From contig NZ_JADFBY010000002.1 of NCBI RefSeq assembly GCF_015223065.1, positions 496,001-560,000 on the forward strand: DNA of 64,000 nt. The letters are read 5' to 3'. Source of the DNA: Mucilaginibacter sp. JRF (GTDB lineage: Bacteria; Bacteroidota; Bacteroidia; Sphingobacteriales; Sphingobacteriaceae). The position numbers and the translations under genes are program-made. This document shows positions 1-64,000 of the stretch, piece after piece (within the stretch, counting starts at the first letter, position 1; each line of letters begins with the position of its first letter). The notes beneath the pieces were generated by a model that saw only the letters and a program-made list of their open reading frames with translations, did not search any database and had not been told where the DNA came from.

Positions 1-1
1 G

Positions 2-2611
2 GTGCGTGTACAGCCCGGCGTAGTGCGCGATGAACTGAACCGCTACCTGCGCCCTTACGGTTTATACTTCGGCCCCGAAACTTCGACGGCCAACCGCGCC
101 ATGATAGGCGGCATGGTGGGCAACAATGCCTGTGGTTCCAATTCGCTGGTGTATGGCAGCACGCGCGATCATACATTGGAGGTTAAAGCCTTATTGAGCG
201 ATGGCAGCGAAGCGGTTTTCAGATCGATGAATTTTGAGGAGTTCATTGCCATGGGCGAGGGTGACACGCTCGAAGCATCGTTATACCGAACCATCAGGCA
301 ACAGCTTGGCGATTGGGAAGCGCAGCAGGAGATACGCCGCGAATTCCCGAAAGCCAGTATTAATCGTCGCAACACAGGCTACGCTGTTGATGTGCTGCTG
401 AACAGTAACCCATTTACTGCCGATGGCGATGATTTTAATTTTTGTAAGCTGATATGTGGCTCCGAGGGTACGCTGGCTTTTATCACCGAGATAAAGCTGA
501 ACCTGGAAGAACTACCTCCACAAATAACCGGGCTGCTTTGTGTGCATTGCCCATCTGTTGACGCGGCCTTGCATGCCAACATTATCGCCCTTAAATATCA
601 ACCACGCTCGTGCGAGTTGATAGATCATTATATACTGGATTGTACGCTCGATAATCCATCCCAAGCACTTAACCGATTTTTTGTACAAGGCAGCCCCAAG
701 GCTATTTTGGTGGTTGAATTATCGGCACAAAATTATGATGAACTGAATGCCATTGCCGCCGGGCTGGAGGCTGAATTGCGGCAGGGTGGTTTGGGCTATC
801 ATTTCCCGTTATTAACGGGTGCTAAGCAAAATTCGGTATGGTCGTTACGCAAGGCGGGGCTTGGCCTGCTAAGCAACCTGCCCGGTGATGAAAAGGCCGT
901 GGCCGTTATTGAAGATACCGCCGTTGATGCCGCCGACCTGCCCGCTTACATAGCCGAATTTAATGAGATATTAGAGAAGCACGGTCTGTACAGCGTTTAC
1001 TATGCCCACGCCGGATCGGGGGAGTTGCATTTGCGACCGATGCTGAACTTAAAGACCGCTGAGGGCGTGCGGAAATTCCGCATTGTAGCGCAGGAAATAG
1101 CCGGACTGGTTAAGAAATATCGTGGCTCGCTAAGCGGCGAGCATGGCGATGGACGCCTGCGTGGCGAATTCATTCCGCAAATGATAGGGGAGAAGAATTA
1201 TAGCCTGCTGCAAGCCATCAAACAAACCTGGGACCCACAGGGCATCTTTAATCCCGGCAAAATAACCGGTACGCCACCAATGGATGAGTACCTGCGTTAC
1301 AAACCCGGTCAGCAGGTGCCGCATATTGAAACCGTGTTCCGTTTTCGCGGGCAAAATATATTACAGCATGCCGAGCAGTGCAATGGCTCGGGCGATTGCC
1401 GTAAATCGCCGCAGGCGGGCGGTACCATGTGTCCATCGTACATGGCCACCCGTAACGAGCAGGATACCACCCGTGCCCGTGCCAATACGCTGCGCCATTA
1501 CCTCACCAATTCGGCCAAGCTGAACCGTTTTGATCATCCCGAAATAAAGGAGGTGATGGATTTGTGCCTGAGCTGCAAGGGCTGCCGCTCGGAGTGCCCG
1601 TCAAGCGTGGATATGGCCAAGCTGAAAGCCGAATTTTTGCAGCATTATTATGATGCCAACGGCACACCCATGCAGGCTAAGCTGATAGCCGCGTTGCCCC
1701 GGCTCAATAAGTTGGGCATGGCCTGGCCGGGCTTATACAATTTCTTTACGGCTGATAATGCTATCGGTAACACACTCAAAAATAGCCTCGGCTTTTCGGC
1801 AAAACGTACTCTGCCCTGTCTTGCCCCGCAAACCTTGCGGCACTGGCATAAAAAGCAGCGTGATGGAAAGCAGAACGGCAAGCGTGTTTACTTCTTCTGC
1901 GATGAATTTACCAACTATAATGATGTAAGTATCGGCCAAAAGGCTATTCAATTATTACAGGCGCTGGGTTACGAGGTTATCATTCCGCAACATCTGGAAA
2001 GCTCGCGTACTATGCTCTCCAAAGGTTTATTAAGGCAGGCCAAAGCGGTGGCCGAACGTAATGTAGAATTGCTGGCTCCATTAATTAATGATGATGCGCC
2101 GATTATCGGTATCGAGCCATCGGCCATATTAAGCTTTAGGGATGAATACCCCGATCTGGTTCGCGAAGACCTTTTGCCTCAGTCGCAAACCCTCGCGAAA
2201 AATGCCTTGCTGTTCGAGGAATTCATCGCCCGTGAAGTAAATAACGGCAACATAACCGGCGAACAATTCACTGCCGAACATAAAGAAATACTGTTGCACG
2301 GCCACTGCCAACAAAAGGCCTGGAATGTACAAGCTGCATCGCAAACTGTGTTGGGTTTGCCGGTTAATTATAAGGTTGATGTTATTCCGTCGGGTTGTTG
2401 TGGTATGGCGGGTTCGTTCGGGTATGAGGATAAGCATTACGATGTTTCAATGCGCATAGGCGAATTGGTACTGTTCCCAACGGTGCGCAATGCCGGTGCC
2501 GGTACCATTATAGCCGCGCCGGGCACCAGTTGCCGCCATCAAATTAAGGATGGTACAGGCACCGTAGCCCTGCACCCTGCCGAGGTTTTGTGGGATGCAC
2601 TGAAAAAGTAG
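2..2611 (+). CDS. FAD-linked oxidase / Fe-S oxidoreductase fusion (YdiJ-like), 5' truncated
   Basis: Probable membrane-associated or soluble flavoprotein that oxidises a 2-hydroxyacid such as D-2-hydroxyglutarate or D-lactate. The frame is open to the window edge, so the first residues, roughly 100 by comparison with the ~1000-residue family, are missing. Visible parts in order: the end of a PCMH-type FAD-binding domain (GNNACGSNS, about residue 40 of the visible part), a FAD-oxidase C-terminal domain ending in SGEHGDGRLRG (about 377), two ferredoxin-like cysteine clusters (CNGSGDC near 460, CLSCKGCRSECP near 522), and CCG-type Fe-S motifs (HGHCQQ near 765, SGCCGMAGSFG near 796). This is a GlcD plus GlcF fusion. 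The substrate cannot be read from the sequence; YdiJ/D-2-hydroxyglutarate dehydrogenase is the closest family I recognise. Confidence 0.85.
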   Translation: MRVQPGVVRDELNRYLRPYGLYFGPETSTANRAMIGGMVGNNACGSNSLVYGSTRDHTLEVKALLSDGSEAVFRSMNFEEFIAMGEGDTLEASLYRTIRQQLGDWEAQQEIRREFPKASINRRNTGYAVDVLLNSNPFTADGDDFNFCKLICGSEGTLAFITEIKLNLEELPPQITGLLCVHCPSVDAALHANIIALKYQPRSCELIDHYILDCTLDNPSQALNRFFVQGSPKAILVVELSAQNYDELNAIAAGLEAELRQGGLGYHFPLLTGAKQNSVWSLRKAGLGLLSNLPGDEKAVAVIEDTAVDAADLPAYIAEFNEILEKHGLYSVYYAHAGSGELHLRPMLNLKTAEGVRKFRIVAQEIAGLVKKYRGSLSGEHGDGRLRGEFIPQMIGEKNYSLLQAIKQTWDPQGIFNPGKITGTPPMDEYLRYKPGQQVPHIETVFRFRGQNILQHAEQCNGSGDCRKSPQAGGTMCPSYMATRNEQDTTRARANTLRHYLTNSAKLNRFDHPEIKEVMDLCLSCKGCRSECPSSVDMAKLKAEFLQHYYDANGTPMQAKLIAALPRLNKLGMAWPGLYNFFTADNAIGNTLKNSLGFSAKRTLPCLAPQTLRHWHKKQRDGKQNGKRVYFFCDEFTNYNDVSIGQKAIQLLQALGYEVIIPQHLESSRTMLSKGLLRQAKAVAERNVELLAPLINDDAPIIGIEPSAILSFRDEYPDLVREDLLPQSQTLAKNALLFEEFIAREVNNGNITGEQFTAEHKEILLHGHCQQKAWNVQAASQTVLGLPVNYKVDVIPSGCCGMAGSFGYEDKHYDVSMRIGELVLFPTVRNAGAGTIIAAPGTSCRHQIKDGTGTVALHPAEVLWDALKK

Positions 2612-2738
2612 AGCATTCTATACAATATGTCTACTAAAATATATTACTAAGAAAACAATTATACTATTAGATTATTTTAATAATGTCTATTGAATCTTAG
2701 AAGTGTAAAAAATACTAACAAATATTAACAACCATACT

Positions 2739-4457
2739 GTGAGCCTTAAACACACGCACCTCAACATCGGCATTATAGGCGGCGGGCCGAGCGCCATGTT
2801 TCTATACAAACGCCTTGTTGAACATGCCGACCCAACCGTTACAATCACCATCTACGAGAAAAGCGACCGGCTTGGCGCGGGTATGCCCTACAGCGCTTCG
2901 GGCGCTAATGATGAGCATATTACCAACGTATCGGGCAATGAGATACCGGAACTGGTAACTACCGTGTCCGACTGGATATGCACCGTGCCTAAGGATACCC
3001 TCGATAAGTTTAAGATAGACCCCGAACGTTTTAACGAATACAAAGTGCTGCCCCGATTGCTGTTTGGCCAGTACCTTACCGAGCAATTCAGGCTGCTGAT
3101 GCAGCAGGCAAAGGAAAAGGGCATTGAAACCATTGTGAACTACAATACCGCCGTGGCCGATGTGGTCGACTATCCCGATGAGGATAGGATACAGGTAGTT
3201 ACTGCCGATGGGTGCAAAGTTTATCATCACCGTGTGGCTATTTGTACCGGACATTTCTGGCCAAAAAAATACGAAGGCAAGGTTGAGGGTTATTTTGACT
3301 CGCCTTACCCACCTTCAAAACTCACCTTTAAGGCTGACCATGAGGTGGCTATACGTGGTTCATCATTAACGGCTATTGATGCCATCCGTACGCTATCAAG
3401 ATACAATGGCAGTTTTGATAAGGATGCCGATGGAAAGCTTACCTATGAGGGATATCCTGATAGCCAGAATTTTAGGATGGTGATGCACTCGCGCAATGGT
3501 TTGCTGCCTGCCATGCGTTTCCATCTGGAAGATTCGCACCTGGGTAAAAATACGGTATTAAGCGCCGATGAGGTTAAGGCCGAGCGCGATGCCAACAATG
3601 GTTTTTTGCCGTTGGATTATGTGTTTGAAAACAACTTTAAGGATGGCATCAAACAAAACGATCCTGAGTTTTACGCCCGTATTAAGGATATGCAGATGGA
3701 GGAATTTGTTGACTTGATGATGGGTATGCGCGAACGCCGGGATGCCTTTGAGCTGTTACAGGCTGAATACGATGAAGCCGAGCGATCCATAAAAAAACGT
3801 GAATCCATTTACTGGAAAGAGATGCTGGGTATATTAAGTTTCGCGATGAATTATCCGGCCAAATACTTTTCGGCAGAGGATATGCTGCGGGTGCAAAAAA
3901 CGCTGATGCCGCTCATATCTATCGTAATAGCTTACGTGCCACAAAGCTCTGCCGGTGAGATGCTTGCGTTACACAGTGCAGGTGTGCTTGATATTGTAGC
4001 CGTGGGCGATGACAGTACTATTGAACCTGCCGAGGGTGGAGGCGTAACCGTTACGTATACAGATGAGGACGGCGGGCAAAAAACCAAACACTATGCAACT
4101 TTTGTTGATTGCATAGGGCAGCCGCACCTTGCCTTTAGCGATATACCCTATAAAAGCCTGGTTGATGAGCGTGTGCTGACACCCGCAAAGCTAAAATTCA
4201 GTGACCCAAATGCGGGACAGGACGCACTTGCCAAAAACGATAGTAAGGTGACCAAAGATAGCACCGGCGATTATTATTTGACCGTGCCGGGAGTGGCCAT
4301 AAACGATAGCTTTGAAGCGGTGGATGGTTATGGGGCTTTCAACGGGCGCATTTATATTTTAGCGGTGCCATACATAGGTGGTTTTAACCCCGATTACTCG
4401 GGGCTTGATTTTGGTGAAGCGGCATCGGCACTGGTAATAAAAGCCATGATGCGTTGA
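2739..4457 (+). CDS. FAD/NAD(P)-binding protein (NAD_binding_9 type)
   Basis: A 572-residue flavoprotein starting at GTG. The Rossmann dinucleotide motif IGIIGGGPSA lies at residues 11-20 and is followed by the YEKSDRLGAGMPY segment typical of the FAD-NAD(P)-binding family (PF13454). No signal peptide or membrane segment is visible, so it is probably cytoplasmic. The family is large and mostly uncharacterised; some members hydroxylate or oxidise small molecules, but no substrate can be inferred here. It lies 127 bp after the Fe-S oxidoreductase and 45 bp before the PA2169-type gene, all on the same strand, so co-transcription with the latter is possible. No ATG competes closely with the GTG, and residues from H5 onward match the expected N-terminus. 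Confidence 0.75.
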   Translation: MSLKHTHLNIGIIGGGPSAMFLYKRLVEHADPTVTITIYEKSDRLGAGMPYSASGANDEHITNVSGNEIPELVTTVSDWICTVPKDTLDKFKIDPERFNEYKVLPRLLFGQYLTEQFRLLMQQAKEKGIETIVNYNTAVADVVDYPDEDRIQVVTADGCKVYHHRVAICTGHFWPKKYEGKVEGYFDSPYPPSKLTFKADHEVAIRGSSLTAIDAIRTLSRYNGSFDKDADGKLTYEGYPDSQNFRMVMHSRNGLLPAMRFHLEDSHLGKNTVLSADEVKAERDANNGFLPLDYVFENNFKDGIKQNDPEFYARIKDMQMEEFVDLMMGMRERRDAFELLQAEYDEAERSIKKRESIYWKEMLGILSFAMNYPAKYFSAEDMLRVQKTLMPLISIVIAYVPQSSAGEMLALHSAGVLDIVAVGDDSTIEPAEGGGVTVTYTDEDGGQKTKHYATFVDCIGQPHLAFSDIPYKSLVDERVLTPAKLKFSDPNAGQDALAKNDSKVTKDSTGDYYLTVPGVAINDSFEAVDGYGAFNGRIYILAVPYIGGFNPDYSGLDFGEAASALVIKAMMR

Positions 4458-4502
4458 GGCTGGCACAGTGATTGCAACCTATCAACCAAACATCAAAAAA
4501 CT

Positions 4503-4958
4503 ATGGAAACTACAGAAAAAGCAATTGACGTGTTGAATGATCTGATCGAGATCAATAACGATCGTATCGCGGGATTTGAAAAGGCGATTGCCGATATTAA
4601 GGACGAGAACATCGACCTGAAGGAGCTGTTTCAAACCTATGCTACACAAAGCCGCAAATTTAGCCAGGAGCTTACCGCCCTTACAGCTGCACGCGGTGGC
4701 GACGTAGAAACAGGTAACAGCGTAAGCGGTACCCTGCATCGCGCGTGGATCGACGTAAAATCATTGTTTGGCGGTACCGACCGTGCAAGCATTTTAAGCG
4801 AAGCCGAGAGGGGTGAGGATGCCATTAAAAAAGCATACACCACTGCCCTTACCGAAGGTGGCCTGAGTGGCGAACCATTGGAAACAGTAACAGCCCAAGC
4901 TCAGGATATACAATCGGCGCATGATAGCATCAAAGCCCTGCGCGACGCGGCTAAGTAA
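4503..4958 (+). CDS. PA2169 family four-helix-bundle protein (DUF2383)
   Basis: A 151-residue, highly charged, helical protein with the layout of the DUF2383/PA2169 family: an N-terminal EKAIDVLNDLIEINNDR helix, a central SQELTALTAARGG segment, and a W-containing DVKSLFGG turn, followed by helices rich in Glu and Ala. The fold is ferritin-like, but the family is of unknown function and is often associated with stress conditions. It has no signal peptide. It starts at ATG 45 bp after the flavoprotein gene and is followed by a clear hairpin terminator, so it ends the transcription unit. Confidence 0.85.
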   Translation: METTEKAIDVLNDLIEINNDRIAGFEKAIADIKDENIDLKELFQTYATQSRKFSQELTALTAARGGDVETGNSVSGTLHRAWIDVKSLFGGTDRASILSEAERGEDAIKKAYTTALTEGGLSGEPLETVTAQAQDIQSAHDSIKALRDAAK

Positions 4959-4985
4959 TGAGCCTTTGAATCTTGGATGAAAATA

Positions 4986-5014
4986 AAAATGCCCGGCATA
5001 AGTCGGGCATTTTT
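4986..5014. terminator. Bidirectional intrinsic terminator
   Basis: The arms AAAATGCCCG and CGGGCATTTT are perfectly complementary around an eight-to-nine base loop, with T-rich sequence on both sides. It separates the convergent PA2169-type gene (+) and the XRE regulator gene (-), and can serve both. Confidence 0.85.
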
Positions 5015-5017
5015 ATT

Positions 5018-5374
5018 TTATACCGCTTGCTGCCCCGGCAGCTTATCTCTTAATTCGTGTAGTTCAATTTCGTAGGCGCGCATGCGGGCGTGTAAAATAT
5101 CAACCTCGGTACGCAGCATTTGTATTTCGGTAATGAGTTTGGCGCCGTCGGCTTTGTTGATCTTCTTATCGCCGGTACCCAATATTAACCATTCGGGAGA
5201 GTATTTGAGCTGAAAGCATAGCTTGCTGATGAGGTAGTAGCTCATCTCCTGCTTTTGGTTGATCACCTTGCTGATAAAGCCCTGGTCAACCCCAATGGCC
5301 GATGCCAGGCCAACCTGGCCGCCATGCTCCTTTACAATTACCTTAAGCCTTTTTACAATGCCGTCATCACTCAT
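5018..5374 (-). CDS. XRE-family helix-turn-helix regulator with coiled-coil tail
   Basis: A 118-residue DNA-binding protein. Residues 5-65 form a Cro/C1-type HTH (GLASAIGVDQGFISKVINQ contains the recognition helix) ending in the SPEWLILGTG turn seen in phage-type repressors. Residues 75-112 are a heptad-like coiled coil (ITEIQMLRTEVDILHARM), suggesting dimerisation. There is no effector or protease domain. It lies in a minus-strand run with a small membrane protein, a GNAT enzyme and an S24 repressor, though the gaps are 65-80 bp. Targets are unknown. Confidence 0.75.
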   Translation of the reverse strand: MSDDGIVKRLKVIVKEHGGQVGLASAIGVDQGFISKVINQKQEMSYYLISKLCFQLKYSPEWLILGTGDKKINKADGAKLITEIQMLRTEVDILHARMRAYEIELHELRDKLPGQQAV

Positions 5375-5439
5375 GATGATGCAATTATAAACATTTTGGC
5401 AATGAGGCCAAGCCTAAAGCAGTTTTTTAATGCCTAAGC

Positions 5440-5781
5440 TTAAGCGGCGTGCGGAGCGTGTTTTTTGATGTAGTTAAGTATCAGATCCAACTTGTTGGCA
5501 TACTCGGGCAAAGGCATTTTGCCGGTATTGTAATCGTTGGTGGTTTCGTCGAGCTTTTGGCTTACCTTGTGGTAAAGCGGAGTGTTAGCTTTTTCAACGT
5601 TCGATAGTACGGTTTGTACCTTGTATAGTTTTGAAGCGGTTGCCTGCTTCATCAGCAAAGGCTCAAAGCCCTGGCTTTTCTCTAAAATATTGTTGAATTT
5701 TTTGCGCTGGCGAATATCAAATATTAATATTAGCAAAAGTATAACTGCGCCTGCGTATGCGTATGGAATCAACTCGTTCAT
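5440..5781 (-). CDS. Small single-pass membrane protein, unknown function
   Basis: 113 residues. One hydrophobic segment at about residues 7-23 (YAYAGAVILLLILIFDI) is followed by basic RQRKK, giving an N-out/C-in anchor. The rest is a soluble, mostly helical domain ending in KKHAPHAA. I do not recognise a named family. Codon use resembles its neighbours and the start is a clear ATG. Confidence 0.6.
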   Translation of the reverse strand: MNELIPYAYAGAVILLLILIFDIRQRKKFNNILEKSQGFEPLLMKQATASKLYKVQTVLSNVEKANTPLYHKVSQKLDETTNDYNTGKMPLPEYANKLDLILNYIKKHAPHAA

Positions 5782-5859
5782 GCGTATAGGGTATTTTACT
5801 ACCTTTACGAATGTTGCGCCTAAATGGTTTTATATGAGGGCCTAAAAAATGAAAAAAAT

Positions 5860-6363
5860 TTAACTTAGTGTTTTTTCATAGCAAATAAAGCGCAAGCCTG
5901 GTTTGTTGGCAAGATCAATTTCGCCCATATTTTTATACCCCGATTTTTCAAGCAAGCGTTGCATGGCCTTGTTTACCGTGTTGGTATCGGCCTGTGCCTT
6001 GTTTATGTTTTTCGATTGGGCAACTACATCCGCATGGGCAAGCAACGCCGCCGCTATGCCCAACCCCTGAAATCGCGGACTAACCGCCAGCCTGTGCGTA
6101 ACCACCGCGGGTATACTGGTATCAATACCCGCCTGCGCGTAATCCGGCTCCGATTGGCTGGTGATGGCCGTAACCCCTGCAATTTGTCCCTCATGCTCGG
6201 CAACCCATAGTTGTTGCAGCTCTATGTCTTTGGCAAAAACTATGCTGTTGGGGTAGGCATCGCTCCATTGTAAATTGCCTGATGCCTGCATTAATGGCAC
6301 CACTTCGGTAACAATGGTCATGATCTCTGATATATCGGCAAGTGTGGCTTCGCGTATAGTCAT
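5860..6363 (-). CDS. GNAT family N-acetyltransferase
   Basis: A 167-residue acetyl-CoA-dependent acyltransferase. The N-terminal MTIREATLADISEIMTI strand-helix is typical of GNAT enzymes, and the acetyl-CoA binding loop is seen as RFQGLGIAAALLAHA (about residues 97-111). The C-terminal motif ends in ALRFICYEKTL-like strand residues. No substrate can be assigned. Its stop is 78 bp upstream of the next minus-strand start and its own ATG lies 28 bp after the S24 repressor gene, so it may be transcribed with that repressor. Confidence 0.8.
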   Translation of the reverse strand: MTIREATLADISEIMTIVTEVVPLMQASGNLQWSDAYPNSIVFAKDIELQQLWVAEHEGQIAGVTAITSQSEPDYAQAGIDTSIPAVVTHRLAVSPRFQGLGIAAALLAHADVVAQSKNINKAQADTNTVNKAMQRLLEKSGYKNMGEIDLANKPGLRFICYEKTLS

Positions 6364-6391
6364 AGTAAATTAAGTAGATGTAAAAAATGTA

Positions 6392-7096
6392 TTAGTGATT
6401 GTGTTTTTTGTGAATATCCTTTACCAGGCACAATTTCTTAATGTCGGCAATCTTTATCACAAAGGGCGCGTACTTAAGGCGGTTGCCTACCATTTCGGTG
6501 GTATTGTCTGAGTGGGCTATCACCTCGTCGGCAGTATCACCGGCAAGCAGGCGTTTATACATACGGTAGTCGCCCCATTCAATATAGTATACCTCGCCGG
6601 GCAATATTTTCATGTCGTGAATTATTTTCAGCGCTACCCAGCAACCATTCTCCAGGTAGGGGTACATGCTATGGCCCCAAACCGGTAAGGCAAAATCGCA
6701 ATCCTCAATACCCGGAAAGTTCATGTGGCCAACCGGGTTGCTGTCATTTATATCGTTATAAACCTCAACTCCGGTGGCTGTGGCTATCACTTCGTACATG
6801 GGTATACCCTCAAATGGCCTTTTGGTGGTAACAACTGCCGTACTATTTTCTTTATTCTTGGCTGGAGATAAATATTCTTGATAGATTTCTTTAAAAAGTT
6901 TTAATTTTTCTGGATCGATGTTTTGTCTGCTTTTAACAATCTCCGTAATTGTGCTGGCCGAGTTATAGCCAAGCGCCTCAGCTAATTGCGTGTTATTATA
7001 AAATGCCTTACCACGAAGCTGTGTGTAGAGTATAATGAACTCTAAAGTTTCGGGTCTTACCGTTTTAATCTTGTTGGGTTTTGCAGACTGATCCAT
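6392..7096 (-). CDS. S24 family (LexA/C2-like) repressor-peptidase
   Basis: A 234-residue regulator with two parts. The N-terminal HTH lies at about residues 32-60 (NTQLAEALGYNSASTITEIV). The C-terminal S24 peptidase domain has the nucleophile in GHSMYPYL (Ser143) and the general base Lys181 in YRMYKRLL. The usual Ala-Gly cleavage pair is not obvious; the corresponding stretch reads ATATGVEV around residues 105-112, so self-cleavage is uncertain. Proteins of this type are phage repressors or SOS-like regulators. It is divergent from a small gene at 7239, and a palindrome overlapping that gene's promoter is a likely operator. Confidence 0.8.
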   Translation of the reverse strand: MDQSAKPNKIKTVRPETLEFIILYTQLRGKAFYNNTQLAEALGYNSASTITEIVKSRQNIDPEKLKLFKEIYQEYLSPAKNKENSTAVVTTKRPFEGIPMYEVIATATGVEVYNDINDSNPVGHMNFPGIEDCDFALPVWGHSMYPYLENGCWVALKIIHDMKILPGEVYYIEWGDYRMYKRLLAGDTADEVIAHSDNTTEMVGNRLKYAPFVIKIADIKKLCLVKDIHKKHNH

Positions 7097-7111
7097 AAAG
7101 AAAGATTTTGT

Positions 7112-7152
7112 AAATATTTCTTGATATAAATACAGAAATATCTTTATATTTG
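7112..7152 (+). promoter_or_regulatory. Candidate operator overlapping a Bacteroidota-type promoter
   Basis: AAATATTTCT (7112-7121) and AGAAATATCT (7134-7143) form a 9-of-10 inverted repeat with a 12-base spacer. Just after it lies TATATTTG (7145-7152), a perfect match to the TAnnTTTG -7 element, with TTG at 7121-7123 as a possible -33 element. The promoter faces the small gene at 7239; the repeat covers the spacer, so the S24 repressor encoded on the other side could block it. Location and shape are observed; binding is inferred. Confidence 0.5.
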
Positions 7153-7238
7153 TTTCGTTGTTTGATGCTAAGCTAAACTTAATTAATTAAACATCCAAAC
7201 ATCTTATCAAGAATTTACAGTATTTAAAGAATTGTAGC

Positions 7239-7442
7239 ATGTATATAGCCTACCTATCACCCGAGCTTTTGCCTGTTAAGGCTAATCAACAAAACCACAT
7301 GCCTGCTGATGCTGACGAGCAAACCTTCCACAATGCGCGGATGGAGGGTTACACGGCGGCGTGTGCAAGATTGAGTAAGGAGATAGCAGCAATTCAACAA
7401 TACCTGCCGGGCTGGCTTCCGGAACGGCCCGGGCTCAAGTAA
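7239..7442 (+). CDS. Small protein in the divergent (Cro-like) position, unknown function
   Basis: 67 residues. The C-terminal half has the pattern GYTAACARLSKEI..IQQYLPGW, an amphipathic helix followed by Pro/Trp turns. I have the impression of similar short proteins in Bacteroidota mobile regions, but cannot name a family. It starts with ATG about 85 bases after a TAnnTTTG promoter and is divergent from the S24 repressor, which is the arrangement expected of a repressor-controlled gene. It has no HTH. The coding assignment rests on context and codon use. Confidence 0.5.
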   Translation: MYIAYLSPELLPVKANQQNHMPADADEQTFHNARMEGYTAACARLSKEIAAIQQYLPGWLPERPGLK

Positions 7443-7562
7443 ACCAATTAACCGCCCTGCACGGGCAAACATTTAATCAAATCTGAATCCCTGTAGTTGC
7501 TGCCTTGCCGCGCTACCGATTAACACAAAGCTCCTCCTGAAGGGGGTTGGGGGGCATATGTC

Positions 7563-7979
7563 ATGATCAAATTATCACAAAAACTAAAACAGCAACTATG
7601 GTGGTTAATAATTTCGGTTGATTATAACTACAGTCGCATTGCCATTGCCGACCACGACCTTACCGACGAGGCTATGACTCTATGGCTTGAAGATAAACAG
7701 GATTACAAGAACACTCTGGATGAATGCCTGCGCCTCGACCTGCCCCTTACCCGTTTTGCCCGCCTTATAAAAAGCGAAGGACTCAACAGTTACGAGGGCA
7801 CCAAGGTACACGCCAAAAAAGGCTACCTATATAAAACCCGCATCGAAATAAACGAACCCATAACCTGGTACCGCGACGATGCCACCCTCACCGAACAACA
7901 ATGGGCCCGCGAAGCCTTATTAAAAGCCATACTTACACAGTTAGTGGAAAATGAGGTTTATGATGGTAGTCTTTCGTAA
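7563..7979 (+). CDS. Hypothetical protein, 138 aa
   Basis: A soluble, acidic, Trp- and Tyr-containing protein (KQQLWWLIISVDYNYSR near the start, EPITWYRDDATLTEQQW near residue 100). There are no signal peptide, membrane segment or motifs I can name. Codon use is normal for the window. It follows the 67-residue gene by 120 bp on the same strand and is followed by a kilobase of repeats. The ATG at 7563 is preceded by a G-rich CT-type repeat, so its promoter is unclear. Confidence 0.55.
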   Translation: MIKLSQKLKQQLWWLIISVDYNYSRIAIADHDLTDEAMTLWLEDKQDYKNTLDECLRLDLPLTRFARLIKSEGLNSYEGTKVHAKKGYLYKTRIEINEPITWYRDDATLTEQQWAREALLKAILTQLVENEVYDGSLS

Positions 7980-8105
7980 AAGCAATTTCACTGCTAATGA
8001 GTATAGGGGGGGATGTAGACGGCTTTGTTTTATAAGGTGCTTTTTTAATTCCCTCCCCACGGGAGGGTTAGGGAGGGGTTTCGCAAACCATCGCTTTTAA
8101 GATCT

Positions 8106-8172
8106 TGTCATTTCGAGCGACAGCGAGAAATCTGCACGCGTTCATAGTCAGGCGACAGATTTCTCCTCGTAC
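8106..8172. repeat. Family-1 palindromic repeat (right arm truncated)
   Basis: Left arm TGTCATTTCGA...GAGAAATCTG and right arm CAGATTTCTCCTCGTAC are inverted partners around a variable centre. The outer right arm (TCGAAATGACA) is missing, and a CT-rich hairpin begins at the break. Related copies lie at 8623, 16899, 27419, 36535, 36957 and 56633. Confidence 0.85.
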
Positions 8173-8233
8173 AACCCCTCCTAAATCCTCCCCGAGGGGG
8201 AGAACTTTAATATAATTATGTTCTTCAAAAAGA

Positions 8234-8560
8234 GCGTAGGCCTGGCAGAAAACCGGGCCAGGGAGTATGGCCTTGCGGGCGGAAGGTTTTTTCTGCCTTG
8301 ACTTTTGGTTACTTTGTGGCTAAGACAAAGTAACTGGGCTCTGCGCCCAAGAGCAGGCCGACTTTCATAAAAAGTACAACCACTTAATAAAAGCACTTTC
8401 TCAAAATCGCTTCATTACCTGTCCTAAATTTCTTTTGAGCGACCAAAAGAAACAAAAGTCGCCGGCTACGCCCTGCCCGGTGAAAGGTTATGCTTTGGCT
8501 GGGCTTGTGCTACTCCGGGCATTTCTGATGCCGGTAATAAAGGTTATTTAAAGGTTGTGC
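8234..8560 (+). repeat. Composite structured repeat, copy 1
   Basis: Core 1 (8234-8362, 129 bp) and core 2 (8461-8560, 100 bp) are separated by a variable middle. Core 1 holds three hairpin-forming stretches: GGCAGAAAACC with GGTTTTTTCTGCC, a perfect 10-bp stem GTTACTTTGT/ACAAAGTAAC (8308-8334), and TGGGC/GCCCA. The same two cores occur at 36659 and, inverted, at 56249. The minus strand has a frame through core 1 that is open in all copies, but substitutions fall mainly outside paired positions, so I treat it as a structured non-coding repeat. Confidence 0.85.
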
Positions 8561-8622
8561 TTTGGTTTTGTTAATCAATACGTCATTGCAATGACGTCGT
8601 TTTTTAAAATGCCTAATAAACT

Positions 8623-8707
8623 TGTCATTTCGAAGCGATAGCGAGAAATCTGCACGCGTTCATTTGTCAAGCGACAGATTTCTCCTCGTACCTCGATCGA
8701 AATGACA
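8623..8707. repeat. Family-1 palindromic repeat (complete)
   Basis: Complete copy: TGTCATTTCGA at the left, TCGAAATGACA at the right, with the inner arms GAGAAATCTG and CAGATTTCTC around a centre of about 20 bases. It follows the first composite repeat, with a collapsed family-2 palindrome (8580-8597) between them. Confidence 0.85.
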
Positions 8708-8994
8708 ACACATTTATTAAAATCCTCTCCCTCGGGGAGGATTATGAGGGGTATTTATAGGCACTTTGTGTAATAACTCCACAACTTTTTTAGCCGCACG
8801 AATCTGGCACGTCAACGGCAAAATAATTATAAAATAAATTTAAATATCTGATAATTAGATACTTAAAATGTATTTCAAATGGGGTTTATTGTGCTTTTAA
8901 TGATGCTTTTAGCAGAGTGGTAGTCTTATTGTATGTTATTCAGTAATTGTTTGGTATAATAAATAAAGTAATTAAAATTTAAAATCCGAAAACT

Positions 8995-9141
8995 ATGAAA
9001 AAGCTATTAAGCGTGCTGGTATTGTCAGCCTTCACTTTAGGTTCATTTGCTCAAACTGCTCCTAAAGATACTGCAAAAACTACAACTAAGACAGATACTG
9101 CAAAAACTGATACTACTAAAAAAGATAAAAAGAGAAAATAA
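8995..9141 (+). CDS. 48-residue secreted Thr/Lys/Asp-rich peptide
   Basis: ATG to TAA gives 48 codons. Residues 1-19 form a signal peptide (MKKLLSVLVLSAFTLGSFA, then Q) with a predicted cut before or at Gln20. The mature part is almost only Thr, Lys, Asp and Ala, with the word DTAKT repeated (DTAKTTTKT, DTAKTDTTKK), so it is probably disordered and basic at the end. A strong hairpin terminator follows 55 bases downstream, supporting a stand-alone transcript. I do not recognise a function; similar short TK-rich exported peptides are common in this group. Confidence 0.7.
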   Translation: MKKLLSVLVLSAFTLGSFAQTAPKDTAKTTTKTDTAKTDTTKKDKKRK

Positions 9142-9195
9142 TCTCTCGCTATCATTTAGTGTTGATTTAGCAGACCATCGAGTCTACTAAGATAG

Positions 9196-9228
9196 AAACC
9201 CATAGCTAACATACCTATGGGTTTTTAT
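9196..9228 (+). terminator. Intrinsic terminator after the small secreted peptide
   Basis: AAACCCATAG and CTATGGGTTT form a perfect 10-bp stem with a 9-base loop, followed by a T run. It ends the 48-residue peptide gene and may also serve the minus-strand gene stopping at 9287. Confidence 0.8.
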
Positions 9229-9286
9229 TGTTTTATACGTAAGCCGAAAGTTCATAAAACTTCCGACTTTTGTTGTTTTATAGCTA

Positions 9287-9946
9287 TCAGATGGTAATAC
9301 TTTGCCCTATCTGGTACACCTCGTGGAAAGTGATGCCCTGCTTCTCAAAGTGCTTTTTGTAGTTGGCGTAGCGTTGTAATATAAAAAAGTCGCGGGCGTA
9401 ACCATCATGTACGGGCAGTATTTGCTTGGGCTGCATTTTATCGGCAAAGGCGGCAATGCGTAGTTCGTTGGCAAAGGGTGCCATGGTTACTAACAATAGC
9501 AGTTCGATGCCTTTGTAATCGAGCAATTCATCGCCGAGGGTATCAACTGGGTAAAGCACTCTGTCGTTTATAACAAAGGCCGTCATTTGTGGTATGGGGT
9601 TATCCAGCAATGGTTCGTGAGTAACCGATATGGCTTTCAGACTGAACGGCCCTATCGTGATATCTCCCTCCTCTATCAATGTAAAGTCTAACCCTGCCTT
9701 GTTGAGTTGTTCCCCAACCTGGCTGTTGGTATGTAGTTTTGCATCGGTAACGGCCAAAATGCTTTTCAATATATCCAGGTCGAAATGATCGGGATGTATG
9801 TGCGTGATCACGATGCTGTTAACCCCGGCAAACATATCGGCAGTAACACGCCCCTCGGCAAAGGAGAACTTACCCGGATCAAATAACAGTTTATGGCCCT
9901 CGTGCTCAAACAACAGGCACGAGTGCAGGTATTTGCTGATCTTCAT
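9287..9946 (-). CDS. MBL-fold metallo-hydrolase (UlaG-like)
   Basis: A 219-residue hydrolase of the metallo-beta-lactamase superfamily (Lactamase_B_2 branch). The metal motif THIHPDHFD gives His49, His51, Asp53 and His54. Further ligands are likely His in SVTHEPL, Asp in PVDTLGD and His in PVHDGYARD. No signal peptide is present, so it is cytoplasmic. The substrate is unknown; relatives include UlaG-type lactonases and many uncharacterised proteins. It starts 12 bp after the stop of the DNA glycosylase gene on the same strand, so the two are probably co-transcribed. Confidence 0.8.
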   Translation of the reverse strand: MKISKYLHSCLLFEHEGHKLLFDPGKFSFAEGRVTADMFAGVNSIVITHIHPDHFDLDILKSILAVTDAKLHTNSQVGEQLNKAGLDFTLIEEGDITIGPFSLKAISVTHEPLLDNPIPQMTAFVINDRVLYPVDTLGDELLDYKGIELLLLVTMAPFANELRIAAFADKMQPKQILPVHDGYARDFFILQRYANYKKHFEKQGITFHEVYQIGQSITI

Positions 9947-9958
9947 ATTAAATAGTGT

Positions 9959-10732
9959 TTATTTATATAATTCCTGTTCGTCGGTATAGTAGGTTTTGCG
10001 GCTGCCATCTTTTATCCTGATCTCGGCACCATCGGGGCTGTGGGTTTTCCGGGCATTGTGTATCAGCATAAAATCCCTTACCTCGCCATTTATAATATCG
10101 GGGTTGCTTTTCAATATCTGCTTTTCGGCATCGGTAAGTACATCCCGAACGGTTTTGGCTAAAACTTTCACTTTATCGGCCGGTATTTTATTACTTGCCG
10201 AAAACGGGGATATCCGCGCATGCCACAAAATTTCATCGGCATAAGCATTGCCAATACCCCTTATTACCTTTTGATCAAGCAATATGGTTTTTACAGCCGA
10301 TCTGCTTCTGCCTAACACTTCTTTGTAAAACTCAAGGTCGGCAGTTTTGTCCAGCGCGTCGGGTGCTTCCTTCTTTTCAGGATTGAGGGTAGGAGTAGCC
10401 ATTTTTTGAAAATCGGTAAGTGTAAGTCCGCTATCGTCGGTAAAGTTGATTTCAATTATGGGATATTTGTTGGTGTTCTTTTCCTCAAATAAAAACAGCT
10501 TTCCGTGCAGCATCAGGTGCAGGCCAAGCACATCGCCTTTATCGAAACGTATGTGCAGCTCCTTACCATCGCGGTATACCTCGTCAATTTTTTGGTGTTG
10601 CAGGGTGTGGTTCAACTCATCGGCACTAACGTTGAGCTTGCCGGTGTGCACAACAACATCTTTTACGGTTTTGCCTTTAAACTTTTTGTTGATGTTATGG
10701 CTAAACGCCTGTAGATCGGGTAATTCGGGCAT
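9959..10732 (-). CDS. Fpg/Nei-family DNA glycosylase lacking the zinc ligands
   Basis: A 257-residue base-excision repair enzyme. MPELP gives the catalytic Pro2 and Glu3, Lys57 is in the expected beta-hairpin position (DGKELHIRF), and the helix-two-turn-helix is seen in RGIGNAYADEILWHARISP (about 157-175). The C-terminal finger region keeps the loop arginine (GSRKTYYT, about Arg245) but has none of the four cysteines that bind zinc in Fpg. This resembles the zincless finger of NEIL1-type enzymes. Which lesions it removes cannot be read from sequence. It precedes the metallo-hydrolase gene on the same strand. Confidence 0.85.
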   Translation of the reverse strand: MPELPDLQAFSHNINKKFKGKTVKDVVVHTGKLNVSADELNHTLQHQKIDEVYRDGKELHIRFDKGDVLGLHLMLHGKLFLFEEKNTNKYPIIEINFTDDSGLTLTDFQKMATPTLNPEKKEAPDALDKTADLEFYKEVLGRSRSAVKTILLDQKVIRGIGNAYADEILWHARISPFSASNKIPADKVKVLAKTVRDVLTDAEKQILKSNPDIINGEVRDFMLIHNARKTHSPDGAEIRIKDGSRKTYYTDEQELYK

Positions 10733-10750
10733 GGCTTATCAGTTTTGTAT

Positions 10751-10787
10751 AAAAAACAAAGGCGCCAACATTATGTTCAGCGCCTTT
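10751..10787 (-). terminator. Intrinsic terminator downstream of the barrel gene
   Basis: AAAGGCGC and GCGCCTTT pair, with further AACAT/ATGTT pairing in between. The A run at 10751-10756 reads as a T run on the minus strand, the direction of the gene ending at 10810. Confidence 0.65.
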
Positions 10788-10809
10788 AATATTTTGCTCG
10801 CGCGATAGC

Positions 10810-12414
10810 TTAAAAATCGGTATAAATGTTACGGAAGGTGCTGCGCAAGCCAATAGTAAGCAGCGTGGTATTTGATGTACCCACGGTGTTGCTCAACTGA
10901 CGATAGATGCCGCCCACCTCAAGTTTCAGGTTATAGCGCGGGTTTAGAATAAAGCCAACCGTGCCCTCAGCGTATTTTAAGGTAGTACTTAAACCCTGGC
11001 CTGTGCTGGTGCCCGGTATATTGTCGCCGTTAAAGGCAAGCAGAATATTTTTGCCGTTATTATCGGTAGCGGTGGCATCCAAGCCGTATTTTGCGTAGAT
11101 GACCTTCCCTTGCAGATCAAACCTGCCTACAGAGTAATTCAGTATACCCAAAGTTTCTCTAAAGTTAGCGCCGAATGGATGTGCCAATGGTTCGCTAAAG
11201 GCAGTATAACCGCTCAGTCTTTCGGCGCCGCTGTAAGCGTATGGTTGAGCGGTATTGTATTCGGCCAGGTAATTCAGGTTGGTAACGCCGAACAGGTCAG
11301 CCCCGCGAACGCCCGCCTGCCAGCCTGTAGTGGTGATGGCCTTGCCCTCGTTGCCTTGCACACGGTCGAACATGAATTGCCCGTAAATGGCATGCTTGTT
11401 CAGGAATTTATATTTACCGTTAAACCCGGCAATGGAGTTTCCCGGTTGACTTGACGGGCCCAGCGAACTGGCAAAAAATACGGGGTTAATAAAGTTAACA
11501 TCAAAGCTGCGGTGCACGCCCTGCTTGTTAGCTTCGGGCGCTATGTAGGCGTTGAAAAAGCCTAACGATGCCCGGTTGCTGATGGTCCAGTCGATGTAAT
11601 GAAAGGCTGCCCATTTGCGGCGGTTATCGCCAAAGGTATCAAAACGGGGTTCCTGCCTGTCCTGCATGTAAGCCCACATGGCCATGTATTGTATTGGCCC
11701 CAAAGTTACCGTAGTGCGGAAGAAGGGGTAATTGGTCGCGAAATCCGACAATAGTAACGACCGGTATCCATCGCCAATAAAATTCTTATCCTGCCCTAAA
11801 GTAAAGTTAAGCTGCTTTATGGGGGTGTATGATATTACTGCCGTAACGTACGACCAATCCTTGGTTTTTTCCCTGCCGAATTTACGGTCGTATGATTGGC
11901 CGGAGATCATGCCGGTACGGTTTACATAAGCATCATAATAATCGGCAAAGCGGGCCTGATTTTCAAAACCGCTGGTATAGAATGAGAATTTAGTACCTAT
12001 GGTACCGCCGATCTGGAAACCACGAGTGTTAAGCCAGGTGGTGTTACGGCCTTTAAACTCGCGGCCAATGGTAAGGTCGGGCAAGTAATCGGCATAAAAG
12101 GTATAATCCTCCTTGCGCACATCAAACAAATGCTCACGGAAAAGCTTGCGGTAAACCCAGCCCTTGTGGGTGGTATCGTTACCGTAATTCATCAGCGAAT
12201 CGTACCGCGCGGTAAGCGAACTATCAATAAGCAGTGGCTTTAGCGCGGTGTGTATGTTGTTTGATGTTGAATAAACATCGGCATTAAATTTTTGGTAGAA
12301 CTGGTACTGGTAGGGCAGCTGTACTGATTGCGCATTGGCCACATTGCCGCAAAATAAAGCGGCGGCCGCGGCCAATATCAACTTACAGCGTTTAACAGTG
12401 TAGATGTTTTGCAT
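10810..12414 (-). CDS. Outer-membrane beta-barrel protein, Wzi/RemB-like
   Basis: 534 residues with a signal peptide (about 1-28, ending in NVANAQ) and an aromatic-rich, alternating strand pattern to a C-terminal aromatic strand (FRNIYTDF). The segment LGQDKNFIGDGYRSLLLSD followed by NYPFFR is the signature I associate with capsule-assembly Wzi and gliding-motility RemB-like proteins of Bacteroidota. It probably sits in the outer membrane and interacts with surface polysaccharide or the motility apparatus; that role is inferred from family resemblance only. It stands alone between a terminator and a divergent small membrane protein gene. Confidence 0.65.
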   Translation of the reverse strand: MQNIYTVKRCKLILAAAAALFCGNVANAQSVQLPYQYQFYQKFNADVYSTSNNIHTALKPLLIDSSLTARYDSLMNYGNDTTHKGWVYRKLFREHLFDVRKEDYTFYADYLPDLTIGREFKGRNTTWLNTRGFQIGGTIGTKFSFYTSGFENQARFADYYDAYVNRTGMISGQSYDRKFGREKTKDWSYVTAVISYTPIKQLNFTLGQDKNFIGDGYRSLLLSDFATNYPFFRTTVTLGPIQYMAMWAYMQDRQEPRFDTFGDNRRKWAAFHYIDWTISNRASLGFFNAYIAPEANKQGVHRSFDVNFINPVFFASSLGPSSQPGNSIAGFNGKYKFLNKHAIYGQFMFDRVQGNEGKAITTTGWQAGVRGADLFGVTNLNYLAEYNTAQPYAYSGAERLSGYTAFSEPLAHPFGANFRETLGILNYSVGRFDLQGKVIYAKYGLDATATDNNGKNILLAFNGDNIPGTSTGQGLSTTLKYAEGTVGFILNPRYNLKLEVGGIYRQLSNTVGTSNTTLLTIGLRSTFRNIYTDF

Positions 12415-12561
12415 TTACATTAATTATGGGTACAAGATATAAAAATTGCAGGCCAATTTTTATTATGTTGATCAATAAGGCGTAGCAGGCATTGGTAAAC
12501 ATACCTAATGTAAAACCGGCAACTATTGTTTTTAAGACTGTTATGATTATTTTTACCGTGA

Positions 12562-12843
12562 ATGAACTATAAAGCTAAACCTGTTACATACTCAATAATC
12601 TACTACATAATTACCTGGTTATTGATATGGGTATTTAATTCATTTGATACCTTCAAATCGGGGCCTTGTACTATGGGGCTTGATCTGTTTAGTGTATTTT
12701 TAGCTATCCTGATTAGCTTAGCTATTATTGTTATCACGCTCATTAAGGCCATTATCAGGAGGAAAAGGCTAAACTGGAAATATCTGCTGGTAAACGTATT
12801 GGGGCTGGGTAGTTACTTTTTTATAGTTTGGTTATTATGGTAA
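12562..12843 (+). CDS. Small three-pass membrane protein, unknown function
   Basis: 93 residues with hydrophobic segments at about 9-24, 41-62 and 76-92, and a basic RRKR loop at about residues 66-69 between the second and third. It resembles many uncharacterised small inner-membrane proteins. It lies 110 bp before the DUF2723 start on the same strand and is divergent from the barrel gene. Confidence 0.6.
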   Translation: MNYKAKPVTYSIIYYIITWLLIWVFNSFDTFKSGPCTMGLDLFSVFLAILISLAIIVITLIKAIIRRKRLNWKYLLVNVLGLGSYFFIVWLLW

Positions 12844-12953
12844 TTGTCTTAACGCTCATTTAACACTTCCTGTTAAAAAAGGTTAATGCCCATACTACTC
12901 CCCGTAAAAAGCGGATATTTACGGCATTGAAGAAACTTTTACATCACTCCACC

Positions 12954-15900
12954 ATGCCTTATACTAAAATTAACAACCTGCTGGGTTGGCTTTGCTTTGT
13001 AGTTGCCGCTATAACCTACACGCTCACGCTCGAGCAATCAGTAAGTTTTTGGGATTGCGGCGAATTTATCTCCTGCGCTTATCGTTTGCAGGTATCACAC
13101 CAACCGGGTTACCCGCTTTTCGCCATGATAGGTAAGGTGTTCTCACTGCTATCCTTTGGCGATCGTACCAAGGTAGCCTACTTTACCAACCTGTGTTCGG
13201 CCATTGCAAGCGCTGCAACCATCATGTTTTTGTTTTGGAGCATTACCGCTTTGGCCAAAAAGCTCACCGCCAAAACTTATGCCGATGCCATGCCCCAACA
13301 AAGGCTCATCAGCATTATGGGTGCCGGACTGGTAGGCGCGCTGGCCTTTACTTTTTCGGATACGTTCTGGTTTTCGGCTGTCGAAACCATTGTGTTCGCC
13401 CTGTCATCACTATGTATAGCCCTGGTATTTTGGGCCATACTGAAATGGGATGCCCATGCCGATGAACCCGGTGCCGACCGCTGGCTGGTTTTTATTGCTT
13501 ACGTTATGGGCCTATCCATAGGTATACACCTGCTTAACCTGCTTACCATACCGGCGCTAACCATGGTGTACTACTTTAGGCGATATAAAAACGTCACCTT
13601 TAAAAAGGGCTTTATGGTGTTTTTATTAGGAGTAGCGCTGCTGGCCTTTGTGCAATACGGCATTATACAATACACGGTTAAATTTGCCGGTTGGTTCGAT
13701 TTCTTTTTTGTGAACTCGCTTGGCTTAGGCTTTAATAGTGGCGCCATTGTTTTCTTTATCATACTTATCGGTGGTATTGTTTGGGGTACGCTGTACAGCA
13801 TCAAACACAAAAAATATTACGTGCATTTGGCGCTGATGTGCCTGTCGTTTTTGTACCTGGGTTACAGTTGTTTTATGTATGTACCTATACGCTCAACGGC
13901 TAACCCAACGCTTAACAATACCCACCCGGATAACGCCTTTACACTGGCCAGTTACCTTAACCGCGAGCAATATCCGCCAAGTCCGTTACTGTACGGGCCA
14001 TATTTTGATGGGCAGGCTATTGACCAGGTGCAAGGCAAGGCCCGATACCGCAAGGGCGAAAAAAAATACAAGAAAACCGGCTACAGGCAAACCGTGGTGT
14101 ACGATCATAATACCATACTGCCTCGCATGTTTAGTGACGATGGCGACGACCCGCAATTCTATCGCCAGTGGATGCAGATGGACGATGGCCATACGCCGAA
14201 CTTTGCGGATAACCTGGGTTTTATGTTCAGCTGGCAGATATACCAGATGTATGCCCGCTATTTTCTGTGGAATTTTGTAGGTCGTTATAACGATATGGAC
14301 GGCCAGCAAAGCATGACCAGTCTTGACGGTAACTGGACGAGCGGTTTGTTTGACGGCATGAAACATCTGCCTAAATCAGTTACCGAAAGCCCATCGTACA
14401 TGCCATTATATGGTCTGCCGCTTATTATTGGCTTAATTGGCATGTACTACCATTTTAAGCGCCGCAAGCGCGATGCACTGGTGATAACCCTGCTGTGGTT
14501 TTTTACCGGTATCGCCATTGTGCTGTACGTTAATCAGCCATCCATACAGCCGCGCGAGCGCGATTATTCGTATGTGGGCTCATTCTACGCCTTTGCCATT
14601 TGGATAGGTTTGGGCGTGGTAGCCATTAGCGAATGGGTGCAGCAACGCTTTAAGTTCCCGAAAGCATCGCTTGCCGCAACCGCACTTTGCCTGTTATGCG
14701 CCCCGGTGTTGATGGCATTTAAGGAATGGCGCGGGCACGATCGCTCCACCAAACTTACCGCGCACGATATGGCTTATAACTACCTGATATCGTGCCCGCC
14801 AAATGCCATTTTGTTTACCTATGGCGATAATGATACCTACTCGTTATGGTATGCGCAGGAGGTAGAAAACATAAGGCCCGATGTGCGTTTGGTTAACCTG
14901 AGCCTGTTCACCAGCGATTGGTTGATCAAGCAAATGCAGCACAAGGTGAATGAGTCGGCACCGCTGCCTATCACCATGCCTTATGATAAATATAAGGAGG
15001 GTGTGCGCGACATTATTTACTTTAATGATGAGCACATCCCCGGCCACATAGAAGTAAAGGAGTTGTTTGATTTTATTACTTCAGACGATCCGCGAACACA
15101 TGTAAAATATCAGAGTGGTTTGGAAGCTAATTATCTGCCTACCAAAAACTTTAAGATAACCGTAAAACCCGATGATGTTATCAAGAACAAGGTAGTAAGC
15201 GCCAATCAACATAAAATGATAGCCGATAGCGTGGTATGGAAATACAACTCAAACCTGATAGTAAAAAACAACCTCGCTATTCTGGATATGCTGGCGCACA
15301 ATAACTGGAAGCGCCCTATATGCTTAACCGTTACCGCGGGCATGAGCAACATGATAGGTTTGGATGATTACCTGTACCGCGAAGGTTTTACTTACCGCTT
15401 GTTACCCTTAAAACCCGATACTGCCTTGAATGATCAGGGTGATAAGGTAAATACCGCAGTGATGTATGATAACGTGATGAACAAGTTTAAGTTCGGTAAC
15501 TTTAAGCATGCCCGTTTTCTTGATCAGCAATCGGTAGTGATGTTTTACCCTACGCTTACCACCACTTTCCTGACCCTGGCCGATGCCCTGATAGCCGACG
15601 GTAAAACTGATATGGCCCGCAAGGTTTTAAACCGCTTTGATGAGGTACTGCCCAACCTTGACCCTTTTGTGGATGTAGCCAACCGTAAGGCGCACATGGC
15701 CGAGGCTGCCTACCATGTAGGCGACTACAAACTGGGCAATAAGCTAACAGGAAATATTTATGATTATCTTACGGATGAGCTGGACTATAATGCCACAGTG
15801 TTTGAGGATAGCCCGAACAGTGTGGATGTACGCACGGTGAACTTCGGGGTATACATCCTGAACAACATGGTTCGCTATACCAAAGCTGCCCACCAGGACG

Positions 15901-15977
15901 CGCTTGCCACCAAAATTGAAAAGCAAACCCGGGCATACGAGCAAAAGTTTGCCCCTATACTACAACCCATGGAGTAG
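12954..15977 (+). CDS. DUF2723 multi-pass membrane protein (predicted GT-C glycosyltransferase-like)
   Basis: About 1007 residues. The start is MPYTKINNLLGWLCF at 12954; an upstream TTG at 12927 is less likely. The diagnostic opening TLEQSVSFWDCGEFIS, with acidic residues in the first periplasmic loop, is the DUF2723 hallmark and resembles protein O-mannosyltransferases. About a dozen hydrophobic segments occupy residues 10-590, followed by a C-terminal soluble region of about 400 residues. The acceptor and sugar are unknown; protein O-glycosylation in the envelope is a reasonable inference. A very strong terminator follows directly. Confidence 0.85.
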   Translation: MPYTKINNLLGWLCFVVAAITYTLTLEQSVSFWDCGEFISCAYRLQVSHQPGYPLFAMIGKVFSLLSFGDRTKVAYFTNLCSAIASAATIMFLFWSITALAKKLTAKTYADAMPQQRLISIMGAGLVGALAFTFSDTFWFSAVETIVFALSSLCIALVFWAILKWDAHADEPGADRWLVFIAYVMGLSIGIHLLNLLTIPALTMVYYFRRYKNVTFKKGFMVFLLGVALLAFVQYGIIQYTVKFAGWFDFFFVNSLGLGFNSGAIVFFIILIGGIVWGTLYSIKHKKYYVHLALMCLSFLYLGYSCFMYVPIRSTANPTLNNTHPDNAFTLASYLNREQYPPSPLLYGPYFDGQAIDQVQGKARYRKGEKKYKKTGYRQTVVYDHNTILPRMFSDDGDDPQFYRQWMQMDDGHTPNFADNLGFMFSWQIYQMYARYFLWNFVGRYNDMDGQQSMTSLDGNWTSGLFDGMKHLPKSVTESPSYMPLYGLPLIIGLIGMYYHFKRRKRDALVITLLWFFTGIAIVLYVNQPSIQPRERDYSYVGSFYAFAIWIGLGVVAISEWVQQRFKFPKASLAATALCLLCAPVLMAFKEWRGHDRSTKLTAHDMAYNYLISCPPNAILFTYGDNDTYSLWYAQEVENIRPDVRLVNLSLFTSDWLIKQMQHKVNESAPLPITMPYDKYKEGVRDIIYFNDEHIPGHIEVKELFDFITSDDPRTHVKYQSGLEANYLPTKNFKITVKPDDVIKNKVVSANQHKMIADSVVWKYNSNLIVKNNLAILDMLAHNNWKRPICLTVTAGMSNMIGLDDYLYREGFTYRLLPLKPDTALNDQGDKVNTAVMYDNVMNKFKFGNFKHARFLDQQSVVMFYPTLTTTFLTLADALIADGKTDMARKVLNRFDEVLPNLDPFVDVANRKAHMAEAAYHVGDYKLGNKLTGNIYDYLTDELDYNATVFEDSPNSVDVRTVNFGVYILNNMVRYTKAAHQDALATKIEKQTRAYEQKFAPILQPME

Positions 15978-15981
15978 TAAA

Positions 15982-16020
15982 AACAAAAGCGGGTAATGCA
16001 ATGCATTACCCGCTTTTGTT
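15982..16020 (+). terminator. Strong intrinsic terminator
   Basis: AAAAGCGGGTAATGC and GCATTACCCGCTTTT form a perfect stem of about 17 bp with a 3-base loop and a T run. It lies between the convergent DUF2723 gene (+) and HAD gene (-) and can act in both directions. Confidence 0.9.
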
Positions 16021-16041
16021 TTTATGAGGAATTTGAATCTC

Positions 16042-16695
16042 TTAAAGTATATCTCTCAGCTCGCCAAAGCTTGATATAGTGGCTACCTGCCCGCTCTCTA
16101 CCTTACCAAAGCCATAATTACAGAAAATGAAAGGTACGCCCGCTTTAACAGTAGAATCGTAATCGCCCTGGGTATCGCCTATGTAAACCGGCGCTTTCAG
16201 GTCAAAATCATTCACTATATCTACAATATTCTCTGCCTTTGGCTGCCCTTTGGTGCCATAGCACTGAAAACCCTCAAAGTAATGGTTCAGCTTGCTGAAA
16301 TTAAAGAATGTTTCGGCATAACCATTTTGGCAATTACTTACTATGAACAGGCGATAACGCTCCTTTAAATATTGCAGCGTTTCTTCCAATTGCGGGTAAA
16401 GCTCGCCGCCCAGGGCATTAAGCGTTTCAAGCTCACTTACCGAACAATGCGCTTTAAATTCATTACGCTGTGCATCATCCAGATAAGGCAGCAGCTTCAC
16501 AAAAATGGCATCGTAAGCCATCCCGGTAATTGAACGAACATCAGCCTGTGTAATATCATCCCTAACAAAATCAACCTTTTGCTTGGCAGCCTGCCAGGCC
16601 ACGGCCACATTAGCGGTACTATCCCACAAGGTACCGTCGAGATCAAAAATTATGCTGTCGTAAATGTTTTTTAACGATGTTGGAGTATCTGCCAT
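16042..16695 (-). CDS. HAD-superfamily phosphatase (phosphoglycolate phosphatase-like)
   Basis: A 217-residue hydrolase. Motif I is FDLDGTLWDS, with the two catalytic aspartates close to the N-terminus; motif II is in LFIVSNCQNGY; the Lys of motif III lies in GTKGQPKAEN; and the acidic motif IV is VYIGDTQGDYDS. The C1-type helical cap lies between motifs I and II. I place the start at the ATG at 16695 (MADTPTS); the longer frame starts at TTG. Substrate is unproven. Confidence 0.8.
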   Translation of the reverse strand: MADTPTSLKNIYDSIIFDLDGTLWDSTANVAVAWQAAKQKVDFVRDDITQADVRSITGMAYDAIFVKLLPYLDDAQRNEFKAHCSVSELETLNALGGELYPQLEETLQYLKERYRLFIVSNCQNGYAETFFNFSKLNHYFEGFQCYGTKGQPKAENIVDIVNDFDLKAPVYIGDTQGDYDSTVKAGVPFIFCNYGFGKVESGQVATISSFGELRDIL

Positions 16696-16790
16696 AGGCG
16701 GCAAAGGTAGTAAAAGCAAGGGTGCTTATTGTCTGGAAAATGCTACTTTCCTTATGTAATTATCTTCGTGGGCACGGTTTTTAGCCAATT

Positions 16791-16876
16791 ACGTCATTGC
16801 GAGGTACGAAGCAATCCTCGAGCGATTTGTCCTGAAGAATATCCTAAAGAGATTGCTTCGTACCTCGCAATGACGC
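16791..16876. repeat. Family-2 palindromic repeat
   Basis: The arms ACGTCATTGCGAGGTACGAA and TTCGTACCTCGCAATGACG are inverted partners, with inner GCAATC/GATTGC pairs. A second full copy is at 27319, and collapsed versions lie at 8580 and 36498. It sits in the gap between the divergent HAD start and the metallophosphoesterase stop. Confidence 0.9.
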
Positions 16877-16898
16877 GTTTTTTATGTGTTATCCACAA

Positions 16899-16979
16899 TG
16901 TCATTTCGACGGAGGAGAAATCTGTACATGTTCAATAGCAAAGCGACAGATTTCTCCTCGTACCTCGTTCGAAATGACA
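16899..16979. repeat. Family-1 palindromic repeat
   Basis: Complete copy with outer arms TGTCATTTCGA/TCGAAATGACA and inner GAGAAATCTG/CAGATTTCTC. It lies 22 bp after the family-2 palindrome and is followed by a CT-rich hairpin at 16989-17022. This tandem of families 2 and 1 recurs at 27319-27502. Confidence 0.9.
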
Positions 16980-17034
16980 ATTTTTTAAAATCCTCCCCAA
17001 GTGGGAGGATTTAGGAGGGGTTCCTGTATACCCT

Positions 17035-18291
17035 TTATCCTCTTTTCAAAGTCAACACCGTTATCTCCGGCCATATGCCGAGCCTGCCGGTGAATGCCAG
17101 GAAGCCGAAGCCACGGTTTACGTATAGTTTACGATCATTTTGCTCGGCGAAGCCTGCCCATTGCAGGTAGCGGTATTTCACCGGGCTCCAGCGGAAGCCG
17201 GGCGCCTCAATGCCAAACTGGGCTCCATGCGTATGGCCTGCCAGGGTTAGGTGTACCGGATTTTTGTGGTAACGGGTTACATATTCCCAATGGGTAGGGT
17301 CGTGCGATAGGAGTACCTTGAAGTCATCCTCGTTCAGCCCGATCAGCGCCTTGTCCAGATCGCCTACCTTAACAAAACCGTGACCCCAGTTTTGTACACC
17401 TACCAGGTTTATCTTTTGTCCGTTTTTTTCAAGCGGTATGTTTTCATCCAGCATCAGGCGGAAGCCCATTTCATGGTGATGTTTTTTCAGGGTTTCCAGA
17501 TTTTTGGCTTTGGCCTGCTCGCTGTCCCATTGTATATAGTCGGCATAATCATGGTTGCCTAAAACGGAATACTGCCCGTATTTAGCCCTGATCTTACCAA
17601 AACGCTCAATGTACGGTTCTATCTCCTCAGCAACGTTATTCACCAAGTCGCCGGTAAAAACAAACAGGTCACTATTAAGTTCAATTACCTTGTCGATACC
17701 CTTTTGCACAGCATCGATATTGTCAAAACTACCGGCATGAATGTCGGATAGTTGGGTGATGGTAAAGCCATTAAATGCTTCAGGCAGATCCTTAAAGTAA
17801 ACATCGTGGCGATGCACCCTATAATCATACTTACCCTTAAACATGGCATAGATAAAGCCGCTGAAAGGCAAAGCGGCTAACAATACCGCTATCTCGCTGA
17901 TGAACTTACGCCTTTGCGGAAAGTAAGGCCGGCTTTGCTCAATGCCTTTTTTGCCCGCATTAGATGCAATGCCCGTTACAAATCGACCCAGATCGCCAAG
18001 CGACAGCACGATCACAAAAACTATCTTGGTTACAAAAAAGGTAAGGAACACGCTAAGCGACCACATGTGGAACTGCGATAGTCCGCGTGAGGTATCGGTC
18101 AGCGTTATACCTAATACAAAGGTTAATGTAACGGCAATTGAAATAACGAGATAGCCACGGGCAAGCAAATTACTCCAGCGCGATTGCCAACCGGTGGCCA
18201 GTGTGCGCAGACCCGAAAATACATACCAGTCAAGCAGCAAACTTATTGCCGCGAATATCAGGAAGGAAATAAAAAAACCGCCTCTGTGCAT
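17035..18291 (-). CDS. Membrane-anchored metallophosphoesterase (YkuE/YaeI-like)
   Basis: 418 residues. The first ~160 carry four hydrophobic segments, ending with one near SGFIYAMFKG. The calcineurin-type domain follows: LSDIHAGS (D-x-H), FTGDLVNN (GD), LGNHDYAD (GNHD), SHDPTHW and AGHTHGAQ (GHTH). All metal ligands are present. Family members act on phospholipid headgroups or UDP-sugars in the envelope, but no substrate can be chosen here. Its start is followed upstream by a low-complexity repeat. Confidence 0.85.
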   Translation of the reverse strand: MHRGGFFISFLIFAAISLLLDWYVFSGLRTLATGWQSRWSNLLARGYLVISIAVTLTFVLGITLTDTSRGLSQFHMWSLSVFLTFFVTKIVFVIVLSLGDLGRFVTGIASNAGKKGIEQSRPYFPQRRKFISEIAVLLAALPFSGFIYAMFKGKYDYRVHRHDVYFKDLPEAFNGFTITQLSDIHAGSFDNIDAVQKGIDKVIELNSDLFVFTGDLVNNVAEEIEPYIERFGKIRAKYGQYSVLGNHDYADYIQWDSEQAKAKNLETLKKHHHEMGFRLMLDENIPLEKNGQKINLVGVQNWGHGFVKVGDLDKALIGLNEDDFKVLLSHDPTHWEYVTRYHKNPVHLTLAGHTHGAQFGIEAPGFRWSPVKYRYLQWAGFAEQNDRKLYVNRGFGFLAFTGRLGIWPEITVLTLKRG

Positions 18292-18368
18292 ATTATATAT
18301 TTATCGCAATTTACTTAAGCTACGGTAATTGCTGCGTAAAAATAGTTTAATGTGGGGATGAGAGGACG

Positions 18369-18515
18369 TGCAGATATGCAAATGTGCAAATGTGCAAATG
18401 TGCAGATGATTGAATGTATAGGCAGTGATATTTATAAACAAAAAAGATGTGCAGACTTAATAATCTGCACATCTCCTCATCTGCATATCTGCACATTTGC
18501 ATATCTGCACATCTA
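18369..18515. repeat. TGCAAATG-type word repeat in inverted arrangement
   Basis: The left half repeats words such as ATGTGCAAATGTGCAAATG (18379-18398), and the right half carries the complement (CATTTGCATATCTGCACATC). Together they can fold into a long imperfect hairpin with an inner GATGTGCAGA/TCTGCACATC stem. It fills the gap between the metallophosphoesterase start and the small basic protein's stop. The unit is too short and irregular for CRISPR. Confidence 0.8.
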
Positions 18516-18520
18516 CATAA

Positions 18521-18868
18521 TTAGCGGTGCCTGTAGTATGCTTTTTGGTGGATCAGACCACGTTTGCCGTGGCCTTTGTAGTATTTAACATTGCGGTACC
18601 TTACATGGCGATCATGGTAAAACACTGTGCGCGGGCGGTAAACTACTGCGCGGCTATGGTATACTACCGGTCTTTCAACAACTACGGTACGTGGGTGATA
18701 AACAATTGGGCGTTCGTAAACCACGGGTTGCTCAACTACTACCGGTGGGGCATAGTAGCGTACAGGGGTGCCAAAGTTGGCGCTAACACTAACATGTACC
18801 TGGGCGTTAGCAGCAGTTACGGCTCCGAAGGTTAATATGGCAATGGCAAATAATTTTAAAGTTTTCAT
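18521..18868 (-). CDS. Secreted Tyr/His/Arg/Val-rich repeat protein
   Basis: 115 residues. A signal peptide (about 1-22, ending in AANAQ) is followed by degenerate repeats of VVYxRPxVV: VEQPVVYERPIVY, VVVERPVVYHSRAVVY. The mature protein is very basic and aromatic, ending in YRHR. Such proteins are frequent in Sphingobacteriaceae and are of unknown function; a role in the periplasm or on the cell surface is inferred from the signal peptide. Confidence 0.7.
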   Translation of the reverse strand: MKTLKLFAIAILTFGAVTAANAQVHVSVSANFGTPVRYYAPPVVVEQPVVYERPIVYHPRTVVVERPVVYHSRAVVYRPRTVFYHDRHVRYRNVKYYKGHGKRGLIHQKAYYRHR

Positions 18869-19148
18869 CTCTTTTCAAAAGTTTTAGTTTGACATAAGCA
18901 AACAACCACCGGGCGCTAAAAAATTATCAATCATTATCGGCAAAATAAATGTTGCGCCGGCGGTTGTTTAAATGTTAAACTCGGTTTTGGGGCGAGGGTT
19001 TAACAGGTTAAGCTAAATACAACCTAAATGTTTATGATTGATAACCCGGTGATTTTGAGTTTTAGAGATGTAAATATTTATAAATTAATAAGATGAGCCT
19101 TGTATGGATAAGCTTAAATTGCTGTGCCGGAAATTTGTAACATTCATG

Positions 19149-19583
19149 TTAATGCACATGATCATGCGGCAGATCGCCGGATAATTCGGGGCGGTATTTG
19201 GCGCTCGGTGTCATCCAGTAAAGCAGTATCACCCTTGAGTAACGAAGGTTAAACGGCGCTAACACCAGTATCGACCCTAATAATAAACCCACATACAACC
19301 ACGGCGATTCAGACCCGGTGAGGATGATGGTTGCCACGGCAATGGTTACCATTTCGGCTACGTTAAGGGCATAGCTTACATACATGGCCACATAAAAATA
19401 CCCTGGCTCGCGCTCAAAGGTAAGGCTGCAATGCGGGCATTTGTGGTACATGTTTTGGCCTGTCAAATTATACATGCTGTTGGCAAACATATTGCCACGG
19501 CGGCAGCGTGGGCATTTAGCCTTTACAAAGGCGCCAAACTGCGGTATATATTGTGTGTCGGGTTTTAATGTTGGGGTAGCCAT
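19149..19583 (-). CDS. DUF983 family zinc-ribbon membrane protein
   Basis: 144 residues. The N-terminal half has two CxxC pairs (CPRCRRGNMF and CPHCSLTF), presumably binding zinc, followed by the family motif EREPGYFYVAMYVSYALN. Two transmembrane segments lie at about residues 70-120. DUF983 proteins are of unknown function. The gene starts 4 bp after the AraC regulator's stop, so the two are co-transcribed. Confidence 0.85.
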   Translation of the reverse strand: MATPTLKPDTQYIPQFGAFVKAKCPRCRRGNMFANSMYNLTGQNMYHKCPHCSLTFEREPGYFYVAMYVSYALNVAEMVTIAVATIILTGSESPWLYVGLLLGSILVLAPFNLRYSRVILLYWMTPSAKYRPELSGDLPHDHVH

Positions 19584-19587
19584 AGTA

Positions 19588-20460
19588 TTATTTGTTAAAG
19601 TTCTTTCTGAATTCGTCGGGAGTTAGTCCGCCCTGTTTTTTAAAAAAGCGGGTAAAGTACGAGTTATCGGCAAAGCCTAAACGGCCGCCAATATCGGCAA
19701 CGGTTAGTTTTGGGTTGATCAGCATACGCTTGGCCTCCAATATTATGCGGTTACGTATCACCTCACCGGCCGATACGCCCAAAATATCATTACAAAGAGC
19801 ATTTAAATGGTTGGGGGTAATGTACAGCAGCGCGGCGTAATCCTTTGGCAGCTTAAGCGTGTTGTAATGCTGCTCGATCAGTTTACGAAAGTTGGCCAGC
19901 AGCGTATGGTTATACGTTGGCGTTACAACCTCAGCATGCTTTTTATGTTCGCGTGCCACAAGGGTGAAAAGGCGCATCATGGCAGTGCGTATCATGTCAA
20001 AGCTGTAACGATCATGCTGTGTGCTTTCCTCAATAACGCTTTCAAACAATGCAATAACCGCCTTTTGTGTTTTGGCGTTAAGCTGAATAACGGCATCATC
20101 AGTATTGCCGCTAAAAAATGGCAGAGAATCCAAGTAATCAGGCCTCAGTAAAAACGAGGTGAAGAACGCCTGCGAAAAATTGATGATATATCCATCTATC
20201 TCCCCTTCAAAAAACCAGCTGTGCACCTGGCCGGGTATCATAAAATAAACCTGACCGGGTTTAACATCATACGTTTCAAAATCAATAACGTGTGTGCCGC
20301 TGCCCCTGGTAAAATATACTAAGTGATAAAAGCTGTGCTTATGCGGAAAATGCAGCTTATCGTGCTTTTTCAGATAGTCGCCAAAGCGGTCGGCCAGCAG
20401 GTCATGTTCCTGTTGGCCACTTAGGGTGCAAATATCATATACCGGGTAACCGCTTATCAT
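19588..20460 (-). CDS. AraC family transcriptional regulator
   Basis: 290 residues. The N-terminal cupin-like sensor domain has FPHKHSFYHLVYF and PGQVYFMIPGQVHSW. The C-terminal double HTH lies at about 190-288, with LYITPNHLNALCNDILG in the first helix pair and IGGRLGFADNSYFTRFFKK in the second. It is probably cytoplasmic, and the effector is unknown. Its partner DUF983 lies directly downstream, so that gene is a possible target. Confidence 0.85.
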   Translation of the reverse strand: MISGYPVYDICTLSGQQEHDLLADRFGDYLKKHDKLHFPHKHSFYHLVYFTRGSGTHVIDFETYDVKPGQVYFMIPGQVHSWFFEGEIDGYIINFSQAFFTSFLLRPDYLDSLPFFSGNTDDAVIQLNAKTQKAVIALFESVIEESTQHDRYSFDMIRTAMMRLFTLVAREHKKHAEVVTPTYNHTLLANFRKLIEQHYNTLKLPKDYAALLYITPNHLNALCNDILGVSAGEVIRNRIILEAKRMLINPKLTVADIGGRLGFADNSYFTRFFKKQGGLTPDEFRKNFNK

Positions 20461-20550
20461 ACCAACAAAGGTATAGGTTATATACCATTACTGATGGTGA
20501 TAAACGGGGTATATGTGGTACTTTTTACAGATAAGTAAAATGTGCTATGT

Positions 20551-21114
20551 TTATTTTTTTTGCAATACCTGCATGTTAAAGTCCATGCCTGCCACCGGTA
20601 TCTTCTCCCAATCGCCTGTGGCGGTGTCTTTATGGTAAGTGCCGCCGTTAAATAAACCGATAGAGAATGCAACCTCCGGCCCCGGCGAGCTTTTCAACCA
20701 CTCTATGCTTACTAAAATATCGCCGCTAACTTCAATATTGTATGTCGACAGATCAACCACCTGGCGAGATTTGCCATGTGCCATTGCGCCCGTAATTTGC
20801 TGCTTAACCAGGTTTTCGCCCGCTTTTTCATCAGTAAACTGGTAAACATTTACCTTGTATGCAAGGCTATCGTTTTGGCGGTTCTCTACATCAAAAGTAA
20901 GCTTAAGCAGTTGAACGGGTTTTTTACCGGCCTTCATTTTTATGCCAGCTTCGGCGCCTTTCACTACAGAGAAGGTGGTATTTGATGTGCCCGAACGTAG
21001 CTTGTTGCCTATGGTTTTTATTTTTTGCGCTTGCGCGGATAAGCCAAGCGAAATGATCAGTACTGTGATGAATGCTTTAAGCGGAAATTTAGTAACGTAG
21101 ATTTTTGATAGCAT
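20551..21114 (-). CDS. Secreted protein of unknown function
   Basis: 187 residues from the ATG at 21114, which gives a signal peptide (MLSKIYVTKFPLKAFITVL... cut near SAQAQ). The mature domain, with EAGIKMKAGKKPVQLLKLTF, VNVYQF and VDLSTYNIEVSGDILVSIEW, resembles the beta-sandwich segment found after carboxypeptidase-like regulatory domains in Bacteroidota. A longer frame reaches 21249 but its N-terminus looks artificial. Divergent from thioredoxin. Confidence 0.65.
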   Translation of the reverse strand: MLSKIYVTKFPLKAFITVLIISLGLSAQAQKIKTIGNKLRSGTSNTTFSVVKGAEAGIKMKAGKKPVQLLKLTFDVENRQNDSLAYKVNVYQFTDEKAGENLVKQQITGAMAHGKSRQVVDLSTYNIEVSGDILVSIEWLKSSPGPEVAFSIGLFNGGTYHKDTATGDWEKIPVAGMDFNMQVLQKK

Positions 21115-21260
21115 AATTATGAGGTATGGGTTATATAAAATGTAGACGGCATTAGTTTGATAATGGTTGCAAGGGCGGGTAAATTTTCTCGAAATTATGA
21201 AAAAGGATGATAAACAAGTATCGGTAAGGGCTGTTATATTATCAATCAAAATATTGAATT

Positions 21261-21557
21261 ATGGCAAGCTTTCAGGATATCATCGCGTCAGAAAAACCCG
21301 TATTAATCGATTTTTCGGCCGAGTGGTGCGGCCCTTGTAAAATGATGCCGCCCATATTACAGCAGGTAAAAAATGCCATGGGCGATAAGGTTACCGTTAT
21401 CAAAATTGATGTAGATAAAAACCCATCAGTAGCCAATGCCTACAACGTGCAAAGCGTACCCACGTTGATGGTTTTCAAGAACAGCGAAAGCAAATGGCGC
21501 CAATCCGGTGTGATACAGGCCGGGCAGTTGGAGCAAGTGCTCAATCAGTTTATATAG
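21261..21557 (+). CDS. trxA: Thioredoxin
   Basis: 98 residues with the active site EWCGPCK (Cys23, Cys26) and the cis-proline loop SVPTLMVF. It reduces disulfides in the cytoplasm; no signal peptide is present. It stands alone, divergent from a secreted protein gene and followed by a small membrane peptide gene about 90 bp downstream. The length is slightly short of the usual ~105 residues but complete. Confidence 0.9.
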   Translation: MASFQDIIASEKPVLIDFSAEWCGPCKMMPPILQQVKNAMGDKVTVIKIDVDKNPSVANAYNVQSVPTLMVFKNSESKWRQSGVIQAGQLEQVLNQFI

Positions 21558-21647
21558 TTGATGATGAGTTGCTTTTGTTGATTTTTGCGCCGGTGCTTTA
21601 AACCATTGCACGGCGCAACCCTCTATTGTGTATAAAACTTACACAAA

Positions 21648-21800
21648 ATGAAAACTAAATTCAACACCATACGCAACGATCTGTATAATGTATTAGTAGA
21701 GGGTAACGGCAACAGGCAACAAATGGCCAGGGTATTCTTTTTACTGTTTATTCCGCTGTTTACCCTGTACTTCTCGTTTGGGCATTTAAAGTTTATATAA
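21648..21800 (+). CDS. Small single-pass membrane protein, 50 aa
   Basis: ATG to TAA gives 50 codons. A polar N-terminus (KTKFNTIRNDLYNVLVEGNG) precedes a hydrophobic segment (ARVFFLLFIPLFTLYFSF). It lies three bases from the stop of the convergent glycoside hydrolase gene. No family is recognised. Codon use fits the window and the membrane segment is clean, which supports coding, but the short length keeps confidence moderate. Confidence 0.5.
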   Translation: MKTKFNTIRNDLYNVLVEGNGNRQQMARVFFLLFIPLFTLYFSFGHLKFI

Positions 21801-21803
21801 GTA

Positions 21804-24713
21804 TTAATTTGTTTTGATAACCCGCTTCACAATGGTTTGGTCGTTTTGCTTAATTGATACCAGGCAAACTCCCTGCGGCATCTTACTGATGTCAATGGTC
21901 TGCGAAAAATCATTGCCCGGTTTACTGTAATCCTTATTGCTGTAAACGCGACCGCTTATGGCATCGGCAACGCTAATATTAACCACATTTTTGCTATCGT
22001 TTTTAAAGCTCACGTTAACATAATTGGTTGATGGATTAGGGTACAGCGTAATGGTATAAGCTTCGGCGCTGTTATCAACCGAATCCGTTTTTTTAACCGA
22101 GTTAATACCTTGTTTAAGCGACATTACAGCGTTGGCTGCTACATCTACCTGCTCCTTAACAACAGGTATCACAAAAACAGGTGTTTCGCTGATGTTTACA
22201 GTAAACTGCCCGTTATTTACTTTACGCTTGCTAACAAGCATAGTACCCGCCTGCGGCGTGTAGATACGGGCCGAATCAATACCTGGTAAATCAAGCGTGT
22301 ATCTACTGGTAAGGCCTTTTTCATCAGGTATGTACATTACGTAAGCCGAGTTGCCCTCAAACTCATAACGGTCAATCACCGGCGTACTGCTTAACGATTG
22401 CTTGTAGGTATATTTACCGATTATCTTGTTAAACTGATTCAAATAATCGGCCGCCAGTTTACGGGTACGGTTAGGGTTTAGCAAGCCCGATGAGCTGTAC
22501 TGTACCGGGCTTTGAATATTATCGTCATAAGCCTGGTAGAAGAACAGACGTTCAACACCGCTGCGGGCATATAACAAAGCGGTGCGTAAAATCCAGTCGG
22601 CTTGCGTTTGTTCAATGGTTTTGTTGCCGATAGGTATGGCACGTATAGGGCTGTTGGGGTGAACATCGTAACCGGCCTCGGTAACCCATACCGGCATGCC
22701 GCCGCAATATTTATTGGCCATCTCCACAAAGTCCTTAGCTTTTTGCATGGTGTTGTTCACCTCCGGCGCCATGCCACGGGTAGGTACCGAGTTAGGTATC
22801 ATCTCGGCATCGTGCGAGTACCAATGGTAATTGATCACATCCCAGCAAAGGTTTACGGTGCCATCGGCCTTGTAACCACGGTTAATGCGGCACCACTCAA
22901 TCATACCCATAATATACTCGGGATTAGCGGCAGCCAAACCACCCATTACCACCAGCATTTTCGGGTCGGCATTTTTTACGCCGACACCTGCGCCCAGTGT
23001 TTTTTTATGCCCATCGTAAAATGCCGACATATTAGCGGCATACTCATAAGAGGTTTGGTATGCCTTGCGGCCTTTCCACCATTTATCGCGCTCGTTATCG
23101 CACTCAATGTATTTTACGTAGTTCAAACCAACCTTTACTTCGTTGATCGGGTCGTCCGTCCAGCGTGGAGTAGCGTTTACTGACAGCAGGCTCTTGTTCA
23201 CCCACTTATTGCTGCCATACCTTGCCGCGTATTGAAAGGCTACTTTAGCTTGTTCGATGTATGATTTTGGGTCCGAGTAGTCAGCGCCATATTTAACCGG
23301 GATATTCTCCGAGTCGCGCTCATCTTCGGGGTACGATTGCAGTAGCCAGTTGGGCAGCGTTTTCAAATCGCCCAGTATCATAATGTTGTTATCAACACAG
23401 GCCTTATACATGGCATCGTAATTCCAGCCGCCGCTATGTGTTGGGGCATAGGTAAAACCACCTTGTTGCGATTCCAGCTTCTCCCAGTCCATATAATGCC
23501 TTACCTGCGTAAAGGTGCGCATTACCGCCAGTCTTTTGGCCTCGACAGTGAACGGCTCCACCGGATCTTCAAAATCCCACTCAAAAGCATTTACACCCAT
23601 AAAGTTGCGCAGCTTGTAAGTTTTGTCTGCTACCTCGCTGCTATCAGCAGGTTGGGTTGTAGGGCGACCGGGAGTTGCGGTATAATTACCATAAAGCTCA
23701 ATCTCCGTAGGGAATTGATACCAGCAATTCAACACAATGTATTTTATGTTGGTAACTACAGTATCCAGCGTGAATTTATCGGCACGGTCAGGGTAGGGGC
23801 CAACCCACCTGTTCCAGTAACCGCCACGGTAAGTACCAATGTTGGTGCGTTTACCATTGCTATCAATAACGGCAACAGTAAGCGGGTACAAGCCCAGGGC
23901 TCCGGTATAATTAAAGAATTTTATTTTTGCTATGTCGATATGCTCGCCTTCGGGCACGGGATAGTAGGCATCGTAATTGTTGAACAGCTTGCCCCAGCCT
24001 GTGGTTACTTCCTTATCGGTAACACCATCAAATAAACCCTGCAAACCATCGCTCACGTTATTAAGCTGATACCAGCGGCTTGGGTCAAGCGGAATTTTTA
24101 CGTAGCTATCAGCCGGTTCGGTAACCGGTGGGGTAGTAGGGGTTGTTGGGGTGGTGGGTGTAGTATTAGCAGGTGTATCGTCGGTTAGTGTAGGCACCAG
24201 CTCAATACTTGCCGATGTTGGCTTGCTGATATCCTCGGTACCATAGGCGAATACCTTTTGCGGAATGTTATTGCTGTATTTATGAACAATAATGGCATCA
24301 GCCTCAACCGCCGCGGGCAGATCAATTATTTGAAACACCGCGTAAGCAGGGCCGGTAAAGGTGCCCAACAATGTGCGTTGGGTGCCGTTAAGGGCATATA
24401 TTTCGGCGGGTTTATCTTCAAATACGCCGGTATAATCATACAGTTTAATTTGCGATATGCGGCTGTGGTACTTAAACCTCAGCATTACATCGGCATATAC
24501 AAAGTTGTTTTGCCATGCTTCGGGTACCAGATCGTTAAGATCATCAACCAACCACGACGAATAATTTTGACCGGTATTTTTATTTGTTGAAACGGAACTT
24601 ACCTGTATGCGCCCCGCGGAAACCTGGGCATTTGCCGATACTGAAAAGGCAAGCAATACAAACAGAATGGCTGTTTTTATAATGTGAAAAGCAGATCGAA
24701 CGCACAAATTCAT
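21804..24713 (-). CDS. Secreted clan-A-like glycoside hydrolase with T9SS sorting domain
   Basis: About 969 residues from the ATG at 24713, giving a signal peptide (IIKTAILFVLLAFSVSANAQ). Domains in order: a discoidin/CBM-like beta domain, a Thr/Pro linker (TTPTTPTTPT), a second beta domain, a TIM-barrel-like catalytic domain with CDNERDKW (candidate acid/base Glu near 540) and VTEAGYD (candidate nucleophile near 678), a small C-terminal beta domain, and a type A T9SS sorting domain (LYPNPSTNYVNV ... VKRVIKTN). It is exported by T9SS. The polysaccharide target is unknown. An antisense frame inside it is not a gene. Confidence 0.8.
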   Translation of the reverse strand: MNLCVRSAFHIIKTAILFVLLAFSVSANAQVSAGRIQVSSVSTNKNTGQNYSSWLVDDLNDLVPEAWQNNFVYADVMLRFKYHSRISQIKLYDYTGVFEDKPAEIYALNGTQRTLLGTFTGPAYAVFQIIDLPAAVEADAIIVHKYSNNIPQKVFAYGTEDISKPTSASIELVPTLTDDTPANTTPTTPTTPTTPPVTEPADSYVKIPLDPSRWYQLNNVSDGLQGLFDGVTDKEVTTGWGKLFNNYDAYYPVPEGEHIDIAKIKFFNYTGALGLYPLTVAVIDSNGKRTNIGTYRGGYWNRWVGPYPDRADKFTLDTVVTNIKYIVLNCWYQFPTEIELYGNYTATPGRPTTQPADSSEVADKTYKLRNFMGVNAFEWDFEDPVEPFTVEAKRLAVMRTFTQVRHYMDWEKLESQQGGFTYAPTHSGGWNYDAMYKACVDNNIMILGDLKTLPNWLLQSYPEDERDSENIPVKYGADYSDPKSYIEQAKVAFQYAARYGSNKWVNKSLLSVNATPRWTDDPINEVKVGLNYVKYIECDNERDKWWKGRKAYQTSYEYAANMSAFYDGHKKTLGAGVGVKNADPKMLVVMGGLAAANPEYIMGMIEWCRINRGYKADGTVNLCWDVINYHWYSHDAEMIPNSVPTRGMAPEVNNTMQKAKDFVEMANKYCGGMPVWVTEAGYDVHPNSPIRAIPIGNKTIEQTQADWILRTALLYARSGVERLFFYQAYDDNIQSPVQYSSSGLLNPNRTRKLAADYLNQFNKIIGKYTYKQSLSSTPVIDRYEFEGNSAYVMYIPDEKGLTSRYTLDLPGIDSARIYTPQAGTMLVSKRKVNNGQFTVNISETPVFVIPVVKEQVDVAANAVMSLKQGINSVKKTDSVDNSAEAYTITLYPNPSTNYVNVSFKNDSKNVVNISVADAISGRVYSNKDYSKPGNDFSQTIDISKMPQGVCLVSIKQNDQTIVKRVIKTN

Positions 24714-25034
24714 AATCAACACGTTATACAACACAGCCAGGTAACGTACCCGCGGCATTGTTATTTAAATTAAGGGTATACGGTGTTATACGTATAAGTA
24801 TCAACTAAGTTACAAAACCGGGACATTAGCTATAGCCTGACAGCCAATGTGTTTACGCATGTGTATAATTTGAGAACAGCGGTACTCTGTGGGGTTGTAA
24901 TGGTGTTGTTTAGCAGAATATCATCAAGATGTAATATAATAGATGTTTAAACAAATATTTTTTCGAATGACTAAACTATCCTTACATTTGCTCATCTTAA
25001 AAAACGAAAAGAATAAAATAACAATAACACAACG
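24714..25034. other. Divergent intergenic region, no gene
   Basis: A 321-bp A/T-rich gap between the divergent glycoside hydrolase and YceI genes. The only element I can support is a -7 motif TACATTTG at 24983-24990 for YceI. No repeat family from elsewhere in the window is present. Confidence 0.6.
24983..24990 (+). promoter_or_regulatory. -7 element of the YceI promoter
   Basis: TACATTTG matches TAnnTTTG. A TTTC at 24961-24964, 18 bases upstream, could be the -33 element. The start codon follows 44 bases downstream, giving a leader of about 35-40 bases. Confidence 0.55.
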
Positions 25035-25604
25035 ATGAAAAAAACAATTATCCTTTTAGCGGCTGTATTAATGCAAACTGCTGTTTTTGCACAGTCGTCA
25101 TGGAAGCTTGACAAGGCTCACGCTAACCTGAAATTCACTACTACGCACATGATGCTGTCAGACGTTGACGGTCGTTTTAAAGATTTTGACGCTACCATCA
25201 CTTCATCAAAAGCTGATTTTAGCGATGCTACTTTTGATTTTACCGCACAAACAGCTTCAGTTGATACTGATAACGAAAAACGTGATGCCCACCTAAAAAG
25301 CGGCGACTTTTTTGATGCTGCAAAATACCCAACCATCACTTTCAAAAGCACTAAATTAACCCCTGCCGGTGCCGGTAAATTTAAAGTTGCCGGTAACTTA
25401 ACCATGCACGGTGTTACTAAACCAGTAACTCTTGACCTATGGTTCCGTGGTGCTAAAGTTAGCCCGATGACTAAAAAAGACGTTGCCGGTTTCCAGGTTA
25501 ATGGTACCATTAAACGTACCGACTTTGGTGTAGGTTCAGTACCTGCTGCCGTAGTAAGCGAAGAAGTTGAATTTAAAGCTAACGGCGAGTTCGGCAAAGC
25601 TTAA
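25035..25604 (+). CDS. YceI family periplasmic protein
   Basis: 189 residues with a signal peptide (about 1-19, ending in VFAQ). The lipocalin-like YceI domain starts at WKLDKAHANLKFT, with DVDGRFKDFDATIT, and continues to the end. YceI proteins bind isoprenoid-like lipids and are often induced by stress or alkaline pH. A promoter and a clear terminator bracket the gene, so it is a single-gene transcript. Confidence 0.9.
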   Translation: MKKTIILLAAVLMQTAVFAQSSWKLDKAHANLKFTTTHMMLSDVDGRFKDFDATITSSKADFSDATFDFTAQTASVDTDNEKRDAHLKSGDFFDAAKYPTITFKSTKLTPAGAGKFKVAGNLTMHGVTKPVTLDLWFRGAKVSPMTKKDVAGFQVNGTIKRTDFGVGSVPAAVVSEEVEFKANGEFGKA

Positions 25605-25635
25605 TTCTATATTCGATTAATTAGTAATTCGATAT

Positions 25636-25666
25636 AAAAAGCTCAGCATATTTATGCTGAGCTTTT
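25636..25666 (+). terminator. Intrinsic terminator after YceI
   Basis: AAAAGCTCAGCATA and TATGCTGAGCTTTT form a perfect stem with a 2-base loop and a following T run. Confidence 0.9.
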
Positions 25667-25754
25667 GTTTTTTTATAGCATTTTGTTTTAAGACAATATT
25701 TTGTATAATTGCTCATTAAGTAATCTAATACACTAACAAAAACCTTATCACAAA

Positions 25755-26816
25755 ATGGATTTCAAAGATGCCATATTGCAATTTGCTGCACGTGTAGATA
25801 AATTGTGTCCTCAAATTCAAACTGAAGAAGCTACCAAAAACGCTCTTATTATGCCGTTTATCCAATTATTAGGATATGACGTGTTTAACCCTTTTGAAGT
25901 AAGCCCGGAATTTATTGCAGATATCGGAATTAAGAAAGGTGAAAAAGTTGATTATGCAATTTTAAGCGAAGGAAATCCAATTTTACTTGTTGAGTGCAAA
26001 CATTACACACAAGATCTCAACCCACATAACTCTCAATTATTCAGATATTTTCATACAACTGCTGCAAAGTTTGCATTGCTGACCAATGGCGTCGATTATC
26101 GTTTTTATACAGATTTAATTACTCCAAATAAAATGGACGAAAAGCCATTTTTTGAGTTTAAAATTACAGATATTAAAGAGAACGAGATTGCTGAACTAAA
26201 GAAATTTCATAAGTCATATTTTAATATTGATAATATTACCAATACGGCCAGTGAGCTAAAATATCTAAACCAGATAAAGCATCTTTTACATCAGGAGTTT
26301 GGTGACCCGAGTGATGATTTTGTTAAATATTTTGCAAGAAAAGTATATCCAAGCACAATTACCCAAAAGGTTTTATAGCAGTTTAAAGCTATTACTAAAA
26401 AGGCTTGTTCTGTCTATTCAAGCGACCTCATTAATGAAAGATTAAAATCTGCCTTACAAGTTGAAAAAGTAGATGAGGTAGTTGAGCCGTTAAATGAAGC
26501 TGCATCTGTTCAAGATTCTGAAAGCAAGATAGAAACAACCGAAGAAGAAGTATTTGCTTCGATGATCATAAAATCTATTGTGAGTGAATTGATCGATCCT
26601 AAGCGTGTTATTTTAAGAGATGCGCTTAGTTATTGTGCTATTTTGTTAGATGATAACAATCGTAAGCCAATCTGTCGTTTATTTTTCACTAAGAAAAAAT
26701 TAAGTATTGCTTTGGTTGATGAAGCCAAAAATTTCGTGAAAAAAGATATTGAAACGCTTGATGAAATATATTCTTTCAAAGAATCTCTATTGAGTACTAT
26801 CAAGAGTTATTTATAA
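25755..26816 (+). pseudogene. Type I restriction HsdR-N-like nuclease gene interrupted by one in-frame TAG
   Basis: The frame encodes 353 residues except that codon 208 (26376-26378) is TAG; the same frame continues without another stop to 26816. Before the stop is an HsdR N-terminal PD-(D/E)xK nuclease domain: Asp in EKVDYAIL, then VECKHY (E-x-K). After the stop is the family's C-terminal part (LLDDNNRKPICRLFF). A single base change would explain the stop. The gene is more A/T-rich than its neighbours (about 25% G+C in 26161-26220), which suggests transfer. There are no HsdM or HsdS genes nearby. The upstream part may still make a 207-residue protein. Confidence 0.75.
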
Positions 26817-26817
26817 A

Positions 26818-26854
26818 ACAAAAGCGGCGCTTCATTTGGAGCGCCGTTCTTGTT
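26818..26854. terminator. Intrinsic terminator between convergent genes
   Basis: ACAAAAGCGGCGCT pairs with GGAGCGCCGTTCTTGT around CATTT. It separates the HsdR-N-like gene (+) from the DUF2147 gene (-). Confidence 0.65.
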
Positions 26855-26859
26855 TCAGG

Positions 26860-27297
26860 CTATTTTACCCGCCTGAATATCATCGTTCGGCCAAGGAGTT
26901 TTACGTGCCAGTAGCCTTTTACTTTTAACACATCATTGCCATCAAGCTTGGCGGCGGCGCTCCAGGTTTTGCCGCTTTTGGCTTCGTAGATGGAGCCGCC
27001 CTCGTAACTATCGCCTTTATGCACCAAACCGGTAACTACATCCATACCTAATAATTTACGTTCGCGAAGTTTGGGGTCGGGGTTGTGCTTGTCGGTCCAT
27101 TGGTCCATGGGTTTGCTGTCATCATCCTTAAACCAAACCATTTTGCCGCGGTACTCATCGCCATGTTTATACATCTGCACAACAAGTTTTTTATCGTCTG
27201 ATGTCCATTTGCCTAATATGGCATCGCCGTTGTTTTGGGGCGTGCTGTTTAGGGTTAGGAGTAATGTTATAGCGGTTGTGAGGAGTGTTTTTATCAT
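26860..27297 (-). CDS. DUF2147 secreted protein
   Basis: 145 residues with a signal peptide (about 1-20). The mature part has the DUF2147 pattern: ILGKWTSDDKKLVVQMYK, KMVWFKDD, DPKLRERKLLGMDVV and a closing LKVKGYWHVKLLGRTMIFRRV. It is a small beta-barrel, probably periplasmic, of unknown function; some relatives are annotated as lipocalin-like. It lies next to a pair of palindromic repeats. Confidence 0.85.
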   Translation of the reverse strand: MIKTLLTTAITLLLTLNSTPQNNGDAILGKWTSDDKKLVVQMYKHGDEYRGKMVWFKDDDSKPMDQWTDKHNPDPKLRERKLLGMDVVTGLVHKGDSYEGGSIYEAKSGKTWSAAAKLDGNDVLKVKGYWHVKLLGRTMIFRRVK

Positions 27298-27318
27298 GGG
27301 GAGGTAGTGTATAATTAA

Positions 27319-27404
27319 GCGTCATTGCGAGGTACGAAGCAATCTCCGAGCGACTTATCTTGCGGATCGTCCTACAGAGATTGCTTCGTACCTCGCAATG
27401 ACGT
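27319..27404. repeat. Family-2 palindromic repeat
   Basis: Complete copy with CGTCATTGCGAGGTACGAAG and its inverse CTTCGTACCTCGCAATGACG around a centre containing CTCCGAGCGACTTATCT. It lies immediately before a family-1 copy, the same order as at 16791-16979. Confidence 0.9.
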
Positions 27405-27418
27405 GATTATAGTTTTTT

Positions 27419-27502
27419 GTCATTTCGAAGCGCCAGCGAGAAATCTGTCTGCGTTTAATAACAAAGCGAGAGATTTCTCCTCGTACCTCGTTCGAAATGA
27501 CA
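27419..27502. repeat. Family-1 palindromic repeat
   Basis: Complete copy with outer TGTCATTTCGA/TCGAAATGACA arms. It sits 6 bp from the response regulator's stop codon. Confidence 0.9.
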
Positions 27503-27508
27503 TGTTAT

Positions 27509-27889
27509 TTAAATAGTCGGCCTTGCTATCAATGCCTCTATCTTCCCTAACAAATCATTCATCTCAAACGGCTTGGCCAAAAAATCATCGGCGCCGGCTT
27601 GCATGGCCGAATCCTTGATATCCTTACTGGCCGATATCATGATCACCGGGATGTGCTTTTTGGTAGCATCGCCCTTAAGTGAACGGCAAATATCACGACC
27701 GTCCTCGCCGCTCATCCAAATGTCAAGCAGCAGCAAGTCGGGTAAGTTATCCTGTAGTGCAAGTACTGCCGAACCCTCAACGGTGGAGGTAACGGCGTAG
27801 CCCTCAAATTCAAGCAGCATCTCAACGGCATCAACAATCCCGGGGTCGTCATCTGCTATCATTATTTTTTTATGTTTCAGGCTTGTCAT
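27509..27889 (-). CDS. Single-domain response regulator (receiver only)
   Basis: 126 residues, a CheY-like receiver with acidic pocket ADDDP (13-15), phosphoacceptor Asp56 (LLLLDIWMSG), Ser in MISASKD and Lys in LAKPFEM. No output domain. It starts 39 bp after the stop of the histidine kinase and is almost certainly its partner, perhaps a phosphorelay intermediate. The downstream target is unknown. Confidence 0.9.
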   Translation of the reverse strand: MTSLKHKKIMIADDDPGIVDAVEMLLEFEGYAVTSTVEGSAVLALQDNLPDLLLLDIWMSGEDGRDICRSLKGDATKKHIPVIMISASKDIKDSAMQAGADDFLAKPFEMNDLLGKIEALIARPTI

Positions 27890-27928
27890 TGTAATAAAAG
27901 GTAAAAGTATCTGTATAAAAATATATTG

Positions 27929-30900
27929 TTAATCATTTTCGGGCGGCACGGGCAGGCTAAAGTGAAAGGTTGATCCTTTGCCTTCAACACTGTTTACCCA
28001 CATTTTGCCGCCTTCGCGTTTTATTATTTCTGAGGAGATATATAAACCGAGCCCCAGCCCCGGAAAAGTGTGTTGCTTATTACCACTTACACGATAAAAT
28101 TGCTCAAACACCTTGTTCTGTTTATCATTTGCAATACCGATACCAAAATCCTCAACGCTTACCGTTACGGTGTTGTTTTCGCGATGCGTGCGCACAATCA
28201 CCTCACCCTCAGCAGGCGAATACTTGATGGCGTTGCTGATCAGGTTTACTATCACCTGGCTCAACCTATCACGATCTGAGTAGATATTTCCGGTGTGGGA
28301 AAAATTTTCCACAAGGGTATGCTTCATGGTGGTATGTTGCAAATCGTCCATCACCTCTTTAACCAGATCATCCAAACTAAACCACGTTTTGTTGAACTGC
28401 AACCTGCCCGAGTTTATCTTGGTAACATCAAGCAGATCGCCAATGAGGTTGGTGAGGCGGTTTATCTGGCTATCCATCCGGGTAACCATCGCGGCCTTGC
28501 TGTGCTCGCCCTCTTTAGTAAGCATGGCGCCAAGCACCTGGGCGTAGGCTTTTATACTGGTAACAGGCGTTTTTAATTCATGACTGGCGATGCCTAAAAA
28601 GTCGTCCTTTTGGCGTTGCAATTGTTTATGCTGATCAATATCGGTATTGGTGCCAAACCATTTAACCATATTGCCCTCGCTGTAAAAAGGCAATGCCCTT
28701 GATAGGTGCCATTTATAAACACCCTCAGCATTCCTGATCCTGAATTCTACCTGGAAAGGTTTGCCCGTATCTAATGATCGTTGCCAGGTATGGTTAATAA
28801 CAGGCATATCATCAGGATGCACAAATTTTTGCAGGTTTGAACCCAGTATATCTTCGGCCTTTACACCGAAATAGTCAACCATGCCGTGGTTCACATAATC
28901 AACCTCACCGCTAAGATCGGTTGTCCATAGCTGTACGGGCATAAAATCGGTAACAAACGAAAACTGGTTCATTTGCTCGGTAAGCTCGCTGTTGGTTTGT
29001 TGCAGCTTTTGGTCTATCAGGGTTTTCTCGGTAATATCAGTACATGAACCTACAATACCCGCGAACGAGCCATCGGCATAATGTTGCGGGTTGCCCTTAG
29101 CTACGCACCAAATAACTGCTCCGTCCTTACGCTTTAACCTGAAGTTTGATACGTATGCAGATCGATTGCTCAGGCCTTCGGTAAAATCCTTAACGGCTTG
29201 TTCTCGGTCATCCTCATAAATAAAGTTTAACCAGCCGCCGGCTAAAGCTTCTTCGTAGCTTTGACCTGTCCAGTCGATCCAGGTTTGGTTAACATAGGTG
29301 GTATTGCCATCCTTATCGGTCATCCACAACACGGTGGGCGATGCTGATGTAATGTTGTACAGCAGGTGCTGACTTTCCAGCAAGGCCTGCTTGTCGGCAA
29401 TTTCCTGCCTTAAGTCGCGCACTATACTGGCACGCCCGGCGGGCTGGCCGGTTATAGGGTCGTACACCAATATGGTTTTGCCCTCAACGGGTATAAGTTC
29501 GCCGGTTTTAAAATGCTTGTAAACCACCTTGCCGGTCCACATGCCGGTTTCGGCCATACTTTTACGGTAGCCGTCAATTATTTTTTCCATCTGGCCGGGT
29601 ACTACATAGTCTGAGTTTTGCCTTTGTGCATCCTCAATACTATCAAGCCCTACCATATCACGCCCATAGGTGTTCACATAAGTAACAAAGCCATCCAGGT
29701 TTGATAGCGCTACAAAAACGCTGCTGTTATCTATCAGCGCCAATAACTTGTCCTTTTCGCTGTTAGCCATAATCTCGGGCCGCATATCACGACTTACGGC
29801 TGCCAAACCGCTGGGCTTACCGGTTATCGGGTCATCAATACGAAACGCGTTGATATGTACAGGCACAGGCTCGCCGGTTAGCTGATTGCGATGCCGCATT
29901 TTGCCTTTCCATTTGCCGGTTTTAAATAGGGCAGGCAAAGCCTCGCGTTGCAGGCGCTGCATATCATCGGGCATAAAAATTTCGGTACCTAATAAGCCCG
30001 CGGCGTCAGTTATGCCCAGTACATCCTGCCCTGTTTTGTTAATGTAGGTAAGCCTGTTATTTAAATCGGCAACGTAAATAATATTATCGCTGCCGGCAAC
30101 TAATGCCGTTAACTCGCGCTGCTGTTGGGTGTCGGCCACCTCACGGGTAATATCCATGGCAGTACCAGCAAAACGGTAGGCAGTGCCCCCGGCATTAAAA
30201 TAAGCCTTGCCCTTGCAGCGCAGCCAGCGCAAGCGCTTATCGGTAGCGCCAATGGTGCGGAACTCGCAAAAGTAATTTCCTTCGGCACCGGAGTTAATAT
30301 CCAAGGCACGTTGTACCGCCTCGTTAACACGCCCGGCATCATCGGGGTGCATATTGTTGAGCACCTCGGCATAAGTGGTAACATCATCCTTCGGGAACCC
30401 ATACAGCTCCTTGCAACGTTGATCCCAGGTGATGATGTTGTTAAGCGGATCAAGATCCCAGGTACCAAGCTCGCTGGCGTACAGGGCAAAGCGGGTGCTT
30501 TCTTCGCTCTCGTTCAGTTTTTTGCGGGTGCGTACAAGTTCAGATACATCGGTAGCGGTATTGAGTATGCCCCATACCTTGCCGGCAGCATCCTTTAAAG
30601 GCTTGTAAGTAAAGTTGTAGTAAAAGGTTTGTAAACGGCCATCAACTACCAGATCGACCCGATCCTCGGTAGCCTCGTAAGGCTCGCCGCCGGTAAAAAC
30701 ATCATTAAGTAAGCCATGAAAGGGTTGGCCTTCCAGCTCGGGCAGGGCCTGGTGCAGGGTTTGGCCAATAACATTACTGCCTTTGCCCCAAACCTTAAGC
30801 ATGGCATCGTTAGCAAGCTGTATACGCATATCGCGGCCAACATACAACCCTACGGCCGTTGGCGACTCCTCAATGAGGGTGCGAAATATGGTATCATCAA

Positions 30901-30931
30901 AATTGGCCTCAGATGGGGTGTTGCCAGTCAT
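27929..30931 (-). CDS. Soluble multi-PAS histidine kinase
   Basis: 1000 residues. No transmembrane segment, so it is cytoplasmic. Roughly six PAS/PAC domains occupy residues 1-770 (for example ITWDQRCKELYGFP, TYVNQTWIDWTGQS, DYVNHGMVDYFGV), then a HisKA domain (FLGIASHELKTPV, the phosphorylated His) and a HATPase_c domain with N box (NLISNAIKYSP), G1 (FGIGI) and G2 (GLGLGLYIS). PAS domains may bind heme, flavin or small ligands; none can be chosen. The single receiver gene follows on the same strand. Confidence 0.9.
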   Translation of the reverse strand: MTGNTPSEANFDDTIFRTLIEESPTAVGLYVGRDMRIQLANDAMLKVWGKGSNVIGQTLHQALPELEGQPFHGLLNDVFTGGEPYEATEDRVDLVVDGRLQTFYYNFTYKPLKDAAGKVWGILNTATDVSELVRTRKKLNESEESTRFALYASELGTWDLDPLNNIITWDQRCKELYGFPKDDVTTYAEVLNNMHPDDAGRVNEAVQRALDINSGAEGNYFCEFRTIGATDKRLRWLRCKGKAYFNAGGTAYRFAGTAMDITREVADTQQQRELTALVAGSDNIIYVADLNNRLTYINKTGQDVLGITDAAGLLGTEIFMPDDMQRLQREALPALFKTGKWKGKMRHRNQLTGEPVPVHINAFRIDDPITGKPSGLAAVSRDMRPEIMANSEKDKLLALIDNSSVFVALSNLDGFVTYVNTYGRDMVGLDSIEDAQRQNSDYVVPGQMEKIIDGYRKSMAETGMWTGKVVYKHFKTGELIPVEGKTILVYDPITGQPAGRASIVRDLRQEIADKQALLESQHLLYNITSASPTVLWMTDKDGNTTYVNQTWIDWTGQSYEEALAGGWLNFIYEDDREQAVKDFTEGLSNRSAYVSNFRLKRKDGAVIWCVAKGNPQHYADGSFAGIVGSCTDITEKTLIDQKLQQTNSELTEQMNQFSFVTDFMPVQLWTTDLSGEVDYVNHGMVDYFGVKAEDILGSNLQKFVHPDDMPVINHTWQRSLDTGKPFQVEFRIRNAEGVYKWHLSRALPFYSEGNMVKWFGTNTDIDQHKQLQRQKDDFLGIASHELKTPVTSIKAYAQVLGAMLTKEGEHSKAAMVTRMDSQINRLTNLIGDLLDVTKINSGRLQFNKTWFSLDDLVKEVMDDLQHTTMKHTLVENFSHTGNIYSDRDRLSQVIVNLISNAIKYSPAEGEVIVRTHRENNTVTVSVEDFGIGIANDKQNKVFEQFYRVSGNKQHTFPGLGLGLYISSEIIKREGGKMWVNSVEGKGSTFHFSLPVPPEND

Positions 30932-31074
30932 TCGTCAGTTAAAGCTTGTAAATATATGCCATTCTGCATAAATTATTTAACTATATAAAATGAACAGAGA
31001 GAGAGATTTGTTTTACAAATTTGCAATTAACGGAAGCTTTAAAATTAACTTTTGGTTAATGTTGATTTGAATGA

Positions 31075-31296
31075 TTACAAATCAGTAAGGCGGGTACGGG
31101 TACGCTTAACGTAGTTGCGGATATCAAGCACTATGCCTGCGAAGAAATAGAATATCAGCGGGAAACCTACCGCCAAAAACGACGAGTAGATAAAGAATAA
31201 ACGGATTTTAGCGATAGATACATTGAAGCGGCTGCCGAGGTAGGTACATACCCCGAAAGAGTAACGCTCAAAAAAGGTGATTATCCTCTGTAACAT
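31075..31296 (-). CDS. PspC-domain membrane protein
   Basis: 73 residues with the PspC pattern: FGVCTYLGSRFNVSIAKIRLFF, then a hydrophobic segment (FLAVGFPLIFYFFAGIVLDI) and a basic tail (KRTRTRL). Related to phage-shock protein C, which senses envelope stress. The ATG comes one base after the DUF2851 stop (TGA T ATG), so translation is probably coupled. Confidence 0.8.
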   Translation of the reverse strand: MLQRIITFFERYSFGVCTYLGSRFNVSIAKIRLFFIYSSFLAVGFPLIFYFFAGIVLDIRNYVKRTRTRLTDL

Positions 31297-31297
31297 A

Positions 31298-32584
31298 TCA
31301 GCTTAGCTTTAGTATCTTATTACCAACGGTGCAATCAAGGCATTTCTTATGGTCGCAGTAATTATTTTTTAGTTCGAGCAATGCCTGGCTTTCAAACGCT
31401 GTTTTTATTTTCAATCCTAAATTAACAAAATCCGCGGTAATATTGTTCTTTTCGGCAGGTAAACTTTCTAACAACTTTAGCGCACGGTTTATATGGTACT
31501 GCTGCCTGTGCTGCTTGCCATAGGTAAATAAAAACAGCGCTACCGTATTAAGCAACAGCACATCGGCCGAGGCTTTGCCCAGGTTTTTGGGCGATGGCTT
31601 GCTTTCGGCATCAAAGCGGTAATGGTTTTCCCAGTAAGGGTTGATGCTGATGCTATCAAACAAACTCCGCAGAATATCCACCTCACGTATCTCCAGTATT
31701 TTACTTAGCAGATGGTTTGATTGTACAATTAACCCGGCAAATTGCGCCAGCCTGATGGTAGGAAAGTTTTGCGGCCGCATACGCATAAACTTCCATAGGT
31801 GGTTATCAATAGGCTTAAGGCCGTGCTTGTGTTTAAGGTATTGATACTCGGTTTTTAATTTCCGCGGATAATCATCAGCCATATCGCCATCCAAAAAACC
31901 GGCCTGCCCAAATATGAGCGCCTCAATTTGCAGCGGATTGTTTTTGTGCTTGGCGAGTGTAATTTGCGGTAGCGAACGTGCCAACAACTCAAACGGCAAG
32001 GCATTGGTTTTAAAGCCGAAGTTGGCCGCTAAAAACTGGTAAAAAGTTTCTTCCCAATCGCCACGGTTGGTGGCAAGGGCGGTCAATACCGCTTCCGACC
32101 GTTTTTCGAGCCTCTCGATCAAAATGCGCGATAGCCAGGTACTCATGGACAGGCTGTCGACCCCGGCCATATTAGCCTCGCAGGGGATAAATTGCCGCTC
32201 GCCAAAAAGGAGTTTATGGTAGCGGTTATACAATTCGGGCGCTATGCGGTTATGCAGTTCGAGTGTGGGTATACGCCTGCCGTTGGGTAGGGTAACCGGC
32301 GCGTCATCGCGGTAAACTACATGCAGTATCACACTATCATAAGCCTTATCGGTATTGTGACCGTGGCGCTGCCAGTCGGCCGAGGATATGTGCAGCTCTA
32401 CATTACCTGCCCAGGTAGTTTCGCCAATGCGCAGGCGGGCGTTCTGAAAATCGGGCCCGGCATGTTTGTTATGCAGCCCGGCGGAGAATACCTCTATCTC
32501 ATCACCCTCAACCGTTTTAAGTTCGGCGCGGTCAAAAAGCCTGAACTTCCATACATAGTGCAAAAAATCCTCTGTGATAAGCAT
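31298..32584 (-). CDS. DUF2851 family protein
   Basis: 428 residues. The N-terminal motif TEDFLHYVWKFRLFD, with GLHNKHAGPDFQNARLRIG and GNVELHISSADWQRHGH, identifies the family, which is conserved in Bacteroidota and of unknown function. A C-terminal Cys cluster (CDHKKCLDCTVGNKIL) may bind metal. No signal peptide. It precedes PspC with one-base spacing. Divergent from the MFS transporter across a C/T-rich repeat. Confidence 0.85.
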   Translation of the reverse strand: MLITEDFLHYVWKFRLFDRAELKTVEGDEIEVFSAGLHNKHAGPDFQNARLRIGETTWAGNVELHISSADWQRHGHNTDKAYDSVILHVVYRDDAPVTLPNGRRIPTLELHNRIAPELYNRYHKLLFGERQFIPCEANMAGVDSLSMSTWLSRILIERLEKRSEAVLTALATNRGDWEETFYQFLAANFGFKTNALPFELLARSLPQITLAKHKNNPLQIEALIFGQAGFLDGDMADDYPRKLKTEYQYLKHKHGLKPIDNHLWKFMRMRPQNFPTIRLAQFAGLIVQSNHLLSKILEIREVDILRSLFDSISINPYWENHYRFDAESKPSPKNLGKASADVLLLNTVALFLFTYGKQHRQQYHINRALKLLESLPAEKNNITADFVNLGLKIKTAFESQALLELKNNYCDHKKCLDCTVGNKILKLS

Positions 32585-32640
32585 GCCGCAAAATAATGGT
32601 TTTGCATGAATTGAACAATTAAGCCATCATTAACTAAACC

Positions 32641-32752
32641 CACTCGCTCCAAACCCTTATCCTTTAACCTTTCAGCTCAAAACTCATCACTCACTCCAAA
32701 ACCTTTCTCCTTTTACCTTTCAGCTTTAACCTTTCAGCTTTCACCATAAAAA
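32641..32752. repeat. G-poor C/T-rich direct repeat
   Basis: A 112-bp tract with only four G on the plus strand. CACTCGCTCC...CCTTTCAGCT (32641-32677) is repeated imperfectly as CACTCACTCC...CCTTTCAGCT (32688-32725), and a third shorter copy of the second half (GCTTTAACCTTTCAGCT) follows at 32723-32739. It lies in the divergent region between DUF2851 and the MFS gene, 17 bp before the MFS start. Confidence 0.85.
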
Positions 32753-32768
32753 AAGCTACTTTTAAACC

Positions 32769-34082
32769 ATGAGCCAAACATCTGCACCGCACACCACTGC
32801 CGAACGCCTCCGCTCCATTATTGGCGGCTCCATGGGTAATTTGGTAGAGTGGTACGATTGGTATGCCTACTCGTCGTTCTCGCTATATTTTTCGGATGCC
32901 TTTTTTAAGGACAGCAACCCCACCGTACGCTTGCTGAATACGGCAGGCATATTCGCCATAGGTTTTTTAATGCGACCAATAGGCGGCTGGCTGATGGGCA
33001 TGTTCGCCGATAAAAAAGGACGGAAAACGGCGCTCACCTTCTCGGTATTGCTGATGAGCCTGGGTTCGCTCATCATCGCCATAATACCATCGTATGATAG
33101 GATAGGCATTTTCGCGCCGCTATTGTTACTGCTGGCCCGCATGCTGCAAGGCCTCAGTGTAGGTGGTGAGTACGGCACCAGCGCCACCTACCTCAGCGAG
33201 ATGGCCGATAAAAAACACCGTGGTTTTTATTCGAGCTTTCAATATGTAACACTCATTATGGGCCAACTGCTGGCCATGGGCGTACTGGTATTGCTGCAAA
33301 GGGTTTTCCTGAGCGAAGATCAGTTGCATGATTGGGGCTGGCGCATTCCGTTCGTGGTAGGGGCTATGCTGGCAATCATCACCATGTACCTGCGCCGCAG
33401 CTTAAAGGAATCATCATCATACCAAAACCAAAAGGATAGTGCCAACCCATTAAAAGGTACACTTAGTGCTTTAGCGCAGCAGCCCCGGGCGGTATTTACC
33501 GTAGTGGGCTTAACTTTAGGCGGTACCGTTGCCTTTTATACATTTACCACCTACATGCAAAAGTTTTTGGTTGATACCAGTAAATTCAGCAAGCCGGAGG
33601 CATCCCTTATATCAACCCTCTCACTGGTGTTTTTTATGTTGCTGCAACCCCTGTTTGGTTTGCTGAGCGATAGGATAGGGCGCAAGCCACTATTGGTCGC
33701 TTTTGGTATTTTAGGCACGCTGGTAACGGTGCCCATACTAAACAGGTTGAGTAACACGCATGAGGCTGTGCCCGCGTTCATGCTCATTATGCTGGCGCTG
33801 GTAGTGGTAAGCTGCTATACCTCCATCAACGCGGTGGTAAAGGCCGAGCTTTTTCCGGCTAATGTGCGGGCTTTGGGGGTAGGCTTTCCGTATGCTATCG
33901 CAGTATCGCTTTTTGGGGGCACGGCTGAATATATCGCCCTGTATCTAAAAAGCCAGGGCCATCCCGAATGGTTCTTTTACTACGTTACGGTATGCATATT
34001 TATATCGTTGCTGATATATGGTACCATGAGCGATACCCGCAAGTCGTCAAAAATTGAGGATGAATACATCAACGAGGTATAG
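32769..34082 (+). CDS. MFS transporter, MHS family (KgtP/ProP-like)
   Basis: 437 residues with about 12 hydrophobic segments. The N-terminus GNLVEWYDWYAYSSFS and the loop GWLMGMFADKKGRKTAL are typical of metabolite:H+ symporters of the MHS family, such as alpha-ketoglutarate (KgtP) and proline/betaine (ProP) permeases. SVGGEYGTSATYLSEMA also matches. The C-terminus lacks the long ProP coiled coil, so KgtP-like dicarboxylate uptake is the better guess. The substrate is not provable from sequence. Confidence 0.8.
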   Translation: MSQTSAPHTTAERLRSIIGGSMGNLVEWYDWYAYSSFSLYFSDAFFKDSNPTVRLLNTAGIFAIGFLMRPIGGWLMGMFADKKGRKTALTFSVLLMSLGSLIIAIIPSYDRIGIFAPLLLLLARMLQGLSVGGEYGTSATYLSEMADKKHRGFYSSFQYVTLIMGQLLAMGVLVLLQRVFLSEDQLHDWGWRIPFVVGAMLAIITMYLRRSLKESSSYQNQKDSANPLKGTLSALAQQPRAVFTVVGLTLGGTVAFYTFTTYMQKFLVDTSKFSKPEASLISTLSLVFFMLLQPLFGLLSDRIGRKPLLVAFGILGTLVTVPILNRLSNTHEAVPAFMLIMLALVVVSCYTSINAVVKAELFPANVRALGVGFPYAIAVSLFGGTAEYIALYLKSQGHPEWFFYYVTVCIFISLLIYGTMSDTRKSSKIEDEYINEV

Positions 34083-34115
34083 CTTTTCTAAAAATTAATA
34101 ATCAGCAAAAAAGCT

Positions 34116-34123
34116 TATTTTTG
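34116..34123 (+). promoter_or_regulatory. -7 promoter element for the M20 deacylase
   Basis: TATTTTTG matches TAnnTTTG. It places transcription start near 34130, so the ATG at 34157 is the likely start codon and the TTG at 34121 lies inside the promoter. Confidence 0.5.
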
Positions 34124-34156
34124 CGCCTTACCAAACGGGATCGTTCCGTGATTTAT

Positions 34157-35221
34157 ATGACCGATAAACAGCATCTTTTTCAGCAGGCGGTACAGTTGCT
34201 TCAGCAACTGATCGCTACACCTTCATTCAGTAAAGAGGAAGACCGCACTGCCGACCTTATAGAACAATTCCTGAAACAGCACGGCATCGAAGTGCACCGC
34301 AAGCTCAATAACCTTTGGGCATGGAATAAACATTTCGACCCGGCTAAGCCTACCATATTGCTTAACTCGCACCACGATACCGTAAAACCCAACTCAGGCT
34401 ATACCCGCGATCCATTTGATGCTAAAATTGAAGATGGTAAACTTTACGGCCTGGGCAGTAATGATGCCGGTGGATGTTTGGTATCGTTGATCGCTGTGTT
34501 CCTGTACTTTTATGAGCAGGAGGGTTTGAAATATAACTTTTGTTTGGCTACCACTGCTGAGGAAGAAATATCAGGCGTTAACGGCCTGGAGCTGATCATC
34601 CCTGATTTGGGTAAGCTTGATTTTGGTATTGTAGGCGAGCCTACCCTGATGCACTTGGCCATTGCCGAAAAAGGATTGATGGTACTGGATTGCACCAGCC
34701 ACGGCAAGGCCGGCCACGCCGCCCGCGAGGAAGGCGACAACGCCATTTACAAAGCGCTTACGGATATTGAGTGGTTCCGCAACTTCAGGTTTCCGAAGGA
34801 GTCGGAAGTGTTTGGGCCGGTGAAAATGTCGGTTACCATTATCAATGCCGGTTCGCAGCATAACGTGGTGCCCGCCAGCTGTACCTTTACGGTTGATGTG
34901 CGCGTTACCGATGCTTACCGTAATGAGGAAGTGCTGGATATTATCCGTGAGCATGTAAGTTGCGAGGTTAAGCCGCGATCTATCCGCCTTAAACCATCAT
35001 CAATAGATAAAAGCCACCCGATCGTTCAGGCCGGTATTGCCCTTGGCAGAGATACCTACGGCTCGCCAACCACGTCTGACCAATCATTGCTCGATATACC
35101 ATCACTCAAAATTGGTCCCGGCGATTCGGCGCGATCACACACTGCCGATGAATTTATTTATGTGAATGAGATAGAGCAGGGGATAGGGATATATATAGAT
35201 ATGCTGGAGCAAATTTGCTGA
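34157..35221 (+). CDS. M20 family metallo-deacylase (ArgE'-like)
   Basis: 354 residues, a zinc-dependent amidohydrolase. Metal ligands: NSHHDTVKPN (His, Asp), SNDAGG (bridging Asp), TAEEEISG (general-base Glu and ligand), GEPTLMHL and the C-terminal SHTADEFI (His). A dimerisation domain (KAGHAAREE region) lies in the middle. In Bacteroidota such proteins deacylate N-acetyl- or N-succinylcitrulline in the variant arginine pathway. argH lies 19 kb away in this window, so they are not in one operon here. Confidence 0.75.
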   Translation: MTDKQHLFQQAVQLLQQLIATPSFSKEEDRTADLIEQFLKQHGIEVHRKLNNLWAWNKHFDPAKPTILLNSHHDTVKPNSGYTRDPFDAKIEDGKLYGLGSNDAGGCLVSLIAVFLYFYEQEGLKYNFCLATTAEEEISGVNGLELIIPDLGKLDFGIVGEPTLMHLAIAEKGLMVLDCTSHGKAGHAAREEGDNAIYKALTDIEWFRNFRFPKESEVFGPVKMSVTIINAGSQHNVVPASCTFTVDVRVTDAYRNEEVLDIIREHVSCEVKPRSIRLKPSSIDKSHPIVQAGIALGRDTYGSPTTSDQSLLDIPSLKIGPGDSARSHTADEFIYVNEIEQGIGIYIDMLEQIC

Positions 35222-35227
35222 TGTTAA

Positions 35228-35584
35228 TTATTCACCCGCATTGTGCTCTTTCAAAATATCATCTAAAATTTTAATGGCGTCGGCCTTTTTTATGGTTGAT
35301 CGTTCTGATTTGTCGTAGATCGACATCATTAATATTTGAATACCATCTTCAGTTTTCTGGAGATGGTAATACATAACCCTAAAGCCGCCTCTTTTACCAA
35401 CTCCTTTGCTCGGATCTGCCAGTCTTACTTTAAAAATATCATGACCATAGGCATCCCCTAAGTAAGGATTGTCCGTTAGGTTTTTAACAAGCTTGTCTAA
35501 GGATTCTTTTAACGATTTGTATTTCTTTGCTAAAGGCTTAACCTCCCTTTTAAAGGCGGCAGAAACGAAAACGGAATTATTCAT
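35228..35584 (-). CDS. RelE/ParE-superfamily toxin
   Basis: 118 residues. The strand-helix pattern FKREVKPLAKKYKSLKESLDKLV, KVRLADPS and GFRVMYYHLQ...ILMMSIYDKSERSTI matches RelE-like mRNA-targeting toxins, with basic residues around KGVGKRGGFRVMYY and a C-terminal DKSE segment. The gene overlaps the preceding small gene by 8 bases. Convergent with the M20 gene, six bases apart. Probably growth-inhibiting when unbalanced; not proven. Confidence 0.8.
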   Translation of the reverse strand: MNNSVFVSAAFKREVKPLAKKYKSLKESLDKLVKNLTDNPYLGDAYGHDIFKVRLADPSKGVGKRGGFRVMYYHLQKTEDGIQILMMSIYDKSERSTIKKADAIKILDDILKEHNAGE

Positions 35585-35798
35585 CCCACAGATCAGTATA
35601 TGGGGTTGCTGTGGTTTTGCCTGTTTTTATTTGCAGGGCTTCTTTGTATGATTCCTTTAAGAGCTCAAATTCTTTCTCAGAAAGATCGTGCTCATTTTCT
35701 AAATGGATCGAGGCACCGGCCTTTTTTGCCTCCTTGATAATGCCGGATATCGCAGCAGCGGTTGCGTTATCAGGAAATTCCATTATTAAAGTTGTCAT
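35577..35798 (-). CDS. Antitoxin partner of the RelE-type toxin
   Basis: 73 residues: an N-terminal strand-helix (MTTLIMEFPDNATAAAISGIIKE) and an acidic C-terminus (DLSEKEFELLKESYKE). No HTH or ribbon-helix-helix is obvious. It starts the operon and overlaps the toxin gene by 8 bases, the usual order for such pairs. The fold is not one I recognise among known antitoxins. Confidence 0.7.
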   Translation of the reverse strand: MTTLIMEFPDNATAAAISGIIKEAKKAGASIHLENEHDLSEKEFELLKESYKEALQIKTGKTTATPYTDLWDE

Positions 35799-35812
35799 TT
35801 CTATGCGATTAA

Positions 35813-35832
35813 GTACACTATATCAAATGTAC
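35813..35832 (-). promoter_or_regulatory. Candidate promoter/operator of the RelE-type module
   Basis: TACATTTG on the minus strand (35824-35831) is a -7 element. GTACA (35813-35817) and TGTAC (35828-35832) form an inverted repeat with a 10-base spacer that covers it, a position suited to antitoxin or complex autoregulation. Confidence 0.45.
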
Positions 35833-35914
35833 AAAATATTCTTTTTAAAGTTCACCTTACACTCATGCGTTCAAGCTACATTGTTTAGATTTATCGTGCA
35901 TAAAATATTAAGCT

Positions 35915-36493
35915 ATGAAGTTTAACCTGTCGCCCACGCTGCAAAATGCCAAAGTAATATTACGCCCCCTGCAACCGAGCGATGAGGCCGAACTGCAACC
36001 CATAGCCAATGATAAGGCATGTTGGATGTATAGCCCCACAGATCTTTCACAGCCCGGCGAACTACGTAAATACATAACCGAAGCCATTGCCGAACGCGAA
36101 GCGGGAACCTGTATGGTTTTCACCATTATTGATGTCGCCACCAACTGCATAGCAGGCACAACCCGCCTCGCCGAAATATCATGGCAGCACGAGCATGCCC
36201 ACCTGGGCTGGACGTGGATAGCCCCCGAGTTTCGCGGCACCGGCCTCAACAAAGCCATGAAGTTTGAGATATTGCGCTACGGCTTTGAAGTGCTCGGCCT
36301 CAACCGCATCCAACTCCGTGCCGATGAACGTAACATCCGCTCGTGCAAAGCCATAGCTGGTTTAGGTGCCAAGTATGAAGGCACCGTGAGGCAGCACTTA
36401 AAATTATACGATGGCTTTCTGCGGAGCTCTGCTTACTATAGTATTTTAAAGAGTGAGTGGGCTGATAGTCCGTTGTGGATGACTTCTATATAA
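35915..36493 (+). CDS. GNAT N-acetyltransferase, RimJ/RimL-like
   Basis: 192 residues. N-terminal KVILRPLQPSDEAELQPIA, the acetyl-CoA site around APEFRGTGLNKAMKFEIL, and the C-terminal IQLRADERNIRSCKAI and GAKYEGTVRQH are typical of RimJ/RimL relatives that acetylate protein N-termini or small amines. No signal peptide. It ends just before a repeat cluster. Substrate unknown. Confidence 0.85.
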   Translation: MKFNLSPTLQNAKVILRPLQPSDEAELQPIANDKACWMYSPTDLSQPGELRKYITEAIAEREAGTCMVFTIIDVATNCIAGTTRLAEISWQHEHAHLGWTWIAPEFRGTGLNKAMKFEILRYGFEVLGLNRIQLRADERNIRSCKAIAGLGAKYEGTVRQHLKLYDGFLRSSAYYSILKSEWADSPLWMTSI

Positions 36494-36534
36494 TCTCGTT
36501 ATTGCAATGACGCGTTTTTTATATTTACTCACCC

Positions 36535-36599
36535 TGTCATTTCGACGGAGGAGAAATCTGTACATGTTCATTAGTAAAGCGGGAGATTTCTCCTCGTAC
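36535..36599. repeat. Family-1 palindromic repeat (right arm truncated)
   Basis: TGTCATTTCGACGGAGGAG to GAGATTTCTCCTCGTAC, missing the outer right arm exactly as at 8106-8172, with a CT-rich hairpin starting at the break in both. Confidence 0.85.
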
Positions 36600-36658
36600 A
36601 CCCCCTCCTAAATCCTCCCCGAGGGGGAAGACTTTTATAAAAACTTCAAATAAAAAGC

Positions 36659-36940
36659 GCGTCGGCCTGGCAGAAAACCGGGCCAGGGAGTATGGCCTTG
36701 TGGGCGGAAGGTTTTTTCTGCCTTGACTTTTGGTTACTTTGTGTCTAAGACAAAGTAACTGGGCCCTGCGCCCAAGAGCAGACTGACGATAATTGTAAGC
36801 ACAACCTACTGAATAAAGCACAAACTCTTAATAAAGCATCGCCGGCTGCGCCCTGCCCGGTGAAAGGGTGTGCTTAGGCAGGTATTGTGCAGCTCCGGGC
36901 ATTTCTGATGCCGGTAGGAGAGGTTATTTAAGGGCTGTGC
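36659..36940 (+). repeat. Composite structured repeat, copy 2
   Basis: Core 1 (36659-36787, 129 bp) and core 2 (36841-36940, 100 bp), with a shorter and unrelated middle than copy 1. Core 1 differs from copies 1 and 3 at a handful of positions, mainly in hairpin loops and flanks. The perfect 10-bp stem GTTACTTTGT/ACAAAGTAAC is intact. Confidence 0.85.
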
Positions 36941-36956
36941 TTTTTTATTTTAATCT

Positions 36957-37037
36957 TGTCATTCCGAACGAGGTACGAGGAGGAATCTGTATACGTTCTA
37001 TAACAAAGCGACAGATTTCTCCTTCGTCGAAATGACA
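36957..37037. repeat. Family-1 palindromic repeat (variant)
   Basis: The left half reads TGTCATTCCGAACGAGGTACGAGGAGGAATCTG, in pieces matching the usual right arm, and the right half reads CAGATTTCTCCTTCGTCGAAATGACA. It follows composite copy 2 directly, as the copy at 8623 follows composite copy 1. Confidence 0.85.
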
Positions 37038-37068
37038 AAAATAATAGGAGAAAAGTTAGCCCAGACCA

Positions 37069-37143
37069 TGTCACCCAGAGCCTGTCGAAGGGCGATCGAG
37101 AGCCTTACCAAGAGGCGAGTGCTTCGACAAGCTCAGCATGACA
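37069..37143. repeat. Palindrome with TGTCGAAG/CTTCGACA arms
   Basis: AGCCTGTCGAAGGGC and GCTTCGACAAGCTCAGCATGACA are imperfect inverted partners with outer TGTCA/TGACA ends. Only one copy occurs in this window. Confidence 0.75.
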
Positions 37144-37298
37144 AAGCGGTAAGTCATAAAATCCGATACGTTTCTTAGTCTTTAATTCCCTCCCCACGGG
37201 AGGGCCAGGGAGGGGTTAACCATGCGATATGTTTTCATCACTCCACTTCCACAACAGCTCTATTTTTCAATATCAGCACTATTATTAAACCCCTGTTT

Positions 37299-37700
37299 CT
37301 ACCATGTACCGTCGGGAGAAAACAAAAAATCAATAGGTGTATCTATTTCATAAAGCCATTGATGACCTGCTTCAGCTTCTACACAAAATGGTTCTAAAAG
37401 GTTGACCATGTTTTCATATCCACCTTTAGTTAAATCACAAATAAAATCAGCTTCATCAACCGCTATTATGCCTGTATCAGTATCAGACAAATGCAGGGTT
37501 AGATCACAATTAAAGTGTTCAATGAATTTAAGCTGTGATAACTTAAGGTCTTCGCCACGTTGAATGATCACACTTGTTATTTCTTGTCTTAAAGCATCTG
37601 CTTGTAAGCTATCAAAATCATATAATCTTATCAGTTGATCGGTTACAACTTGCGGGAATTTTCCACCGTCGCTTACATCATTTAAGAATTCAAGTTTCAT
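37299..37700 (-). CDS. Hypothetical protein, 133 aa
   Basis: Starts at MKLEFLNDVSDGGKFP (ATG 37700); a longer reading to 37739 seems unlikely. The protein is acidic and soluble, with LIRLYDFDSLQADALRQEI and DEADFICDLTKGGYENM. Its small size and acidity resemble immunity-type proteins, but I cannot name a family. It lies alone next to the repeat cluster. Confidence 0.6.
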   Translation of the reverse strand: MKLEFLNDVSDGGKFPQVVTDQLIRLYDFDSLQADALRQEITSVIIQRGEDLKLSQLKFIEHFNCDLTLHLSDTDTGIIAVDEADFICDLTKGGYENMVNLLEPFCVEAEAGHQWLYEIDTPIDFLFSPDGTW

Positions 37701-37802
37701 GATTGTATTTTTATATTTAAATCTGACCAAACCCGACACCTTATCACCAAAATAAAAACATTTTCCCGCCCGTGCTGCTTATCATTTACATAAACCAACG
37801 TT

Positions 37803-38012
37803 ATGAACAGAGTTACCGGAATTATATTGATAGTTATAGGCGCAGCCATGCTGATATGGACAGGATTTACCTATACTAAGAAAGAGAAACTGATTGATGC
37901 GGGGCCGATTCAGGTATCGGCAGATAAAGAGAAAACCGTAAGCTGGCCGCCGTATCTTGGTGGGGTGTTGCTGGTGGGCGGCATTGTTATTGTAGCTACT
38001 TCTAAAAAGTAA
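37803..38012 (+). CDS. Small two-pass membrane protein
   Basis: 69 residues. Segments at about 5-22 (TGIILIVIGAAMLIWTGF) and 50-65 (LGGVLLVGGIVIVATS) flank a polar loop containing KKEKLIDAGPIQVSADKEK. Proteins of this shape are common in Bacteroidota and uncharacterised. A strong terminator follows. Confidence 0.65.
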   Translation: MNRVTGIILIVIGAAMLIWTGFTYTKKEKLIDAGPIQVSADKEKTVSWPPYLGGVLLVGGIVIVATSKK

Positions 38013-38030
38013 TATGCTATCTTTTTTTAA

Positions 38031-38067
38031 CCAGCAAAGGCACCTCGTAATTGGGTGCCTTTGCTGG
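38031..38067. terminator. Bidirectional intrinsic terminator
   Basis: CCAGCAAAGGCACC and GGTGCCTTTGCTGG form a 14-bp stem around TCGTAATTG-type loop bases, between the convergent small membrane protein and M28 genes. Confidence 0.85.
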
Positions 38068-38090
38068 TTGGTATAAAAAGTAAAATAATG

Positions 38091-39671
38091 TTAATCTAAA
38101 CCACCACGACGCGTTGGCGAGGTTTGCTCAGGCCACTTAGCCTGTTCGCCGGTGCGTGGGTTAATTGGCATAACACTTTTTTCGTTAGATGTTTTAGCCG
38201 GATCTTCGCTGGCCAGGTAGGCCAATATGGCGGCCAGCATGGCGTTGTTGCGCAAATCGTCGAACACTATCTTATCATACGTATCGCGGTTGGTGTGCCA
38301 GGTATAGTTACCGTACGACCAGCTGTTCGAGCTCAGCGAAAATGCCGGAGCACCTGCCGCTACGAAAGAGGCAAAATCAGACCCACCACGGCCAGGCGCA
38401 CCCGGGAACGAGGTTTCAATTTGGGTACGGATGCTATCAGGCACCTTGCTCAGCCAGCGGCCCAGGTAATCATAAGCATTCAGGAAACCCTGACCGCTTA
38501 GGTTAACCACACGGCCGGTACCGTTATCCTGGTTAAATACGGCTTGTATGTTCTTTACAATCTCCGGGTGATCCTCAACAAAAGCTTTTGAACCGTTCAA
38601 ACCCTGCTCCTCGCTGCCCCAGTGCCCTACCAAAATGGTACGCTTAGGGTTTGGATATATCTTTTTCAGAATGCGCATGGCCTCCATCATGGTCAGTGTG
38701 CCGGTACCGTTATCGGTAGCGCCGGTGCCGCCATCCCACGAGTCGAAGTGGGCCGACAGGATCACGTATTCGTTAGGTTTCTCGCTACCTTTAATTTCGG
38801 CAATGGTGTTAAAGGTTGGCACTACGCCATTTTCTTTTGATTCGGTTTGTACGCGGATCTTCGGTTTATGGCCCGATTCTATCAAACGGTACAGCAAACC
38901 ATAATCCTCAAGCGCTACATCAATAGTAGGCACTTTTTTGGTGTAGGCGCCAAATATTTTATCAACCCCAAAACCTGCCGACCAGTTGTTGATCACCACA
39001 CCGGCGGCACCTGCTTTTTCTAAAGCCAATGGCAGGGTACGGCCATTGTAGCCGGTTTTGCGTATGCGGGCTGCCCATGCCTCGGTTTGGGCGGTACGCT
39101 CTTTCTTCATTTTCTCGAATGATTCGGGCGTGGCAAATTCCTTCCAGTTATAATCGGGGCGGCCGGTTGGCTGTACCATTGATATTAAAACAAATTTGCC
39201 CTTAACGGCAGGTAACCACTTTTTAAACTCAACGGAGTCGGCCACATCAGGTATGATCACCAGTTCGGCAGTAACGCTCTTTTTCATGCCGGGGCTCCAG
39301 GCTAACTGGGTAGCCTCAAGGGTATGCACTCGTGGCGATATCATATCAATGTGCGATATGCCGCGCTCCCAGCCGCGCCACTCGCCCCACTTTTCGTTAC
39401 GGGCGGCAACGCCCCAGCTTTTGTACTTTTCAACCGCCCAGTTGTTCGCTTGCTGCATTTGCGACGTGCCTACCAGGCGCGGGCCTACAACATCAAGCAA
39501 TTCGTGGGCAAGATTTTTAAGCTGTGAGTTTTCGTTAGCTTCTTTTACAATGTTATCTACTACGGCATCCTTGGTTTGCGCGTAGGCACCATAATTACTT
39601 AAGGCACCCGAGATTAACAATGCGGCCGCGAGGGTTTGGGCCGGTTTTAAATAAAGGTCAGTCAGTTTCAT
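38091..39671 (-). CDS. Secreted M28 family zinc aminopeptidase
   Basis: 526 residues with a signal peptide (to about residue 31, NYGAYAQ). A PA-like insert is seen near AGAAGVVINNW. The M28 core has LSAHFDSWDGG (His, Asp), ATDNGTGTL (bridging Asp), GHWGSEEQGLNGS (Glu pair) and a C-terminal TWHTNRDTYDK (His). All zinc ligands appear present. It probably trims peptides in the periplasm or outside. The C-terminus (PTRRGGLD) has no T9SS domain. Confidence 0.85.
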   Translation of the reverse strand: MKLTDLYLKPAQTLAAALLISGALSNYGAYAQTKDAVVDNIVKEANENSQLKNLAHELLDVVGPRLVGTSQMQQANNWAVEKYKSWGVAARNEKWGEWRGWERGISHIDMISPRVHTLEATQLAWSPGMKKSVTAELVIIPDVADSVEFKKWLPAVKGKFVLISMVQPTGRPDYNWKEFATPESFEKMKKERTAQTEAWAARIRKTGYNGRTLPLALEKAGAAGVVINNWSAGFGVDKIFGAYTKKVPTIDVALEDYGLLYRLIESGHKPKIRVQTESKENGVVPTFNTIAEIKGSEKPNEYVILSAHFDSWDGGTGATDNGTGTLTMMEAMRILKKIYPNPKRTILVGHWGSEEQGLNGSKAFVEDHPEIVKNIQAVFNQDNGTGRVVNLSGQGFLNAYDYLGRWLSKVPDSIRTQIETSFPGAPGRGGSDFASFVAAGAPAFSLSSNSWSYGNYTWHTNRDTYDKIVFDDLRNNAMLAAILAYLASEDPAKTSNEKSVMPINPRTGEQAKWPEQTSPTRRGGLD

Positions 39672-39735
39672 GCCGTTAATTTATGAAAGATTAAAAACAC
39701 CCCGAACATGCAACAGGTATTTTACCAAAAAAAAT

Positions 39736-39755
39736 GCCCTCCGTTTCCGGAGGGC
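39736..39755 (-). terminator. Intrinsic terminator for the zinc-ribbon gene
   Basis: GCCCTCCG and CGGAGGGC form an 8-bp stem with a 4-base loop. The A run at 39726-39733 is a T run on the minus strand. Confidence 0.75.
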
Positions 39756-39821
39756 TCCCACATTAAAACCGTATAAAGAACGGGTACCTAAGTTTATAAA
39801 GATGGTTTTAATAACATTATA

Positions 39822-40022
39822 CTATGTTGTCTTGTAGAATTTCTTGAAACATTTTGTACACATATAGTGCTTCTTATTTTCTGAAAAAAGCATTTTTACT
39901 ATTGTACCACGCGGTATACGTTCACACTGTTCATTACTGCAACGCGGGCATTTAACAATAGCTTTTGGTTTAGGGGCAGTAACCATACTCGTTAAATTTT
40001 GCTCGTTAATTAAAATATTCAT
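39822..40022 (-). CDS. Small zinc-ribbon protein
   Basis: 66 residues with CPRC (residues 25-28) and CTKC (about 55-58) pairs, spaced as a zinc ribbon, in a basic context (PRGTIVKMLFSENKKHYMCTKCFKKFYKTT in parts). It may bind nucleic acid or protein. It is downstream of the hybrid sensor gene on the same strand, with 161 bp between them that include a direct repeat. Confidence 0.6.
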   Translation of the reverse strand: MNILINEQNLTSMVTAPKPKAIVKCPRCSNEQCERIPRGTIVKMLFSENKKHYMCTKCFKKFYKTT

Positions 40023-40058
40023 GATGGGGGGTCAATAGTTTCGTTGTTCCAAAAGTGT

Positions 40059-40129
40059 GCAATTACACAGTAACAAAACGGACATTTAGCTTGACAAAGC
40101 TGCCAATTGAGCAAATAACAAAACGGACA
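40059..40129. repeat. Direct repeat TAACAAAACGGACA, 45 bp apart
   Basis: The 14-base word is identical at 40071-40084 and 40116-40129. Each copy is preceded by a CAATT-containing word (GCAATTACACAG and CCAATTGAGCAAA), so the repeated unit is about 26 bp. It lies upstream of the zinc-ribbon gene and directly downstream of the hybrid sensor; the AraC-type output domain binds paired direct repeats, so this may be a binding site. Confidence 0.6.
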
Positions 40130-40183
40130 AGAAAAATTTAACTACCAATAAATCAACTAAAAAGAAAACAGACAGGTTGTAAA

Positions 40184-42988
40184 CTACAGCAGTTCGTTAA
40201 CATCCCGGCCATAGTGGGCCTTAAAAAGTTTGGAGAAATAGGCAGGAGTATCAAAACCGGCCACGTACGAAATTTCGGCAACAGTGCGATATTTCCCACT
40301 CTCAATAGCCTCGCGGGCTATTTGTAAACGTATGGCACGTATGTATTTGTTAGGTGTAAGGCCCGTAATAGCCTTAATACGCCGGTTCAACTGCCGCTCG
40401 CTGATGGATAACTCGTAGCTCAGCATAGCAATATTCAGATCGGTTTTACCCACATGCCTTCGTATAAGCGCTTCCAGTTCGGCAAGCCAGGCCAGGTCAG
40501 CAGGTGATGATGTTACTTCATCGGCTTCGTCCTCATCCTCATCCGGCTCATCCCCGCTTACAACAGCTACGGCTATCTCACGGCTCAGCACGTTGCTCAG
40601 CAAGTTAGCTACCCGCGCAAGCAATTCAGGACTCAAGAATGGTTTGGTGATATAATCGTCAACCCCAATATTTAAAGCCTTCAGTTTGTTTGAGGCATCG
40701 GCAAGGGCGGTTAACATTACCACCGGTATGCGATAATAGGTGCTATGTTTTTTAAGCCGTTCGAGCAATTCAAAACCATCCATCACGGGCATCATCACGT
40801 CCGACACGATCAGGTCCGGCGGTTGCGGCATTGCTTCCAGTTTCTCTAATGCCTCGGCGCCATTGTTAACCGTAACCACATGGTATATGGGTTTTAATAT
40901 GGAGGTAATATAGTACGCCATCTCGGCATGATCCTCAACCACCATAACCGTGTAAATGGCATTCAGCGTAGCCAGTACGTCCTGCTGGGTGGTATTGGCT
41001 TCTTCTTCGGGCAACAAAGGCGTTTCATCCAGTATGGTCAGCGGTAAATTTATCCGGAACACCACGCCACGCCCCCAGTCATTCTCTATCTCGATGGAGC
41101 CGCCAAGCAACTCGGTAAACTCGCGCGATATGGCCAAGCCTATGCCTGTACCACCCTCGGCAGTACCTTTGCCGCCTTGATAGTAGCGGTCAAAAATATG
41201 CCCCAGATCATCAGGGTGTATACCTGTACCCGTGTTGGCTACGGTAAACTCAAAATTACCGGCCTTTTCTTTGGCGTTTATGTAGATAGCACCCTGAGCA
41301 GGGGTGAACTTAACCGCGTTTGATATCAGGTTGTTGATCACCTTTTCCAGTTTTTCGCGGTCAACCTCAACAATCAGCTTATCATCAATATTGCAAATTA
41401 TAGAATAACGTATCTGCCGGTGCTCGGCCGCGGCCGAAAAGCCCTGGTACAGCATACGCACAAAAGGCAACAGCTGTATCTTTTGCAATCGTACCGGCAG
41501 GTTTCCGGCCTCTATCTTACCCAGATCGAGCAACTCATTTACCATGCCCAGCAGTTTTTTGCTGTTACGCCAAACGGTATCCAGGTGTACCTTGCGCTTT
41601 TCCTCACTCAATATTTCCTGGCTAACCAGTACATCAAGCGGCCCCATAATAAGGGTAAGCGGCGTTCGGAGTTCATGGCTTATATTGGCAAAAAAGCTGG
41701 TTTTCATGGCATCGAGCCGGGCAAGCTGCTGGTGTTCCTTGCCCAGCATCATGGTTTCGCGCTGCCGCTTGTAGTAGTACCAGCGGTAAGCTATTATCAA
41801 ACCAATTACAATAATTACCGCTATAATAATGCTGAAGTTACGCTGCTGGGTAGCCATTTTTGATTTAGCTTCCTCAACCAGTAAACGCTTATCCAGCTTA
41901 TATTTCTCATTAAGTTCGGCCGAGGCATTGGTGAGGCCGAGGTTGGTGATGGTATCGCTCAGGTTACGATATAGCTTATAGTATTTAAATGCCTGCTTGT
42001 AATCCTTCAACCCTTCGTAAGCATCACTTAAACGGTTGTAGATGTTGCGCTGCATCATGCGGCTGGTTTGCGCGTCAGATTGTATGGCCAGCGCCCGGTT
42101 TGACAGATCGATACTTTCACGGTACCTGCCCTGGTCGTTCCGTAGGGTGGCCAGTTCGTTAAGCGCGTGCTTTTCAATCGTCGGGAAGTTTTCTCGGTGC
42201 GATAGATCGATAGCTTGTAATAGTACCTTGCTTGCCCTGTCATACCGTTTCTGCATCTCGTAAAGGCGACCGAGGTTACTGAGGTAGCGCGCTTTTTCAA
42301 ACACGCTAAGTTTACTCACGTAAGGCTCATTCAATATCACCTCCATATTTTCAACCGCCTTGGCAATGTTGTAGGTTGACTGAAAATTGCTTTGCGAATA
42401 TATGTTTGACAGGGTACTAAGCGTGGTAATGTACATGGCCGTATCCTTCGAGGCCTTCATATCGGCAGCGGCTGTTTGCGCATGATTGAGCGCCTGCGAC
42501 GGCCGATCCATCGAACGATAAATATCGGCAATACAAATATGGCACTCGGCGCTCAGGCGTTTCCATCCGTGCAGTTCGGCTTGTTTTAAGGCTTTAAAGG
42601 CTATCTTCAGCGCGTCAAACTCCTTATTGTGCCTGCTTTGCATGTAGGCTATCATAGTAGCCGATTTAATATAGATAACCGAATCGGTAGATTTGACAAG
42701 AACATGGGCCTTGCGTGCCAGATCAAGCGCCTTAAGTTCGTCGCCATTCATATACACCCTGAACGATTTGCCATAAAGCGCCCTCGCCTGATATACATTA
42801 TCCTTTCGCAGTTTGCCAACCTCTATCTGCTCATCGGCATATAGCATGGCCGAATCATTATCCTTAATGGTTTTGATTTTTTTAACGAGGCTGTCAACAG
42901 GTAGCTGCGCAATAGCGCCCCCATGTACAAAGATCAGCAGGATGATTGTAACAGTTAAATAAATTAGGGAAGTAAAGCGATTATTCAC
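40184..42988 (-). CDS. Hybrid two-component sensor with AraC output domain
   Basis: 934 residues. N-terminal signal/anchor segment, TPR-like repeats across about 30-370 (for example ALYGKSFRVYMNGDELKALDLARKAH in part), one transmembrane helix (IIIAVIIVIGLIIAYRW), HisKA (FFANISHELRTPL), HATPase_c (NNLISNAVKFTP; GGTGIGLAIS), a receiver (VSDVMMPVMDGFE with the Asp acceptor; TKPFLSP) and a C-terminal AraC HTH (EISYVAGFDTPAYFSKLFK). The TPR region is the presumed periplasmic sensor. Ligand and regulon are unknown. Confidence 0.9.
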   Translation of the reverse strand: MNNRFTSLIYLTVTIILLIFVHGGAIAQLPVDSLVKKIKTIKDNDSAMLYADEQIEVGKLRKDNVYQARALYGKSFRVYMNGDELKALDLARKAHVLVKSTDSVIYIKSATMIAYMQSRHNKEFDALKIAFKALKQAELHGWKRLSAECHICIADIYRSMDRPSQALNHAQTAAADMKASKDTAMYITTLSTLSNIYSQSNFQSTYNIAKAVENMEVILNEPYVSKLSVFEKARYLSNLGRLYEMQKRYDRASKVLLQAIDLSHRENFPTIEKHALNELATLRNDQGRYRESIDLSNRALAIQSDAQTSRMMQRNIYNRLSDAYEGLKDYKQAFKYYKLYRNLSDTITNLGLTNASAELNEKYKLDKRLLVEEAKSKMATQQRNFSIIIAVIIVIGLIIAYRWYYYKRQRETMMLGKEHQQLARLDAMKTSFFANISHELRTPLTLIMGPLDVLVSQEILSEEKRKVHLDTVWRNSKKLLGMVNELLDLGKIEAGNLPVRLQKIQLLPFVRMLYQGFSAAAEHRQIRYSIICNIDDKLIVEVDREKLEKVINNLISNAVKFTPAQGAIYINAKEKAGNFEFTVANTGTGIHPDDLGHIFDRYYQGGKGTAEGGTGIGLAISREFTELLGGSIEIENDWGRGVVFRINLPLTILDETPLLPEEEANTTQQDVLATLNAIYTVMVVEDHAEMAYYITSILKPIYHVVTVNNGAEALEKLEAMPQPPDLIVSDVMMPVMDGFELLERLKKHSTYYRIPVVMLTALADASNKLKALNIGVDDYITKPFLSPELLARVANLLSNVLSREIAVAVVSGDEPDEDEDEADEVTSSPADLAWLAELEALIRRHVGKTDLNIAMLSYELSISERQLNRRIKAITGLTPNKYIRAIRLQIAREAIESGKYRTVAEISYVAGFDTPAYFSKLFKAHYGRDVNELL

Positions 42989-43155
42989 AGCTATTTGCTA
43001 CTAAAATACAAATAAAAGGAGTAAAACGTTATGAATTTTGTGTTAAAAATAAACTTTCATTTAAATGTTCATAATTTAACGTGCGGTTAAATTAATTCCC
43101 AATAATTGATGGTCATTACCAGTGTGTTATAGAATGTTTAGTAGTTTTGGCAACA

Positions 43156-43959
43156 ATGAGCAATAATTACAGCATAAGTATTTTGGGCTGCGGCTGGTAC
43201 GGGCTTGCATTGGGGCGGTTATTAGCAAGCAAGGGCTTTGAGGTTAAGGGATCAACTACCTCGGCAAATAAAATGACCACGATAGAGGCTAACGGCATCA
43301 AACCATATTTAATAAACTTTGATACCGAAGGCACCGAATCCGATGCTGATTTTTTTAACACCGATGTGCTTTTCATCTCCATACCACCAAAGGTAAAAAG
43401 CGGCGGCGCGCACGAGTATCCCGCACGGATACAGCAAATTGTGAATACTGTTAATGCAAGCCCTGTAAAACATGTAATCTACATCAGTTCAACCGGGGTT
43501 TATGGCGATAACAATAAGGTAGTTACCGAACTTGATTTCCCCGGCCCGACAACAGAATCGGGAAAGGTGTTGTTAGCAGTAGAGGAATTATTGAAAGCGC
43601 AAACCCAGTTTGATACCACCATCATTCGTTTTGGCGGCCTATTTGGACCGGAACGTAACGCGGGTAGATTTTTTGCCGGTAAAAAGGATATACCTAACGG
43701 ACAAGCGCCGGTGAACATGATCCACCTGGATGATTGCATTGGTTTGAGCCAGGTGATATTAGATAAAAAAGCTTTCGGGCATACATTCAATGCCTGCTCG
43801 CCGCAGCATCCGCAAAAGGCAAATTTTTACACTAAAGCAGCCGAAACATCGGGATTGCCCAAACCTGAATTTTTAGATGAGCTGAATGAATGGAAACAGG
43901 TGGATAGCGTAAATGTACCCCAACTGTTAAACTATACTTTTGTACACAACCTGATATAA
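43156..43959 (+). CDS. SDR-type NAD(P)-dependent epimerase/oxidoreductase (YeeZ-like)
   Basis: 267 residues from the ATG at 43156. The dinucleotide motif ILGCGWYGLALGRLLA (about 8-23) and ISSTGVYGDN (about 110-119) mark an extended SDR related to YeeZ. The active-site Tyr is likely in STGVYG. Substrate unknown. A TAGTTTTG -7 element at 43142-43149 would start transcription almost at the ATG, suggesting a very short leader. A terminator follows. Confidence 0.75.
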   Translation: MSNNYSISILGCGWYGLALGRLLASKGFEVKGSTTSANKMTTIEANGIKPYLINFDTEGTESDADFFNTDVLFISIPPKVKSGGAHEYPARIQQIVNTVNASPVKHVIYISSTGVYGDNNKVVTELDFPGPTTESGKVLLAVEELLKAQTQFDTTIIRFGGLFGPERNAGRFFAGKKDIPNGQAPVNMIHLDDCIGLSQVILDKKAFGHTFNACSPQHPQKANFYTKAAETSGLPKPEFLDELNEWKQVDSVNVPQLLNYTFVHNLI

Positions 43960-43963
43960 AACA

Positions 43964-43992
43964 GAAAGCGGGCTTTCGCCCGCTCTCTTTCT
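43964..43992 (+). terminator. Intrinsic terminator after the SDR gene
   Basis: AGCGGGC and GCCCGCT pair around TTTC, extended by GAAA/TTTC, with a T-rich flank. Confidence 0.8.
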
Positions 43993-44022
43993 CACTAAAC
44001 ATAATCAATCTACCACATCAAA

Positions 44023-44424
44023 TCAACCTTGCACTTTACCAGCTTTATCGGCTTTTCTCGCTTTCATCTTTTCAATCTTCTCGGCCTTAAGCTGGTTATA
44101 TTTTTTAGCCTGATCGGCATTCAGCACTGCTGATATTTGCTGATCAGTTGTTTGCATTATAGCTTTCATAGCTTTGCGGTTACCATGTTTTTTACCTGTA
44201 TCGGTATTGGCAGCCTTTAAACTATCAACACGGGTGGCCTGCTTTAACAATATGGCATGTACCTTGGTTGATTGCTCCTGGTTCAAGGCCAGCTGATCCT
44301 GCATTTTTTTACTTAACAGCTCCGCTTTTTGCTGCGCTGTTTTATGAGGTTTTACCTGTGTTTGCGCGTTTGCCACCATGCCTATCCCGGCCACAAATGC
44401 TATCATTATCATCAATCTTTTCAT
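44023..44424 (-). CDS. Secreted DUF4890/Spy-like helical protein
   Basis: 133 residues with a signal peptide (about 1-21, ending in VANAQ). The mature part is basic, helical and rich in Lys, Gln and Ala, with the LTXXQ-like pattern LNADQAKKYNQLKAEKIEKM and LALNQEQSTKVHAI. Spy/CpxP relatives are periplasmic chaperones or stress sensors; the assignment to DUF4890 is by pattern. Confidence 0.75.
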   Translation of the reverse strand: MKRLMIMIAFVAGIGMVANAQTQVKPHKTAQQKAELLSKKMQDQLALNQEQSTKVHAILLKQATRVDSLKAANTDTGKKHGNRKAMKAIMQTTDQQISAVLNADQAKKYNQLKAEKIEKMKARKADKAGKVQG

Positions 44425-44542
44425 ATCAAGTATTCTATCGTTGTTTGTATAAGTATGACGATGCCTGTAGGCGATAGTTTAATCCCGCTCAGCTATTACC
44501 CCTGTAATGACACGCGGCAGACAATACCACACAGGCAACAAA

Positions 44543-44572
44543 AAAGCCGCTGTACCTTGGTACAGCGGCTTT
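44543..44572 (-). terminator. Intrinsic terminator after rpsA
   Basis: AAAGCCGCTGTACC and GGTACAGCGGCTTT form a perfect 14-bp stem with a 2-base loop; the A run upstream reads as T on the minus strand. Confidence 0.9.
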
Positions 44573-44599
44573 GCTATGAAGAATTAATTTACTTAATGC

Positions 44600-46546
44600 T
44601 TATTTTGATTCTTCTTGAGATTTGCGTGCTTCGCTTTCAGCACCTTCCATCTGTTGTTTCAATTGTGCAAGTACGCTAAGATCACCTAAAGTAGATTTCT
44701 CAACTGAATCTTTCACTTTTTTCACAGCATTGCTGGCAGCTTTAGCTTCTTTTTTGCGGTTCTCAAAGTCTTGAACGCGTGCTTCGGCGCGTGCTTCTTC
44801 CCAGATACGTGAGTGAGAGATAACGATGCGTTTGTTCTCTTTGTTAAACTCAATGATCTTGAATTCAGCAGTTTCGTCAGCCTTAACGCTTGTACCGTCC
44901 TCTTTAACCAGGTGTTTGGTTGGCGCAAAGCCTTCAACACCGTAAGGTAAAGCTACGATAGCACCTTTGTCAGTTACTTTCAATACTGTACCTTCATGTA
45001 TCGAGTCGATAGTGAATACGGTTTCGAAAGTATCCCAAGGGTTTTCTTCAAGTTGTTTGTGGCCTAAGCTCAGTTTACGGTTGTCGGTATCAAGCTCCAG
45101 AACTACAACGTTCAGTTTCTCGCCAACTTTAGTAAACTCGTTAGGGTGATTTACTTTCTTAGACCAAGAAAGGTCAGAGATGTGAATCAAACCGTCGATG
45201 CCGTCTTCCAGTTCAACAAACACACCAAAGTTGGTCATGTTTTTAACTGTAGCTACGTGTTGAGTACCAACAGCGTATTTCTCGGCAGCTTGTTGCCATG
45301 GATCAGGCGTTAGTTGCTTAATACCTAATGACATTTTGCGCTCCTCGCGGTCTAAAGTAAGAACCTGAGCTTCAACCTCGTCGCTTACTTTAAGGAATTC
45401 TTGTGGGTTACGCAGGTTTTGTGACCATGACATTTCTGATACGTGGATCAAACCTTCAACACCAGGGGTGATTTCAAGGAATGCGCCGTAATCAGCAACG
45501 GTAACAATTTTACCTTTAACTTTTGAACCAACCTGGATGGTTTCATCAAGGTTTTGCCAAGGGTGTGGGGTAAGTTGTTTTAAGCCAAGGGCGATACGTT
45601 TTTTCTCGTCATCAAAGTCAAGTACAACAACGTTGATCTTTTGATCAAGCGCAAGTACTTCACGCGGATGCTCGATACGGCCCCATGATATATCGGTAAT
45701 GTGCAGTAAGCCGTCAACGCCACCAAGGTCGATGAATACACCGAAGTCAGTAATGTTTTTAACGGTACCTTCCAATACCTGGCCTTTTTCAAGGCGTGCA
45801 ACAATCTCAGTTTTTTGGTTCTCCAGATCGTCCTCGATAAGAACTTTGTGAGATACCACAACGTTTTTGAATTCGTGGTTGATTTTAACAACTTTGAATT
45901 CCATAGTTTTACCAACGTACACATCGTAATCACGGATTGGTTTGATATCGATTTGTGAACCTGGTAAGAAGGCTTCAACGCCCATTATATCAACAATTAA
46001 ACCACCTTTGGTACGGCTCTTAACAAAACCGGTGATGATTTCATCGTTATCTAAAGCAGCATTAATGCGCTCCCATGATTGTTGTGTTTTTGCACGTTTG
46101 CGTGAAAGTACTAACTGACCGTTAGCATCTTCCTGCGATTCAACAAAAACTTCAACTTTATCGCCTACTTTAAGGTCAGGCATATCACGGAATTCAGAAG
46201 CCGACACTAAACCGTCAGACTTGAACCCTACGTTTAACACAACATCTTTGCTGTTAATGTTAACTACAGTACCTGTAATGATTTCGCCTTTGGTGATTGA
46301 GCTGAATGTACCATCGTACAATTGCTCAAGCTTTTGGCGCTCTTCGTCATTGTAGTTACCGAATTTTTTGTCATCAGCATCCCAGTCAAAATCTGCCGAT
46401 GGGGTTGCCAGTTGAAGTTTGATGTCGTCAATAGAAAATGAATCAGCTTCTGATTCAATTGTTTCTTTTTGCGCAGAGGCATTTACTGAATCAAGTTCAG
46501 CTTGCTTCGCTTTTAATTCTTTTTCTGCTTCTTGTTTTTTTGCCAT
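44600..46546 (-). CDS. rpsA: 30S ribosomal protein S1
   Basis: 648 residues from the ATG at 46546 (MAKKQEAEKELKAKQ). An acidic N-terminal extension (about 1-65, rich in Glu and Asp) precedes six S1 OB-fold domains, visible as repeated phrases such as GLVSASEFRD, GLLHITDISWGRI, GLIHVSEMSWSQN and GLIHISDLSWSKK. It binds mRNA on the 30S subunit. A longer frame to 46615 runs through the promoter and is rejected. Leader features are listed separately. Confidence 0.95.
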   Translation of the reverse strand: MAKKQEAEKELKAKQAELDSVNASAQKETIESEADSFSIDDIKLQLATPSADFDWDADDKKFGNYNDEERQKLEQLYDGTFSSITKGEIITGTVVNINSKDVVLNVGFKSDGLVSASEFRDMPDLKVGDKVEVFVESQEDANGQLVLSRKRAKTQQSWERINAALDNDEIITGFVKSRTKGGLIVDIMGVEAFLPGSQIDIKPIRDYDVYVGKTMEFKVVKINHEFKNVVVSHKVLIEDDLENQKTEIVARLEKGQVLEGTVKNITDFGVFIDLGGVDGLLHITDISWGRIEHPREVLALDQKINVVVLDFDDEKKRIALGLKQLTPHPWQNLDETIQVGSKVKGKIVTVADYGAFLEITPGVEGLIHVSEMSWSQNLRNPQEFLKVSDEVEAQVLTLDREERKMSLGIKQLTPDPWQQAAEKYAVGTQHVATVKNMTNFGVFVELEDGIDGLIHISDLSWSKKVNHPNEFTKVGEKLNVVVLELDTDNRKLSLGHKQLEENPWDTFETVFTIDSIHEGTVLKVTDKGAIVALPYGVEGFAPTKHLVKEDGTSVKADETAEFKIIEFNKENKRIVISHSRIWEEARAEARVQDFENRKKEAKAASNAVKKVKDSVEKSTLGDLSVLAQLKQQMEGAESEARKSQEESK

Positions 46547-46558
46547 TAAATAATTTTT

Positions 46559-46564
46559 CTCCTT
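46559..46564 (-). promoter_or_regulatory. Shine-Dalgarno-like AAGGAG upstream of rpsA
   Basis: On the minus strand AAGGAG ends 12 bases before the ATG, directly after a 5' hairpin (46567-46583, CCCAATT/AATTGGG). Bacteroidota genes seldom show such a site. Confidence 0.55.
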
Positions 46565-46587
46565 TTCCCAATTATAAATTGGGACTG

Positions 46588-46616
46588 CAAAGGTACAGAT
46601 ATATTTTCGGTACAAA
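46588..46616 (-). promoter_or_regulatory. rpsA promoter
   Basis: On the minus strand TACCTTTG (46588-46595) is the -7 element and TTTG (46613-46616) the -33 element, with a 17-base spacer. Transcription should start near 46582, at the hairpin. Confidence 0.65.
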
Positions 46617-46665
46617 AAAATTTATTTAATGTTAAATGTTGATTTTAAGGGAGTTTTTATCAACA

Positions 46666-47352
46666 TCACATCATTTTCTCGGTATCAGATGCTAATCCCT
46701 CGCCTACAACATCAAATACATCTATGTAATTATTGACTATCTTTTGGCGATAGGTTATCAGCACCGCGTCAATAGCCGCCTCCTGCGCGGGTGTAAAAGG
46801 CGTAGGCCACACACGCATACATATACGTTTAAGCGCATAGGCTATATGGTGGGTTTCGGCATAGGTATGCAGGTAACGGTCACGCTTAAAATGGGCAAAG
46901 AAACTCAAAAAAATTTCAGGGTCATCCATGCCGCTAAAGCGCAAAAACTCAGTTATTATATCATCCTGGCAGGCATTCAGGTGATCGTAAAATTCATCAG
47001 GGGCAACCTCGCCGGTGGTTATCAGCAGGCTATCCAACAATAACTCAATAGCTATATGGCCTAAAAAAAAGGGTTTTACCTGTGTGCCTTTAATAACCGG
47101 GCCCAGTTCAAGTTTAAGCGCATGTGAGTGTTCCAGGAAAAATTCAGCAGAGTGAAAGTGGCGGTCAACCTCAAGGTGTTTTTTCCATCCGGCTATCAGG
47201 GCGCTCACCCGCGGGTCGGGGTGTTCCAGTCGTTCGGGGTGGAGTACTACATTTTTATCAGCATTCTTGAGCAGATCGGGCAATACAGTGCCCAACACAA
47301 AATAGCAGTTTGTGTTATCACGCTCGTAATAGTAATGCGACAAAAAATTCAT
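46666..47352 (-). CDS. AcpH-like protein, uncharacterised
   Basis: 228 residues. The start MNFLSHYYYERDNTNCYFVLGTVLPDLLKN resembles acyl-carrier-protein phosphodiesterase AcpH relatives (MNFLAH...), with conserved His residues in DRHFHSAEFF and FLGHIAIELLLDSLL. These suggest an HD-like metal site. The match is weak enough that function should not be assumed. No signal peptide. Divergent from tyrS. Confidence 0.55.
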   Translation of the reverse strand: MNFLSHYYYERDNTNCYFVLGTVLPDLLKNADKNVVLHPERLEHPDPRVSALIAGWKKHLEVDRHFHSAEFFLEHSHALKLELGPVIKGTQVKPFFLGHIAIELLLDSLLITTGEVAPDEFYDHLNACQDDIITEFLRFSGMDDPEIFLSFFAHFKRDRYLHTYAETHHIAYALKRICMRVWPTPFTPAQEAAIDAVLITYRQKIVNNYIDVFDVVGEGLASDTEKMM

Positions 47353-47434
47353 AGGTGGCGTTTGAATTAAATTTTACGCGATCATCCCAATTTACTAATT
47401 TTTAATGAGAACGGTGGCAATAATGTTATTATTT

Positions 47435-47442
47435 TATCTTTG
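47435..47442 (+). promoter_or_regulatory. -7 element of the tyrS promoter
   Basis: TATCTTTG matches TAnnTTTG; the tyrS ATG is 22 bases downstream, giving a leader of about 15 bases. No clear -33 element. Confidence 0.55.
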
Positions 47443-47464
47443 CAGCTTTTGAAAATCAAGTACA

Positions 47465-48745
47465 ATGAACTTTGTTGAAGAATTACGCTGGCGTGGCATG
47501 CTGCATGATATCATGCCCGGAACTGAGGAAGAACTGAATAAAGGTATGGCTTCGGGCTATATTGGTTTTGACCCTACCGCCGATTCGCTGCACGTGGGCC
47601 ACCTTACCCAGATCATGACGCTGACGCATTTCCAAAAGGCAGGCCATAAGCCTTATGCCTTAGTAGGCGGCGCTACCGGCATGATAGGCGACCCAAGCTT
47701 TAAAAGCCAGGAGCGTAACCTGCTCGACGAAAGCACACTGCAAAAAAACGTAGCGGGCATAAAAGCCCAACTGGAAAACTTTTTGGACTTTACCGGCGAT
47801 AACAGCGCCATAATGGTGAATAACTATGACTGGTTCAAGAACTTCGGCTTTTTAGAATTTATACGCGATGTAGGTAAACACATTACGGTTAACTACATGA
47901 TGTCGAAAGATTCGGTAAAGAAACGCCTTGAAGATGGTTCGGGCTTATCATTTACTGAATTTTCATACCAACTGCTGCAAGGTTATGACTTTTACCATTT
48001 ATGGAAAAACCATAACTGCGTTTTACAAATGGGCGGCAGCGACCAATGGGGTAACATAGTTACCGGTACCGAATTTATACGCCGTAAGGATGCCGGTTCG
48101 GCATTTGCCTTAACTACGCAGCTTATCAAAAAAGCCGATGGTACCAAATTCGGTAAAACCGAAAGCGGCGCGGTTTGGCTTGATCCTGAACGTACATCGC
48201 CATACCAATTTTACCAATTTTGGCTTAACAGCACCGATGCCGATGCCAAAAGCTATATCCGCATATTTACCTTGTTAGACAGGGAAACCATTGAAGCCCT
48301 TGACGCCGAGCATGATGCCGCGCCTCACCTGCGTGTATTGCAAAAAGCTCTGGCAAAAGATATCACCATACGTGTGCATGGCGAGGCCGCTTACGAAAAA
48401 GCCATTAAATCATCTGATTTTCTGTTTGGTAACGTAGGCATTGAGTTTTTAAGCGAACTGACCGACGCCGAAGTAAAAGGTATTTTTGAAGGTGTACCTA
48501 ACTTCAACATATCGTTAGCAGAACTACAAGAAGGCATTAACGCTACCGAGCTATTAGCAGGTAAAACCGCGGTATTCCCTTCAAAAGGCGAAGCCAAAAA
48601 AATGATTCAAGGTGGTGGCGTATCAGTAAATAAAAATAAAATAGCTACACCCGATGATATTTTTAACGCCGATAACCTGATAAACGGCAAATACCTTGTA
48701 GCACAAAAAGGCAAGAAAAATTATTTTTTAATAATTGTTGGATAG
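47465..48745 (+). CDS. tyrS: Tyrosine--tRNA ligase
   Basis: 426 residues. Class I signature SLHVGHLTQ (HIGH, His43-His46), tyrosine-binding GSDQWGN, and the KFGKT version of KMSKS (about 228). A C-terminal S4-like RNA-binding domain starts near [10 protein letters not shown]. It charges tRNA-Tyr in the cytoplasm. Length is normal. The RES/Xre module follows 50 bp downstream but has its own promoter. Confidence 0.95.
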
Positions 48746-48757
48746 ATGAAATCAAAA

Positions 48758-48792
48758 CCGACATTTTGTATGTACATTTGTATAAATGTCGG
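48758..48792 (+). promoter_or_regulatory. Promoter and perfect inverted-repeat operator of the RES/Xre module
   Basis: CCGACATTT (48758-48766) and AAATGTCGG (48784-48792) are a perfect 9-bp inverted repeat around a 17-base centre. The centre contains TACATTTG (48773-48780), a -7 element. The expected transcription start (about 48786) makes the ATG at 48786 too early, which favours the ATG at 48798. The HTH antitoxin is the obvious candidate to bind here. Confidence 0.65.
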
Positions 48793-48797
48793 TCAAG

Positions 48798-49274
48798 ATG
48801 AAAAAAGATACCAAAAATGAATTGAATGAGCCGATGGTAGCCTACATGCCATCGCCTACCCCATATTACAACCTATTGGGTAGCAGCAAATCATTAAAAT
48901 TTAATACCGAGTTTGATGTAGTCACTTTGGCAAGGCAGGGCTTCCCGAAGCACGTGTTGCTTAGCCTTGCCAAAAAAATATCGCTCAGCATTCAGGATCT
49001 TGCCAATATACTGCACATCTCTGAGCGTACCCTGCAACGCTACGAGGATGATGCCATCATCAAAAAGGAATACGCCGAAAAGGCCGTTGAGCTTGCTCGC
49101 CTGTACAAACGTGGCGAGGAGGTTTTTGGCTCTGCCGATAAATTCAAACAATGGATAAAAATGCCATCGTACATATTTAAAGGCGAGGCTCCGGTATCTT
49201 TACTTGATACCTCGGCAGGCTTTGATATGGTATTTCGTGAACTTGGCCGCATTGAGCACGGCATATTCGCGTAA
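48798..49274 (+). CDS. Xre/MbcA/ParS-type antitoxin
   Basis: About 158 residues; the start at 48798 (MKKDTKNELNEPM) is chosen from the promoter position, an in-frame ATG at 48786 being the alternative. The Xre-type HTH is in ISLSIQDLANILHISERTLQRYED. The C-terminal DUF2384-like domain has RGEEVFGSADKFKQWIKMPS. It neutralises and represses the RES toxin that starts 6 bp downstream. Confidence 0.85.
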   Translation: MKKDTKNELNEPMVAYMPSPTPYYNLLGSSKSLKFNTEFDVVTLARQGFPKHVLLSLAKKISLSIQDLANILHISERTLQRYEDDAIIKKEYAEKAVELARLYKRGEEVFGSADKFKQWIKMPSYIFKGEAPVSLLDTSAGFDMVFRELGRIEHGIFA

Positions 49275-49280
49275 ACCTGC

Positions 49281-49736
49281 ATGATAGTATACCGTATTAC
49301 CAGTTGCGATTACGGCCGCGACCTTGCCGGAACCGGCGCCCGCCTATACGGTGGCCGCTGGAACAGCGAAGGCCGACCGATGCTGTACACCGCCTCATCC
49401 CGATCATTAGCCGTACTTGAAGTGCTGGTGCATTTACCGCCTTTATTAGTGCCCGATAATTACTGCCTGGTAGAGATCGAAATACCCGGCGACAGCATAC
49501 TGCATATTGACGCCCAAACCCTGCCGGATAACTGGCATGATGATATATCGGTATCGACCCTGACACGGCAAATGGGCGATGCCTTCCTGAAAAAGCAAGA
49601 GTATTTAATAATGGCCGTACCATCAATTGTAGTACCTGCCGAATTTAATTACCTGATAAACCCACGCCATGCGGATATGGACAAGGCCCGAATTGTGAAT
49701 GTAGCCCCATTCAGGTTTGATGACAGGCTGCTGTAA
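49281..49736 (+). CDS. RES-domain toxin (ParT/MbcT-like)
   Basis: 151 residues. RES motifs: MIVYRITSCDYGRD (Arg), GGRWNSEGRPMLYTASS (Arg, Tyr, Ser) and LAVLEVLVHL (Glu). Such toxins degrade or modify NAD-type cofactors or ADP-ribosylate a host target. The gene is preceded by its antitoxin with a 6-bp gap. All key residues appear present, so it is likely active. Confidence 0.85.
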   Translation: MIVYRITSCDYGRDLAGTGARLYGGRWNSEGRPMLYTASSRSLAVLEVLVHLPPLLVPDNYCLVEIEIPGDSILHIDAQTLPDNWHDDISVSTLTRQMGDAFLKKQEYLIMAVPSIVVPAEFNYLINPRHADMDKARIVNVAPFRFDDRLL

Positions 49737-49740
49737 GGCC

Positions 49741-50904
49741 TTAGCTCCTGTAATCTGAAGTTATCAGCGTGTTGGGCTTCAGATACAGCAGATCGTGCTG
49801 AAAATCAAACACCAGGTTAAAGCGCTTAAGCAGATCATTACCTAAGTAATTCATTTCAAAACCCACCGGGTTTTTACCGGTTAACATGAGTGCCGGCACA
49901 TTATCAAGCCTAAATTTGCCTAATTGGTATACAGGAGTAAACACCGTTTTAACCGGATATTTGTTCCCTCGCGGATCAGTTGCCTCCAGCAGTTTGGCCA
50001 CTTTTAAATTCTGAGGGAAATTATTGCGGCTTATCCAGCCGCTATCTAATATCATAGCCCTGTCTGAGCCTGTATCCATTAAAAAATCACCGGCATAGCG
50101 CTTGCCGTTTATCAGGAAAGTACCGCCAACACAAACAAACGAGCGGATGAATTTCAGCTTCAACTTATCGTACCCGGTTAAATAAGCGGGTAATTTTGGA
50201 TGGATAAGCAACAGATGTTTATCATAATTCACTTCAACCACTTTACCTTCAAACAGGTTCCAGCCAAAACGGCCATCCATTTCGTGGGCGGTTTGTAGAG
50301 TAGTGGCAACCTCCGGATCGGTCCATACCATGTTACCCATTTGTATTTTACTGATCTTCTCAGCCTTGCTGAAATCGGGCTTGGCGGCATCGCGCTGCCC
50401 TGCAAGTAGCTGCGTTTTTTTGAGCATGGCATCCCGCGTGATCCTAAAGTCAAACGAGCCTACATCAAAATGGACGTTAATAGTATCAGTGCCGTTTATT
50501 AAACATTTAACCTTAATGGCGTTAAATGCAGTGAGCTCAAAAGGGATGGTATCAGTTGTTGCTGTTAATTGCTTTTTTTTTGGCGGAATGGCGCTGGCTA
50601 TTTGAGTATAGCATGAATCGGTACCGTTAAGCAAAACCACAAAGTTGAACCGTGTACCAGGCTTAACTTTCACCCTGATAGAATCAATATCGGTATAAAA
50701 GGTAACCCATTTGATTTCGCGGGTTCTGTCGGCCGTGTAAACGTCGGGCCTTATTTTAGGCGAGAGGTTCCAGGCATTCTTATCCAAAAAGTCACCATCC
50801 TTAATGGTAACGCTTTTTGAGGTAGCCTTTATAACAGGCAGCTTTTGTTGAGCTAAGGCCGGGCTAAAGTATAATACAATTATCAACAAATAAATATGCT
50901 TCAT
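49741..50904 (-). CDS. Secreted aspartyl-protease-like protein
   Basis: 387 residues with a signal peptide (about 1-18, ending in PALAQ). The middle is all-beta, and the C-terminal half contains the retropepsin-like motif GDFLMDTGSDRAMIL with one DTGS. The second half-site is not obvious, so it might be a single-lobe protease acting as a dimer. It lies convergent with the RES toxin gene. Function unassigned. Confidence 0.6.
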   Translation of the reverse strand: MKHIYLLIIVLYFSPALAQQKLPVIKATSKSVTIKDGDFLDKNAWNLSPKIRPDVYTADRTREIKWVTFYTDIDSIRVKVKPGTRFNFVVLLNGTDSCYTQIASAIPPKKKQLTATTDTIPFELTAFNAIKVKCLINGTDTINVHFDVGSFDFRITRDAMLKKTQLLAGQRDAAKPDFSKAEKISKIQMGNMVWTDPEVATTLQTAHEMDGRFGWNLFEGKVVEVNYDKHLLLIHPKLPAYLTGYDKLKLKFIRSFVCVGGTFLINGKRYAGDFLMDTGSDRAMILDSGWISRNNFPQNLKVAKLLEATDPRGNKYPVKTVFTPVYQLGKFRLDNVPALMLTGKNPVGFEMNYLGNDLLKRFNLVFDFQHDLLYLKPNTLITSDYRS

Positions 50905-50934
50905 ACCTACACCGGCCTTAGCTGCGCGATCTGC

Positions 50935-51594
50935 TTACAGATCCTTTAATAATTCCAGTTTCTTTTGGTTGTATTCTTCCTGCGAGATGAGGCTGTTATC
51001 AAAAAGCATTTTTAATTTTTTCAGCTTTTCGGTCAGCTCATCAGGCTTGGCTACCGGTTCTTCCTTAACAGGTTCAGGAATAGGGGCAGGCTCAGGGGCG
51101 GCAACCGGTGCAGGTGCTGGCGGCTGTATAGCCACATGACCTGGACTATCGATCATTACCGCGCCCGATTCGGCACGTTTTTCTTCCAGTTCGCGTAGGC
51201 GGCGGGCTTCACGCTCAGCCTCTTTACGCTCCTGCGAATATTGGTAAAGCTTGCGGGCTTGCACTTTTGGCAGGTAATCAACACCCATTTCGGCACCGTT
51301 AACCGTTTTCACAGTGAATACGGCGCCAATAATTTCTTCTTTGGTATGTACGTCAACAATGTCCTTCCAAACAAAATCAATAAATTTAATGGAAAGACCA
51401 AGGTTGGCCGGGGTAAAGAAAAGCACACGCTTGTTAGTAAGCGCTATACAATCCGGAAATAAATTTACCAGCGGCTTTTTTTGTACGGCTATGTATAATA
51501 TCTCCTCGCCGGTTGTAAGTAAGTCGACAAGGCGGGTATATACTTTTTCAACGGCAGCTGCATCTTGCTGATCGTTTAGAAATTTCTCTATCAT
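50935..51594 (-). CDS. PH-domain and SHOCT-domain protein
   Basis: 219 residues. N-terminal bacterial PH domain (LTTGEEILYIAVQKK, LTNKRVLFFTPANLG, FVWKDIVDVHTKEE), a charged coiled coil (KEAEREARRLRELEEKR), a Pro/Ala linker (PPAPAPVAAPEPAPIPEP), and a C-terminal SHOCT motif (KLKMLFDNSLISQEEYNQKK). Cytoplasmic; function unknown. Next to the aspartyl-protease-like gene on the same strand. Confidence 0.8.
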   Translation of the reverse strand: MIEKFLNDQQDAAAVEKVYTRLVDLLTTGEEILYIAVQKKPLVNLFPDCIALTNKRVLFFTPANLGLSIKFIDFVWKDIVDVHTKEEIIGAVFTVKTVNGAEMGVDYLPKVQARKLYQYSQERKEAEREARRLRELEEKRAESGAVMIDSPGHVAIQPPAPAPVAAPEPAPIPEPVKEEPVAKPDELTEKLKKLKMLFDNSLISQEEYNQKKLELLKDL

Positions 51595-51654
51595 ATGTTT
51601 AGCTATTAGGCTTTAACGCAAAAATAGCAAAATACTGATAGCTGCAAATTAAGT

Positions 51655-52641
51655 TTAGGCTATCAGCAAATTACAGCCGCGAATATCCGAATTATCAAAG
51701 CGCCCCAGTATCTCGAACGAGCTATCGGCATAAACTTTACCCAGATCCTGAGTGGCAATGAATGAGCATGAATTGATGTTGGCCAGATCGATAATATTAA
51801 CGCCGCCGGTTTGTCCGGTACCTATTAAACTCAATGGGTCGTTAGGGTCGCGGGTGATGATGCGCATCCAGGGCGGGCAGTTAAATATACCCTCGCCTTT
51901 GGAGTAGGCTTGCGACAGCAACTCCGTCATGCCATACTCCGAATGTATCGAACTCACACCAAAGCCCTTGCAAAGTGTGGTATGTAATTCCTCGCGTATC
52001 ATTTCCTTACGGCGGCCTTTCATTCCCCCGGTTTCCATCACTATCAGTTCGGGGAAATTCATGGGGTACAGCTCAATAAAGTTCAGCAAGGCAAAGGTTA
52101 CGCCCAATAGCAAGGTAGGCTTTTTTAGCTCCTGTTGTTTTTTAAGCTGATGAAACAGGTCGGCATGATTATACAAGTAAAAACCGCTATCGGGATTATT
52201 AGATTGCTTGATCAGATCATCGGCCATATAAATGAGTGATGATCCCTCACGTTCCAGGTATGATGGCAGCAAGGCCAGCACCGTATAATCCCTTATATCG
52301 CCATAAAATAAACTGAACGCCTTGCGAAAGCTATCCACATACCAGCTTACATCGGTTACGTGGTGGCGACTGGTGATCATGCCTGTAGTGCCCGAGCTGG
52401 TAAAGGTTAGCTCAATATCGTCGTGCGAGGTAACTACCGCCTGCGATTTAAAGAATTCAACAGGCAAAAAAGGGATGTTACTTACCTCCGTTACCGAGGC
52501 GGCATCAACATTCAATCCGCTTAGAAACTCCTTGTAAACAATGTTATGCTCAGCCTGATAGTTGAACACCTCAAGCGCGGTACGGTTAAACTCAGCCTCG
52601 TTGGTTATTGAAAATACTTGCTCTTTACCCGGTTTGTTCAT
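51655..52641 (-). CDS. LuxE-like acyl-activating protein
   Basis: About 328 residues from the ATG at 52641 (MNKPGKEQVFS); an ATG at 52671 is the alternative. Adenylating-enzyme motifs: FTSSGTTGMITSRHH, the phosphate loop, and SEYGMTELLSQAY. The fold resembles LuxE acyl-protein synthetase, which activates fatty acids with ATP. No LuxC or LuxD homologue is nearby, so light production is not implied. The partner and acyl substrate are unknown. Confidence 0.75.
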   Translation of the reverse strand: MNKPGKEQVFSITNEAEFNRTALEVFNYQAEHNIVYKEFLSGLNVDAASVTEVSNIPFLPVEFFKSQAVVTSHDDIELTFTSSGTTGMITSRHHVTDVSWYVDSFRKAFSLFYGDIRDYTVLALLPSYLEREGSSLIYMADDLIKQSNNPDSGFYLYNHADLFHQLKKQQELKKPTLLLGVTFALLNFIELYPMNFPELIVMETGGMKGRRKEMIREELHTTLCKGFGVSSIHSEYGMTELLSQAYSKGEGIFNCPPWMRIITRDPNDPLSLIGTGQTGGVNIIDLANINSCSFIATQDLGKVYADSSFEILGRFDNSDIRGCNLLIA

Positions 52642-52797
52642 CGCTGCAAAGATAATTAATTGCCCGGCCATGCAAATTAAGCATACCCTATGCCTATCAT
52701 ATTAAAGTAAAATGCACGTTTAGTAAACAAGCTATATAGTTAATGGTTGTAACATTGCAGCTAAATACATAGATGATATAAAGAATTTGAAGGACTT

Positions 52798-53469
52798 ATG
52801 AAAACGCTAAAATTTTTAAAACTCCCGCTTTTGTTAAGCGTGTTTTTTATACTGACATCAGCCGCTGATGCAGGCAAGGAAACTGAAAGAATAACCAAAT
52901 CAACCGAGGTATTAACCGCCTTTACCAACATGAAGGAGAGCATACCGCACGAGCTTTTGCAGGAATACCAGGGCCTGGTAGTAATACCTAAAATGATAAA
53001 CGCCGGTTTTGGCATTGGCGGCAAACGCGGAAAAGGCGTAGCCATGGTAAAACTGGCCGATGGCAGCTGGAGCGACCCGGTATTCATTACCCTTACCGGT
53101 GGTAGCATTGGTTTCCAGATAGGTGTACAATCGGTAGACCTGGTATTGGTATTCAAGAGCAAAGGTGTACTTACCAAAGTTAAGAACGGCGATTTTACCA
53201 TAGGTGGCGATGTATCGGCAACGGCCGGTCCGGTTGGGCGTAGCTCAACTGCCAGTACCGACCATGAGCTTGATGCCGAGATATACTCATACTCGCGTAG
53301 CAAAGGCTTGTTTGCCGGTATAAGCATCAACGGATCAAACCTGGCTATCGATAAAACATCAATAGCTAATTTTTATGGTGCCAAAGCTACATCGCAAGAG
53401 ATATTCGCGGCATCAAAAAACCAAAGTGAAGCCGTTAAAACCTTGAAAGCTACCTTAGCTAAAATGTAA
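52798..53469 (+). CDS. Secreted SYLF-domain (YSC84-like) lipid-binding protein
   Basis: 223 residues with a signal peptide (about 1-23). The SYLF domain is visible as IPHELLQEYQGLVVIPKMINAGFGIGGKRGKGV in parts, then GGSIGFQIGVQSVDLVLVF and DAEIYSYSRSKGLFAGISI. These proteins bind phosphoinositide-like or other lipids. Its terminator is shared with the convergent DUF1345 gene. Confidence 0.9.
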   Translation: MKTLKFLKLPLLLSVFFILTSAADAGKETERITKSTEVLTAFTNMKESIPHELLQEYQGLVVIPKMINAGFGIGGKRGKGVAMVKLADGSWSDPVFITLTGGSIGFQIGVQSVDLVLVFKSKGVLTKVKNGDFTIGGDVSATAGPVGRSSTASTDHELDAEIYSYSRSKGLFAGISINGSNLAIDKTSIANFYGAKATSQEIFAASKNQSEAVKTLKATLAKM

Positions 53470-53494
53470 GCAGCGAACTAAAACGCATATACTG

Positions 53495-53524
53495 AAAGCC
53501 AGTCCGAAAGGGTTGGCTTTTTTA
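53495..53524. terminator. Bidirectional intrinsic terminator
   Basis: AAAGCCAGTC and GGGTTGGCTTT pair imperfectly around CGAAA, with flanking T/A runs, between the SYLF (+) and DUF1345 (-) genes. Confidence 0.6.
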
Positions 53525-54208
53525 GTTTGATACCAGGCCCGAAACTATGTTGATGCTGAGGGCAACAATAGCGGTATTGAATACGAATGATACCAGGCTG
53601 TGCACCAGTGCTAAACGACGTATGCGGCGCGAGGATATTTCAACATCAGATACCTGGAACGTCATCCCGATAACGAAGGAGAAGTATACAAAGTCGATGT
53701 AATCGGGCAGTTCCTCATCCGGGAATTGCAGGCCGTGGGTATGGTCTTTCTCCTTAATATCATAATAAACATGGGCATAACGCATGGTGAAAATGGTATG
53801 CACCAGCCACCACGAGGTGATCACCGCACCCAGGGCCAGGAACACGTGGGCGGCAACTTCCTCGTCTGAATGACCTTTGGTTGATTTGAGCAGGATGTAA
53901 ATAGCCGACAGACTGATCAGTGCCGAGCAAAGCGTGATGATGAATATGAGCGTTCGGCTTGAATCTTCAATACTGGCTATCTTGCGTATCTCACGCGGAT
54001 GGGCACCGAAAAATACCACCCATTCCAGTATGATAACGCTTAGGGCAAAACCTATCCACGTGGTTAGTATGGTAGCGGGTACCGACTCGCCCTTAAAAAT
54101 AAAGAATGCCCCACCGGCCACCAGCAGCGAAAACAGCAGGCGGTAATGCGAATCAATACGCAGAAAGAAACCCTTGGGTGTACGCAGTTTGGATGGGATG
54201 CCGCTCAT
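53522..54208 (-). CDS. DUF1345 membrane protein
   Basis: 228 residues with five to six hydrophobic segments. The family pattern HVFLALGAVITSWWLVHTIF and the loop YIDFVYFSFVIGMTFQVSD are recognisable. Inner-membrane, function unknown. It follows ywbE on the same strand by 52 bp. Confidence 0.8.
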   Translation of the reverse strand: MSGIPSKLRTPKGFFLRIDSHYRLLFSLLVAGGAFFIFKGESVPATILTTWIGFALSVIILEWVVFFGAHPREIRKIASIEDSSRTLIFIITLCSALISLSAIYILLKSTKGHSDEEVAAHVFLALGAVITSWWLVHTIFTMRYAHVYYDIKEKDHTHGLQFPDEELPDYIDFVYFSFVIGMTFQVSDVEISSRRIRRLALVHSLVSFVFNTAIVALSINIVSGLVSN

Positions 54209-54260
54209 ATATCAAATATGGATAAACAACGGCAAATATTATATGTGTTGATGATGAATT

Positions 54261-54503
54261 TTAGTCGCCGATTATTTCAGCTACCCGGCCAACCTGCCCA
54301 TCCTCCAGCCTTACCTTTATACCACGCGAGTGAAAGGCGGCGCTGGTAAGTAATTTTTCGACAATGCCGCGTGTGCGTTTGCCGCTGCGCTGATCTTTTT
54401 TCAGGATGATATCCACCTCTAAACCGGGATAAATATCCTCACGGCGCTGGCCGTTGCTGCCGCCGCCCTCGCTGGTGAGCCTGAATGTTGGAATACCTGC
54501 CAT
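54261..54503 (-). CDS. ywbE: YwbE family protein
   Basis: 80 residues from the ATG at 54503 (MAGIPTFRLTSEGG). The conserved core NGQRREDIYPGLEVDIILKK, RTRGIVEKLLTSAAFHSRGIK and VRLEDGQVGRV identifies the YwbE family, of unknown function. Four bases separate it from the SMR gene's stop, so it is the last of a three-gene run argH-SMR-ywbE. Confidence 0.85.
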   Translation of the reverse strand: MAGIPTFRLTSEGGGSNGQRREDIYPGLEVDIILKKDQRSGKRTRGIVEKLLTSAAFHSRGIKVRLEDGQVGRVAEIIGD

Positions 54504-54507
54504 AACC

Positions 54508-54837
54508 TTAGTGTGATGATACAAATTTAAGCCCCACAATTGAACTTATCAGCGTAGCTATAAAAAATAAGCGCCAAAAGCTGGCCGGCTCCCTAAAAAA
54601 TATAATACCGATGATCACCGTACCCACAGCGCCAATACCTGTCCATACGGCATAAGCCGTACCCAGCGGCAAAGTTTGGGTAGCCTTGTATAACAACAAC
54701 ATACTCACCGTCAGGAAAAACAGGAAGCCGCCTATCCACCACCAATACAAACTGCCCGAAGCTTCTTTAGCCTTACCCAAACAGGTAGTAAAACCCACTT
54801 CGCACAGGCCGGCAATGATCAATATTAACCAGTTCAT
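54508..54837 (-). CDS. SMR-family exporter, SugE/Gdx-like
   Basis: 109 residues from the ATG at 54837, with four transmembrane helices. The essential Glu in helix 1 (IAGLCEVGF) and LPLGTAYAVWTGIGAVGTV in helix 3 match the SugE/Gdx (guanidinium exporter) branch rather than EmrE. It lies one base after the argH stop. No riboswitch fits in the one-base gap. Confidence 0.75.
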   Translation of the reverse strand: MNWLILIIAGLCEVGFTTCLGKAKEASGSLYWWWIGGFLFFLTVSMLLLYKATQTLPLGTAYAVWTGIGAVGTVIIGIIFFREPASFWRLFFIATLISSIVGLKFVSSH

Positions 54838-54838
54838 T

Positions 54839-56173
54839 TTATTCAACCAATTTATTTACAGCCTGTTCAACCTTATCAAACTTAAAGTTTGAGAGCAATT
54901 CGTTGAACGTCGCCGTGATATGCTCATTACCCAGGTTGCCAATGCTGCCCTCGTGGGTGTGGTTCACTGTTTTTTCGGGGTTAAAGTTGCCTTGCTCAAT
55001 GGCTAAACCCACCTGCTTGTAAGCATCGCGGAATGGCACGCCGTTAAGCACCTGTTTGTTCACTTCTTCAACGCTGAACAGGTAAGCGTATTTGGCATCA
55101 TCCAGTATATTGGTTTTTACCTCGATGTTTTGCAGCATAAAGGTGGCCATGTGCAGGCAATTCTTCAGCTCGGTAAACGCAGGGAACAATAGCTCTTTTA
55201 ATAGCTGTAACTCACGGTGATAGCCCGATGGCAGGTTGGTGGTCATCATGGCTACATCATTAGGCAGGGCTTGCAGGCGGTTACATTTACCACGCATGAT
55301 CTCCCACACATCCGGATTTTTTTTGTGCGGCATAATACTGCTGCCGGTGGTCAGGTTTTCGGGGTAGCTTACAAAGGCGAAATTCTGGCTCAGGTACAGG
55401 CACTGATCCATAGCCATTTTAGCCAGTGTAGCCGAGATAGACGATAGCGCCTGCGCGATAATGCGCTCGGTTTTACCACGGCCCATTTGGGCGTAAACCA
55501 CATTATAATTTAAACGCTCAAAACCCAGCAACTGCGTGGTAAGCGTACGGTTAAGCGGGAACGATGAGCCATAACCCGCCGCCGAACCCAGGGGGTTTTT
55601 GTTGGTGATCTTGTAAGCGGCTAATACCAACTCCAGGTCATCGGCCAAACTTTCGGCATAAGCGCCAAACCACAGGCCGAATGATGATGGCATGGCCACC
55701 TGTAAGTGGGTATAACCCGGCAGTAAAACATCCTTATGTTTTTCGCTTAGTTCAATGAGTTGTTTAAACAGGTTCTCGGTTTCGGTAACCACCTGCTGCA
55801 ACTCGTGGCGAAAAAACAGTTTCAGGTCAACCAAAACCTGATCGTTACGTGAACGACCGCTGTGAATTTTTTTACCGGCCTCGCCAATGCGGCGGGTAAG
55901 CAGCAGTTCCACCTGCGAGTGTACGTCCTCTACATTATCTTCAATAACAAAATCGCCGTTGGCTATTTCCTTGTAGATGTTTTTTAGTTCGGCTTGCACC
56001 AGATCAAGGTCCCCGGCGCTCATCAGGTCAATACTTTGCAACATGCGGGTATGTGCCAGCGAGCCAAGCACATCAAAAGCCGCCATCTGCCTGTCGAACT
56101 CACGGTCGCGACCTACGGTAAAATCTTCTACTAACTGGTTAACGTTGGTTGTTTTTTGCCAAAGTTTGCTCAT
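54839..56173 (-). CDS. argH: Argininosuccinate lyase
   Basis: 444 residues. The fumarase-superfamily signature GSSIMPHKKNPD (about 275) with the catalytic Ser, and HSGRSRNDQVLVDLK, are present, as is the His of GYTHLQVA. It converts argininosuccinate to arginine and fumarate. It begins the minus-strand run argH-SMR-ywbE, and a composite repeat lies upstream of its start. Confidence 0.9.
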   Translation of the reverse strand: MSKLWQKTTNVNQLVEDFTVGRDREFDRQMAAFDVLGSLAHTRMLQSIDLMSAGDLDLVQAELKNIYKEIANGDFVIEDNVEDVHSQVELLLTRRIGEAGKKIHSGRSRNDQVLVDLKLFFRHELQQVVTETENLFKQLIELSEKHKDVLLPGYTHLQVAMPSSFGLWFGAYAESLADDLELVLAAYKITNKNPLGSAAGYGSSFPLNRTLTTQLLGFERLNYNVVYAQMGRGKTERIIAQALSSISATLAKMAMDQCLYLSQNFAFVSYPENLTTGSSIMPHKKNPDVWEIMRGKCNRLQALPNDVAMMTTNLPSGYHRELQLLKELLFPAFTELKNCLHMATFMLQNIEVKTNILDDAKYAYLFSVEEVNKQVLNGVPFRDAYKQVGLAIEQGNFNPEKTVNHTHEGSIGNLGNEHITATFNELLSNFKFDKVEQAVNKLVE

Positions 56174-56248
56174 GCTGCAAATATGGTAATTTTAGGGGAA
56201 TGTGAGGGTCTTAAAGAAGAACCTCGCAAGTGAGTGAATTTTGCAAAT

Positions 56249-56604
56249 GCACAAACCTTAAATAACCTCACCAACCGGCATCAGAAATGCCCGGAGTAGC
56301 ACAAGTCTTACCAAAGTAGGAACTTTCACCGGGCAGGGCGTAGCCGGCAGTTTTTCTTTGGTTACTTTCTTTTTTCTGCAAAAAAGAAAGTGACAACCAC
56401 TAACGATAAATAAAGTACATCCTTGTGCTCATGAGCAGTGAAGGTACTTTAATCAGTGGTTGTGCTTTTGCCATCGTCAGTCTGCTCTTGGGCGCAGAGC
56501 CCAGTTACTTTGTCTTAGACACAAAGTAACTAAAAGTCAAGGCAGAAAAAACCTTCCGCCCGCAAGGCCATACTCCCTGGCCCGGTTTTCTGCCAGGCCG
56601 ACGC
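56249..56604 (-). repeat. Composite structured repeat, copy 3 (inverted)
   Basis: On the minus strand, core 1 (56604-56476) is followed by a variable middle and core 2 (56348-56249), the same order and core lengths (129 and 100 bp) as copies 1 and 2. The middle has its own hairpin (GTTACTTTCTT...AAGAAAGTGAC). The core-1 10-bp stem is intact. Confidence 0.85.
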
Positions 56605-56632
56605 TCTTTTTATTTACACTCATTATTGTTTT

Positions 56633-56713
56633 TGTCATTTCGACGGAGGAGAAATCTGTAGGCGTTCGATAACTAAGCGACAGATTTCTCCTCGTACCTC
56701 GTTCGAAATGACA
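56633..56713. repeat. Family-1 palindromic repeat
   Basis: Complete copy with outer TGTCATTTCGA/TCGAAATGACA arms. It lies 28 bp from core 1 of composite copy 3, which repeats the arrangement of a family-1 palindrome beside core 1 at the other two sites. Confidence 0.9.
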
Positions 56714-56820
56714 AAATTTAGTAGTTACTGAAATAGATCGTAACAAAAAAAAGGACCGACATTTTACTATCGATCCCTCAGTTGGCTCAGGGCGTTTACT
56801 CCTGATATTTGAAAAAATTA

Positions 56821-57573
56821 TTAGCGTGCCAGGTAACCACCATCTACATTGTAGTAGGCGCCGGTTACAAATGATGCCTTGTCTGAACTTAGCCACACCA
56901 CAAGCTCAGCTACTTCATCAGGCGTACCTAAACGACCGATAGGGTGCAGGCCAACCAGTGCGTCTAAGGCGTCCTGGTCAAGGCTGCGTTCAACCAGCGG
57001 GGTTTTGATGTAGCCCGGGCCTACCGAGTTTACGCGGATGCCTTGTTGTGCGTATTCAATAGCGGCGGTTTTGGTAACACCAACTACACCATGTTTAGCA
57101 GCTACATAAGCGCCTGAGTTGGCAGTACCTGCCTGCCCTAATATGGATGCCATATTGATGATAGAGCCGCCACCTGATTGCAGCAACGCCGGTATCTGGT
57201 AACGCATGCCATAAAACACACCCGACAGGTTGATGGCGATCACTTTATCCCAGCCATCAACAGGGTAATCGCCAATTTGCGATAGGGGGCCACCTATACC
57301 CGCGTTGTTGCAGGTTATGTGCAGCGCGCCGTAATGTTGTAGTATCTGCTCAACTAATTGCTTGTTAGCTTCGGCGGTTGAGGTATCAGCTTTAATGAAG
57401 ATGGCTTCGCCACCGGCGGCTTTAATTTCGTTAACGGTAGTATTGCCGGCATCCTCTACAATATCGCTCACAACAACCTTTGCACCTTCGGCGGCATATT
57501 TTAGTGCAACCGCTTTACCAATGCCCGAACCGGCACCGGTAACCAGGGCTACTTTATTTAATAATAACGACAT
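56821..57573 (-). CDS. SDR family oxidoreductase
   Basis: 250 residues, classical SDR: TGAGSGIGKAVA (12-23), NNAGIGG, catalytic YVAAKHG (Tyr and Lys), and the C-terminal GAYYNVDGGY. It resembles glucose 1-dehydrogenase or 3-oxoacyl-ACP reductase-type enzymes, but the substrate cannot be assigned. Single gene between a repeat and the tamL region. Confidence 0.85.
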   Translation of the reverse strand: MSLLLNKVALVTGAGSGIGKAVALKYAAEGAKVVVSDIVEDAGNTTVNEIKAAGGEAIFIKADTSTAEANKQLVEQILQHYGALHITCNNAGIGGPLSQIGDYPVDGWDKVIAINLSGVFYGMRYQIPALLQSGGGSIINMASILGQAGTANSGAYVAAKHGVVGVTKTAAIEYAQQGIRVNSVGPGYIKTPLVERSLDQDALDALVGLHPIGRLGTPDEVAELVVWLSSDKASFVTGAYYNVDGGYLAR

Positions 57574-57684
57574 GACTTTATTTATTTGTTTATGTATATA
57601 TAACGCACAAAGTGCCTTATTGAGTTAAATAACCATGCGCACAATATGCCCTAATGTTAGCACGATTTGGAAGATGACAAAAAC

Positions 57685-57718
57685 ACAAAAGGCCATGTAT
57701 CGCTACATAGCCTTTTGT
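57685..57718. terminator. Intrinsic terminator downstream of tamL
   Basis: ACAAAAGGC(C)ATGTA and TACAT(A)GCCTTTTGT form a 14-bp stem with one mismatch and a TCGC loop, with A and T runs on either side. Confidence 0.7.
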
Positions 57719-57757
57719 AAATGTTATAATGGTTATATTTTAATTAAAGATGATCAG

Positions 57758-57820
57758 CATGCAAACTGCCCATCGCAAACTGTTAACAGCAAACTGTTAA
57801 CTGCTCACCGCAAACTGATT
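57758..57820. repeat. Direct word repeat GCAAACTG
   Basis: GCAAACTG occurs four times (starting near 57761, 57775, 57789 and 57810), twice extended to GCAAACTGTTAAC. It lies at the 3' end of tamL and resembles in style the tracts at 18369 and 32641. Confidence 0.75.
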
Positions 57821-60110
57821 AAAACGGATAACCGATAGCCAGGTTGAACACCAGGTTCTCGTGCCTCCAGGCGCTGCTGCCAAAGTCTATCTTGTCAATC
57901 ACCCAGCGCTGGCCTTCAGGCAGCCACGGTTTGCGGATAGGGAAGCCAAGATCGGTACGCAGCACCAGTACTGTTACATCAAAACGTAAACCTATACCGG
58001 CATCCACGGCCAGTTCTTTATAAAAGTCTTTGCCGAATGTGGCACCGGGTTGAGCACCGTTGTCGCGCATAAGCCAAATGTTACCGGCATCAACAAATAC
58101 GGCACCACGTACTATGCTGAACAGTTTTGGTCGCCATTCAACGTTACCTTCAATACGTATATCACCGGCCTGATCGGGCAGGAAACCACCATCTTCGGGG
58201 CGACCGGCATAGTAAGTACCCGGGCCAATTGAACGTGCCCGGAAACCACGTAAGCTGTTTGAGCCGCCTATAAAGAATTGCTGGCTATAAGGCATCACCG
58301 TTGAGTTGCCGAATGGTACACCCACACCAACCATCAAACGTGTAGCTATCGAACTGTTTTGGCCTGTTTTATGGTAAAAGCGCAGGTCGTTCTCAATCTT
58401 TACGTATTGATTGAATGGCGTGCCAAACAGGTTTTTAACATTACCAGCCAATGTATCAGCACCCGAAATTAAACCGGTTAGCACTGCCGATGAACTTATA
58501 CGACCGTTGTAGAACAAAGTATTGGTACGATATTCCTCGGTAGTATTAGTAAATGTGTAGCCATAGCTTGGGCCAAAGGTAAATTGTCTGTCAATAACGT
58601 GTTGCAGGGCCGGGTTATTAGTGCGGGCAATACTATCACGATATAGCTGAGTTACGTTAGCCGGATTAACAAAATTGATGTTCAGGATGTTCAGCTCATG
58701 GCTTCTGTGTACGTTTTGTTTCCAGTCGTACCCGAATGACCCGTTGAAGGAGTTAAGGGTATACAGATTAGTACGGTTAATAAGCGTATAACCCAAAGTA
58801 AGGTTAGTATGCGGTATGTACGCGTTATCCGACCGTATGTTTATCGGGGCGATGAACCTTGGCCAGGTCAGCTTCATTTCACCACCCACCTGGTACACGT
58901 TAAAGCCACCACCCTGGCCGGAGAACTGCACATCCGAACTTCCGAATAAACGCATGGTTAACAACTCGGCACCCTTAAAGGCGTTGCGGTGTTTCCAGTT
59001 CAAGTTTATTTGGGTACCCGTAAAGTTGGCCGAGTTGGTACGACCAAGCAGATCTAACTGAATAGACTTTTTAGGGTAGGGGGTTAAAAAGTAATATGCA
59101 TCAAGTTTTGATGAATCGCCTGCGGCAGGCTCAAACCTGTTCTTTACAAATTTGTAAGGCCCCAGGTTCACAAAGCGGTTAAGCGAATTATTATGCTGGG
59201 TACGATTGTACACATTACCCGGCTGCATCAACACGGTATTTTTAAACGCGAACGGGCGAATGGTTTTCCTCCTGTCTACCACGTTATACCAACGGTATGA
59301 TACCGCGTCGTCCAGGTGCAGGGCTGTATCAGTAAGCGAATAGTTTGGATATACATACAGCTTGTTAATGGTATATATACGGCGGTCGCGGTCATTAACC
59401 TCAGGCTTAATAGCCACAAAAATATCAACCTGGTGATTGTTCACCGTGCTGTCTATCCGCATAATGATATCCTCCGGGGCGAAATAGAAAAAACCTTTTT
59501 CTTTCAGCTTGGCATCAATGCGCAAACGCTCGTTCTTGATAATATCCAGATCGTATTTTTCGCCCGGTTTAAGCAGTGTTTCGCCGGCTGTGCCCGCAAT
59601 GGCGGTATCAAGGCTCTCATTACCTTTCGGGAAGGTTACACTGCGAATTTTGTATGCCGGGCCGGTACTAACAGTATATTCAGCACTGGCGGTTTTGTTT
59701 TTACTGATGGTATCGCCGCTTACCGTTGCCTGGAAATAGCTTTTGTTTTGCAGGCGGTTTTGCAATATTTGGCTGTTTTTTTCAAGATTAACCTGGCTGG
59801 CCAATACAGGCGGCTCGCCAAACTTGGTGTTAAGCCAGTGCTTAAAGCCCTTGGTTTTGTTAGTACGGGTTTTATTATAGATGTAGAGCTTAAACCTTAA
59901 ACCTAATAATGATGAATTTGGCTTTGGGCGCAACATAGGGGTAAGGTCGGCCTCCAAAGCTTTGCGGTCGCTTTTTTTAAGGCTGTCGTTATCCACTATT
60001 TTAACCTTGCCGCCGGTATACAGCTTTTGCCCCGGTTGCAGGTATTTGGTGTTACTACAGGCGCTTAAAAATATGCACAGTACTAAAATATATTTTATGT
60101 GTTTTATCAT
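57819..60110 (-). CDS. tamL: TamL, BamA/TamA-family outer-membrane lipoprotein
   Basis: 763 residues from the ATG at 60110. The lipobox LSAC gives a lipidated Cys18 after MIKHIKYILVLCIF. POTRA-like domains follow to about residue 400, then the C-terminal barrel with the strand motif SNSLRGFR and a final aromatic strand (NLAIGYPF). TamL is the lipoprotein form of TamA in Bacteroidota and inserts outer-membrane proteins together with TamB. It lies 4 bp after tamB on the same strand. A longer N-terminus to 60179 runs through the tamB tail and is rejected. Confidence 0.85.
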   Translation of the reverse strand: MIKHIKYILVLCIFLSACSNTKYLQPGQKLYTGGKVKIVDNDSLKKSDRKALEADLTPMLRPKPNSSLLGLRFKLYIYNKTRTNKTKGFKHWLNTKFGEPPVLASQVNLEKNSQILQNRLQNKSYFQATVSGDTISKNKTASAEYTVSTGPAYKIRSVTFPKGNESLDTAIAGTAGETLLKPGEKYDLDIIKNERLRIDAKLKEKGFFYFAPEDIIMRIDSTVNNHQVDIFVAIKPEVNDRDRRIYTINKLYVYPNYSLTDTALHLDDAVSYRWYNVVDRRKTIRPFAFKNTVLMQPGNVYNRTQHNNSLNRFVNLGPYKFVKNRFEPAAGDSSKLDAYYFLTPYPKKSIQLDLLGRTNSANFTGTQINLNWKHRNAFKGAELLTMRLFGSSDVQFSGQGGGFNVYQVGGEMKLTWPRFIAPINIRSDNAYIPHTNLTLGYTLINRTNLYTLNSFNGSFGYDWKQNVHRSHELNILNINFVNPANVTQLYRDSIARTNNPALQHVIDRQFTFGPSYGYTFTNTTEEYRTNTLFYNGRISSSAVLTGLISGADTLAGNVKNLFGTPFNQYVKIENDLRFYHKTGQNSSIATRLMVGVGVPFGNSTVMPYSQQFFIGGSNSLRGFRARSIGPGTYYAGRPEDGGFLPDQAGDIRIEGNVEWRPKLFSIVRGAVFVDAGNIWLMRDNGAQPGATFGKDFYKELAVDAGIGLRFDVTVLVLRTDLGFPIRKPWLPEGQRWVIDKIDFGSSAWRHENLVFNLAIGYPF

Positions 60111-60114
60111 GAGT

Positions 60115-63100
60115 TTAGTTTGTAGGTTGCTCTTTCTTTTGTTCTTGTTGCTGTTGTTGCTGCTCATCCTTAAGTTCAAGAGCCTGGTTGCGTTTGTCTT
60201 CTTCCTCTTTTTTGCGTTTTTCTTCCTGACGGTATTTACGACGCATGGCTTTTTCTTCTTCGGTGCGTTTGTGGAATATCTCGCTAAAGCGATTGTAATC
60301 CATAGTGAGGGTAAAGCCTAAGCCGGTTTCAACTATCTGACCCTGTATCACCACAAATTCATCCTTACGGTAAGCCCTTAAGGTGTAGCGACCATCACGG
60401 CTCAGCTTATAATTAACCGACACGTTACCGGCAATATTGGTGGTTTTTTGCCCGGCCTGTGCACCCTCCAGGTTAAAGTTATTACCTACCGATACCGTGA
60501 GCCTGTCGCTCAGGAACCGTTTGGATACACCTACGTTCAGATCGGTTCGGTTTGTTGCCGTACCGGATGAGTAGTCCTCGCCGGATGATAAACCAAAATC
60601 AAGATCAACACCTGATACCAACCCACCTGCAAGGTTATTCAACTGATCGGTAAGCAGGCCGCTTACGCTGTTACGGATGGCGCCCTCAACACCGCCGCCA
60701 CCACCCTGGCTTTGCAGCGGGTTATCGCCTATAAAGTGGCCGAGTATCAATACGCCTAATACCTGTTTATTAAGCTCGTTAGGGTCTTGCCTTACCTGTG
60801 CCAGCTTGTTCTCAACAGTAGTGAGTACAGTTTGCGGCATGGAGTAATTGCTGTCGGGCAAAATAATATCAAAGCTGATGTTTGGTTTTAAAAGCTCATT
60901 TTTAAGGTTCAAATTAACATTGAACGGTAGCTTTTGCTTGGCCATTACCAGTGTTTGCGCATCGCTTTGGCTGGCGATCAAATCAACTGGTGGTACATTG
61001 GCAACATAGATGGCCGTCAGGTCAATATTAGCGCTGGTTGGGTCGCCAGTCCATTGTATGGTACTGCCGCTCTTGAACAGGAACTGGCGTTTAACCGTAG
61101 CGAACGATAAGTTGTACGAACCATGATTTACCGTGTAACTACCGGTAAGGTTGATCTTACCGCTTGGATCGATACCGCCATTCAAACTGGCTTCGCCGCG
61201 CAGGTCTTTCACCATATCGCCACTGCGCTCATCAACTACTATGTTAAAGTTGGCGTTTTTATGTACGTTGATAGTTGCCGATACGTCCATACCCGTAACG
61301 TCAGATTTACGGAGTGAATCCAGCTGACGGGCCAGCAATATGGAGTCGAGTTTTGGCGCGTCCTTATCAATAAACTCAACTACGCCTTCGCGATCCTCAA
61401 CGCTTGGGTCGGCGGTTGGCAGTACAAAGGTCATGTCGGTTTTTTCGTTCACGGTGAGGGTAGCATCAACCACAGGCGAGTTCATGTCGCCGCGTATCTT
61501 CACATCAGTATCAATGTATAGTTTACCCCAAAATAGTTTGTTATCTGCCTGTGTAGAGTTGATCACCCTGAAGTTATCGGCATTAATATTCATGCCGAAA
61601 GCGAAGTCGGTATAGGTCTTGGTATAAACACTACCCGATACCACGGCCTTGTTCCCGGTTGAATCAACCAGGGTAAAATCATTAAAGCGGATGCCTTGCT
61701 CATTAAAGGTGATGCTCTCCTGCGGCATACGGAAGTAGGAGTTAAGCATCGATACATTGAAGCCAACCTTATTAAAGTTGATATCGCCGCGTACTGCCGG
61801 TGCCGTTGGGGTGCCCGTTATTTTTAGTGAGCCGGTAATATCACCGGTGGAGTTACGTATAGCGCCAAAGCTAAAGCCCTGTATGCTTTTCATATCCAGC
61901 TTCACAATGTTCAGCGTCATATCCATACGGCTATCAGGCGCGGTATAGTACAAGCCGCTCAGATTAACCTGATTACCTTTGCCCGTAATGCTAACATTGG
62001 CGGCATAGGCATTGGCGGTTTGGTTGTCAACCTTAAGGGCTATGTTGCCCACGGTATCGCCTTTAAAGTTAAAATCGTTAACGTTGATGGCGGCGGTAAA
62101 TACCGGTGATGCCTGGAAGTTGCTGATGTTGGCATCGCCATTAATGGTACCGCCCACCTGTAGCGAATCCTGCTGAGCCATCTTGGTCAGGGTTTCTATC
62201 TTAAAGTTGCGGAACTGCACATCAATAGGCGAATTAGGCTGCTGCGGGTTACTGTTAACGCTTAGCACCTGGTTGGTATTGGTTATGGTAAAGTTGTGCG
62301 CCAGTATGCCCTTGTTGCCAAAGCTCAAGGCGTTATCGGCATTAACAGCCCAAGGCATATAATCCAGCAACAAGCCATCCTGCACAAAACTGAACTGATA
62401 TTGTTGTGGCAGCACGCTCAAAGTACCGGCTATGCGGTAGCGTTCCTTTTTATCGTGGTCGCGTACTTGCAGGCTGGTGAACAGTTTATCATTTTTCAGG
62501 TTTCCCGATATGGTGGTGTACAAAATATCAATAGATGGCGACACCTTCACCTCATCAACAGATAGTTTGTAGTTCAGCGCGCTGTCGGCAGTGTTAATGT
62601 CTAAGGCCATGTTGTTCACTATCTGTTCGCCGTAAACAATTTTAGGCATGGTGCCCTTAACCAATAGCTCGCCGCTTGTACTGTTAAAACTACCGTTAAT
62701 CAATACCGGGTCAAGCGTTTTTAAATCAGGCGCGAACTGCTCTATCAGCGGCGTTTTAACAAAGCGCATGTCAAATTTAAATTGCTGCGGCGGGTATTTA
62801 ACCTTTGGCGCGGGCTTGGCGCCGGTGGCTAATGCCGCGTTAAAGTATTTAGCTATCATGTCCTGCATGGCAGGGGCAATGCCGGTTAGGGTGTACTTGC
62901 CGCCCATGTGCGCGGTAAGCATCGGTGTTTTAAGCCACAATGAACTGCTGTCTGCCGTAGCGGTAGATTTAAGGCTTACCGTATCCAGCTGAATGCGTTG
63001 CGCTTTTTGTATCAGCACCATATCGGTCAGCATAATATCGGCATTCAGGTAATCCGGGTCGGCGGTAGGTACATCAGCCACCAGCTTGCCGTGAAAACGC

Positions 63101-64000
63101 ATCGGGTCTTTAGTCAGCTTCAGGTTTTGCATGTTGATGCTATCAACCAAAAGCGTAGCATTTACCGATGGATATTTTTTGTTCATGTTGGCCGTAGCAT
63201 CAAGGTTAAAGTTGATGTTCGGGTCCTTCATGTAAGCTTTGGCTACGTAGCTGCCGTTGCTGGCGCTGCCTTCCATTACCAGGTTTTGATAGTTGTAACC
63301 CTTTACATAAGCCTTGGCTACATTGCCGTTAAAGCTTAGGCTGGCACGTTTAGGGTCGAGACTTACGCCTTTTATATTGGCCGACATACTTACCATGCCC
63401 ACCATTTGCGGCTGTTTGGTAAGCGCTCCCACATTCAGGTTAACCGCCCTTATATTGGCCGAATATTTTTCTTTGCCCTTACGTTTGCCGCCGCGCATAT
63501 TGGCGGTCAGATCAACCGCGCCATAACTTGAGCGGAGCGCCATTTTGGTATCAAAATCTGTCATGCTACCTTTAAAGGTACCCTTAAGGTTGATGTTGGC
63601 CGGTATGCTCACCGTAGGCGGTATCATACCTGCCGATGCCAGTTTGTATATGTCGGCACGGCTGGTATTAAATTCTTTCAGGTTTACATTAAAGTAGGCC
63701 TTGTTCATATCGGGCAGGCCACGCATATCTGCCGAGGCACGGATGCGGGTGGTGCCAAAGCCCAGCAATTCTAAGTCACGAATGTGCAGGTCGCTCACCT
63801 TGCCATCTATCTTACCATTTATGCGGAACACGGCATTGCTCAGGTTGCGCATTTGCGGCATGGTAGCCATGGCAGGCATCAGCAGGGTAACATCCTTCAT
63901 ACCCAGGCGGCTGCCATCCAGGTTGGCATTAACACCCAATGAGCCTATATCCTTGCTCAGGGCATCAATAGATGGATAGCTAACCTCAACTGATTTTTGC
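60115..64000 (-). CDS. tamB: TamB translocation/assembly module protein, 5' truncated
   Basis: At least 1294 residues; the frame remains open to the window edge, so the N-terminus is missing. It is an AsmA-like, strand-rich protein with repeated beta segments across its length and a C-terminal DUF490 domain (VTVLLGHFIG-type region, LGVLILGHFIGDNP and GVSKRFLSDRLTVSVG). The tail is a charged, Gln-rich coiled coil (ELKDEQQQQQQEQKKEQ). It spans the periplasm and pairs with TamL, whose gene starts 4 bp downstream. Confidence 0.85.
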   Translation of the reverse strand, partial: QKSVEVSYPSIDALSKDIGSLGVNANLDGSRLGMKDVTLLMPAMATMPQMRNLSNAVFRINGKIDGKVSDLHIRDLELLGFGTTRIRASADMRGLPDMNKAYFNVNLKEFNTSRADIYKLASAGMIPPTVSIPANINLKGTFKGSMTDFDTKMALRSSYGAVDLTANMRGGKRKGKEKYSANIRAVNLNVGALTKQPQMVGMVSMSANIKGVSLDPKRASLSFNGNVAKAYVKGYNYQNLVMEGSASNGSYVAKAYMKDPNINFNLDATANMNKKYPSVNATLLVDSINMQNLKLTKDPMRFHGKLVADVPTADPDYLNADIMLTDMVLIQKAQRIQLDTVSLKSTATADSSSLWLKTPMLTAHMGGKYTLTGIAPAMQDMIAKYFNAALATGAKPAPKVKYPPQQFKFDMRFVKTPLIEQFAPDLKTLDPVLINGSFNSTSGELLVKGTMPKIVYGEQIVNNMALDINTADSALNYKLSVDEVKVSPSIDILYTTISGNLKNDKLFTSLQVRDHDKKERYRIAGTLSVLPQQYQFSFVQDGLLLDYMPWAVNADNALSFGNKGILAHNFTITNTNQVLSVNSNPQQPNSPIDVQFRNFKIETLTKMAQQDSLQVGGTINGDANISNFQASPVFTAAINVNDFNFKGDTVGNIALKVDNQTANAYAANVSITGKGNQVNLSGLYYTAPDSRMDMTLNIVKLDMKSIQGFSFGAIRNSTGDITGSLKITGTPTAPAVRGDINFNKVGFNVSMLNSYFRMPQESITFNEQGIRFNDFTLVDSTGNKAVVSGSVYTKTYTDFAFGMNINADNFRVINSTQADNKLFWGKLYIDTDVKIRGDMNSPVVDATLTVNEKTDMTFVLPTADPSVEDREGVVEFIDKDAPKLDSILLARQLDSLRKSDVTGMDVSATINVHKNANFNIVVDERSGDMVKDLRGEASLNGGIDPSGKINLTGSYTVNHGSYNLSFATVKRQFLFKSGSTIQWTGDPTSANIDLTAIYVANVPPVDLIASQSDAQTLVMAKQKLPFNVNLNLKNELLKPNISFDIILPDSNYSMPQTVLTTVENKLAQVRQDPNELNKQVLGVLILGHFIGDNPLQSQGGGGGVEGAIRNSVSGLLTDQLNNLAGGLVSGVDLDFGLSSGEDYSSGTATNRTDLNVGVSKRFLSDRLTVSVGNNFNLEGAQAGQKTTNIAGNVSVNYKLSRDGRYTLRAYRKDEFVVIQGQIVETGLGFTLTMDYNRFSEIFHKRTEEEKAMRRKYRQEEKRKKEEEDKRNQALELKDEQQQQQQEQKKEQPTN

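Follow-up and report, generated by a model that had tools for sequence, protein, structure and literature searches.

The usual picture of interspersed repeats in bacteria is one of short hairpins, and many of these are read by Y1 transposases. REPINs are high-copy, intergenic, palindrome-based repeats that occur as inverted pairs, leave no target duplication and undergo lineage-specific expansions. BIMEs are mosaics of REP elements located between genes. In the sections of the literature consulted, REP units are hairpins of 21–65 nt with a tetranucleotide tag (PMC6006769, PMC3733652), and atypical secondary structures are described beside the subclass 2.6 TnpA-Y1 genes of Bacteroidetes (PMC6006769). 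The STAXI motif, as given in the consulted part of its description, consists of a single pseudoknot in two or three repeats; it often lies near genes for DNA handling and possibly acts as single-stranded DNA (PMC2864571, Weinberg 2010). The composite repeat reported here shares with the REPIN/RAYT systems a high copy number, intergenic location, a palindromic basis, inverted pairing, the absence of target duplication and lineage-specific expansions. No description of it was found by title and abstract among open-access PMC papers.

The repeat was noticed in a window of 64 kb, which is the whole stretch of DNA analyzed, and was then searched in the genome that contains it (4.9 Mb draft, 33 contigs). 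The first-pass annotation had placed two cores in three copies, always in the same order. These coordinates are confirmed for core 1 (8234–8362 (+), 36659–36787 (+), and 56476–56604 (−)) and core 2 (8461–8560, 36841–36940, and 56249–56348 (−)), and the order is constant. The best E values in the genome (4.6e-62 for core 1, 1.6e-46 for core 2) are far beyond chance. For core 1, 40 places were scored and listed among 47 candidates; for core 2, there were 40 places among 54 candidates, one of which (L051) is a match of only 55 bases. Including an interrupted copy (L046), the genome carries at least 41 copies of core 1, which we call alpha. Downstream of these 41 lies core 2 in 35 cases, a core-2 variant with TTTAATTTTC/GAAAATTAA in place of the GC stem in 5, and neither in 1. 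Core 2 without a detected core 1 alongside occurs at five more places (L047–L051, the last being the 55-base match). The composite measures 294–398 bp, typically ~340 bp, over 35 copies, with a median pairwise identity of 85%; the best pair, at 97%, lies on different contigs. The middles between the cores, previously called unrelated, turned out to be mosaics of recurring modules. Among these modules are alternative forms of the second unit's own hairpin, which is absent from copy 2. Several middles (L014, L016, L034, L037, and L039) contain an optional insert, CTTAGCGATAGCGATCTCATGAGCACCAATAAAAAACAAAC; similar sequence interrupts core 1 in L046 and in copy L172 of M. sp. UR6-1, as if it were a further small element inserting into the composite.

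Table 1 Coordinates of the features described. Positions refer to the 64-kb window unless a locus is named
Feature	Position	Strand	Remarks
Copy 1	8227..8565	+	AAAAAGA 5′ end, alpha, modular middle, inverted second unit, GC-TTT 3′ end
Copy 2	36652..36945	+	Short middle without second-unit hairpin
Copy 3	56244..56611	−	Inverted; middle with CTTTCTTTTTTGCAG hairpin module
Alpha unit (core 1)	8234..8362	+	At least 41 genome copies; matches in 59/72 same-genus relatives
Helix A	8244..8297	+	8244–8252 with 8289–8297, plus 8253:8286
Helix B	8308..8334	+	Perfect 10-bp hairpin stem, loop 8318–8324
Pseudoknot helix X	8297..8324	+	CTTGAC (8297–8302) with loop of B; its first base is also the last of helix A
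Second pseudoknot	8336..8357	+	C stem GGGC/GCCC (8336–8339/8345–8348); D stem TCTGC (8340–8344)/GCAGG (8353–8357)
Second unit (core 2 with its hairpin)	8411..8565	−	Read on minus strand
Second-unit hairpin	8429..8462	−	Stem 8429–8437/8444–8452; proposed loop pairing GCGAC (8439–8443) with GTCGC (8458–8462)
Other palindromic repeats	8105–8215, 8588–8752, 16777–17022, 27319–27513, 36504–36640, 36948–37044, 56626–56719		
Y1 transposase gene	L089 1700–2460		182 aa; NHVH, WQ, YLHNNP; flanked on both sides by CTGCCGCGAGTTTAGCG..AACTCGTGGTGTAGCAC
Alpha-like direct arrays, another family	L142 12891–15734, L143 5155–10653, L141 5676–6854		Some ~300 bp apart

Alpha consists of a long helix (A), a hairpin (B) whose loop pairs upstream (helix X), and, at its 3′ end, another knot (helices C and D). 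Core 1 had been read as three hairpins, one with a perfect 10-bp stem. The stem holds (GTTACTTTGT/ACAAAGTAAC, 8308–8317/8325–8334), but the three hairpins are not independent, as two of the loops pair outside their own hairpin. To assess the fold, 35 sequences were aligned, of which 8 come from this genome and 27 from relatives. Across this genus alignment, five of the nine contiguous pairs of helix A are changed on both sides. One of these five shows all four Watson–Crick types (A-U 17, C-G 7, G-C 7, U-A 3), and the 8253:8286 pair that closes the helix flips between G-C (17) and C-G (15). Pairing in helix B reaches 98.6%. Taken together, helices A, B, and C contain 60 cells changed on both sides versus 17.1 in shuffles, and none of 500 shuffles was as high.

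The loop pseudoknot X, between the B loop and the upstream CTTGAN, is paired in 98 of 105 cells (null mean 88.2, maximum 94; 0/5000). Its classes are GAT/ATC (20 sequences), GAC/GTC (7), GGG/GCC (2, with two of three pairs), and GTC/GAC (1), and the five remaining single sequences have one mismatch each. In copy 1, the loop of this GTC-T-AAG class reads GGC-T-AAG, with one mismatch. A wider set that includes other families, with 96 of 100 rows parsed, 71 of them distinct, and some rows with a mis-placed hairpin retained, gave a mean helix X length of 5.18 with the own partner versus 4.69 when partners were swapped (0/5000). For the second knot, stem C occurs as GGGC/GCCC or GGCC/GGCC, and stem D as CTGC/GCAG, CCGC/GCGG or, in L066 and L068, CGCCC/GGGCG. 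Swapping partners of helix D lowered the mean from 4.2 to 3.43 (0/5000); 100 rows yielded 87 tails, 71 with a C stem and 60 distinct ones that were scored, with the D stem mistaken for C in some rows. Helix D is 89% paired and broken in some sequences. It was counted together with helix Y (GGCCYG/CGGGCC), a candidate third pseudoknot at the 5′ end. This gave 20 cells changed on both sides versus 6.2 in shuffles, all 20 in D and involving two D pairs, although two of the five measures were not above the shuffles (pairs with both-side change, 130/500 as high; further pair types, 500/500). As none of the six Y pairs is changed on both sides, helix Y is unproven and was dropped. Compensatory changes thus support the alpha helices and both pseudoknots; the covariation is strong against shuffles that ignore relatedness and is not tree-corrected. 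The covarying pairs for which the first-pass annotation had proposed to look are therefore present, and they bear out its conclusion that selection acts on structure, as in a non-autonomous element or a family of structured RNAs.

Core 2, when read on the minus strand, has a hairpin on its 3′ side whose loop can pair with the bases immediately upstream. Since core 2 thus carries an alpha-like hairpin on the other strand, every copy consists of two folded units in inverted orientation. Close inverted units, the arrangement that defines REPIN-type pairing, are found for 40 of the 41 alpha copies. That the two cores are similar units in inverted orientation, and that pseudoknots are the hallmark of core 1, had not been foreseen. 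The second-unit pairing comes in two types, GCAG/CTGC and GCGN/TCGN, whose halves co-occur as expected in 39 of 40 parsed copies, with one exception; a permutation over the nine distinct combinations was not significant (1419/5000 as high). The alleles have probably moved as whole modules, and hence this pseudoknot is less supported than those of alpha. Two other ideas about core 2 were dropped. The variant core 2 lacks a hammerhead-like motif that had been considered, and matches of the core-2 motif in two Burkholderia, one Balneolaceae and one Bryobacterales record comprise only 20–24 bases and were taken as chance.

By DNA search, core 1 is found in 59 of 72 relatives of the same genus and in 1 of 47 other genomes, in addition to this genome. 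Plasmids and phages gave no match. Core 2 gave three weak matches among the 72 relatives and good matches in M. sp. UR6-1 and M. roseus LMG 28454, both of which repeat its exact motif; together with the long alignments to these two species given below, this places the genome most probably in Mucilaginibacter. At E ≤ 1e-3, a covariance model of alpha (R1) has matches in 42 of the 296 genomes from the phylum. Those above 40 bits come from this genus, from a second genus in its family (G237) and from a second family (f15), and the weaker ones may represent the hairpin part alone. Alpha of the relatives is often paired with an inverted form of 250–290 nt that carries the same knots (ten loci); this long form has matches in 67 of the 72 relatives and none in this genome. 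The arrangement of the arms differs between genomes. Among the matches listed (84 of 110 in G026, 27 of 34 in G067), adjacent pairs are divergent in 25 of 25 cases in G026 and convergent in 4 of 4 in G067, where a further pair (L225) is of the divergent kind. Family f15 carries its units in direct arrays. Many rows from alpha-like units of direct arrays keep the loop pseudoknot, and the 3′ knot is absent by eye. Gene-cassette arrays were considered for the clustered matches in other families (L141–L150) and rejected, because the units sit between ordinary genes in L141 (ORFs) and L142 (ORF list). We also noticed that only 1 of 34 strong alpha matches on a single 6.0-Mb contig (G026:C1) falls within 1.6–4.1 Mb, which is ~42% of the contig; alpha is possibly depleted far from the replication origin there.

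Occupied places were compared with UR6-1 and M. roseus, to which long stretches of the window align at 73–90%. At the place of copy 1, where both flanks are conserved, these two species have other sequence, including a small ORF by eye. No unit lies alongside the one conserved flank available for each of copies 2 and 3 in either species. Conversely, both have a unit near the place corresponding to window 17023–17034, again with both flanks conserved, where this genome has none. The copy at L041 is absent from UR6-1. Other places are shared: the L014 copy is common to UR6-1 (L159) with differing middles, and core 2 alone is common to L050 and L156 of UR6-1. At L039 in UR6-1 and at L040 in M. 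roseus, only the second unit is present. No clean insertion into a recognizable empty site was seen in the three species compared, and gain and loss cannot be separated with certainty because the intergenic flanks are rearranged in all three. Occupancy that differs in this way from one related species to the next fits an element.

Neighboring genes were called by a simple longest-ORF rule, and both neighbors were available for 39 of the 41 copies. Relative to the strand of the element, they are convergent in 19 cases, in the same direction in 8 and 7, and divergent in 5. Copies thus lie mostly at gene 3′ ends. The same intergenic regions are crowded with other interspersed palindromic repeats (GTCATTTCGA..GAGAAATCTG, CCTCCCC..GGGGAGG, CGTCATTGCGAGG..), which often abut the element; sequence similar to these neighbors is also present in UR6-1 and M. 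roseus.

We read the composite, with its observed copy number, architecture, sharp ends, compensatory evolution and occupancy differences between species, as a non-autonomous, selfish, REPIN-like interspersed element of ~340 bp that is recognized through its folded single strand, and we give this reading a probability of about 60%. Mobility and the mover belong to its inferred part. The fold would serve as the signal for recognition. Once exposed as a single strand, either in lagging-strand DNA or possibly as RNA copied from the element, the units would fold and could then be handled in trans by a structure-reading enzyme, a mode of action already suggested for HUH/Y1 transposases with REP repeats. 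Modules shuffled by exchange from copy to copy would produce the mosaic. Copies would persist mainly between convergent genes, perhaps because insertions upstream of genes are purged. A single fixed mobile unit is not established by these data, because the arms are arranged in opposite ways across genomes and direct arrays occur in another family.

As a special case of this reading, the composite could be the REP/REPIN (or TIR) system of an HUH Y1 transposase (RAYT or TIRYT) that was lost from this genome. Resemblance to REPINs lies in the inverted pairing, the many copies, the position between genes and the lack of target duplication, and a Y1 gene (PF01797) was found in 36 of the 41 genomes searched within the genus, this genome not being counted among the positives. 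Here, PF01797 had no match at E ≤ 1e-3 (5 candidates scored). A Y1 protein from G021 used as a query found relatives in G002 and G023 but had no match at E ≤ 1 in this genome and none in G032 and G036; all three of these carry alpha and lack a match to either Y1 query. When R1 was run over 28 Y1 loci chosen from the PF01797 matches, a single significant neighboring unit appeared (L089, in G021). This case looked promising for a link to RAYT genes, but the Y1 gene, which lies between genes resembling hemA and hemC, is flanked on both sides by its own, different repeat, so that this repeat stands between the gene and the unit. The other 27 loci have no significant unit. Moreover, the units of 130–290 nt differ from REPs of 21–65 nt. 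We thus consider a lost Y1 system possible, though the balance of the evidence leans against it.

Alternatively, the units may be a functional family of structured RNAs, such as small RNAs or 3′ UTR elements (e.g., terminators or mRNA stabilizers), that happens to exist in many copies. Covarying base pairs are present, adjacent covarying pseudoknots are typical of RNA, copies lie mainly at gene 3′ ends, and some places are common to different species. Helices A and B contain more G.U than A.C when the written strand is read (41 versus 17 of 1695 cells; p 0.002, relatedness ignored). Helix C was omitted from this test owing to the poor alignment of one of its pairs; when C is included, the counts are 44 G.U and 33 A.C. 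The excess is a mild sign that the written strand folds, as RNA or as single-stranded DNA. Against an RNA family, the copies show no strand preference (8 versus 7 between same-direction genes), sites turn over between species, and one transcript carries only one unit in sense because the two units are on opposite strands. No Rfam family matched in the window at the gathering score, and seven other loci run in E-value mode gave only below-threshold matches that look like chance. Hence, we regard an RNA family as doubtful.

A broader proposal, which we put forward only as speculation, is a Bacteroidota-wide class of mobile repeats defined by the pseudoknotted fold instead of by sequence. Its members would be recognized in their folded single-stranded state by an enzyme so far unconnected with repeats, with the long partner ancestral and alpha a miniaturized derivative. 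Since the two Y1 searches found none in this genome, that enzyme would not be Y1.

The composite could also be an old, immobile repeat whose copies are kept alike and shuffled only by recombination with each other. The module mosaics and the same alternative stems in different species point to conversion or exchange, and some places are common to UR6-1. However, other occupied places differ between related species, and the 97% identical copies are on different contigs, which makes immobility improbable. Still less likely is a MITE of the classic type, with a DDE transposase acting on the short inverted ends AAAAGC/GCTTTT to move it. Conservation begins with AAAAAG[AC] and ends after GC-TTTTG, so the ends are sharp with short inverted complementarity. 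The first-pass annotation had associated a mobile element with sharp ends and target-site duplications. The former are present, but no duplication was found, as the mean longest word shared by the flanks is 4.49 versus 4.61 expected (35 copies); a MITE would also not need a conserved, covarying internal structure. Lastly, a family of small protein genes on the minus strand of core 1 can practically be set aside: the frame, once described as open in all copies, is open in copy 1 but has frame-breaking indels relative to it in 18 of 40 copies (the interrupted L046 included), with 386 non-synonymous versus 101 synonymous codon differences, and coding thus fails the annotation's own test of mostly synonymous change, in line with its view that the repeat is not a protein gene.

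The preferred reading of a REPIN-like element can now be set against the known systems. REPs are short palindromes (~20–65 nt) with an unpaired 5′ tag, whereas the conserved units here are ~130 and 250–290 nt long, alpha has two covarying pseudoknots, and no linked Y1 gene was found; the 5′ end of alpha has no constant tag (GCGTAGG, GCGTCGG, GCGGTGG, and others, by eye). The structures beside subclass 2.6 TnpA-Y1 genes, in the part of their description consulted, are similar in that they come from the same phylum and have copies elsewhere in the genome, and the L089 Y1 protein resembles the motif row given for this subclass (PMC6006769). They differ in that the L089 gene is flanked by another repeat and our units were not found beside the 27 other Y1 loci. 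Like STAXI, as far as the consulted text describes it, the composite has tandem pseudoknots and may act as single-stranded DNA, but its two pseudoknots are different from each other, it is interspersed in tens of copies, and neither the window nor the seven other loci reached an Rfam gathering score. With BIMEs, it has module mosaics between genes in common, although its modules are alternative stems inside one structured unit. The composite has the look of a mobile element that hitch-hikes, its structural type being undescribed, and the searches tied no transposase to it. As a family, it is abundant (up to 110 model matches in one genome) and keeps two pseudoknots by compensatory mutation throughout the genus, with a weaker form in other families. 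The three genomes that carry alpha and in which no Y1 was found pose a testable question, namely which enzyme reads a pseudoknotted single strand, DNA or RNA, and the covariance model provides a handle for annotating many unexplained intergenic repeats.
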